Source: Rubrivivax sp. (lineage in GTDB: Bacteria > Pseudomonadota > Gammaproteobacteria > Burkholderiales > Burkholderiaceae_C). From it: a stretch of 36,659 bases of DNA. The notes under the pieces are model-generated. The model saw only the letters and a program-made list of their open reading frames with translations. It made no database searches and was not told the DNA's origin. Location: positions 1 through 36,659 of the forward strand of contig JAIXRN010000004.1 in the NCBI GenBank assembly GCA_027485165.1. Direction: 5' to 3'. This document shows, in pieces, positions 1 through 36,659 of this stretch. Both the position numbers and the translations under genes were made by a program. How positions within the stretch are numbered: the first letter of the stretch is position 1; each line of letters opens with the position of its first letter.

Positions 1-2509
1 AGTTCATCGCGTTCAGGTCGGCGGTTTCCAGGGCGGCCACGTCGGCCGTTTCCATGGCACGCAGCTGCGCCGTGGTCAGTGCAGCCGCCTGCGCCGTGGT
101 GATGGCGGTGATGTCAGCGGTGTCCATGCCGGCGATCTGCGCCGTGGTCAGCGCGCGGATCTGCGCGCTGGACAGCGCCACCAGGTCGTTCGATTCCAGC
201 GCGGCCACTTGCGCCGTCGTCAGGTTGGCCAGCTGGGCGGTGCCCAGGGCTGCGAACTGCGCCGTGGTGAGCGAATTCAGGTCGCTGGTGCTCAGCGCGC
301 TGATCTGGTTGGACGCCAGTGCCGACACCAGGGTCGTGCCCAGCGTCGACAGTTGCGTGGTCGTCAGCGCGTCGATCTGCTGCGACGAGAAGCCGCGGAT
401 CTGCGACGAGTTCATCGCGTTCAGGTCGGCGGTTTCCAGGGCGGCCACGTCGGCCGTTTCCATGGCGCGCAGCTGAACGGTGGTCAATGCGGCGGCCTGC
501 GCGGTGGTCAGCGCGGTGATGTCAGCGGTGTCCACGCCCCCGATCTGTGCGGTCGTCAGTGCGCGGATCTGGGCACTGGACAGCGCCACCAGGTCGTTCG
601 ACTCCACGGCTGCAACCTGGGTCGTGGTGAGGCTGGCGATCTGGGCCGTGCCCAGGGCTGCGAACTGTGCGGTGGTCAGCGAGTTCAGGTCGCTGGTGCT
701 CAGGGCCGTGAGCTGGTTCGACGCGAGGGCGCCCACCAAGGTGGTGCTCAGCGTGGACAGTTGCGCCGTGGTGAGTGCATCGATCTGCTGCGACGAGAAG
801 CCACGGATCTGCGCCGAGTTCATGGCGTTCAGGTCGGCGGTTTCCAGGGCGGCTACGTCGGCCGTTTCCATCGCGCGCAACTGAACCGTGGTCAGGGCCG
901 CGGCCTGCGCCGTGGTCAGCGCCGTGATGTCAGCCGTGTCCATGGCCGCGATCTGCGCCGTGGTCAGCGCGCGGATCTGCGCGCTGGACAGCGCCACCAG
1001 GTCGTTCGATTCCAGCGCGGCCACCTGCGCCGTCGTCAGGCTGGCCAGCTGGGCGGTGCCCAGAGCTGCGAACTGCGCTGTGGTGAGCGAGTTCAGGTCG
1101 CTGGTGCTGAGCGCACTGATCTGGTTGGACGCCAGCGCCGACACCAGGGCCGTGCCCAGCGTGGACAGTTGCGCCGTGGTGAGCGCGTCGATCTGCTGTG
1201 ACGAGAAGGCGCGGATCTGCAAGGAGTTCAGCGCATTCAGGTCGGCTGTTTCCATCGCGGCGACGTCCGCCGTCTCGATGGCCCGCAGCTGCATCGTGGT
1301 CAGCGCAGCGGCTTGCGCGGTGGTCAGCGCGGTGATGTCGGCCGTGTCCACACCCCCGATCTGTGCGGTCGTCAGCGCGCGGATCTGGGCACTGGACAGC
1401 GCCACCAGGTCGTTCGATTCCAGCGCCGCCACCTGTGCGGTGGTGAGGCTGGCGATCTGGGCCGTGCCCAGGGCTGCGAACTGTGCAGAGGTCAGCGAAT
1501 TCAGGTCGCTGGTGCTCAGGGCAGTGAGCTGGTTCGACGACAGGGCGCCGACCAGGGCTGTGCCCAGCGTTGACAACTGGGTGGTCGTCAGGGCGTCGAT
1601 CTGCTGCGACGAGAGGCCGCGAATCTGCGCCGAGTTCATGGCGTTCAGGTCGGCGGTTTCCAGGGCGGCCACGTCGGCCGTTTCCATGGCACGCAGCTGA
1701 ACGGTGGTCAGTGCAGCCGCTTGCGCGGTGGTCAGCGCGGTGATGTCAGCCGTGTCCAAGGCTGCGATCTGCGCCGTGGTCAGTGCGCGAATCTGCGCGC
1801 TGGACAGCGCCACCAGGTCGTTCGATTCCAGCGCGGCCACTTGCGCTGTCGTCAGGCTGGCGATCTGGGCCGTGCCCAGGGCAGCGAACTGCGCGGTCGT
1901 GAGCGAGTTCAGGTCGCTGGTGCTCAGCGCGCTGATCTGGTTGGACGCCAGTGCCGACACCAGAGTCGTGCCCAGCGTCGACAGCTGCGTGGTCGTCAGC
2001 GCGTCGATCTGCTGCGAAGAGAAGCCGCGGATCTGCGCCGAGTTCATGGCGTTCAGGTCGGCGGTTTCCAGGGCGGCCACGTCGGCCGTTTCCATGGCGC
2101 GCAGCTGAACGGTGGTCAGTGCAGCGGCCTGCGCGGTGGTCAGCGCCGTGATGTCGGCCGTGTCCATGGCCGCGATCTGCGCCGTGGTCAGCGCGCGGAT
2201 CTGCGCGCTGGACAGCGCCACCAGGTCGTTCGATTCCAGCGCGGCCACCTGGGCCGTCGTCAGGCTGGCCAGCTGGGCGGTGCCCAGAGCTGCGAACTGT
2301 GCCGTGGTGAGCGAATTCAGGTCGCTGGTGGTGAGCGAACTGATCTGGTTGCTTCCCAGCGCCGACACCAGGGCCGTGCCCAGCGTCGACAGCTGCGCTG
2401 TCGTCAGCGCATCGATCTGTTGGGTCGACAGGGAACGCAGCTGGTTCGAGCCCAGCGCGTTCAGGTCGTTGGTTTCCAGGGCGGCGACGTCAGCCGTTTC
2501 CAGCGCGCG
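1..2509 (-). repeat. 408-bp tandem higher-order repeat inside the octapeptide gene
   Basis: The same landmark (CATGGC or a one-base variant, just before GCAGCTG) recurs at 53, 461, 869, 1277, 1685, 2093 and 2501, each exactly 408 bases apart. One unit encodes 136 residues, or seventeen octapeptides. The copies are nearly identical in DNA, and the gene-proximal copy (about 2102-2509) is the most diverged. Copies alternate between two subtypes: those at about 480-887 and 1296-1703 share a GGVDTADI/NQLTAL signature, while the others carry A[AG][ML]DTADI/NQIS[AS]L. This points to duplication of 816-bp dimers. The array continues past the left edge. Confidence 0.9.
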
Positions 2510-3076
2510 CAGCTGCACCGTGGTCAGCGCGGCGGCCTGTGCCGTGGTCAGTGCCACGACATCAGAGGTGTCCAAGGACACCACCTGGGCGGTGGTGATA
2601 CGGCCGATCTGTGCCGTCGTCAGCGCAGCCAGCTGCGTCGTCGTCAGCGCGGTGAACTGCGCGGTGGCGAGCGACGCCACCTGCTGGGTGGTCAAGGCGG
2701 CGATGTCGCTGCTGCCGACCGCCACCAGGTCTGCCGAGCTCATCGCGCCCAGCTGAGCGGTCGTCAGGGCGGCCATCTGGCTGGTGGTCAGGGCCGATAT
2801 CTGGCTGGTGTCCAGTGCCACGATACCAGCGGTGGACAGCGCTCGCACCTGCTGCGTGTTCAGGGCGGCCAGGTCGGCGGTCTCGAAGCCGAGCATGGCG
2901 CTGGTGGTCAGGGCCCCCAGGCCAGCCGTGGTGATGGCCCCGATCTGGCTGGTCGTCAGCACAGCCAGCTGGGCAGAGCTGAAGCTTGCCCAGTCTTCGG
3001 TGGTGAGCGAGAAAATGTTCTCGGTGCTCAGATTCGCGATCTGAGACGTGCTCATGCTGCTGATGATGGAGGCCAC
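1..3076 (-). CDS. giant octapeptide-repeat protein, N-terminal part (runs off left edge)
   Basis: The minus frame is open from a GTG at 3076 to the window edge, 1025 codons with no stop. The GTG is preceded by a good ribosome binding site (AGAAGGA, 7 bases away); an in-frame ATG lies seven codons later at 3055. From residue 8 onward the protein is an unbroken series of about 127 octapeptides with consensus [LMFI]-x-[TS]-x-[QD]-[ILVF]-x-[ASG], for example LTTAQIAA, LDTADITA and LSSQQIDA. No insertion or deletion breaks the register. There are no cysteines, almost no aromatic residues and few charges. No signal peptide precedes the repeats, so any secretion signal would have to be C-terminal, outside the window. 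Repeats near the N-terminus are diverse, while those after about residue 190 belong to a 136-residue higher-order unit. The T-x-x-[QD] pattern resembles a helix-capping box, so a solenoid of short helices is possible (inference). Function is unknown; a structural, adhesive or surface role is only a guess. Confidence 0.85.
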   Translation of the reverse strand, partial: MASIISSMSTSQIANLSTENIFSLTTEDWASFSSAQLAVLTTSQIGAITTAGLGALTTSAMLGFETADLAALNTQQVRALSTAGIVALDTSQISALTTSQMAALTTAQLGAMSSADLVAVGSSDIAALTTQQVASLATAQFTALTTTQLAALTTAQIGRITTAQVVSLDTSDVVALTTAQAAALTTVQLRALETADVAALETNDLNALGSNQLRSLSTQQIDALTTAQLSTLGTALVSALGSNQISSLTTSDLNSLTTAQFAALGTAQLASLTTAQVAALESNDLVALSSAQIRALTTAQIAAMDTADITALTTAQAAALTTVQLRAMETADVAALETADLNAMNSAQIRGFSSQQIDALTTTQLSTLGTTLVSALASNQISALSTSDLNSLTTAQFAALGTAQIASLTTAQVAALESNDLVALSSAQIRALTTAQIAALDTADITALTTAQAAALTTVQLRAMETADVAALETADLNAMNSAQIRGLSSQQIDALTTTQLSTLGTALVGALSSNQLTALSTSDLNSLTSAQFAALGTAQIASLTTAQVAALESNDLVALSSAQIRALTTAQIGGVDTADITALTTAQAAALTTMQLRAIETADVAAMETADLNALNSLQIRAFSSQQIDALTTAQLSTLGTALVSALASNQISALSTSDLNSLTTAQFAALGTAQLASLTTAQVAALESNDLVALSSAQIRALTTAQIAAMDTADITALTTAQAAALTTVQLRAMETADVAALETADLNAMNSAQIRGFSSQQIDALTTAQLSTLSTTLVGALASNQLTALSTSDLNSLTTAQFAALGTAQIASLTTTQVAAVESNDLVALSSAQIRALTTAQIGGVDTADITALTTAQAAALTTVQLRAMETADVAALETADLNAMNSSQIRGFSSQQIDALTTTQLSTLGTTLVSALASNQISALSTSDLNSLTTAQFAALGTAQLANLTTAQVAALESNDLVALSSAQIRALTTAQIAGMDTADITAITTAQAAALTTAQLRAMETADVAALETADLNAMN

Positions 3077-3161
3077 TGTTCGATCCTTCTCGGCGTTGTG
3101 AGCCCCGCGCGGTGGGTAGGCCTGTGCCCTACCGTCCGCCCTGGGGGCTCCTATCGCCGGA

Positions 3162-3188
3162 ATATCGGTGGCCCTCGTCGCAACTTGA
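3162..3188 (-). promoter_or_regulatory. putative sigma-28 (FliA) promoter of the octapeptide-repeat gene
   Basis: Read on the minus strand the sequence is TCAAGTTG, then 11 bases, then ACCGATAT. The enterobacterial FliA consensus is TAAAGTTT-N11-GCCGATAA, so twelve of sixteen positions match with exact spacing. It lies about 85 bases upstream of the GTG start at 3076. A second site of the same design precedes the chemoreceptor gene at 15664-15690, which is the kind of gene FliA normally controls. No competing sigma-70 promoter was seen in this intergenic region. Confidence 0.6.
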
Positions 3189-3237
3189 GGGCGCTGGCGC
3201 GCTGGCGAGCCTGCCGTGACTTCTGCCACGGAAGCTA

Positions 3238-3257
3238 GCCCGGGTCAGCGCCCGGGC
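3238..3257 (-). terminator. possible terminator hairpin downstream of the BMP lipoprotein gene
   Basis: GCCCGGG and CCCGGGC form a 7-bp inverted repeat around a 6-base loop, about 60 bases past the stop of the gene ending at 3315. A GC-only palindrome (3275-3288) lies between them. There is no T tract, so intrinsic termination is uncertain. Confidence 0.3.
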
Positions 3258-3314
3258 CGGTTCGGCGGCCGTCGGCCCCCCGGGGGGCGCTCCAGTTTCT
3301 GGCGGGCCGCGGGG

Positions 3315-4475
3315 CTAGTTCCCCGCCGGCACCTTGCCTTCCACGCCCTTCACGTAGAACTTCACCCCGCCCAGGAACTTGTCGTCGGCCACCACGTCCT
3401 TGGCCAGCACTTCCTTGCCGTCCTGGCCCAGCATCGGGCCTTTCCAGATGCTGAAACTGCCGTCCTTGAGCCCGGCCTTGATGGTGTCGACCTTGGCCTT
3501 GATGTCGGCCGGCACCTTGTCGCTGACGCTGACGATGTCGATCGCGCCTTCCTTCACGCCCCACCAGACGGCGCCGCCGCCCTTCCAGCTGCCGTCCAGC
3601 GCTTCGCGCGTGGCCTGGATGTAGTACGGGGCCCAGTTGATGATGGCGCTGGCCAGGTGGGCTTCGGGCGCGTAGGCCGTCATGTCGCTGTCCCAGCCGA
3701 AGGCCAGCTTCTTGTTCTTGGCCGCGGTCTGCAGCACGGCCGAGCTGTCGGTGTTCTGGAACAGCACGTCGGCGCCCTGGTTGATCAGGCTTTGCGCGGC
3801 TTCGGTTTCCTTCGGCGGGTTGAACCACTCGTTGACCCAGACGACCTTGGTCTTGATCTTCGGGTTCACGCTTTGCGCGCCCAGGGTGAAGCTGTTGATG
3901 TTGCGGATGACCTCGGGGATGGGGATCGACCCCACCACGCCCAGCGTGTTGCTCTTGGTCATGGCGCCAGCGATCACGCCCGCCATGTACGCGCCTTCGT
4001 AGGTGCGGCTGTCGTAGGTACGCAGGTTCGCGGCCTGCTTGTAGCCGGTGGCGTGTTCGAACTTCACGTTCGGGCTGTCGGCCGCCACCTTCAGCATCGG
4101 TTCCATGTAACCGAAAGTGGTGCCGAAGATCAGCGTGTTGCCCTGGCCCACCAGGTCGCGGAAGACGCGTTCGGCGTCGGCGGCTTCAGGCACTTTCTCG
4201 ACGAAGCTGGTGACGACCTTGTCGCCGAATTCCTTGTCGATCGCCTTGCGCGCGTTGTCGTGCGCGAAGGTCCAGCCGCCGTCGCCCACCGGGCCGACGT
4301 AGGCGAAGGCGATCTTCAGCGGCTCAGGCTTGGGCGCCGCCGCGCTGGCCGGGGCGGCGGCCACGGGTGCGGCGGGTTCTTCCTTCTTGCCGCAGCCCAG
4401 CAGGGCGGCGCTGGCGGCCAGGGTGGCCCAGGCGGCGCCTTGCAGCAGGCAGCGTTTGGTGGGGTCTTGTCTCAT
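3315..4475 (-). CDS. BMP-family ABC transporter substrate-binding lipoprotein
   Basis: This 386-residue protein is the ligand-binding component of a BMP/PnrA-type ABC importer; characterised members bind nucleosides or purines. A signal sequence ends in a lipobox with L25-L26-G27 before lipidated C28, followed by an Ala/Pro-rich linker to about residue 50. The mature part starts KIAFAYVGPVGDGGW, the typical BMP opening (family strand plus G-D-x-G-[WF]), and continues with YEGAYMAGVIAG and GADVLFQNTD, which are usual for the family. The ATG has a GGAGAG site upstream. It is the last gene of a four-gene minus-strand operon with both permeases and the ATPase, 61 bases after the second permease. 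Purine specificity is inferred from the family and from the nearby guaD-xdhABC genes. Confidence 0.9.
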   Translation of the reverse strand: MRQDPTKRCLLQGAAWATLAASAALLGCGKKEEPAAPVAAAPASAAAPKPEPLKIAFAYVGPVGDGGWTFAHDNARKAIDKEFGDKVVTSFVEKVPEAADAERVFRDLVGQGNTLIFGTTFGYMEPMLKVAADSPNVKFEHATGYKQAANLRTYDSRTYEGAYMAGVIAGAMTKSNTLGVVGSIPIPEVIRNINSFTLGAQSVNPKIKTKVVWVNEWFNPPKETEAAQSLINQGADVLFQNTDSSAVLQTAAKNKKLAFGWDSDMTAYAPEAHLASAIINWAPYYIQATREALDGSWKGGGAVWWGVKEGAIDIVSVSDKVPADIKAKVDTIKAGLKDGSFSIWKGPMLGQDGKEVLAKDVVADDKFLGGVKFYVKGVEGKVPAGN

Positions 4476-4536
4476 GCTTGCTCTCTCCAGTGGGGTGTGT
4501 TGTGGGGATCTGGGGTGACTTGGATGGCGGTCGGTT

Positions 4537-5457
4537 TCAGCCGCTTGGCGTGAAGGGCTTGCCCAGAGACGCCGGCATGTTGGCCTTGATGAAGCCGGTG
4601 TTGCGCGAGATCAGCACCAGCACCACGATGGTGGCCAGGTAGGGCAGCATGCTCAGGAACTGGCTGGGCACGTCCACGCCCTGGCCCTGCAGGTGGAACT
4701 GCAGCATGGTCACGCCGCCGAACAGGTAGGCCCCCAGCAAGACCCGCGCCGGCCGCCAGGTGGCGAAGGTGGTCAGCGCCAGCGCGATCCAGCCCTTGCC
4801 GGCCACCATGCCTTCCACCCACAGCGGGGTGTAGACCACCGACAGGTAGCTACCCGCCAACCCGCACAGCGCGCCGCCGGCCAGCACCGCACCCAGCCGG
4901 ATGCGCTGCACCGGGTAGCCCAGGGCATGCGCCGATTCGGGTGATTCGCCCACCGCGCGCAGCACCAGCCCGGCCCGGCTGCGGTACAGGAACCAGACCA
5001 TCGCGGCCGTCAGGCCCATCGCTGCATAGACCATCGGGTGCTGGCGGAACAGCGCCGGGCCGAAGAAGGGCAGGTCGGCCAACCCCGGCACAGCGAACTG
5101 CGGCCGTTCGCCCAGTTTGCCCTGCACGTAATCCACGCCCACGAAGGCCGAGAAGCCCGCGCCAAACAGGCTGAGCGCCAGGCCGGTGGCGACCTGGTTG
5201 GTGCCCAGGTAGACCACCAGCAGGCCGAAGGCCCCGGCCATCAGCGCGCCCGCGGCTGCGCCGGCGGCGAAGGCGGCGGTGTCGCTGCCGGTGTGCACGC
5301 CGGTGGCGAAGCCGGCGATGGCAGCCACCAGCATCATGCCTTCGGCACCCAGGTTCACGATGCCGGCGCGTTCGTTCAACAGCAGGCCCAGCGCCGCGAT
5401 CGCCAGCACCGTGCCGGCGTTCAGCGTCGCCGCCAGCAGCAGGGCTAGGGCTTCCAT
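4537..5457 (-). CDS. ABC transporter permease, BMP/nucleoside type (second permease)
   Basis: This 306-residue inner-membrane permease of the BPD_transp_2 (LivH/RbsC-like) family resembles NupQ/YufQ in nucleoside importers. It opens with several hydrophobic helices, and residues near 30-45 read NERAGIVNLGAEGMM, the conserved N-[EI]-[RG]-x-G-x-x-N-x-G-x-E-G-x-M motif of these permeases. Around ten hydrophobic segments follow. It overlaps the 3' end of the preceding permease gene by 13 bases, so the two are translationally coupled and probably form a heterodimer. The C-terminus ends soon after the last helix. Confidence 0.9.
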   Translation of the reverse strand: MEALALLLAATLNAGTVLAIAALGLLLNERAGIVNLGAEGMMLVAAIAGFATGVHTGSDTAAFAAGAAAGALMAGAFGLLVVYLGTNQVATGLALSLFGAGFSAFVGVDYVQGKLGERPQFAVPGLADLPFFGPALFRQHPMVYAAMGLTAAMVWFLYRSRAGLVLRAVGESPESAHALGYPVQRIRLGAVLAGGALCGLAGSYLSVVYTPLWVEGMVAGKGWIALALTTFATWRPARVLLGAYLFGGVTMLQFHLQGQGVDVPSQFLSMLPYLATIVVLVLISRNTGFIKANMPASLGKPFTPSG

Positions 5458-6593
5458 GCGGGGGCCGCTGCCTTTCCGGGTGGGGTGGCGGGCGCTGGGT
5501 TGGGCAGCGAGGTGGCACCGCGGCGCTGCCAGCGCAGCCGATGGTTCACCAGCGTGTCGCAGGCCAGCAGGCTGAACAGCAGCAGGCCCTGGAACACCCC
5601 GGTCAGCGACTTTGGCAGCCCCATGCGCGACTGCGCCAGTTCACCACCGATGTAGAACATGCTCATCAAGACGCCCGACAGCACGATGCCCACGGGGTGC
5701 AGCCGCCCCACGTAAGCCACGATGATGGCCGCGAAGCCGTAGCCGGCCGGCACATACGGCGACAGCTGCCCCAGCGGCCCGGCCGCTTCCAGCGCGCCGG
5801 CCAGGCCCGCCATGCCGCCGGACACGGCGAGCGCCGTCCACAGCGCCGCACGTGAAGAAAACCCGGCATAGCGCGCCGCTGCCGGCGCCAGCCCGCCCAC
5901 CTGCAGCGCAAAGCCCCGCAGGCTGCGGAACAGGAAAAGCCAGAAGCCCGCCACCGCCACCAGCGCGATCAGGCTGCCGATGTGCGCGCGCAGCCCGTCC
6001 GCCAGGCGCGGAATGCGCGTCTCGGGCAGGAAGCTGATGGTCTGCGGAAAGTTGTAGCCCTTCGGGTCTTTCCAGGGGCCGTAGACCAGGTAGGACAGCA
6101 GCATTTCGGCCACGTACACCAGCATCAGGCTGACCAGGATCTCGTTGGCATTGAAGCGGTCGCGCAGCAGCGCCACGATCGCCGCCCAGGCCATGCCGCC
6201 CAGCACCCCCGCCAGCAGAATGACGGGCACGATGGCACGGCCCAGGTTGCCCAGCAGCGGCGTGCCCGTGCCGGCCTGCATGGCCACCCAGCCCGCGCAC
6301 AGTGCGCCGACGACGAACTGCCCTTCGGCACCGATGTTCCAGACGTTGGACCGAAAGCACACCGCCAGCCCGAGCGCGATCAGGATCAGCGGCGTGGCCT
6401 TGATCGACAGCTCCGACAGCGCATAGGCGTTCTTCACAGGCTCGACGAAGAACACCTGAAGCCCGCGCAGCGGGTCCTTGCCCAGCAACATGAACAGGCC
6501 CACGCCCACCGCCACGGTGATGGCCAGCGCCAGCAGCGGGCTGGCCAGGCTGAGCCAGCGCGAAGGGGCGGGGCGGGGTTCGAGCTTGAACAT
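5445..6593 (-). CDS. ABC transporter permease, BMP/nucleoside type (first permease)
   Basis: This 382-residue permease resembles NupP/YufP. The ATG at 6593 overlaps the ATPase stop in a TGATG junction, and the protein begins MFKLEPRP; upstream in-frame extension reads through the ATPase gene and is rejected. The first membrane helix is near residues 15-40. The conserved FRSNVWNIGAEGQFVVGAL segment, corresponding to the N-x-G-x-E-G motif, lies in the first third and is followed by about eight further hydrophobic segments. The C-terminal 30 residues are a polar Pro/Ala-rich tail. It forms an operon with its neighbours on both sides. Confidence 0.9.
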   Translation of the reverse strand: MFKLEPRPAPSRWLSLASPLLALAITVAVGVGLFMLLGKDPLRGLQVFFVEPVKNAYALSELSIKATPLILIALGLAVCFRSNVWNIGAEGQFVVGALCAGWVAMQAGTGTPLLGNLGRAIVPVILLAGVLGGMAWAAIVALLRDRFNANEILVSLMLVYVAEMLLSYLVYGPWKDPKGYNFPQTISFLPETRIPRLADGLRAHIGSLIALVAVAGFWLFLFRSLRGFALQVGGLAPAAARYAGFSSRAALWTALAVSGGMAGLAGALEAAGPLGQLSPYVPAGYGFAAIIVAYVGRLHPVGIVLSGVLMSMFYIGGELAQSRMGLPKSLTGVFQGLLLFSLLACDTLVNHRLRWQRRGATSLPNPAPATPPGKAAAPAWKP

Positions 6594-8155
6594 CAGCGGT
6601 GTTCGTGGCTTGCGGGGTGCACCTTTGGCGCAGCCGGTTCGGACAGGGCCGGCTGGCCATCCGCCGCCGGCCACAGGCCGCTCATCCACTGGCCGATCGT
6701 TTCGATGCCGGCCTGGGCCACCGGCAGTGCCGGCGATAGCCGGCCCTGGGCGATGACGACCAGCCGGTCGCTCAGCTGGAACAGCTCGTCCAGTTCCTCG
6801 CTCACCACCAGCAGGGCGCAGCCGGCGTCGCGCAGCGCCAGCAGTTCGCCGCGAATCTGCGTCGCCGCGCCCACGTCCACGCCCCAGGTGGGCTGGGCGA
6901 CGATGAGGAGCTTCGGCTGGGCGTCGATCTCGCGCCCGACGATGAACTTCTGCAGGTTGCCGCCCGACAGGCTGCGCGCCAGCGCGCCCGGCCCGCCAGC
7001 CTTCACGCGGAAGCGTTCGATCAGCCGCGCCGCCAGGGCCTGCGCGCGCGCCGGCTGCAGCCAGCCGTGGGCCGCTGCGGCGTCGGCCCGCGTCAGCAGC
7101 GTGTTCTGCGCCAGGCTCAGCGTGGGCACGGCGCCGCGGCCCAGGCGTTCTTCGGGCACGAAGTGCAGGCCCAGCGCGCGGCGCTGGCGCGGGCCGGCGC
7201 GGGCGATGTCCTGGCCCAGCAGCTGGATGCTGCCCGGCGCGGCGCGCGGGTCTTCACCCGACAGCGCGGCCAACAGTTCCTGCTGGCCATTGCCCGAAAC
7301 GCCGGCCACGCCCAGCACTTCGCCAGCGCAAAGCTCGAAGCTGATGCCCTGCAGGTCGGTGCCGAAGGGGTCTTGTCGCGGCAGGCTGAGCTGGCGGACG
7401 CTGAGCACGGGTGCACCCCGGGTGGCCGCACGCGGGCGCAGCGCCGGCGGGTCGGCGCCGATCATCAGCCGCGACAGGCTGGCATTGCTTTCCTCAGAAG
7501 GGTTCACCACGCCTGTCACGCGCCCGCTGCGCAGCACCGTGCAGCGGTGGCACAGCGCGCGGATCTCGTCGAGCTTGTGGCTGATGTACAGGATGCTGCA
7601 GCCGCCTTCGGCCAGCCGGCGTAGCGTGACGAAGAGCTTTTCCACGGCCTGCGGCGTGAGCACCGACGTGGGTTCGTCCAGGATCAGCAGCTGCGGCTGC
7701 GTCAGCAAGGCGCGCACGATTTCCACGCGCTGCTTTTCGCCCACGCTCAGCGTGTGCACGGGCCGCGCCGGGTCCAGGTCCAGGCCGTAGCTGGCGGCCA
7801 CGTCCACGATGCGGGACGTCAGCTGCTGCAGCGTGCCCGATCGGTCCAGGCCCAGCCAGATGTTTTCGGCCGCGGTCAGCGTGTCGAACAGCGAAAAGTG
7901 CTGATAGACCATGCTGATGCCCAGCGCCCGCGCCTGCGCCGGGCTGGCCACCCGCACGGGCTGGCCGTTGAAGCGCATCTCGCCGGCGTCGGCCTGCACA
8001 GCGCCGTAGATCACCTTCATCAGGCTGCTCTTGCCGGCGCCGTTTTCGCCCAGCACGGCGTGGATCTCGCCCGGCGCCACCTGCAGCGTTACGCCGTCCA
8101 CGGCGCGGACGGCGGGGTATTGCTTGGTGATGCCGGTCAGTTCCAGTCGCAGCAT
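6593..8155 (-). CDS. double ABC ATPase subunit of a BMP-type nucleoside/purine importer
   Basis: This 520-residue protein has two fused ABC domains, as in NupO/YufO and RbsA. The first has Walker A GENGAGKSS near residue 37, signature LSVGEKQRVEI and Walker B LLILDEPTS. The second has a degenerate Walker A (GVSGNGQQE, no Lys), signature LSGGNLQKF and a Walker B ending in QPTWGVD, which is normal for the family and implies one main hydrolysing site. The ATG at 8155 (MLRLELTGITKQYPAVRA) fits the family's usual start. A GTG at 8194 would extend it by 13 residues but lies inside a perfect palindrome and has no binding site. It is the first gene of the transporter operon. Confidence 0.9.
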   Translation of the reverse strand: MLRLELTGITKQYPAVRAVDGVTLQVAPGEIHAVLGENGAGKSSLMKVIYGAVQADAGEMRFNGQPVRVASPAQARALGISMVYQHFSLFDTLTAAENIWLGLDRSGTLQQLTSRIVDVAASYGLDLDPARPVHTLSVGEKQRVEIVRALLTQPQLLILDEPTSVLTPQAVEKLFVTLRRLAEGGCSILYISHKLDEIRALCHRCTVLRSGRVTGVVNPSEESNASLSRLMIGADPPALRPRAATRGAPVLSVRQLSLPRQDPFGTDLQGISFELCAGEVLGVAGVSGNGQQELLAALSGEDPRAAPGSIQLLGQDIARAGPRQRRALGLHFVPEERLGRGAVPTLSLAQNTLLTRADAAAAHGWLQPARAQALAARLIERFRVKAGGPGALARSLSGGNLQKFIVGREIDAQPKLLIVAQPTWGVDVGAATQIRGELLALRDAGCALLVVSEELDELFQLSDRLVVIAQGRLSPALPVAQAGIETIGQWMSGLWPAADGQPALSEPAAPKVHPASHEHR

Positions 8156-8190
8156 CGGTGCAGTATCAGGCCAAGCCAGCGCTGTGGCGG

Positions 8191-8224
8191 CCACCCCGCT
8201 GACGCCGCGGCGTCAGCGGGGTGG
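8191..8224. terminator. 34-bp perfect palindrome between porin and transporter operon, likely terminator
   Basis: CCACCCCGCTGACGCCG is followed directly by its exact reverse complement, giving a 34-base perfect palindrome. It lies 40 bases beyond the porin stop (8265) and 36 bases before the ATPase start (8155). It could fold into a long hairpin ending porin transcription. No T tract follows in the minus direction, so an operator or Rho-assisted role is also possible. Confidence 0.6.
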
Positions 8225-8264
8225 ACTGGCGCGGCAACACGCCTGGGGGCCAGCTTCAGAGGTT

Positions 8265-9338
8265 TCAGAAGGTGTGGCGCATGCCCACCGCCAGGGTGGT
8301 ACCGCTGGACAGACCGGTGAACTTGTCGCTCATGTACAGAACGTAGACGTCCGTGCGCTTGGACAGCAGGTAGTCGTAGGCCACGGTCAGCATCTTGCTG
8401 GTGCGGTCTGCGCCCGCGGGCACGAAGTCGAGTTCGCTGTTGCCATAGCTGGCCAGCAGCTTGCCCGCACCGATGGGTACCGAAGCGCCCAGCTGCCAGG
8501 TCTTCACCTTCACGTCGGCAGTGGCGTCGGTGTTCACCGTGCCGTACTGCGCAAACAGCTTCACGGCCGTGAAGTCGTAGCTGCCGCCCAGCTGCCAGGC
8601 GGTCTGGCTGCTGAAGCCGGCGAAGGCCGAGATCGGCCGGCCCAGCGTGCCCTGTGCTTCCACCTTCTGCCAGGCGGCGGTCAGCGCCAGCGGGCCGGCG
8701 AAGTAAAGGGCGTGCGCGCCCACGTTCGGGCCGCGTGCGGTGCTGGCGCCTTCGCCGGCAGCCACCAGCACGGTGGCCGTGAGCCCGCCGAAGCGCGGGG
8801 TGGTGTAGCCGATGGCGTTGTTCCAGCCCGAATCGCCCACCAGCGGCGTGCCGTAGGGCGCGTTGTAGTACTGGCGAATGGCCGGGGCGTAGCCGAAGGA
8901 ATCGCCCAGCGGGTTGAATAGCAGGGTGCTGACGAACAGCGGCGGGCCCATGCGGCCCAGCCGCACGTTGCCGAAGCCGCCCGACAGGTTGACGTTGGCA
9001 TTGCGCGCCCAGAAGGCGTCCACGCCCGGCACGCGGCTGGCGCCGCCGCTGTCCACCAGCAGGAAGCTTTCCAGCGTGAAGCCCACTTTCAGGCCACCGC
9101 CCAGGTCTTCGCTGCCCTTGAAGCCCAGGTAGCTGGTGCTCATGTTGCCGCTGTCCAGGCGCTTGAGTTTCTTCGTGCCGGCGGTCTGGAACTGGCCGAA
9201 CGAAGCGTCGATCAGGCCGTAGACCTGCACGCTGGACTGGGCCGTGGCGGGGCTGGCCGACAGCGCCAGCAGCAGGGCACCACAGGCGGCCAGGCCGGTG
9301 GAAAAGCAGTTCGCCAAGGGGGCGGTGACACGGGTCAT
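8265..9338 (-). CDS. Gram-negative porin (Burkholderiales type)
   Basis: This 357-residue outer-membrane protein should form a trimeric 16-stranded diffusion pore. A signal peptide ends at ATAQ near residue 34, and the mature protein starts SSVQVYGLIDASFGQF, the standard opening of Burkholderia/Bordetella porins. The SYLGFKGSEDLGGGLKVGFTLES region is equally typical (first strands and turn), and the protein ends in the Phe required for outer-membrane assembly (VGMRHTF). The ATG is preceded by a strong GGAGG site at a 7-base spacing. It sits between the purine importer and guanine deaminase on the same strand, so it may admit purines through the outer membrane (inference). A hairpin separates it from the transporter operon. 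Confidence 0.92.
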   Translation of the reverse strand: MTRVTAPLANCFSTGLAACGALLLALSASPATAQSSVQVYGLIDASFGQFQTAGTKKLKRLDSGNMSTSYLGFKGSEDLGGGLKVGFTLESFLLVDSGGASRVPGVDAFWARNANVNLSGGFGNVRLGRMGPPLFVSTLLFNPLGDSFGYAPAIRQYYNAPYGTPLVGDSGWNNAIGYTTPRFGGLTATVLVAAGEGASTARGPNVGAHALYFAGPLALTAAWQKVEAQGTLGRPISAFAGFSSQTAWQLGGSYDFTAVKLFAQYGTVNTDATADVKVKTWQLGASVPIGAGKLLASYGNSELDFVPAGADRTSKMLTVAYDYLLSKRTDVYVLYMSDKFTGLSSGTTLAVGMRHTF

Positions 9339-9454
9339 TCAGGAACCTCCGGGGTTGTTGTGGGGAGTTGTCACACCTGCGTAGCAATTCCCCTGCCCAG
9401 TGCCCTGCGGCCCCGGTTTCGGCCCGGCCTGTGCCAGCGCCCCGCGCCGCGGCT

Positions 9455-10777
9455 TCAGCCGCTGTGCAGGCGCCCGGCCACCCAGGTGGCGACGCGGTTG
9501 CGTTCGTCGGCCAGGGTCATCCAGGCGAATACGCGCGCGTGCAGGTCTTGCGCCGCTGCGCCTGGCACGGCGCCGCGTGCGATGGCGTCGCGCTGCACCG
9601 CCACGGGGCCGCAGGCCCAGTCCCACAGCACCAGGTCGGCCACCGCGCCGGTGCCCAGATGCCCAATCTCGTGCGCCAGGCCCAGCGACTCGGCCGCGCC
9701 CAGCGTGGCGCTGTGCAGGGCTGTCCAGGCCGAAAGTCGGGCCCCGCGCAGGGCCTGCACCTTGTAGGCCTCGGCCATGGTGCGCAGCAGGCTCAGGCTC
9801 GTGCCGCCGCCCACGTCGCTGGCCAGGCTGACGCGGTGCGGGGTGTCGATGGCGGCCTGCCAGTCGAACAGGCCGCTGCCCAGGAACAGGTTGCTGCTGG
9901 GGCTGTGGGCGATCTGCGCGCCGGTGTCGCGCAGCAGGGCGCGGTCGGCAGCGTCCAGCCAGATGCCATGCGCCAGTACCGCGCGTTCGTGCAGCAGGCC
10001 GTGCGCGTGGTAGACGTCCAGGTAGCTGCGTGCTTCAGGAAAAAGCTGGCCGATCCAGCGCACTTCGTCGGTGTTCTCGGCCACGTGGGTCTGCATGTAG
10101 ACGCCATCCGGGCCTGCATGGCGGCGGCACAGCGCGCCGGCCATCGCCAGCTGTTCGCGGCTGCTGGTGGCGGCAAAGCGCACCGTCACGGCATAGCGGT
10201 TGCGGCCGCGGCCGTGGTGGCGCTGGATCAGGTCTTCGCAGTCGGCCTGGGCGCCCGTCACGTCGTCCAGCAGGCCGGGCGGGGCGTGGCGGTCCATCAG
10301 CACCTTGCCGGTGACGATGGCCATGCCGCGTGCCGCGGCGGCTTCGAACAGGGCTTCGGCCGACACCTTGTGCACGGTCGGGAACACCACCGCCGTGGTG
10401 GTGCCGTGGGCCAGCAAGGCGTCCAGGAAGCGGGCTGCGCCTTCGTGGGCCACATCGGCGCTGGCATAGCGCAGTTCGGCCGGGAAGGTGTAGGTGTTCA
10501 GCCAGTCCAGCAGGCCGGTGCCGTAGCTGGCGATCACGTCCAGCTGCGGGCAGTGCACATGGGTGTCGATGAAGCCTGGCAGCAGCAGCCGGCCGCGGTG
10601 GTCGTGCAGCTGCCAGTCCGTACCCGGGGGCTGGTGGCCGGGCTGAGCGCCGACGATGCGCCCGCCGTCCACCAGCAGCCAGTGGTCGGGGCGAAAGCGC
10701 AAGCCGTCGGTGGCCGTGCTGCCCCAGGCGGGGGCATGGGTGAAGTCCAGCAGGTCGGCGCGCAAGGCGAATTTCAT
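9455..10777 (-). CDS. guaD: guanine deaminase
   Basis: This 440-residue amidohydrolase converts guanine to xanthine and ammonia in the cytoplasm. The zinc ligands of the family are visible: H73-V-H75 in the PGFIDTHVHCPQ motif, the histidines in QTHVAEN and LAHG, and the Asp in SLASDVGGGTS. The PGFIDTHVHCPQ opening with DWLNTYTFPAE distinguishes guanine deaminase from other amidohydrolases, and the length is normal. It is divergent from xdhABC, whose product oxidises the xanthine formed here, with 152 bases between the starts. That gap contains an inverted repeat that may be a shared operator. The ATG at 10777 was chosen from the usual MKFALRA start. Confidence 0.93.
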   Translation of the reverse strand: MKFALRADLLDFTHAPAWGSTATDGLRFRPDHWLLVDGGRIVGAQPGHQPPGTDWQLHDHRGRLLLPGFIDTHVHCPQLDVIASYGTGLLDWLNTYTFPAELRYASADVAHEGAARFLDALLAHGTTTAVVFPTVHKVSAEALFEAAAARGMAIVTGKVLMDRHAPPGLLDDVTGAQADCEDLIQRHHGRGRNRYAVTVRFAATSSREQLAMAGALCRRHAGPDGVYMQTHVAENTDEVRWIGQLFPEARSYLDVYHAHGLLHERAVLAHGIWLDAADRALLRDTGAQIAHSPSSNLFLGSGLFDWQAAIDTPHRVSLASDVGGGTSLSLLRTMAEAYKVQALRGARLSAWTALHSATLGAAESLGLAHEIGHLGTGAVADLVLWDWACGPVAVQRDAIARGAVPGAAAQDLHARVFAWMTLADERNRVATWVAGRLHSG

Positions 10778-10820
10778 GGTGTCTCGGGCCTGGCTTTCCC
10801 GGGCCTAACAATTGCAAGCT

Positions 10821-10843
10821 GCGCCACTTTGTTAAGGTGGCGC
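10821..10843. promoter_or_regulatory. inverted repeat between guaD and xdhA, candidate operator
   Basis: GCGCCAC and GTGGCGC are separated by nine AT-rich bases (TTTGTTAAG), in which the inner TT and AA also pair symmetrically. It is the only strong dyad in the divergent guaD/xdhA gap, so it could bind a purine-responsive regulator acting on both transcripts. No regulator gene adjoins the locus. Which protein binds it cannot be told from the sequence. Confidence 0.4.
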
Positions 10844-10929
10844 TGAAGCATCGCACGGCGCATGCCACCCGGGCGCCCGGCGCCGCCGCCAGATGCTGTG
10901 CGCAGGCCTTGCACCCACTCCCACTTGCC

Positions 10930-12444
10930 ATGACCGAACGCCCCATCCGCTTCTTTCACCGTGGCGCCATCACCGAAGTACGCGGCGTGGCTGCCACCCG
11001 CAGCGTGCTGGACTGGCTGCGCGAAGACCAGCACTGCACTGGCACCAAGGAAGGCTGCGCCGAAGGCGACTGCGGTGCCTGCACCGTGGTGCTGGGCGAG
11101 CTGGATACCCAGGGCCAGCTGCAGCTGCGGCCGGTGAACGCCTGCATCCAGTTCGTGCCCACGCTGGACGGGCGCGCGCTGTTCACGGTCGAAGACATCG
11201 CCGCCCTGGCCGCGGCAACGGCGGCCACCCCTGCGGTTTCCGCACCGGCCCCGCTGCACCCGGTGCAGCAATGCCTGGTGGACTGCCACGGCTCGCAATG
11301 CGGCTTCTGCACGCCGGGTTTCGTGATGTCGCTGTGGGCCAGCTACGAACGCCACCAGACCGCCGGCACGCTGCCCACGCGCCAGCAGCTGGCCGACGAC
11401 CTGGCCGGCAACCTGTGCCGCTGTACCGGCTACCGGCCCATCTTGGACGCGGGCGAACAGATGTTCACCCGCCCACCCGCCCGGCTGCCGCGCCAGGCCG
11501 TGGCCGACGTGCTGTTCACGCTGGCGCAAGACGCGCCGCTGCAGACCGCCGAAGGCTTCCACGCCCCGCGCACGCGCGCTGACTTTGCCCAGCTGCGCCA
11601 GGCTCGGCCGCAGGCCCAGGTGCTGGCCGGCAGCACCGACATCGGCCTGTGGGTGACCAAGCAGTTCCGCGTGCTGCCCGAGCTCATCTACATCGGCCGT
11701 GTGGCCGAATTGCAGCGCGTGGACGTCTACGCCGACAGCCTGTGGATCGGTGCCGCCGCGCCGCTGGACGCGGCCTGGCAGGCCCTGGCGCAGGACTGGC
11801 CATCGCTGCGCGAAGTCTGGCTGCGCTTCGCTTCCCCGCCTATCCGCAGCAGCGGCACGATGGGCGGCAATGTGGCCAACGGTTCGCCCATCGGCGACGC
11901 TGCCCCCGTGCTGATGGCGCTGGGCGCCGAAGTCGAACTGCAGCAGGGCGAACAGCTGCGCCGCCTGCCGCTGCAGGACTTCTATCTGGACTACATGCAG
12001 AACGCGCTGCAGCCGGGTGAATTCCTCAGCGGCATCAGCGTGCCGCGTCCGCAGACGGCGGCGGGCGCAGCGCCGTTGCTGCGCGTCTACAAGATCAGCA
12101 AGCGTTTCGATTGCGACATCTCGGCCGTCTGCGCCGGCCTGTGGCTGCAGCTGGAAGACGGCGTGGTGCGGGGCGCGCGCCTGGCCTTTGGCGGCATGGC
12201 TGGCACCGTGCGCCGCGCGGGGCAGGCCGAAAACGCCCTGCTGGGCCAGCCCTGGAACGAGGCCGCGCTGCAGGCCGCGCAGGCCGCGCTGGCACGGGAC
12301 TTCACCCCGCTGACCGACATGCGCGCCAGCGCCGGCTACCGGCTGCAGGTGGCGCAGAACCTGTTGCGCCGCTTCTGGCTGGAAACGCGGCCTGAAAACC
12401 CGCTGCCCGCGGCGGCCCTGAGCGTCTGGGAGGCCGCGCGATGA
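10930..12444 (+). CDS. xdhA: xanthine dehydrogenase small subunit (iron-sulfur/FAD)
   Basis: This 504-residue subunit passes electrons from the molybdenum centre to NAD. Residues near 40-60 contain the plant-type [2Fe-2S] cysteines in CTGTKEGCAEGDCGACTVV. A second cluster domain follows with CGFC and CRC in QCGFCTPGF and NLCRCTGYRPI. The FAD domain begins near residue 230 with LAGSTDIGLWVTK and contains SSGTMGGNVANGSPIGD. The CO-dehydrogenase flavoprotein C-terminal domain completes it. The ATG at 10930 (MTERPIRFF) matches the family start; the longer frame from 10837 would begin in the intergenic dyad. Its last four bases overlap xdhB (ATGA). Confidence 0.95.
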   Translation: MTERPIRFFHRGAITEVRGVAATRSVLDWLREDQHCTGTKEGCAEGDCGACTVVLGELDTQGQLQLRPVNACIQFVPTLDGRALFTVEDIAALAAATAATPAVSAPAPLHPVQQCLVDCHGSQCGFCTPGFVMSLWASYERHQTAGTLPTRQQLADDLAGNLCRCTGYRPILDAGEQMFTRPPARLPRQAVADVLFTLAQDAPLQTAEGFHAPRTRADFAQLRQARPQAQVLAGSTDIGLWVTKQFRVLPELIYIGRVAELQRVDVYADSLWIGAAAPLDAAWQALAQDWPSLREVWLRFASPPIRSSGTMGGNVANGSPIGDAAPVLMALGAEVELQQGEQLRRLPLQDFYLDYMQNALQPGEFLSGISVPRPQTAAGAAPLLRVYKISKRFDCDISAVCAGLWLQLEDGVVRGARLAFGGMAGTVRRAGQAENALLGQPWNEAALQAAQAALARDFTPLTDMRASAGYRLQVAQNLLRRFWLETRPENPLPAAALSVWEAAR

Positions 12445-14843
12445 ACCAGATGGCCGAACCCCTGCTGCCGCCCGAAAGCGGCACCGCGCCATTCCAGCAG
12501 GTGGGCATCAGCCGCCCGCATGAATCGGCCCACCTGCACGTGGCTGGCGCGGCGCCCTACACCGACGACGTGCCCGAAGTCGCCGGCACCCTGCACGCCG
12601 CACTGGGCCTGTCGCCGCTGGCGCATGGCGTGATCGAAGCCATCGACCTGGAACGCATCCGCGCCCAGCCCGGCGTGGTGGACGTCTTCAGCGCCCGCCA
12701 CCTGCCCGGCGCCAACGACTGCGGCAGCCTGGTGCACGACGACCCCATCCTGGCCGGCGAGCCCGGCGACACCCTGCGCTACCGCGGCCAGCCGGTGTTC
12801 GTGGTGGTGGCGCGCACGCGTGAAGCTGCGCGGCGTGCGGCGGCGCTGGCGGGCCAGGCCATCCAGGCGCGGCAGCTGCCGGCCACCATCAGCCACCATG
12901 ATGCGCATGCCGCCGGCCAGTACGTGGTGCCGCCCATGCACCTGCTGCGCGGCGACGCCAAGCTGGCCATCGCCCAGGCCCCGCACCGGCTGAAGCTGCA
13001 GGTCGAACTGGGCGGGCAGGAACAGTTCTACCTGGAAGGCCAGATCAGCTACGCCCTGCCGCAGGAAGACGGCGGCATGAAGATCTGGTGCAGCACCCAG
13101 CACCCGAGCGAGATGCAGCACCTGGTGGCGCATGCGCTGGGTCGGCCCGCGCACGCGGTGCAGGTGCTGTGCCGGCGCATGGGCGGCGGCTTCGGCGGCA
13201 AAGAAACGCAGAGCGCGATGTTCGCCTGCGTGGCGGCCGTGGCGGCGGTGCGCACAGGCCGGCCGGTGAAGCTGCGGCTGGACCGCGACGACGACTTCAT
13301 GGTCACCGGCCGGCGCCACTGCTTCAGCCACACGCTGGAAGTCGGCTTCGAAGACAACGGCCGCATCATGGGTGCGGAAGTGAACATGGTTTCGCGCGCC
13401 GGCCACTCGGCCGACTTGTCCGGCCCGGTGATGACGCGCGCGCTGTGCCACTTCGACAACGCCTACTGGCTGCCCCACGTGGCCGCGCACGGCTATTCGG
13501 CCAAGACCAACACGCAGAGCAACACCGCCTTCCGTGGCTTTGGCGGACCTCAGGGTGCCTTCGCCATCGAATACGCCATCGACAGCATTGCCCGTCACCT
13601 GCGGCTGGACCCGCTGGACGTGCGCCGCACCAACTTCTACGGCCGCGAGCTGCGCAACGTCACGCCCTATGGCCAGAAGCTGAACGACAACATCATCCAC
13701 GCGCTGGTGTCGGACCTTGAAAAGCAATCCGACTACGCGGCCCGCCGCGCCGCCATGGCCGAATTCAACGCCGGCAGCCCGGTGCTGAAGAAGGGCCTGG
13801 CGCTGACGCCGGTGAAGTTCGGCATCAGCTTCAACGTCGTGCACCTGAACCAGGCCGGCGCGCTGGTGCACACCTACACCGACGGCAGCGTGCTGGTGAA
13901 CCACGGCGGCACCGAAATGGGCCAGGGCCTGAACACCAAGGTGGCCCAGGTGGTGGCACATGAACTGGGCCTGCCCTTTGCTGCCGTGCGCTGCACCGCC
14001 ACCGACACCGACAAGGTGGCCAACACCAGCGCCACGGCTGCCAGCACGGGCAGCGACCTGAACGGCAAGGCCGCGCAAGACGCCGCACGCCAGCTGCGCG
14101 AACGCCTGGCCAGCTTTGCCGCCGGCAAGCACGGCGGCGCGGCGGGCGACGTGGTGTTCGCCCATGGCCGCGTGCAGGTGGCCGGGCGCGACTTCAGCTT
14201 TGCCGAGATCGTGCAGCAGGCTTACCTGGCGCGCGTGCAGCTGTGGAGCGACGGCTTCTACGCCACCCCGGGCCTGAGCTGGGACAAGGCCACGCTGCAG
14301 GGCAAGCCTTTCTACTACTTCGCCTACGGTGCGGCGTGCAGCGAAGTGCTGGTGGACACGCTGACCGGCGAATTCCGCCTGCTACGCGCCGACCTGCTGC
14401 ACGACGCCGGCACGTCGCTGAACCCCGCGCTGGACATCGGCCAGGTCGAAGGCGCCTTCATCCAGGGCATGGGCTGGCTCACCAGTGAAGAACTGGTCTG
14501 GCACCCGGCCGACGGCAGCCCGCGCGCCGGCCTCTTGATGACGCACGCGCCCAGCACCTACAAGGTGCCTACCGCCAACGACGCGCCGCCGGTCTTCAAC
14601 ACCCGCCTGTTCGACCGCGCCAACCTGCAGGACAGCATCCATCGCAGCAAGGCCGTGGGCGAACCGCCGTTGCTGCTGCCCTTCAGCGTGTTCTTCGCCA
14701 TCCGCGACGCGGTGTCGGCCGTCGGCGGCCACCGCGTGGACCCGCCGCTGCAGGCCCCGGCCACGCCCGAGGCGGTGCTGCGCGCCGTCACGGCCGTGCA
14801 GGTAGCAGCGGCAGCGGCGACAGCCGCGCCGGCGTCGCCTTGA
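12441..14843 (+). CDS. xdhB: xanthine dehydrogenase large subunit (molybdopterin-binding)
   Basis: This 800-residue subunit hydroxylates hypoxanthine and xanthine to urate at a sulfurated molybdenum cofactor. Visible cofactor and substrate motifs are GGGFGGKE near residue 250, FRGFGGPQGAF near 355, GGTEMGQGLNTK near 490 and the catalytic Glu in KAVGEPPLLL near 735. The length matches the bacterial two-subunit enzyme (Rhodobacter capsulatus XdhB type). The gene overlaps xdhA by ATGA and xdhC by four bases, so the three are translationally coupled. The C-terminal 20 residues form an Ala-rich tail without recognisable function. Confidence 0.95.
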   Translation: MNQMAEPLLPPESGTAPFQQVGISRPHESAHLHVAGAAPYTDDVPEVAGTLHAALGLSPLAHGVIEAIDLERIRAQPGVVDVFSARHLPGANDCGSLVHDDPILAGEPGDTLRYRGQPVFVVVARTREAARRAAALAGQAIQARQLPATISHHDAHAAGQYVVPPMHLLRGDAKLAIAQAPHRLKLQVELGGQEQFYLEGQISYALPQEDGGMKIWCSTQHPSEMQHLVAHALGRPAHAVQVLCRRMGGGFGGKETQSAMFACVAAVAAVRTGRPVKLRLDRDDDFMVTGRRHCFSHTLEVGFEDNGRIMGAEVNMVSRAGHSADLSGPVMTRALCHFDNAYWLPHVAAHGYSAKTNTQSNTAFRGFGGPQGAFAIEYAIDSIARHLRLDPLDVRRTNFYGRELRNVTPYGQKLNDNIIHALVSDLEKQSDYAARRAAMAEFNAGSPVLKKGLALTPVKFGISFNVVHLNQAGALVHTYTDGSVLVNHGGTEMGQGLNTKVAQVVAHELGLPFAAVRCTATDTDKVANTSATAASTGSDLNGKAAQDAARQLRERLASFAAGKHGGAAGDVVFAHGRVQVAGRDFSFAEIVQQAYLARVQLWSDGFYATPGLSWDKATLQGKPFYYFAYGAACSEVLVDTLTGEFRLLRADLLHDAGTSLNPALDIGQVEGAFIQGMGWLTSEELVWHPADGSPRAGLLMTHAPSTYKVPTANDAPPVFNTRLFDRANLQDSIHRSKAVGEPPLLLPFSVFFAIRDAVSAVGGHRVDPPLQAPATPEAVLRAVTAVQVAAAAATAAPASP

Positions 14844-15661
14844 GCTTTCACAGCCTGCAGGCGCAGGCCGCTGCCTGGGCGGCCGCTGGCCGCCCGGCGG
14901 TGGTGGTCGAAGTGCTGGCTACCCGCGGGTCGGTGCCGCGCGAGGCGGGTACGCGCATGGTGGTGGCGCCGGACGCGGTGCTGGGCACGATCGGCGGCGG
15001 CCACCTGGAACTGCAGGCCATTACCGACGCACGCGCCTTGCTGCAGCAAGGCGGCCGCAGCTTCGAACGTCAGGTGGCCCTGGGCCCCAGCCTGGGCCAG
15101 TGCTGCGGGGGCGCCGTCACGCTGCAGCACCGCCGGCTGCAAGACGCGCCGCCGGCCTTCTGGGCGCCGCCCCCACCGCTGTTTCACCTGCAGCTTTACG
15201 GCGCCGGGCATGTGGGCCGCGCTATCGCCAGCCTGCTGGCGGGCCTGCCGTGCCGCGTGCAGTGGGTGGACGAACGCGAGGCCGAATTCCCGCCCGAAGC
15301 CCCGCCCGCGCACATCGAACGCGTGTGCGTGGAACCCGTAGAAGCCGAAGTCGCCAGCGCCCCGCCCGGCGCCTGCTACCTGGTGCTGACGCACAGCCAC
15401 GCGCTGGACCTGGCCATCACCCAGGCCGTGCTGGCGCGCGGGGACTTCGCGTACTTCGGGCTCATCGGCAGCCAGACCAAGCGCGCACGCTTCGAAGCGC
15501 GGCTGCGCGAACGCGGCTTCGGCGCCGCGGCACTGGCGCGCATGGTCTGCCCCATCGGCCTGCCGGGCATTGCGGGCAAGGAACCCGAGCTGATCGCCAT
15601 CAGCGCGGTGGCGCAGCTGCTGCAGGCCTGCAGGCCGGGCATGCCCACACTGCCCGCATGA
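14840..15661 (+). CDS. xdhC: xanthine dehydrogenase accessory protein (Moco chaperone)
   Basis: This 273-residue protein belongs to the XdhC/CoxI family, which binds molybdenum cofactor, allows its sulfuration and delivers it to XdhB. The N-terminal XdhC domain shows [14 protein letters not shown] and GTIGGGHLE, and the conserved CCGG is near residue 92. The C-terminal Rossmann-like domain has [11 protein letters not shown], then [13 protein letters not shown] and CPIGLPGI. The start is taken as TTG at 14840, overlapping the xdhB stop; this gives the expected [10 protein letters not shown] beginning and coupling to xdhB. No purine gene follows, and a new promoter begins three bases downstream. 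Confidence 0.92.
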
Positions 15662-15663
15662 CA

Positions 15664-15690
15664 TTAAGTTGGGCGCCGCGCTGCCGATGT
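15664..15690 (+). promoter_or_regulatory. putative sigma-28 (FliA) promoter of the chemoreceptor gene
   Basis: TTAAGTTG, then 11 bases, then GCCGATGT, against the FliA consensus TAAAGTTT-N11-GCCGATAA: twelve of sixteen positions match at exact spacing. It begins three bases after the xdhC stop and about 40 bases before the chosen start at 15732. Chemoreceptors are classic FliA targets. The site also argues against the upstream in-frame start at 15669, which lies inside it. Confidence 0.65.
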
Positions 15691-15731
15691 ACTGGCCGTG
15701 TGATTGCGCTGGGATGCGCTTGGGGTGGCTC

Positions 15732-17159
15732 ATGCATCGTTCTCTGTCGAACCGGATCGGCATCATTGGCGACCGGATCCTCTTTGCCGCCTTGTGCGTT
15801 TACGCGCTGGCGGCCTGTGCGATCGGCTGGCAGTACGGGCAGGGCCTGACGGGCCTGCTGGGCGCCGGTCTGGCCCTGGCGGTGGGGGGCGCTGCCTTGT
15901 TGGCCCATGGCACCCTGGTCAGCCGCATGGTGCTGGCCCTGGCCCTGTCTGCCCTGGTGGCCTTGCACATCCACATGGGCCGCGGCACGCTGGAATTCCA
16001 CTTTGGCGTCTTCGTCACCCTGGCTTTGCTGCTGGTCTATCGTGATTGGCGCCCTATCGTTGCCGTTGCCGGCTTCTTCGCTGTGCACCACGTGCTGTTC
16101 GACCGCTTGCAGGCCGCAGGCTTTGCGATCTATTGCACGCCCGAGGCCGACTTCATGAAGATCCTCATGCATGCCGGCTACGTGGTGGTGCAGGCGGGGC
16201 TGGAAGTCTTCATGGCCGTCAGCCTGACGGCGGTGGTGCGCCAGAGCGACGAGCTGCAGGCCCTGCTGGCGGCCATCAGTGCCAACGGGCAGATCGCGCT
16301 GGACGTGCGTTACGTGCCCGTGCAGACCCGCGGTGGCAAGGCCCTGAAGGACGTGCTGGAGAAGATGCACGACACCGTGGCCCAGGTGCGCGGCAGCAGC
16401 GAAATGATCCAGATGTCCGGCGGCGAGATCGCCCAGGGCAACCAAGATCTGTCTGGCCGCACCGAACAGTCGGCCGCCAGCCTGCAGCAGACGGCCCGTT
16501 CGGTCGAACAGCTGGCCCAGACGTCCCGCGAGTCGGCGGCTTCGGCCCAGAGCGCAGGCCAGCTGGCTGAAAACGCGGCCCAGGTGGCGCGCCGCGGGGG
16601 TGAAGTGGTGGCCAGTGTGGTGACCACGATGGGCGAGATCAACAGCACATCACAGCGCATGTCGGACATCCTGGGCGTGATCGACGGCATTGCGTTCCAG
16701 ACCAACATCCTGGCGCTGAACGCCGCGGTGGAAGCGGCACGCGCTGGCAGCCAGGGCCGCGGTTTTGCGGTGGTGGCCACCGAAGTGCGCAGCCTGGCCC
16801 AGCGCAGCGCCAGCGCCGCGCGCGAGATCAAGGGCCTGATCGAGGCCAGCGGCGAAAAGGTTCGCTCCGGCACCGAACTGGTGAACCAGGCCGGCGCCAC
16901 GATGAAGGACATCCTGTCGTCAGTGGAGCAGTTCAACCAGGCGATGGCGGGCATCCGCCACGCTGCCGACGTGCAGAGCCAGGGCATGAGCGAGATCAAC
17001 CTCGCCGTGGCCCATCTGGACAACGTGACGCAGCAGAACGCGGCCTTGGTCGAACAGTCGGCGGCGGCAGCAGAAACGCTGCGCAACGAATCGGCCAACC
17101 TGACGCAGAAGGTGTCGGTGTTCAAGCTGGCCCTGGGCGCACAGCCCGCGCTGGCCTGA
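15732..17159 (+). CDS. methyl-accepting chemotaxis protein with multi-helix membrane sensor
   Basis: This 475-residue chemoreceptor signals to CheA/CheW. Residues 14-165 form five or six hydrophobic helices with almost no periplasmic loop, rather than the usual two helices around a periplasmic sensor. Histidines are concentrated there: H79 and H81 in LHIHMGRG, H90 in EFHF, H119-H120 in FAVHH, and H147. No clear HAMP domain is seen. The coiled-coil signalling domain covers about 210-465, with the highly conserved hairpin tip [20 protein letters not shown] and [18 protein letters not shown]. There is no CheR-docking pentapeptide at the C-terminus. The start at 15732 has a G-rich site (GGGGTGG) and sits just below a sigma-28-type promoter; 15714 is an alternative. 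The ligand is unknown. Confidence 0.9.
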
Positions 17160-17163
17160 AGCC

Positions 17164-17189
17164 GCCAGGGCTGTTTGACTGGCCCTGGC
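17164..17189. terminator. bidirectional terminator hairpin at convergent junction
   Basis: GCCAGGGC and GCCCTGGC form an 8-bp stem around a 10-base loop, in the 41 bases between the convergent chemoreceptor (ends 17159) and SUMF1-like (ends 17201) genes. There is no T tract on either side. Confidence 0.55.
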
Positions 17190-17200
17190 CGCCGCGCCTG

Positions 17201-18001
17201 TCAGCGCGCGCAGCGAAACCCGATGTAGACCACAGCGGTATCGGCCGGTTTGCCCTGGATATGGTCGGCCCGCATCTGCGCGCTGCCGTACCACCAGCTG
17301 CCGCCGCGTGTGCGGCGTTCGGCGTTGCCGCTGGCGCCGGGCGGTTCGTCCACCCATTCCCAGGCGTTGGCGCCCATCTCATGCAAGCCGTTCACGCCCG
17401 CAGGCGTGCTGCCAGCCAGGGCGTGGCCGTCGCCGCGCCACAGGCGGGCCCCGTGCTGGACGGCGCGCTGGGCGACTTGCGGGCCGCAGTCGCCCAGGCA
17501 CTGGGCCCCGGCCGGGCTGCTGCCGCTGGGGTAGGGGTAGCGCTGGCCAGTCTGGAAGGGCGCAGGCGGCTGCGGGCGTTGCTCAGTGTAGGCGGCGGCC
17601 AGCCATTCGGCGTCGGTGGGTAGCCGGCCGCCAGCCCAGCGGCAGAAGGCCTGGGCTTCGTGGAAGTTCACATGCACGGCCGGTTCGTCGTCAGCGGCGG
17701 GGCGGCCGAAGGGCGTGCGCCAGGTCCAGCCCGGCTTGGCCGTCCAGCCGGCTTCGTAGACCTGGCCGCCGCCAGCGGCTTCGGCCTGCGTGCGCGTGCC
17801 CGTGGCCTGGGCAAAACGGCGGAATTGGGCGACCGTGGTTTCGGTGCGGGCGATGCTGAAGCTCCCCACGGGCACCCACGGGATGCCAGGGTTTGGTGCG
17901 GGCGCGGCGGCGGGCTGGGCAGGGGCCGGGGCAGGGGCCAAGGCGGCCAACACGGCGAACACGGCCAGCACGGCTAGCCGGGTGAACAAAGGCGAGGGCA
18001 T
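17201..18001 (-). CDS. secreted SUMF1/formylglycine-enzyme-fold protein lacking active-site cysteines
   Basis: This 266-residue protein has a signal peptide (hydrophobic residues 8-21, then Ala/Pro-rich to about 36) and a SUMF1 (FGE-sulfatase) domain from about residue 45. The domain markers are FSIARTETTVAQFRRF, PAVHVNFHEAQAFCRWAGGRLPTDAEW, NGLHEMGANAWEW, RGGSW and the terminal GFRCAR. In true formylglycine-generating enzymes two cysteines follow RGGS; here that stretch reads RGGSWWYGSAQMRADH with no cysteine. It is therefore unlikely to oxidise sulfatase cysteines, and no sulfatase gene is nearby. It may be a structural or binding relative. The ATG at 18001 has no clear binding site, but its signal peptide supports it. 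Confidence 0.75.
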   Translation of the reverse strand: MPSPLFTRLAVLAVFAVLAALAPAPAPAQPAAAPAPNPGIPWVPVGSFSIARTETTVAQFRRFAQATGTRTQAEAAGGGQVYEAGWTAKPGWTWRTPFGRPAADDEPAVHVNFHEAQAFCRWAGGRLPTDAEWLAAAYTEQRPQPPAPFQTGQRYPYPSGSSPAGAQCLGDCGPQVAQRAVQHGARLWRGDGHALAGSTPAGVNGLHEMGANAWEWVDEPPGASGNAERRTRGGSWWYGSAQMRADHIQGKPADTAVVYIGFRCAR

Positions 18002-18078
18002 CTGGGGCAGGGTGTGCACAGTGGGAAAGGCAGGCAGTGCGGGCGCTACGCACAACAGCCTGGCACTGTACGCAAGGC

Positions 18079-18103
18079 CTGCCCCTGGCGCCTGCAGGGG
18101 CAG
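18079..18103 (-). terminator. possible terminator hairpin downstream of chrA
   Basis: CTGCCCCTG and CAGGGGCAG form a perfect 9-bp stem around a 7-base loop, 33 bases beyond the chrA stop (18136) and about 80 bases before the SUMF1-like gene. There is no T tract. Confidence 0.45.
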
Positions 18104-18135
18104 AGCGGCGGGCGGGTGCCGGCCCAGCGGGGCCT

Positions 18136-19536
18136 TCACAACCCTAGCAGCGGGCGCAGCAGCTGCGCGCCCAGGCCCAGCACCGCGCTGGCGGCCAGCA
18201 CCGTCATCACGCCCCACTTCAGCCGGAACAGCGCCAGCGCTGCCGCGCCCATCAGGCCCGCCGCCACCAGGTCCACAGCGGCGCTGGCGCCCTGCGGCCA
18301 CAGCACATGCCAGGCGAAGAACAGCGCCAGGTTGACGATCACGCCCACCACTGCGGCCGTGATGGCCGACAGCGGCGCCGTGAAGCCCAGCCGGCCGTGC
18401 GTGGCTTCCACCAGCGGCCCGCCGGCCAGAATGAAGATGAACGACGGCAGGAAGGTGAAGAACACCACCACCGCGGCCGCCAGCGCGCCGCCCAGGAAGG
18501 GCGCGTCGGGCCCCAGCAGCTGCTGGCCGTAGCCGCCGACGAAGGCGACGAAGGCCACCACCATGATCAGCGGGCCGGGCGTGCTTTCGCCCAGGGCCAG
18601 GCCGTCGATCATCTGCGTGGGCGTGACCCAGCCGTAGGTGTCCACCGCGCCCTGGTAGACATAGGGCAGCACGGCGTAGGCGCCGCCGAAGGTCAGCAGC
18701 GCGGCCTTGGTGAAGAACCAGCCCATCTGCGTCAGCGTGCCCTGCAGGCCCTGCGTGGCCAGCAGCAGGCCCATGCCGGCCAGCCACAGCGCGGCGCCCA
18801 CGGCCAGCACGCGCGCCAGCCCGGTCGGGCTGTAGCGGGCGTGGGCGGGCGTGGGGGTGTGGTCGTCGATGACGGCGGGCAGGGCTGCCTCTTCGGATGC
18901 CGCGGCAGCCGCTGTTGCCGCCGCTTTAGTTGCCGCATGCGTACCGCCCAGCGCGAACACCGCCGGCGCTCGCTGCGCACCGAAGTGGCCGATCAGTGCC
19001 GCCGCCAGCACGATGGCCGGGAAAGGCGTGTCGAACACGAAGATCGCCACGAACGAGGCCAGCGCGATGGCGCCCATCCAGCGGTTCTTCAGCGCCCGCG
19101 TGCCGATGCGCCAGGCCGCGTGCAGCACCACGGCCACCACGGCCGGCTTGATGCCGTACAGCAGGCCTGCCACCACCGGTACGTCGCCAAAGCGCAGGTA
19201 GACCCAGCCCAGCGCCACCAGGATGAAGAGCGACGGCAGCACGAACAGCACGCCTGCCACCACCCCGCCCCCCGTGCGGTGCATCAGCCAGCCCAGGTAG
19301 GTGGCCAGCTGCTGCGCTTCCGGGCCAGGCAGCAGCATGCAGTAGTTCAGCGCATGCAGAAAACGCTTTTCGCTGATCCAGCGCCGGCGTTCCACCAGTT
19401 CGCTGTGCATCAGCGCAATCTGCCCGGCGGGCCCGCCGAAGCTGATGAAGCCCAGCTTCAGCCAGAAGCGCCAGGCTTCGCTGAAGGGGATGGTCCGCGC
19501 GGCAGGCGCAGCCGCTTCAGTGGAAGCGGGAGCCAC
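18136..19536 (-). CDS. chrA: chromate transporter family protein (ChrA, two-domain)
   Basis: This 466-residue inner-membrane protein belongs to the CHR family, whose characterised members export chromate. It is the long type made of two homologous CHR halves. The first (from about residue 17) has KLGFISFGGPAGQIALMH and LPGPEAQQLATYLG; the second (from about 285) has FFTKAALLTFGGAYAVLPY and LGESTPGPLIMVVAFVAFVGGY. About ten to twelve hydrophobic segments are visible. An Ala-rich, polar linker separates the halves. The GTG at 19536 was chosen: it overlaps the upstream gene by 20 bases, whereas the longest frame (from 19647) would overlap by 131 bases and add a Pro/Arg-rich stretch atypical of the family. 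Transport of chromate itself is not proven by sequence. Confidence 0.85.
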   Translation of the reverse strand: MAPASTEAAAPAARTIPFSEAWRFWLKLGFISFGGPAGQIALMHSELVERRRWISEKRFLHALNYCMLLPGPEAQQLATYLGWLMHRTGGGVVAGVLFVLPSLFILVALGWVYLRFGDVPVVAGLLYGIKPAVVAVVLHAAWRIGTRALKNRWMGAIALASFVAIFVFDTPFPAIVLAAALIGHFGAQRAPAVFALGGTHAATKAAATAAAAASEEAALPAVIDDHTPTPAHARYSPTGLARVLAVGAALWLAGMGLLLATQGLQGTLTQMGWFFTKAALLTFGGAYAVLPYVYQGAVDTYGWVTPTQMIDGLALGESTPGPLIMVVAFVAFVGGYGQQLLGPDAPFLGGALAAAVVVFFTFLPSFIFILAGGPLVEATHGRLGFTAPLSAITAAVVGVIVNLALFFAWHVLWPQGASAAVDLVAAGLMGAAALALFRLKWGVMTVLAASAVLGLGAQLLRPLLGL

Positions 19537-19939
19537 GGGGCTTGGCCGCGGGCTTGGTGGGTGGCTTCGCAGACGGCTTGGCAGCGGCAGCAGCTTCAGC
19601 GCCGGTGCCGGCACTGCGCGCCAGCGCCTGGCCGCTGATGCCGGCAAACAGCTGCGCCGCCCGCACCTTGATTTCCAGCAGCTCGGTGGCGCTGACGCTG
19701 TACTGCCCCGTGACCTGGTTCACGTCGATCTTGAATTCCACGTCCTTGCCGTTGTTCGACAGCGTGCCGCTGGTGAATTCGTAGTCCTCGCCTTCCCAGG
19801 GCAGGCCGCGCGTGGCCACGTCCCAATCCTCGTATTCGATGCGGAAGATCTCGCCGCTGGCCAGGTCCAGCAGGCCGGTGGCGCTGATCACTTCTTCGCT
19901 CAGCTCGTCGGTGATGGCGATCGGTACTTTCAAATCCAC
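19517..19939 (-). CDS. conserved-looking hypothetical protein between serC and chrA
   Basis: This protein of about 140 residues has no recognised family. The body (residues 1-110) is acidic and mixed alpha/beta in character: VDLKVPIAITDELSEEVI, then FRIEYEDWDVATRGLP, EDYEFTSGTLSNNGKDVEFKIDV, and a helical LLEIKVRAAQLFAGI. The tail, from about residue 118, is a disordered Ala/Lys/Pro stretch ending in Arg and His. No signal peptide or membrane helix is seen. The start is uncertain because no ATG exists: GTG at 19939 is used, while CTG at 19981 with AGGAA upstream would add 14 residues. It follows serC by about 50 bases and overlaps chrA by 20 bases, so it is probably co-transcribed with both. 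Confidence 0.7.
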   Translation of the reverse strand: MDLKVPIAITDELSEEVISATGLLDLASGEIFRIEYEDWDVATRGLPWEGEDYEFTSGTLSNNGKDVEFKIDVNQVTGQYSVSATELLEIKVRAAQLFAGISGQALARSAGTGAEAAAAAKPSAKPPTKPAAKPRGSRFH

Positions 19940-19992
19940 GGGCGGCTTTCGAAGGGGCGTTGGGGTCGCGGATTGTGTCAGGCCGTTCCTGC

Positions 19993-21099
19993 CTAGGACC
20001 CGGCCTGGCATTGGGCTTCGAATTCGGCCATCCAGGCCACCAGGGCCTGCACCCCCGCCAGCGGCATGGCGTTGTACAGCGACGCGCGAACGCCCCCCAC
20101 CACGCGGTGGCCTTTCAGCTGCACCAGGCCGCGCGCTTCGGCCCCGGCCAGGAAGGGCGCGGTCAGTGCCTCGTCGCGCAGGTGGAAGGTGACGTTCATG
20201 CGGCTGCGGCAATCGCGCGCCACGCGCGTGACGAACAGGCCGCCGCGTTCCAGCACGCTGCGGTCCAGCGCGTCGTACAGCAGCGCGGCTTTCTCGGCAT
20301 TGCGCGCCGCCATCGCGGCCAGGCCGCCCTGGTCTTCGATCCACTTGAACACCAGGCCGGCGATGTAGATGGCATAGGTGGGCGGCGTGTTGTACATGCT
20401 GCCGTTGTCGGCCACCACGCGGTAGTTGAAGGCCGTGGGCGTGCAGGGCAGGGCGCGGTCCAGCAGGTCGCGGCGCACGATCACCAGCGTCAGCCCGGCC
20501 GGGCCGATGTTCTTTTGCGCGCCGCCGTAGATCAGCCCGTACTTCGACACGTCCACCGGCTGGCTGAGGATGCTGCTGGACATGTCGGCCACCAGGGGTA
20601 CGGCACCCACGTCGGGCGTGAAGCCGTATTCCACGCCGCCAATCGTTTCGTTGCTGCAGATGTGCACGTAGGCCGCGCCAGGGTCCAGCTGCCAGGTCTC
20701 GCGCGGCGGCACGCGCGTGTAGCCGCTGTCGGCACTGCTGGCAGCCACATGCACCTGGGCATAGCGCGCAGCTTCCTGGATCGACTTCTTCGACCACTCG
20801 CCGGTGTCGATGAAGTCGATGCTGCGATGCCTGCCCAGCAGGTTCATCGGCACGATGGCGTTCTCGCCCAAGGCCCCGCCCTGCATGAACAGCAGTTCAT
20901 GCGTGTCGGGCATGTTCATCAGCCGGCGCAGCCGCGCCTGCGCGTCGGCCATGATGGCCATGAACTGCGGGCCGCGGTGGCTCATCTCCATCACCGACAT
21001 GCCCGAGCCCTGCCAGTCCAGCATTTCCTCAGCAGCCTGGCGCAGCACGGGTTCGGGCAGGGCGGCAGGGCCGGCGCTGAAGTTGTGGACACGCGTCAT
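19993..21099 (-). CDS. serC: phosphoserine aminotransferase
   Basis: This 368-residue PLP enzyme converts 3-phosphohydroxypyruvate and glutamate to phosphoserine and 2-oxoglutarate. It serves serine synthesis and, with a homologous substrate, vitamin B6 synthesis. The start [16 protein letters not shown] is diagnostic. MSHRGPQF near residue 40 and the cofactor lysine K196 in [13 protein letters not shown] are present, as are [13 protein letters not shown] and the C-terminal [12 protein letters not shown]. The length is normal. In many Burkholderiales serC is followed by pheA and aroA; here a small unknown gene and chrA follow instead. It is divergent from the gene starting at 21218 across a 118-base gap that contains GGATAATG, a possible -10 element, on the minus strand. 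Confidence 0.95.
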
Positions 21100-21217
21100 G
21101 GGGCTGGCATCGGGTGGAGGCTGCGGACATTATCCGTGGCATGGCCGTATTGCCCTTGTCAGGTGGCGATGAGAGCATCGGCGCCGTACCCACCCCACGA
21201 CCCCCGGAGAACACCCC

Positions 21218-21907
21218 ATGGCCAAGGCCCTGATCGACCCCGATGCGCTGATTTCCATGTTCGAGAACGCCACTGCCAAGCAGGGCGAGCAGCTGAAGAG
21301 GGGCGTGACCGACGTCACCTTGACGGCACTGCAGGCGCGCGAGCTGTCGCTGAAGAATATCCGCAGCACGCTCAAGGCCGTGTCTGAAGCCGCCAGTGCT
21401 GGCGCGGCCAAGAACCTGGTGCCCAACATCGACACCGAAGCCCTGCTGGAGCAGGCCGTGGCCGGCATGGACGCCGCGCTGCTGAAGGCCGTGGACGCCA
21501 ACCGCGTGGCCCTGGAAACCCTGGTCGCCCAGGGCGCCGACCTGCGCGACAAGCACCTGAAGAAGGCGATGAGCGACCTGGAAAGCTTCGAAGACACCCT
21601 GTTCGCGGCGCTGAAGAAGACCGCGGCCGGCGCCAGTGCCCCGCTGGCCGGGGCTTGGGGCCAGGTGCTGGAAAAGATGCAGGCCGGCGGCACGCTGTCG
21701 GGCGCGCAGGCCACGCTGACGGCCGAACAGCTGACGCAGCAACTGCACGACGCGGTGCGCAGCACCCGCGCGGCTTCGCTGCGCGCGGCGCAGGCCATGG
21801 CCGAGAGCTACACCGCGATGGTCAGCGGCGTGCTGATCGGCATGAGCGAGGCCATCCAGGCCGCTTCCCAGGCCGCCGCGGCGCCGAAAAAGACCCCGAA
21901 ACGTTGA
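21218..21907 (+). CDS. alanine-rich helical protein, phasin-like in character
   Basis: This 229-residue protein was not assigned to a family with certainty. It is almost entirely amphipathic helix, rich in Ala, Leu, Lys and Glu, with no cysteine, signal peptide or clear membrane helix. It opens MAKALIDPDALISMFENATAKQGEQLKRGV, has repeated A-x-x-A-L patterns through the middle, and ends in a basic tail (PKKTPKR). Composition and architecture resemble phasins or other surface-coating helical proteins, but a phasin signature was not recognised. The ATG has a GGAG site (CCCGGAGAACACCCC). It lies 76 bases before a YqjD-type gene on the same strand. Confidence 0.75.
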   Translation: MAKALIDPDALISMFENATAKQGEQLKRGVTDVTLTALQARELSLKNIRSTLKAVSEAASAGAAKNLVPNIDTEALLEQAVAGMDAALLKAVDANRVALETLVAQGADLRDKHLKKAMSDLESFEDTLFAALKKTAAGASAPLAGAWGQVLEKMQAGGTLSGAQATLTAEQLTQQLHDAVRSTRAASLRAAQAMAESYTAMVSGVLIGMSEAIQAASQAAAAPKKTPKR

Positions 21908-21983
21908 GGCCTGCGCCTACAGGCCGGCGCGCGCGGCGGTGTTACGGTTCCACTTCGTTGACAACAGCTTCGAGGAGCAAACC

Positions 21984-22295
21984 ATGTCTGAACTCACCGC
22001 ATCGCAGCGCGACAAGCTGATGGCCGACCTGAAGGTCGTCGTGGCCGACGCCGAAGAACTGCTGAAGCTGACCGCCAGCGACGTCAGCGAAGGCACCGCT
22101 GGCCTGCGCGCCCGGCTGCAGGAACGCCTGGTCAATTCCAAGGCCCGCCTGGTGGACCTGCAGCACACCGCCACCGAAAAGGCCAAGGCCGCCGGCCATG
22201 CCGCCGACGACTACGTACACGAACACCCCTGGAAGTCGGTGGCCATCGGCGCTGGCGTGGGCCTGATCGTGGGCCTGTTGATCGGTCGTCGCTGA
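21984..22295 (+). CDS. DUF883 family protein, YqjD/ElaB-like membrane anchor
   Basis: This 103-residue protein has a helical N-terminal part (MSELTASQRDKLMADLKVVVADAEELLKLTA), a long charged helix to about residue 75, then VHEHPWKSVAIGAGVGLIVGLLIGRR. That last segment, with HPW before a C-terminal membrane helix and Arg-Arg end, is the hallmark of DUF883. In E. coli, YqjD is membrane-anchored and has been linked to ribosomes in stationary phase. The ATG at 21984 has GAGGAG upstream. It heads the YqjD/YqjE/YqjK-like group, with a 10-base gap to the next gene. Confidence 0.88.
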   Translation: MSELTASQRDKLMADLKVVVADAEELLKLTASDVSEGTAGLRARLQERLVNSKARLVDLQHTATEKAKAAGHAADDYVHEHPWKSVAIGAGVGLIVGLLIGRR

Positions 22296-22305
22296 ACGCC
22301 GGGCG

Positions 22306-22719
22306 ATGAGCCTGCGTGTGCCAGGCGGTGGCCTGTTCGAAAGCGGCAAGCGCGCGATCGATTCGCTCATCGACCTGGCCCTGGTGCGGCTGGAACTCTT
22401 CGGCACTGAACTCGAAGCCGAAAAGCTGCGCTTGTTCAACGCCCTGTTCCAGGCCGCCGTGGCCCTGGTGTTGCTGGCGTTGGCCCTGGTGCTGGCGCTG
22501 GGGTTCGTGATCCTGCTGTTCTGGGAAGGCTACCGGCTGGCGGCCATGGGCGTGCTGACCGTCGTATTCGGCGGCGCTGGCCTATGGCTGCTGCTGCGCG
22601 CCCGCGATGCGCTGCAGGTGCGCGACGGTGGCCCGTTTGCGCTGACGCTGGGCGAACTGCGCCGTGACCGGCAGAGCCTGCGCCCCGAAGAACCCGCCCC
22701 GCCGCCGGCAGGGCTGTAG
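22306..22719 (+). CDS. phage holin family / YqjE-like membrane protein
   Basis: This 137-residue protein belongs to the YqjE/holin-X superfamily, usually found beside DUF883 genes. An N-terminal amphipathic stretch (residues 1-45, including LFESGKRAIDSLIDLALVRLEL) precedes two membrane helices (about 48-72 and 78-98). A polar, Pro-rich C-terminal tail completes it. Despite the family name there is no sign of phage genes nearby. It is probably an envelope protein expressed with its neighbours. The next gene starts 14 bases downstream. Confidence 0.85.
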   Translation: MSLRVPGGGLFESGKRAIDSLIDLALVRLELFGTELEAEKLRLFNALFQAAVALVLLALALVLALGFVILLFWEGYRLAAMGVLTVVFGGAGLWLLLRARDALQVRDGGPFALTLGELRRDRQSLRPEEPAPPPAGL

Positions 22720-22733
22720 GGCAGGTGCTGCCC

Positions 22734-23084
22734 ATGAACGAAACCCGTGCCCAGGCCCTGGCCTTGCGCCAGGCCCAGCTGCTGGCGCGCAGTGCGCTGC
22801 TGCGCCAGCGCCTGGGTGAAGACCTGGCCCCGTGGCAGCCGCGCCTGGCGCGGGTGGACCAGGCGCGGGCGCTGGCCAGCCACAGCTGGCAATGGCTGCG
22901 CCAGCACCCCGAAGTGCCCGCTGCCGCCGCCGGCCTGCTGCTGGTGCTGCGCCCCAAGCGGGCGCTGGCCCTGGCCTGGCGCTGGGGCCGGCGCGGCTGG
23001 CTGGGCTGGCAGCTGTGGCGCCGCGTGCAGCACCAGGCCCAGGCCCAGGGCGTTGACCTGGCCGCCTTGTTGCACAGGCGCTAG
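22734..23084 (+). CDS. YqjK-like small protein
   Basis: This 116-residue basic protein ends the yqjD-yqjE-yqjK-like group, which sets the assignment. Its N-terminal half is Ala/Arg/Gln-rich helix (MNETRAQALALRQAQLLARS), followed by QWLRQHPEVPAAAAGLLLVL, where a proline-flanked hydrophobic segment could touch the membrane. A Trp/Arg-rich C-terminal part includes WGRRGWLGWQLWRRV. Sequence identity to E. coli YqjK is not obvious, so the name rests mainly on order and size. ATG at 22734 is preferred over the in-frame GTG at 22725 because GGCAGG lies at a suitable distance. Confidence 0.75.
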   Translation: MNETRAQALALRQAQLLARSALLRQRLGEDLAPWQPRLARVDQARALASHSWQWLRQHPEVPAAAAGLLLVLRPKRALALAWRWGRRGWLGWQLWRRVQHQAQAQGVDLAALLHRR

Positions 23085-23102
23085 GCCCGGGTTAGCCGGG
23101 CC
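23084..23102 (+). terminator. hairpin directly after the yqjK-like stop codon
   Basis: GGCCCGG and CCGGGCC form a 7-bp GC stem around GTTAG, starting at the last base of the TAG stop. It lies in the roughly 100-base convergent gap before the M13 peptidase end (23187). There is no T tract. Confidence 0.5.
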
Positions 23103-23186
23103 ACCGGGGGGCCACCGCGCGGCGCGGCGTAGGCCTGTGGCTGGCCTAGCGGGCCTTGCAGCCCTGACTGCAGAAAGTGCCCGCCG

Positions 23187-25271
23187 TCACCACACGACGA
23201 TGGGCTCGCTGGCCACCATCGTGTCGCCCGGCTTGCAGCTGAAGGCCTGGGCAAAGGCCGTCATCTGGCTCATCGGCCCCAGGATGCGCCAGCGCCCGGG
23301 CGAATGCTGGCCGGTGCGGATCTGGTTCACCAGCGCTTCCTGGCGCCACTTCACGCGCCAGACCCCAGCGTTGGCGATGAAGAAGCGCTGTTCGGGCGTG
23401 TAGCCGTCCACCAGCGGCGCGGGCTTGCCGGCCTTCTTCTGCCGGTCCAGCGCAATCTGCAGGCCGGCAAAGGCGATCTGCATGCCGCCCACGTCCGACA
23501 GGTTTTCACCCAGCGTCTGGCGGCCGTTCAGGCGTTCGCCGGGCAGGGGTTCGAAGCTGCTGTACAGCGCAGCCACCTTGTCGGCGCGGGCCTTGTAGGC
23601 CTCGACGTCGGCCGGCAGCCACCAGTCGCGCAGGTTGCCCTGGGCGTCGAACTGGCGGCCTCGGTCGTCGAAGTGGTGGCTGATCTCGTGCCCGATGACC
23701 ATGCCGATGGCGCCGTAGTTGCTGGCGTCGTCGGCCTTCTCGTCGAAGAACGGCGGCTGCAGGATGCCGGCCGGGAAGACGATCTGGTTGCCGCTGGCCG
23801 CGAAGGCATTCACGATGTGCGGGCTGGTGTTCCACCGCGTGCGGTCCACCGGGCGCTGCAGGTCGGGCAGGCGGTCGGCCGTAGCCCAAGCGGCCACCTT
23901 CAGCAGGTTGCCCAGGTAGTCGTCGGGGGCCAGCACCAGGCCTTCGTAGCTGCGCCAGCGCTCGGGCGCGCCGATCTTGGCCGTCATCGCTTCCAGCTTG
24001 CCCAGCGCCACCTTTTGCGTGGCCGGGCTCATCCAGGGCGATGCCTGGATGCGCTGGCGCATGCCAGCGCGGATGTCTTCGACCATCTGCAGGGCCTTGG
24101 CCTGGGCCTGGGGGCTGAAGGCCTTGGCCGTGAACAGCTCGCCCAGCGTCTGGCCCAGCGGGTTGCCGCCCGTGCGCCCGCCGATCTGCATGATCACGTC
24201 TTCCACGCGCGGCGGCGGCGTCTTCAAGCCGCGCTGCGCGCCTTGCGTGTAGTCGAAGTGCGATTGCGCCAGCCGCTTCGGCCCCTGCGGGGCCACGTCG
24301 GCCAGCAGACGCACGCGCAGGTAGTCGCGCCAGTCGTCCATCGACGCCGTCTGCACCAGCTGCGCCATGGCCTGCGCGAAGCCGGGCTGGCCCAGAACGA
24401 TGGGGGTCTTGCCGTCGGCGATGCCGGTGTTGCCGGTGTAGGTGGCGAGGTAGCTGCGCCAGTCCATGCCTGGCGCCAGGGCCTGCAGGCTGGCCACCGT
24501 GACGGGGTTGTAGTTGGCGTTCGGGTCGCGGCGTTGCACGCGGTCGGTGGTGGCGGCGGCAAGCTGGGTTTCGAAGGCCAGTAGGCGGTCGACGCTGGCT
24601 TCGGCGTTCGCTTCGGTGGCCGCACCCGCGGCTAGCAGCAGCGTGGCGGCGTGGCGGCGGTAGGCCGCCAGCACGCGCTGGCTGTTGGCGTCGGTCTTGG
24701 TGTAGTCGTCGCGGTCGGGCAGGCCCAGGCCGGACTGGGACATCGACAGCACGTGGCGCGTGGCGTCCTTGGCGTCGATGCCCACGAACAGCGCCATCGG
24801 CGCGGCCACCTGCAGCCGGGCCAGGTCGGCCAGCAGGGCGGGTAGCTGTTCGCGCTGCACGCCGGCGATGCGGTCCAGCATGGGCTGTACGGCCTTCAGG
24901 CCCTGGCGTTCGATGGCGGCTTCGTCCATGCCGCTGCGGTAGTAGGCCGACAGCAGCTTCAGCCCCGGGGTGGTGGCGCGGGCGGGGTCGGCCGCCAGTT
25001 CGCGCAGCGCGGCTTCCAGCAGCTGGTCGTTGGCGCGGGCCAGGGTGTCGAAGCTGCTGACGCGGGCGCGGTCGGGCGGCATGTCGGCGCTGGCTTTCCA
25101 GCGGCCGTTCACGTACTCATCGAAGTCCTGGCAGGCGCTGGCCGGGGGCGTGGGGGCGGCCGGCTGGGCGGTAGGCTGGGCCGTGGCGGGCGTGGCCAGG
25201 GCCAGGCCGCTGGCCAGCAGCAGGGCGGGCAGGGGCTGAAGGCGCAAGAAGGCGGGGCGGTGTGGGGTCAT
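23187..25271 (-). CDS. M13 family zinc metallopeptidase (PepO/neprilysin type)
   Basis: This 694-residue endopeptidase is probably periplasmic. A signal peptide covers about residues 1-32 (LPALLLASGLALATPATAQ). The N-terminal M13 domain begins CQDFDEYVNGRWKA, with D-[FL]-x-x-Y-V-N-G-x-W conserved. The catalytic part contains NAFAASGNQIVFPAGILQPPFF, the zinc site H528-E529-I-S-H532, and GENLSDVGG, whose Glu is the third ligand. The protein ends with the family's usual Cys and terminal Trp (SCKPGDTM...VVW). ATG at 25271 is chosen because it precedes the signal peptide; the same frame is open much further upstream, but only as the complement of sbcB. The gene is divergent from sbcB, with 81 bases between the starts. 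Confidence 0.92.
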   Translation of the reverse strand: MTPHRPAFLRLQPLPALLLASGLALATPATAQPTAQPAAPTPPASACQDFDEYVNGRWKASADMPPDRARVSSFDTLARANDQLLEAALRELAADPARATTPGLKLLSAYYRSGMDEAAIERQGLKAVQPMLDRIAGVQREQLPALLADLARLQVAAPMALFVGIDAKDATRHVLSMSQSGLGLPDRDDYTKTDANSQRVLAAYRRHAATLLLAAGAATEANAEASVDRLLAFETQLAAATTDRVQRRDPNANYNPVTVASLQALAPGMDWRSYLATYTGNTGIADGKTPIVLGQPGFAQAMAQLVQTASMDDWRDYLRVRLLADVAPQGPKRLAQSHFDYTQGAQRGLKTPPPRVEDVIMQIGGRTGGNPLGQTLGELFTAKAFSPQAQAKALQMVEDIRAGMRQRIQASPWMSPATQKVALGKLEAMTAKIGAPERWRSYEGLVLAPDDYLGNLLKVAAWATADRLPDLQRPVDRTRWNTSPHIVNAFAASGNQIVFPAGILQPPFFDEKADDASNYGAIGMVIGHEISHHFDDRGRQFDAQGNLRDWWLPADVEAYKARADKVAALYSSFEPLPGERLNGRQTLGENLSDVGGMQIAFAGLQIALDRQKKAGKPAPLVDGYTPEQRFFIANAGVWRVKWRQEALVNQIRTGQHSPGRWRILGPMSQMTAFAQAFSCKPGDTMVASEPIVVW

Positions 25272-25352
25272 GGTGCTTCCAGAGGTGGGCACGCGGCAGC
25301 GTAGACCGCAAGCGTAAGCCCAGCGCGCCAGGCTTGCGCTATCGTGCCTCGC

Positions 25353-26807
25353 ATGGCGGATTTGAGCTTCTACTGGCACGATTACGAAACCTTCGGCGTG
25401 GTGCCGCGCCGCGACCGGCCCGTGCAGTTTGCAGGCGTGCGCACCGACGCCGACCTGAACGAGATCGGCGAGCCGCAGATGTTCTTCTGCCGCCCCGCGC
25501 CCGACACCCTGCCCGAACCCGAAGCCGTGCTGGTGACGGGCATCCTGCCCCAGCAGGCGCTGCAGCAGGGCCTGCCCGAAAACGAATTCGCGGCCCGCAT
25601 CGAAGCCGAACTGGCGCGCGACGGCACCGTGGGCGTGGGCTACAACAGCATCCGCTTCGACGACGAAGTCACGCGCTTCCTGTTCTGGCGCAACCTGATC
25701 GACCCCTACGCGCGTGAATGGCAGAACGGCTGCGGACGCTGGGATTTGCTGGACGTGGTGCGCGCCACCTGGGCTCTGCGGCCCGACGGCATCACCTGGC
25801 CGCTGCACACCGAAGGGCCGCTGCAGGGCCGGCCCAGCTTCAAGCTGGAACACCTGACGCGTGCCAACGGCCTGGCGCACGAAGCCGCGCACGACGCGCT
25901 GTCCGACGTGCGCGCCACCATCGCCGTGGCGCGGCTGGTGAAAGCGCAGCAGCCGCGGCTGTGGGACTTCTGCCTGAAGCTGCGCAAGAAAGACGCCGTG
26001 CTGGCCGAGATGGGCAGCGGCAGGCCTTTCGTGCACTTGTCGGGCATGTACCCGGTGGAACGCGGCTGCCTGGCCATCGTCTGGCCGCTGGCCCCGCACC
26101 CGAAGAACAAGAACGAGGTCATCGTCTGGGACCTGGCCCACGACCCGCGCGAGCTGGCCGGCCTGGACGCCGAGACCGTACGCCGGCGCCTCTACACCCG
26201 GCAGGACGAATTGCCCGAAGGCGAGCAGCGCCTGCCGATCAAGACCATCCACATCAACAAGTCGCCCATCGTCATCGGCCAGCTGCGCACGGTGCAACCC
26301 GTGGCTGCGCGCTGGGGCCTGGACATCGCGCTGGCGCAGCAGCATGCCGAGCATGCGGCCGCCCTGGGCCGCAGCCTGGACGCGCTGTGGCCCGCGGTTT
26401 TTGCGCGCGAAGCACCGGCCGGGCCGGTGGACGTGGACGAAGACCTGTACGGCGGCTTTGTCGGCAACGAAGACCGGCGCAGCCTGCAGCGCCTGCGCGA
26501 ACTGTCGCCCGCGGCGCTGGCGGCCAAGCGCCCGGCCTTCGACGACCCGCGGCTGGACGAACTGCTGTTCCGTTACCGCGCGCGCAACTTCGACCACACG
26601 CTGACCGACGCCGAACGCGAACGCTGGCAGCAGCACCTGGCCGACCGCCTGCTGCATGGCCAGGGCGGGGCACTGACGCTGGAACGCTTTCTGGAGCGCG
26701 TGGACACCCTGGCCGAGGCCGCCATTGAACGCGATGACGAACGTGCCCAGGGGCTGCTGGACGCGCTGGTGGACTACGCCCAGAGCATTGCGCCTGAAGG
26801 CGCCTAA
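25353..26807 (+). CDS. sbcB: exodeoxyribonuclease I
   Basis: This 484-residue enzyme degrades single-stranded DNA 3' to 5' and acts in recombination and mismatch repair. The DnaQ-type exonuclease motifs are in order: FYWHDYETFG (Asp and Glu metal ligands) near residue 9, GYNSIRFDDEVTRF near 97 and HEAAHDALSDVRATIAVARL near 178. The ExoI-specific SH3-like and C-terminal domains follow, with PIKTIHINKSPIV and FRYRARNFDHTLTDAERERW, both typical. ATG at 25353 gives MADLSFYWHDYE; GTG at 25344 would add three residues. No clear Shine-Dalgarno sequence is seen. It converges on the PBP1A gene over a repeat with hairpins. Confidence 0.93.
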   Translation: MADLSFYWHDYETFGVVPRRDRPVQFAGVRTDADLNEIGEPQMFFCRPAPDTLPEPEAVLVTGILPQQALQQGLPENEFAARIEAELARDGTVGVGYNSIRFDDEVTRFLFWRNLIDPYAREWQNGCGRWDLLDVVRATWALRPDGITWPLHTEGPLQGRPSFKLEHLTRANGLAHEAAHDALSDVRATIAVARLVKAQQPRLWDFCLKLRKKDAVLAEMGSGRPFVHLSGMYPVERGCLAIVWPLAPHPKNKNEVIVWDLAHDPRELAGLDAETVRRRLYTRQDELPEGEQRLPIKTIHINKSPIVIGQLRTVQPVAARWGLDIALAQQHAEHAAALGRSLDALWPAVFAREAPAGPVDVDEDLYGGFVGNEDRRSLQRLRELSPAALAAKRPAFDDPRLDELLFRYRARNFDHTLTDAERERWQQHLADRLLHGQGGALTLERFLERVDTLAEAAIERDDERAQGLLDALVDYAQSIAPEGA

Positions 26808-26808
26808 A

Positions 26809-26898
26809 GCCGCGCGGTCAGCGTGGCGCTGACCTCAGGCCGCGCGTTCCGCGCGGCGCTGAGCTCAGGCCGCGCCGTCAGCGCGGCGCGGAAGCGGG
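26809..26898. repeat. 30-bp tandem repeat with three hairpins at the sbcB/PBP1A junction
   Basis: Three successive 30-base units start with GCCGCGC at 26809, 26839 and 26869; the first two also end in CTCAG, and the third is degenerate at its end. Each contains its own inverted repeat: GGTCAGCG/CGCTGACC with a 3-base loop (26816-26834), GCCGCGCG/CGCGCGGC with a 3-base loop (26839-26857), and GCCGCGC/GCGCGGC with a 5-base loop (26869-26887). The array begins just after the sbcB stop and its last unit covers the PBP1A stop codon, so it probably works as a two-way terminator. Confidence 0.8.
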
Positions 26899-29223
26899 CG
26901 CTGCCGCTGCGGCCGGTACTGAAGCCGCTGCTGCGGCTATCGCTGCCGCCGCAGCAGCGGCATCGTCCATCACCGGCACATGGCCAACAAAGCCGCCGCC
27001 AGCCCATTCCTCGTAGCGCCAGTCGCTGCCCACGGCCACCAGGCCAGCACCGGGTTCGGCTGCAGCCTGCACGGGCCAGCTGCGCAGCACGGGCGCCAGC
27101 GCGTCGATCCAGATCGGCAGCGCCAGCCCGCCGCCGCTTTCTCGGTCGCCCAGGCTCTTCGGTTCGTCGTAACCCATCCAGGCCACGGCCACCACGCCGG
27201 GCCCGGGTGCGGTGGGCGGCCCCAGCGGCCGGAAGCCGGCGAACCAGGCGTCGACCGCGTCGTTGGTGGTGCCGGTCTTGCCGTAGACGTCGCGCCGCTT
27301 CAGGCTGGCCTGGGCGCGGGCGGCGGTGCCGCGCAGGGTCACGTCGTTCAGCAGCGCATTCACCAGCGCGACCTGGCGCGCCGGCACCGCACGGCTGGCC
27401 TCGTCCAGCGCCGCGGCAGGCGGGGCTTCGAACAGCACCTTGCCCTGGGCGTCGGTGATGCGTTCGATCAGCACCGGGTCGACCCGGTGGCCGCCATTGG
27501 CCAGCACGGCGTAGGCCTGCGCCAGCTGCAGCGGCGTGGTGCTGCCGGCGCCCAGGGCCAGGGTCAGGTTGCCGGGCTGCCTGGCGGGGTCGAAGCCATA
27601 GCGGGCCAGGCCTTCCTTGGCTGCGGCCAGGCCGATGTGCTGCAGCAGCCGGATGCTGACCATGTTCTTCGACCGCACCAGGGCTTCGCGCACGCTGATG
27701 TCGCCGTCGAAGCGGCCGTCGCTGTTCTGCGGGTTCCAGCCGCTGTTGTCGCCCGCTGCCGGCACGTAGGGTGTGTCGGCCACCACCGTTTCGGGCATGA
27801 CGCCGTGTTCGAAGGCAGTGGCGTACAGGAAGGGCTTCAGCGCCGACCCCGGCTGGCGCCAGGCGCTGGTGACGCGGTTGAACTGCTGGCGGTTGAAGTC
27901 GAAGCCCCCCACCAGGGCCTGAATGCGGCCGGTGGCAGGGTCCAGGGCCACATAGGCGGCTTCGGCCTGCGGCCACTGCGCCAGCCGCCAGGCTGTGGCG
28001 GCGGTGCTGCGTCCGGCATGGACGTTCGCGTTCGCGTTGGCGGCAGGGGTGCCGGTCGCCTGCAGCCGCACGATGGCGCCGCGCCGCAGCGCCAGTGCAG
28101 CCGGGCCCTGCGGGCCCAGGGCCGCGGGCACACCGCGCGGCGCGTCGGCCTTCAACGCGGCGCCGGCCAGCGTGACGACGTCGCCGCTGGCCAGCTGGGC
28201 GCGTAGCGCCGTGGGGCTGGCCGACAGCACGATGGCCGCGCGCAGGTCTTCGTCGTCGCGCACCTCGCGCAGGGCCAGGGCAGCAGCGCGTTCGGCCAGG
28301 GCGGGGTCTTCGGGCAGGGCTTCAAAGTCTTCCGGGCCACGCCAGGGCTGACGGCGCTCGTGCGCCAGCACGGCGGCGCGCACGGCGGCGTGGGCGGCGC
28401 GCTGGTCGGCCGCGCGCAGCGACGTGACGACGCGGATGCCTTCGGTGTAGGCCTGTTCGCCCAGCCTTTCCACCACCGCGCGGCGCGCCATTTCGGCCGC
28501 GTGCTGGGCTGGCAGTTCGGCCTGGCTGGGCTGGCGGAAGACCAGGGGCTCGGCCAGCGCAGCGTCGGCCTGGGGCTGGGTGATGCTGCCGGCCACCACC
28601 ATGCGCGACAGCACCCAGCGCTGGCGCTTGATGGCGCGCGCCGGGCTGGCCACCGGGTTGGCGTGGATGGGGTTCTGCGGCAGGCCGGCCAGCAGCGCGG
28701 TTTCGGCCAGGCTCAGCGCGTTCAGCGGCTTGCCGAAGTAGGCCTGGGCGGCGGCGCCGAAGCCGTAGGCGCGCTGGCCCAGGTAGATCTGGTTCAGGTA
28801 GAGCTCGAGGATCTGGTCCTTGCTCAGTTCGCGTTCCAACTGCAAGGCCAGCAGCGCTTCCTTGATCTTGCGTTCGGCGGTGCGCCGCGTGCTCAGGAAG
28901 AAAGTGCGCGCCACCTGCTGGGTGATGGTGGAAGCGCCCTGCGGCACCCCGCCTGTCAGGTTGGCCAGCGTGGCGCGCGCCAGCCCGCGCAGGCTGATGC
29001 CGCCGTGTTCGTAGAACTGCCGGTCTTCGGTGGCCAGCACGGCCTGGCGCAGGGCCAGCGGCATCTGCGCGATGGGGATGAAGATGCGGCGTTCGCTGCC
29101 GTACTGGGCGATCTCCACGCCGTCGGCCGTCAGCACCTGCAGGTGCTGCTGCGGGCGGTAGCGCGTGGCCTTGTCCAGCGGTGGCAGGTCTTGCGCGTGC
29201 CACAGCGCCATGGCGCCGAGCAC
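26878..29223 (-). CDS. mrcA: penicillin-binding protein 1A (transglycosylase/transpeptidase)
   Basis: This bifunctional peptidoglycan synthase has at least 781 residues. The transglycosylase domain has catalytic E66 in ATEDRQFYEHGGIS, then QGASTITQQVARTFFLS and KEALLALQLERELSKDQILELYLNQIYLG. The transpeptidase domain has the nucleophile motif SALK in QPGSALKPFLY, SKN in VRSKNMVSIRLLQ and KTG in YGKTGTTNDAVDAWFAG. The tail is Ala-rich. The given start is GTG at 29223, the first canonical start codon, but it falls inside the membrane helix. The frame stays open upstream to beyond 29355 and encodes an Arg-rich stretch plus a long Leu/Gly helix, exactly the expected N-terminus. The real start is therefore probably an unusual codon such as CTG at 29355, 29346 or 29310. 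Confidence 0.88.
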   Translation of the reverse strand: MLGAMALWHAQDLPPLDKATRYRPQQHLQVLTADGVEIAQYGSERRIFIPIAQMPLALRQAVLATEDRQFYEHGGISLRGLARATLANLTGGVPQGASTITQQVARTFFLSTRRTAERKIKEALLALQLERELSKDQILELYLNQIYLGQRAYGFGAAAQAYFGKPLNALSLAETALLAGLPQNPIHANPVASPARAIKRQRWVLSRMVVAGSITQPQADAALAEPLVFRQPSQAELPAQHAAEMARRAVVERLGEQAYTEGIRVVTSLRAADQRAAHAAVRAAVLAHERRQPWRGPEDFEALPEDPALAERAAALALREVRDDEDLRAAIVLSASPTALRAQLASGDVVTLAGAALKADAPRGVPAALGPQGPAALALRRGAIVRLQATGTPAANANANVHAGRSTAATAWRLAQWPQAEAAYVALDPATGRIQALVGGFDFNRQQFNRVTSAWRQPGSALKPFLYATAFEHGVMPETVVADTPYVPAAGDNSGWNPQNSDGRFDGDISVREALVRSKNMVSIRLLQHIGLAAAKEGLARYGFDPARQPGNLTLALGAGSTTPLQLAQAYAVLANGGHRVDPVLIERITDAQGKVLFEAPPAAALDEASRAVPARQVALVNALLNDVTLRGTAARAQASLKRRDVYGKTGTTNDAVDAWFAGFRPLGPPTAPGPGVVAVAWMGYDEPKSLGDRESGGGLALPIWIDALAPVLRSWPVQAAAEPGAGLVAVGSDWRYEEWAGGGFVGHVPVMDDAAAAAAAIAAAAASVPAAAAAPASAPR

Positions 29224-29351
29224 CAGACCACCCAGCAGCAGCAGACCCAGGCCCGCCAGCAGCAGGCTGCCCAGGACCAGCAGGCCGCGGCGCGGTGACG
29301 ACCGAGGCAGAGCCCCCGACCGGGGCCGGGGCCGGCGTGGGTGCAGGGTGT

Positions 29352-31799
29352 TCAGGGCTGCAATTCGTACAGGGCCGAGCCGTCGCCGTTGTCCCGCACC
29401 AGCTTCACCTGCGGCACCTGGGCCAGGTGGGCGCGGCCGGCGGCGGCGGACAGGAAACGCAGCTTCACGCCCGGCACTGGCAGCAGCCGCCAGTTGTTGT
29501 CGGCCGCGGGCTGCACCGTGCCGGCGGCCTGCATGAACTGCAGCAGCGCTTCGCGGTTTTCGTCCGGGGCGTCCAGGATGATCTGGCTGCCGTCCAGGCC
29601 AGGGAAATTGCCGCCGCCCGAAGCGCGGTAGTTGTTGGTCACCACGCCGAAGCTGTCGCTGTCGGCCACCGCGCGCCCGTTGAACTGCAGGTCGCGGATG
29701 CGACGTGCCTGCGGCGCCACCAGCTTGCCGCTGCGTTCATAGCGCGCCGGCTGGGTGACGTCGATGCGGTAGTTCAGCCCGTCCAGGGTGTCGAAGTTGA
29801 AGCTGGGGAAACCGGTGTTCAGCAGGTCCTGCTCGGGCGCGCCCTGTGGGTCGATGCGGTTGAAGGCGCCGGCCGAAAACTCCAGCCATTCGCGCACCTG
29901 GGCGCCGCTGAGCTTCACCACCTTGACGGTGTTCGGGTAGACGTAGAGGTCGGCGACGTTGCGCACCGCCACCGGCCCGGCCGGGATGTCGGTATAGGCC
30001 GTCCAGCCCTGGCGGCCGCCGGTCTTGAAGGGTGCGGCGGCCGACAGCAGCGGCAGGTCTTTGTGCGGGGTATTGGCCAGGGCCCTGCGCGCATAGGCCA
30101 GCTGGGCCTGCGACACCAGCTGTACCGACGGGTCGTCGGCCACCTGGGCAAAGTAGCTGTGGATGGGCGTGGCCGTGCGCGCCACCGGGCTGCGCACATA
30201 GGCCAGCGTGGCCTCGTGTTCAGGGGCGATCAGGCGCAGCAGTTCGGGGTCTGCCGCCACCAGTGGGCGGCGCGTTTCGCGGTCGAAGATCGGGCGCAGC
30301 TCGGCCTTCGATTCCGCCACCTTCCAGCGCCCACCGTCCTGCCGCAGCCGCAGGTCGATCACGCCCAGGTGGTCGCCCCAACGCCCGGCCATCACCGCGG
30401 GCACGCCATTGATGGTGCCGCGCGCCAGGTCTACCTTCGGGTGGGCGTTGAAGAAGCGGCCCGGGAATTCGCCGTGCGAATGACCGAACAGGATGGCGTC
30501 CACGCCTGGCACTTCGGCCAGCCGGGCGACGGTGTTTTCGGCGAAGCGCACCGTCTCGCCACGTTCGAAGCCCGAATGCGCGATCACCACCACCAGGTCG
30601 GCGCCCTCGTTCTTCATGCGCGGGATGTAGGTGCGCGCGGTCTCCACGATGTCCAGCGCCAGCACCTTGCCCAGCAGGTTCTGGCGGTCCCACTGCATCA
30701 CCTGGGGCGGCACGAAGCCGATCACGCCCACCTTCAGCGTCACCGGGCGGCCGGCGTCGTCGTTGAACTTGCGTTCCAGCACCACGTAGGGCGTGTAGGC
30801 CGGCTTCATGGCTTCGGGCTTGCCGCTGCCGTCGTCGACCACGATGTTGGCGTTGACGTAGGGGAAGCCGGCGGTTTCCAGCGCCCGGCCCAGGAAAGGC
30901 AGGCCGTAGTTGAATTCGTGGTTGCCGATGTTGGCGGCGTCGTAGCCCAGGGCCTGCATCAGCCGGTGCGCGGGGTGCTGCTGGCCGGGCGCGGCGGGCC
31001 TGATCTTGGCCACCCAGTCGCCCAGCGGACTGCCCTGCAGCAGGTCGCCGTTGTCGAACAGCAGGCTGTTGCGGTTTTCGGCACGGGCCTGGCGGATGAG
31101 CGTGGCGGTCTTCACCAGGCCGTATTCGTCGGTGGGTTTGTCCTGGTAGTAGTCGTAGTTCACCAGGTTGACGTGGATGTCGGTGGTCTCCAGGATGCGC
31201 ACGCGCAGGTCGGCATTCGTCGGGCCTGCTGCGGCACCACTGCCGGTGCCAGCCAGGATGCCCGCCGCCACGGGCGCGCCCGCGGCGGCCATGGCGGTGC
31301 GCTGGGCTTCGTGCACGCATTCGTCCACCAGGCGGCGGCCGGCCACCACGTCCATCAGCATGGACTTGTTCGCGATCTGCAGCATCAGCGTGCGGCCGCG
31401 CACGTCTTCCAGGCGCAGCGCGCCGGTGCTGGACAGCACCGGCTTCATCACCCACACCTGCTTGTTGAACTGCACCTCGACATAGCCTTCGTTGCGCTGG
31501 TTCAGCGCCACGGTGAGCTTCTGGCCGAAGTCGCAGTCGTAAGGGCCGAAGTGCGTCAGCGCGGCGGCGGCGATCTGTTCGCCGGTGGCGGCCGGCAGCG
31601 GCGGTGGCAGGGCGGCAGCGGCCGGCGCGGCTGGCCGCGCCGGTGCGCGGGCGGCAGGGCGTGGCGCGGGCTTCTGGGTGGCGGCGGCGGTGGCGGGACC
31701 AGCCGGCTTGGCGCCAGGCTGGGCCCGGGCGGCAGGGGTGCCAGCGGTGGCGAAGATCGCGGCGGCGATCAGGCCCAGGGCGGCAGTGAAGGGTCGCAT
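29352..31799 (-). CDS. cpdB: periplasmic 2',3'-cyclic-nucleotide phosphodiesterase / 3'-nucleotidase (5'-nucleotidase superfamily) with extra N-terminal domain
   Basis: This 815-residue secreted enzyme salvages nucleotides in the periplasm. The signal peptide covers residues 1-26 (to PAARAQ) and a Pro/Ala-rich linker runs to about 70. An added domain at about 75-170 has two cysteines, C89 and C161. The calcineurin-like metallophosphatase domain starts near 200: ETTDIHVNLVNYDYY (D207, H209), LLFDNGDLLQGSPLGDW, IGNHEFNYG, VIAHSGFERG and ILFGHSHGEFPG supply the metal ligands. The C-terminal nucleotide-binding domain includes YPNTVKVVKLSGAQVREWLE and VVTNNYRASGGGNFPG. ATG at 31799 is preceded by GGAG and starts the signal peptide; the longer frame from 31856 is rejected. 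PBP1A lies immediately downstream on the same strand. Confidence 0.88.
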   Translation of the reverse strand: MRPFTAALGLIAAAIFATAGTPAARAQPGAKPAGPATAAATQKPAPRPAARAPARPAAPAAAALPPPLPAATGEQIAAAALTHFGPYDCDFGQKLTVALNQRNEGYVEVQFNKQVWVMKPVLSSTGALRLEDVRGRTLMLQIANKSMLMDVVAGRRLVDECVHEAQRTAMAAAGAPVAAGILAGTGSGAAAGPTNADLRVRILETTDIHVNLVNYDYYQDKPTDEYGLVKTATLIRQARAENRNSLLFDNGDLLQGSPLGDWVAKIRPAAPGQQHPAHRLMQALGYDAANIGNHEFNYGLPFLGRALETAGFPYVNANIVVDDGSGKPEAMKPAYTPYVVLERKFNDDAGRPVTLKVGVIGFVPPQVMQWDRQNLLGKVLALDIVETARTYIPRMKNEGADLVVVIAHSGFERGETVRFAENTVARLAEVPGVDAILFGHSHGEFPGRFFNAHPKVDLARGTINGVPAVMAGRWGDHLGVIDLRLRQDGGRWKVAESKAELRPIFDRETRRPLVAADPELLRLIAPEHEATLAYVRSPVARTATPIHSYFAQVADDPSVQLVSQAQLAYARRALANTPHKDLPLLSAAAPFKTGGRQGWTAYTDIPAGPVAVRNVADLYVYPNTVKVVKLSGAQVREWLEFSAGAFNRIDPQGAPEQDLLNTGFPSFNFDTLDGLNYRIDVTQPARYERSGKLVAPQARRIRDLQFNGRAVADSDSFGVVTNNYRASGGGNFPGLDGSQIILDAPDENREALLQFMQAAGTVQPAADNNWRLLPVPGVKLRFLSAAAGRAHLAQVPQVKLVRDNGDGSALYELQP

Positions 31800-31868
31800 G
31801 CAGGCAGTCTCCGGGGCACGCGCCGCGGGGGCAGAGTTCGCCCGCCCGGCCAGCACGTGCCGGCCGGC

Positions 31869-31896
31869 AGTATGCCCGCGCGCCAGGGGCTGTCAG
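31869..31896 (-). promoter_or_regulatory. candidate sigma-70 promoter of the cpdB-like gene
   Basis: On the minus strand, CTGACA (-35) is followed after 16 bases by CATACT (-10), about 70 bases before the ATG at 31799. The match is moderate (five and four of six). Confidence 0.4.
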
Positions 31897-31945
31897 GAAG
31901 CAACAGATGTGTCGGTCTGCGTCGGGCTCGGGCGCGCCCGCGCGC

Positions 31946-32932
31946 TCAGGTGAACCAGGCGGCGCGCACTTCGGCCGGCAGCTGCGGCGCACCGTGGAAA
32001 GACGTGCGCTCGGCCCTTTCCAGCAGCTGCCACCAGTAGCGGTAGCTGGCGCGGTCGTGCAGCTTGCCGGCGTGCTGCACGGGGCCCCAGCTGGCGGCCT
32101 GCGCGGCCTGCAGGATGGCGATTGCGTCGTCGACTTCGTCCACCGTAGGCGCGAAGGCTTCGACGATGGTGCGGATCTGCGACGGGTGGATGCTCCACAT
32201 GCGCGTGTAGCCCAGCAGCCGCCCGGCCATTTCGGCCGCCGCCTGCAGGGCGTCGGTGTCGTGGATGTCGGTGAACACGCAGTGCGAAGGTGTCTTGCCC
32301 GCAGCGTGGCAGGCGGCCGCGATTTCCAGCTTGGCGCGCACGATCAGCGGGTGGTCGAACTGACCAGCAGCGCCCATCGCGCTGGCCGGGATGGCGCCGC
32401 GGTGCGCCGAGACGAAGTCCATCAGCCCGAAGGACAGTGACTCGATGCGCGGGTGCGCCGCGATCGCAAACACCTCGCGCAGCGCGCCATGCGTTTCCAC
32501 CAGCGCGTGCAGCGGCACGGCCGCGGCGCCGATGGCGTCCAGCGCCTGCGCGCCGCGTTCGATCTCGGCCAGCCCGCGCGCCTTCGGCAGCATCAGGTAG
32601 GCCGGCGGCTGGGCGGCGCGCAGCACGATGCCGGCCACGTCGGCAAAGGCGCGGTGGCCCAGCGGCAACAGGCGCACGCCCACGCGGCCGTGGCGGTTGT
32701 CGGGGCTGTCCAGCAGTTCGCGGATCAGGTGTGCGCGTTCGATCTCGCCGCCCACCGGCGCGCCGTCTTCGTTGTCCAGCGTGACGTCGAAGACCGGGCC
32801 CAGTTCGGCCTGCAGCTGCAGGCTCTTGCGCATGCGCGCTTCGACGCCCGCGTAGTGGTCACACACCGGCAGGGCGCGGGCGGCGGGTTCCTGGGGGTCG
32901 TACAGGGCTTCGCGGGGGTGAAGTGCTGACAT
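31946..32932 (-). CDS. HpcH/HpaI aldolase/citrate lyase family protein (CitE-like)
   Basis: This 328-residue protein has the CitE-like TIM-barrel fold, in which members cleave or form C-C bonds of malyl- or citramalyl-type CoA esters. Visible family features are FDVTLDNEDGAPVGGE near residue 48 (metal-binding Asp/Glu region), VGVRLLPLGH, LMLPKARGLAEIE, VETHGALREVFAIAAH (Glu ligand), SLSFGLMDFVSAH and MWSIHPSQIRTIVEAF. The last is a typical C-terminal CitE motif. Other citrate lyase subunits are absent. It lies downstream of mdh on the same strand, but an intrinsic terminator intervenes. ATG at 32932 fits the family length; no Shine-Dalgarno is seen. The exact substrate cannot be told. Confidence 0.85.
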   Translation of the reverse strand: MSALHPREALYDPQEPAARALPVCDHYAGVEARMRKSLQLQAELGPVFDVTLDNEDGAPVGGEIERAHLIRELLDSPDNRHGRVGVRLLPLGHRAFADVAGIVLRAAQPPAYLMLPKARGLAEIERGAQALDAIGAAAVPLHALVETHGALREVFAIAAHPRIESLSFGLMDFVSAHRGAIPASAMGAAGQFDHPLIVRAKLEIAAACHAAGKTPSHCVFTDIHDTDALQAAAEMAGRLLGYTRMWSIHPSQIRTIVEAFAPTVDEVDDAIAILQAAQAASWGPVQHAGKLHDRASYRYWWQLLERAERTSFHGAPQLPAEVRAAWFT

Positions 32933-32953
32933 GACGGTGATGGAAAAAGTCGG

Positions 32954-32990
32954 CAAAGAAAAAGGGCCGACCCAGTGTAGGCCGGCCCTT
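32954..32990 (-). terminator. intrinsic terminator of mdh
   Basis: On the minus strand AAGGGCCGGCC pairs with GGTCGGCCCTT (one A-C mismatch, 7-base loop), immediately followed by TTTCTTTG, giving a T-rich tail. It is about 50 bases past the mdh stop (33043). It is the only hairpin in the window with a real T tract. Confidence 0.8.
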
Positions 32991-33042
32991 GTGTGCCGTG
33001 GGGTGGCGGGTGCTTTACTGCCGTGACATGCGCGCCGTGGCC

Positions 33043-34029
33043 TTACAGCAGGTGCTTCACGCCGTCCTGTTCGCCAGTCAGTTCGGCCAGGGTCTTGTCG
33101 ATGCAGCCCTGGCTGAAGGTGTCGATGGGCAGGCCCTCGACGATGCTGTACTTGCCGCCTTCGCAGGTGACGGGATAGCCGAACATCACGTCCTTCGGGA
33201 TGCCGTATTCGCCGTTGCTGGGCACGCCCATCGTCACCCATTCGCCGCCTGTGCCCAGGGCCCAGTCGCGCATGTGGTCGATGGCGGCGTTGGCGGCGCT
33301 GGCGGCCGAGGACACGCCGCGCGCGGCGATGATGGCGGCACCCCGCTTGCCCACCGTGGGCAGGAAGGTCTCGGCGTTCCAGACCTGGTCGTTGATCATG
33401 TCTTTGACGCTGGCGCCGTCGATGGTGGCAAAGCGGTAGTCGGCGTACATCGTCGGGCTGTGGTTACCCCAGACGGCCAGCTTCTTGATCGAAGCCACCG
33501 GCTTGCCGGTCTTGGCGGCGATCTGGCTGAGCGCGCGGTTGTGGTCCAGGCGCAGCATGGCGGTGAAGTTCTCGCGCGGCAGGTCGGGCGCGCTCTTCAT
33601 CGCGATGTAGGCGTTGGTGTTGGCCGGGTTGCCCACCACCAGCACTTTCACGTTGCGGCTGGCGCTGGCGTTCAGGGCCTTGCCCTGGGCGGTGAAGATC
33701 TGCGCGTTGGCGGCCAGCAGGTCGGCGCGTTCCATGCCGGGGCCGCGCGGGCGGGCGCCCACCAGCAGCGCGTAGTCGGTGTCCTTGAAGGCGGCCACCG
33801 GGTCGCTGTGCGCTTCCATGCCGGCCAGCAGCGGGAAGGCGCAGTCGTCCAGTTCCATCATCACGCCCTTCAGCGCTTCCTGGGCCTTGTCGACCGGCAC
33901 TTCCAGCAGCTGCAGGATGACGGGTTGGTCCTTGCCCAGCATTTCGCCTGAGGCAATGCGGAACAGCAGGGCATAACCGATCTGGCCGGCGGCACCAGTG
34001 ACGGCCACGCGGACGGGCTTCTTGCTCAT
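33043..34029 (-). CDS. mdh: malate dehydrogenase
   Basis: This 328-residue NAD-dependent enzyme of the TCA cycle oxidises malate to oxaloacetate. The dinucleotide fold starts [21 protein letters not shown]. Substrate-binding arginines lie in [15 protein letters not shown], and [20 protein letters not shown] (Asp162) and catalytic H190 in [12 protein letters not shown] follow. This is the cytoplasmic-type MDH usual in Burkholderiales rather than the E. coli form. AAGGAG lies 7 bases before the ATG. It is divergent from a GntR regulator, with a palindromic operator between them, and is closed by an intrinsic terminator. Confidence 0.96.
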
Positions 34030-34096
34030 GGGGGACTCCTTGGGGTGTTCGGTACAGGCGGCCTGAATTCTAAGCGTGCTGACTGACGCAACTCTT

Positions 34097-34114
34097 ATGT
34101 CTTATGTAAGACAT
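34097..34114. promoter_or_regulatory. palindromic operator between mdh and the GntR gene
   Basis: ATGTCTTA-TG-TAAGACAT is a perfect 8-2-8 dyad. The left arm is part of a direct repeat of TCTTATG at 34093 and 34100. It lies 67 bases upstream of mdh and about 30 bases upstream of the GntR gene, and it is strongly AT-rich against the surrounding DNA. This is the usual form and position of an operator for a divergent, autoregulated GntR protein. Confidence 0.75.
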
Positions 34115-34143
34115 CTCGGTACCGCTTGGTGGACAATGCTGGC

Positions 34144-34998
34144 ATGCCCGCAGCGACGACCGTGCCCCACAGCGTGCCCACCAGCGTGCCCAACAGCCAG
34201 GCCCCCAGCCAAGCCGTCGGCCCGGCCCCCCAGGGCCGCGCTGCGGCCGGTGCGGGTGAAGCCGCACCGGCCTTCAGCCCGCTGTACCAGCAGATCAAGG
34301 CCTTGCTGGTGACCAGCCTGCAGGCCGGCGAATGGCAGCCCGGCCAGGCCATTCCGAGCGAAATCGAACTGGCTGCGCGCTACAAGGTCAGCCAGGGCAC
34401 GGTGCGCAAGGCCATCGACGAGATGGCCACCGACAACCTGCTGGTGCGCCGCCAGGGCAAGGGCACCTTCGTGGCCACCCATGCCGAAGCGGGCACGCAG
34501 TACCGCTTTCTGCGTCTGGCGCCAGACGCCAGCACCCCCGCGGGCTTGCAGCGCCGCCTGCTGGACTGCCGCCGCATGCGCGCCCCGGCCGAAGTGGCGC
34601 GGCTGCTGGCCTTGAAGGCCGGAGAAGCCGCCGTGCAGGTGCGCCGCCTGCTGCTGGCGGCCCCTGCCGAAGGCGCTGCGCCGCTACCGGTGGTGCTGGA
34701 CGACATCTGGCTGCCCGGAAACCTGTTCAAAGGCCTGACAGCCGAACGCCTGGCCGACTGGCGCGGGGCGATGTACCGCCTGTTCGAAGCCGAATTCGCG
34801 GTCCGCATGATCCGCGCCGAAGAAAAGTTGCGCGCCGTGGCCGCCAGCGCTGAAGACGCTGCGGTACTGGGCGTGGCCGCTGGCGTGCCGCTGCTGTCGG
34901 TGGAAAGGCTGTCATTCACCTATGGCGACCAGCCCGTCGAGCTGCGACGCGGGCTTTACCACACTGCGGCCCATCATTACCGGAACGAGCTGAACTGA
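34144..34998 (+). CDS. GntR family transcriptional regulator (HutC/UTRA type)
   Basis: This 284-residue DNA-binding regulator begins with about 40 residues of Pro/Ala/Gln-rich, probably disordered sequence. The winged helix-turn-helix covers about 50-115: SPLYQQIKALLVTSLQAGEW, then IPSEIELAARYKVSQGTVRKAIDEM and VRRQGKGTFVATH, all GntR hallmarks. The effector domain from about 125 to the end resembles UTRA, with PVVLDDIWLPGNLF and VPLLSVERLSFTYGDQPVELRRGLY. It is divergent from mdh and directly upstream of sdhCDA in the same orientation, suggesting control of TCA genes (inference). ATG at 34144 has GGTGGA upstream; GTG at 34129 is an alternative. Confidence 0.9.
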   Translation: MPAATTVPHSVPTSVPNSQAPSQAVGPAPQGRAAAGAGEAAPAFSPLYQQIKALLVTSLQAGEWQPGQAIPSEIELAARYKVSQGTVRKAIDEMATDNLLVRRQGKGTFVATHAEAGTQYRFLRLAPDASTPAGLQRRLLDCRRMRAPAEVARLLALKAGEAAVQVRRLLLAAPAEGAAPLPVVLDDIWLPGNLFKGLTAERLADWRGAMYRLFEAEFAVRMIRAEEKLRAVAASAEDAAVLGVAAGVPLLSVERLSFTYGDQPVELRRGLYHTAAHHYRNELN

Positions 34999-35093
34999 CG
35001 CCAAGCCGGATGCAGGCACAAGGTCACCAGCCCCGCGTAAGCTGAAGGGCTTGCAATAAACTCAATTGGTTGTTTGAAGGATTGACAAGCCCC

Positions 35094-35516
35094 ATGGCAG
35101 AGATGACGAAGCAAAGACCCGGCACGATGCGTCTGGTAGACGCCCTGAAATACAGATTGCCGCTGGCTGGTGTGGTGTCCATCCTGCACCGTGTGAGCGG
35201 GGCGATCATGTTCCTGCTGCTGCCTTTCATCATCTGGCTGTTTGACAACAGCGTGACGTCGGAAATCAGCTACGAGACCTTCACCAGCGCCTTCGTGGCG
35301 GGCATCGGCTTCGTGCCGGGCTGGTTCGTGAAGCTGGCGGTGCTGGCGCTGATCTGGGCCTTCCTGCATCACTTCATCGCCGGCATCCGCCACCTGTGGA
35401 TGGACATGACGCACAGCGTTACGCGTGAACTGGGTCACCTGTCGGCCGTGTCCACGCTGATCTCCAGCCTGGCCTTGACGGTTGCGTTGGGCGCCAAGCT
35501 CTTCGGCCTGTACTGA
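35094..35516 (+). CDS. sdhC: succinate dehydrogenase cytochrome b556 subunit
   Basis: This 140-residue membrane anchor of complex II binds ubiquinone and haem b. RPGTMRLVDALKYRLPLAGVVSILHRVSGAIMF is the family's N-terminal signature (S-x-x-H-R-x-[ST]-G), followed by three membrane helices. HHFIAGIRHLWMD near residue 90 carries the haem ligand. The start at 35094 (MAEMTKQRPG) is likely; ATG at 35103 with GGCAGAG upstream is an alternative. It begins 95 bases after the GntR gene, and no convincing promoter was recognised in that gap. sdhD follows after 19 bases. Confidence 0.92.
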   Translation: MAEMTKQRPGTMRLVDALKYRLPLAGVVSILHRVSGAIMFLLLPFIIWLFDNSVTSEISYETFTSAFVAGIGFVPGWFVKLAVLALIWAFLHHFIAGIRHLWMDMTHSVTRELGHLSAVSTLISSLALTVALGAKLFGLY

Positions 35517-35535
35517 ACCTGGGGCGGAACACACC

Positions 35536-35898
35536 ATGGCAGTGAACTACGGATCCAAGCGCGTCGTCGTCGGCGCCCACTACGGCATGCGCGACTGGCT
35601 GAGCCAGCGCGTCACGGCCAGCCTGATGGCCATCTTCACCATCGTGCTGCTGGCGCAGGTGCTGATGCCCGGCCCGCTGGGCTACGACCGCTGGGCGGGC
35701 ATCTTCTCGACCCAGTGGATGAAGCTGCTGAGCCTGGTCACCTTCGTGGCCCTGGCCTGGCATGCCTGGGTGGGCGTGCGCGACATCCTGATGGACTACG
35801 TCAAGCCCGTCGGCACGCGCCTGGTGCTGCAGGTGGGCACACTCGTCTGGCTGGTGGCCTGCACCGGCTGGGCGATCCAGGTTCTCTGGCGCCTGTAA
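35536..35898 (+). CDS. sdhD: succinate dehydrogenase hydrophobic membrane anchor subunit
   Basis: This 120-residue second membrane anchor of complex II carries three hydrophobic helices, at about residues 32-50, 65-85 and 94-115. VVVGAHYGMRDWLSQRVTASLMAIF is the typical opening, and WHAWVGVRDILMDYVKP contains the conserved His and Asp-Tyr of the haem/quinone site. ATG at 35536 has GGCGGAA 7 bases upstream; the longer frame from 35482 overlaps sdhC and is rejected. It lies within the sdhCDA operon, 56 bases before sdhA. Confidence 0.92.
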   Translation: MAVNYGSKRVVVGAHYGMRDWLSQRVTASLMAIFTIVLLAQVLMPGPLGYDRWAGIFSTQWMKLLSLVTFVALAWHAWVGVRDILMDYVKPVGTRLVLQVGTLVWLVACTGWAIQVLWRL

Positions 35899-35954
35899 TG
35901 CATGTGAGTCTTGGGCCATCCCGCCCAGGCCGAACCTTTCTCTGAGCAGTTTTC

Positions 35955-36659
35955 ATGGCAAACATCGGTTCTTCCCAGCTTCCCCGCCGCAAGTTCGACG
36001 TCGTCATCGTCGGGGCTGGCGGCTCGGGCATGCAGGCTTCGCTGCGCCTGGCGCAGGCCGGCCTGAATGTCGCCGTGCTGTCCAAGGTCTTCCCCACCCG
36101 CAGCCACACCGTGGCGGCGCAGGGCGGCATCGGCGCCAGCCTGGGCAACATGTCGGAAGACAACTGGCACTACCACTTCTACGACACCGTCAAGGGCAGC
36201 GACTGGCTGGGCGACCAGGACGCGATCGAATACATGTGCCGCGAAGCGCCCAAGGTGGTGTACGAGCTCGAACACTTCGGCATGCCGTTCGACCGCAACC
36301 CCGACGGCACCATCTACCAGCGCCCCTTCGGCGGCCACACCGCCAACTACGGCGAAAAGCCGGTGCAGCGCGCCTGCGCCGCGGCCGATCGCACCGGCCA
36401 CGCGATGTTGCACACGCTGTACCAGCAGAACGTGAAGGCCCGCACCAACTTCTTCGTTGAATGGATGGCGCTGGACCTGATCCGCGACGCTGACGGCGAC
36501 GTGCTGGGCGTGACCGCGCTGGAAATGGAAACCGGCGACGTGCACATCCTGCAGGGCAAGACCGTGCTGCTGGCCACCGGCGGCGCGGGCCGCATCTATG
36601 CCGCGTCCACCAATGCCTTCATCAACACCGGTGACGGCCTGGGCATGGCGGCGCGCGCC
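35955..36659 (+). CDS. sdhA: succinate dehydrogenase flavoprotein subunit, N-terminal part (runs off right edge)
   Basis: The first 235 codons of the catalytic subunit of complex II are present; the family is usually near 590-600 residues. The FAD-binding fold begins [20 protein letters not shown] near residue 14. H51 in [12 protein letters not shown] is the residue covalently linked to FAD. The segment [21 protein letters not shown] is the expected dicarboxylate and capping region, and [19 protein letters not shown] lies at the cut end. The ATG is weakly preceded by GAGCAG. It is co-directional with sdhC and sdhD; sdhB is expected downstream outside the window. Confidence 0.95.

Follow-up and report, generated by a model that had tools for sequence, protein, structure and literature searches.

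A giant octapeptide-repeat gene in the genome of a Rubrivivax species is probably controlled by the flagellar sigma factor FliA (sigma-28), and its product is likely glycosylated by a GT41 glycosyltransferase, exported by an LssB-type type I secretion system (T1SS) and displayed at the cell surface. The gene lies on the reverse strand of the window, by which we mean the whole stretch of 36,659 nucleotides (nt) that was analysed. Its 5′ part occupies positions 1–3076 (−), running from a GTG start codon at 3076, with an alternative ATG start 21 bases inside, to the start of the contig (C97), which cuts the gene. Of the encoded product, 1024 residues are present. They match the ALTTAQ repeat (PF20080) in 31 stretches with 816.5 bits against a cut-off of 26.4, in an octapeptide register with Thr or Ser at two positions, Gln or Asp, and Leu, Ile or Val. 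Ser and Thr together make up 26.6% of these residues, and Cys and Lys do not occur among them. The octapeptides form a higher-order tandem array with a unit of 408 nt (136 amino acids, or 17 octapeptides), of which Tandem Repeats Finder reports 6.3 copies at positions 1–2551 (−) with 85% matches. A second contig, C64, starts in the same repeat type and ends in a domain resembling the self-processing module (SPM) of FrpC; it probably carries the 3′ end of the same gene. Relatives with both ends visible have open frames of about 2,700–5,400 amino acids from stop to stop, and two full-length ones, of 4315 and 4402 amino acids, contain 80–81 PF20080 stretches each. Rhizobacter has an additional, shorter tandem ALTTAQ copy of 953 amino acids. 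Rhizobacter Root1238 and Ideonella paludis (L300–L304) each carry two tandem ALTTAQ genes, all four frames of which end in the SPM-like domain, while in one divergent gene of the genus (L159, in genome G025) the repeats resume after that domain.

The N-terminus reads MAxxIxx, with M1, I5, Q12, I13, D28 and W29 invariant in 10 sequences, and no signal peptide was seen in the product on inspection by eye. A single-sequence AlphaFold model of residues 1–300 (mean pLDDT 73.6, exceeding 80 across most of residues 1–170) places one short helix in each octapeptide, and the repeat is accordingly predicted by the model to fold as a solenoid, that is, a long stalk. Many bacterial proteins contain ALTTAQ repeats; the name of the family implies no function, and the word ‘ALTTAQ’ was absent from the open-access literature searched. 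Among 120 listed PF20080-type proteins, PF00353, the RTX domain, occurs in two, and PF05860, the two-partner-secretion domain, in three. A structural counterpart is HeliScrew4 (PDB 9zem), which has an octapeptide repeat of the AALTPEQI kind and matches with an E-value of 1.3e-14 over 108 residues; it is a 120-residue chain of unstated origin, and a search for a paper on it found none.

Upstream of the start codon, positions 3163–3188 (−) hold an exact, 13/13 match to the FliA-type promoter pattern TCAAGTT-N13-CCGATA. In its extended form the site spans 3188–3162 (−) and reads TCAAGTTG-N11-ACCGATAT, scoring 12/16 against the Escherichia coli FliA consensus TAAAGTTT-N11-GCCGATAA. Its last base, 3162, is 85 bases from the GTG at 3076 (86 when counted from the end of CCGATA), so that the first-pass annotation, which had reported a 12-of-16 match with exact spacing 85 bases before the start, was accurate in each of these particulars. 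In a window scan with TMAAGTT-N13-CCGATA, this site is the sole mismatch-free match, and five matches are found at up to three mismatches against 1.98 expected. A second, weaker site, TTAAGTT-N13-CCGATG, with two mismatches, lies at 15664–15689 (+), at the start of a frame (15669–17156) that has a PF00015 MCPsignal domain; the earlier remark that the window's other FliA-like site accompanies a chemoreceptor gene likewise holds. Across the whole 4.63-Mb assembly, TCAAGTT-N13-CCGATA has one exact match, the site at 3163–3188, and two exact matches when the spacer may be N13 or N14. At one mismatch it has seven matches compared with five for the reversed pattern, one of the seven preceding a CheY-like frame as judged by eye. 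At one mismatch the single-genome scan is therefore near noise, and only the exact form discriminates. A genome without fliA had been named beforehand as a finding that would speak against FliA control; this genome encodes FliA (282.6 bits, cut-off 189.6) as well as flagellins.

In 37 same-genus genomes, including this one, TCAAGTT-N{13,14}-CCGATA has 57 exact matches, compared with none for the reversed control. The downstream open reading frames (ORFs) of 53 of these sites were picked by rule and scanned against Pfam, and some of the picks may be in the wrong frame; the remaining four sites comprise three before ALTTAQ genes (genomes G000, G019 and G023) and one at a contig edge (G036:C65). 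Among the 53 ORFs are five flagellins, four FliD, three chemoreceptors (MCP), two FlgM and one CheW, together 15 of the 53, along with four ALTTAQ, three Hpt, three HDOD and two GGDEF proteins. With the three unscanned sites included, ALTTAQ genes stand behind seven of the 57 exact matches. The genome-scale comparison that the first-pass annotation had proposed thus places the site in the company of flagellar genes. FliA is present in 34 and flagellin in 36 of the 37 genomes; being near universal in the genus, their presence or absence provides no test of the regulon.

An alpha-carbonic-anhydrase domain occurs in four of the 53 ORFs, which is unexpected for a motility regulon. Similar small lipoprotein-like proteins of 112–116 residues (L121, L125 and L147) start 11–18 nt behind an exact FliA site in three genomes. 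In 17 of the 37 genomes, as read from coordinates, a flagellin gene has within 5 kb of it a second GT41 paralogue that is more distantly related (for example at G032:C54, G019:C5 and G001:C43) and may glycosylate flagellin.

Conservation of the site before orthologous genes, the other comparison proposed at the outset, was followed first within the genus and then beyond it. The N-terminal 269 residues of the ALTTAQ protein find a match in 18 of the 37 genomes, and 16 of these genes have a readable start, the gene of G004 beginning at a contig end and that of G025 lacking a start. A site scoring at least 11/13 is found within 200 nt upstream of 14 of the 16, the same 14 that have the common N-terminus: six score 13/13, four score 12 and four score 11. 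The end of the site is 76–100 nt from the start codon in 13 of them and 144 nt in one, and the spacer letters vary among the conserved sites. The divergent genes of G002 and G017 reach 10/13. In shuffled genus upstream sequences, scores of at least 11 arose in 16 of 8000 cases and scores of 12 in none of 8000. The gene of G019 has two sites upstream, an exact one at about 250 nt and one of 11/13 at 81 nt.

Beyond the 37 genomes, 204 relatives were found in named genomes and 80 kept, from which 10 were removed because their contigs already belong to the genus set and one (L190) because it nearly duplicates the G009 gene. True N-termini were defined by an ATG at the match, an in-frame stop upstream and no upstream repeats. 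Forty-six relatives qualify; the other 23, which are internal repeats or other starts, served as controls. A site of at least 11/13 precedes 22 of the 46, and one of at least 12/13 precedes 11, close kin among the 46 inflating holders and non-holders alike. None of the 23 controls reaches 11/13, and dinucleotide-shuffled upstream sequences do so in 15 of 4600 cases, with none of 4600 at 12 or more. Holders include Rubrivivax, Sphaerotilus, Leptothrix, Aquabacterium, Pelomonas, Roseateles and Azohydromonas, with 12/13 sites in Sphaerotilus mobilis DSM 10617 and Leptothrix discophora. The other 24 do not reach 11/13. Thirteen of these score no higher than 9, among them both Derxia, two Paucibacter, one Roseateles and one of two Methylibium; the Inhella gene is also without such a site, and three Rhizobacter genes score 10/13. 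The recurrence of the FliA-motif match upstream of orthologous genes makes it likely that FliA transcribes this gene in concert with the late flagellar genes. The link to the motility regulon drawn in the first-pass annotation is thereby strengthened at the level of sequence, through the motif's flagellar co-targets and its conservation in a genome that encodes FliA.

The region between the site and the start codon, the presumptive 5′ untranslated region (3077–3161, −), contains a predicted hairpin near the inferred transcription start. The folding energy of −42.0 kcal/mol corresponds to a z-score of −2.29 against mononucleotide shuffles, and z-scores over the 14 orthologues, from shuffles of the same kind, range from −2.29 to +0.77, making the hairpin a tentative feature. 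A block like GACATGAACCGG directly follows the −10 element on its 3′ side in most of the 14 orthologue upstream regions, and is often followed in turn by predicted hairpins whose sequences differ among the orthologues. A leader of this composition could be an mRNA-stabilizing or regulatory element.

The proposed route to the cell surface draws on a gene cassette. On contig C87, separate from the contig of the ALTTAQ gene, a GT41 glycosyltransferase with TPR repeats, an LssB-type ABC transporter (737.6 bits, cut-off 693.1) and an HlyD protein are encoded consecutively on one strand. HlyD of the cassette type is found in 16 of the 37 genus genomes, with 63.7–87.3% identity in the 15 other loci. 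The ABC gene accompanies it in all 15 (cut by a contig end in one), and the GT41 gene in 14; in G009 and G015 the remainder of GT41 is on another contig, and in G007 and G027 one stop is reported inside the GT41 match. Among 61 genomes searched, GT41 at 70% identity or more occurs in exactly the 16 cassette genomes. Fifteen of these 16 have the ALTTAQ gene, which was not found in the remaining one, G029. Of the 21 genus genomes without the cassette, 18 have no ALTTAQ match and three (G002, G017 and G025) have divergent ALTTAQ genes. Fisher's exact test for cassette against gene returns 1.7e-9 if the three divergent genes are treated as absences and 1.2e-6 if they are treated as presences, values not corrected for shared ancestry. 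The G017 gene is a 1282-amino-acid frame without the SPM-like end and with a GT41 gene downstream, and HlyD has no match in that genome at 1e-30. In G002, the divergent gene (L156, G002:C42) is accompanied on its contig by another type of HlyD and ABC pair, 27–28% identical to those of the cassette, a locus that again pairs the ALTTAQ repeat with type I export.

Beyond the 37 genomes, 44 further ones, which represent part of the 80 kept loci, were searched for the transporter. In 36 of them the ABC protein is matched along its length with at least 56% identity, and Derxia gummosa has it in two pieces; in the four Rhizobium and three Pseudomonas genomes the matches are weaker relatives only. 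Physical linkage was examined at eight places, picked because coordinates hinted at closeness, and in G017. Six genomes from other genera have ABC and HlyD genes on the contig that carries the ALTTAQ gene, at a distance of 4–23 kb: Sphaerotilus mobilis, Leptothrix discophora, Pelomonas V22, Roseateles oligotrophus, Rhizobacter Root1238 and Ideonella paludis. The other two of the eight places (G439 and G445) turned out, from their lengths, to be other contigs. Compared with the GT41 of our genome, the linked enzyme shows about 62–66% identity in Roseateles, Ideonella and Pelomonas and 73% in Rhizobacter over the visible piece, but no more than about 40% in S. mobilis and L. discophora. One strand of S. 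mobilis carries, within 23 kb, the genes for ALTTAQ, GT41, UDP-galactopyranose mutase, a glycosyltransferase, ABC and HlyD in that order, with unassigned ORFs interspersed. A scan of 16 cassette loci found no FliA-like site of at least 11/13 before the cassette; the single match points away from it, and at least three of the loci are truncated on their upstream side. From linkage and co-occurrence we infer that the cassette exports and glycosylates the ALTTAQ protein.

The C-terminal domain points in the same direction. Eight C-termini, that of contig C64 and those of seven relatives, were combined into a profile, which matches the structures 6sjw (E 4.3e-50) and 6sjx (E 5.3e-49) of the FrpC SPM over their length; the 6sjw match covers positions 37–204, a homologous Ca2+-binding domain of about 170–177 residues. 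By this profile comparison, the C-terminal domain of the relatives and of contig C64 is homologous to the FrpC SPM. The FrpC paper describes the SPM as confined to some of the RTX proteins, which are type I secreted, and gives Asp414 as the residue at which FrpC is cleaved (PMC7078468). Of the eight aligned C-termini, seven have Thr and one has Ser in front of the first Pro, and the Asp-Pro pair is accordingly missing. With Thr or Ser in place of the cleaved Asp, clip-and-link activity is not expected of the domain, while Ca2+-driven folding would be. RTX repeats (PF00353) have no match in the two pieces of our gene, whose middle lies outside the assembly, or in the two full-length relatives of 4315 and 4402 amino acids.

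Taken together, these elements suggest a sequence of events. FliA would make the ALTTAQ message alongside the late flagellar genes, and the Ser/Thr-rich chain would be glycosylated in the cytoplasm by the linked GT41. As suggested by the linkage and by how T1SS work, the chain would then leave the cell C-terminus first through the LssB-type system; the FrpC-like domain at its C-terminal end would fold outside the cell with Ca2+, leaving a long helical-solenoid stalk on swimming cells. Such a product could coat swimming cells or serve them as a long adhesin, and a surface coat or first-contact adhesin would be its likeliest roles. The first-pass annotation had offered a surface, sheath or adhesion component; the surface and adhesion roles appear likelier in light of the linked T1SS cassette and the FrpC-like Ca2+-binding domain, while no support was found for a sheath.

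Three other explanations deserve consideration. That the FliA-type site arose by chance and an ordinary sigma-70 promoter drives the gene would sit well with the near-noise behaviour of the single-genome scan at one mismatch and with the 24 of 46 further orthologues that lack an 11/13 site. It is nevertheless highly improbable, given scores of 11–13/13 before 14 of 16 genus genes, 13 of them at a distance of 76–100 nt and with variable spacer letters, and a genus-wide count of 57 against zero with flagellar genes among the targets. FliA control could also be combined with export through the flagellar type III apparatus, as for flagellin, placing the protein on or around the filament. Here the site itself, the lack of a signal peptide and the conserved MAxxIxx N-terminus, which by eye resembles a flagellin start, all fit. 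However, the N-terminus is already in the repeat register (again by eye), the C-terminal domain is of a kind known from T1SS exoproteins, and a T1SS cassette is both linked and co-occurring, so that this route appears quite unlikely.

A FliA-controlled gene might instead encode a long intracellular scaffold, for instance at the flagellar pole, with the cassette serving another substrate. The lack of a classical signal peptide by eye is compatible with such a scaffold, as are G029, with its cassette but no gene, and G017, whose ALTTAQ gene has no SPM-like end and in whose genome HlyD was not detected. It is rendered unlikely by the co-occurrence of gene and cassette and their linkage in six genomes from other genera, by the SPM-like Ca2+ domain, and by a few fusions of the ALTTAQ repeat to domains of exported proteins. 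Export of a glycosylated, FliA-controlled protein to the cell surface by the T1SS remains the preferred reading.

Comparison with known systems sets this arrangement apart in several respects. It shares motif and spacing with the late flagellar FliA class (fliC, fliD, flgM, che and mcp), members of which emerge from the same exact-pattern scan, but the ALTTAQ product does not belong to the known flagellar or chemotaxis parts, and its regulation is a prediction. Compared with PF20080 proteins at large, the subfamily is distinguished by the FliA-type site, by the SPM-like end of its longer relatives and by the linked T1SS cassette. With FrpC and ApxIVA, which are RTX proteins and type I secreted, it has in common the homologous Ca2+-binding domain, the T1SS link and giant size; it differs in having Thr/Ser-Pro where FrpC has the cleaved Asp, and no RTX nonapeptide match. 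RTX repeats are usual in T1SS substrates. LapA and RtxA are giant adhesins with LapB/LssB-type T1SS, and an LssB-type ABC transporter, a giant repetitive product and the lack of a signal peptide (by eye) are common to both groups; here, in contrast, the cassette includes a GT41, RTX matches are absent and the gene carries a FliA-type site. There is about an even chance that the subfamily constitutes a new class of RTX-free T1SS megaproteins, in which a Ser/Thr-rich solenoid, its own GT41 and a cleavage-dead SPM would combine into a FliA-switched coat of swimming cells.

Elsewhere in the window, the frame at 23187–26657 (−) encodes 1156 amino acids, with an M13 peptidase only in residues 509–1150; the 500 residues before it may represent an extension or reflect a misplaced start.

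Tying a large ALTTAQ subfamily to the flagellar regulon, a dedicated exporter and a GT41 would give it a function that can be tested. Giant T1SS adhesins usually accompany the sessile state, with attachment once motility is off. If the present reading is true, a giant exported protein of the motile state would run against that picture.
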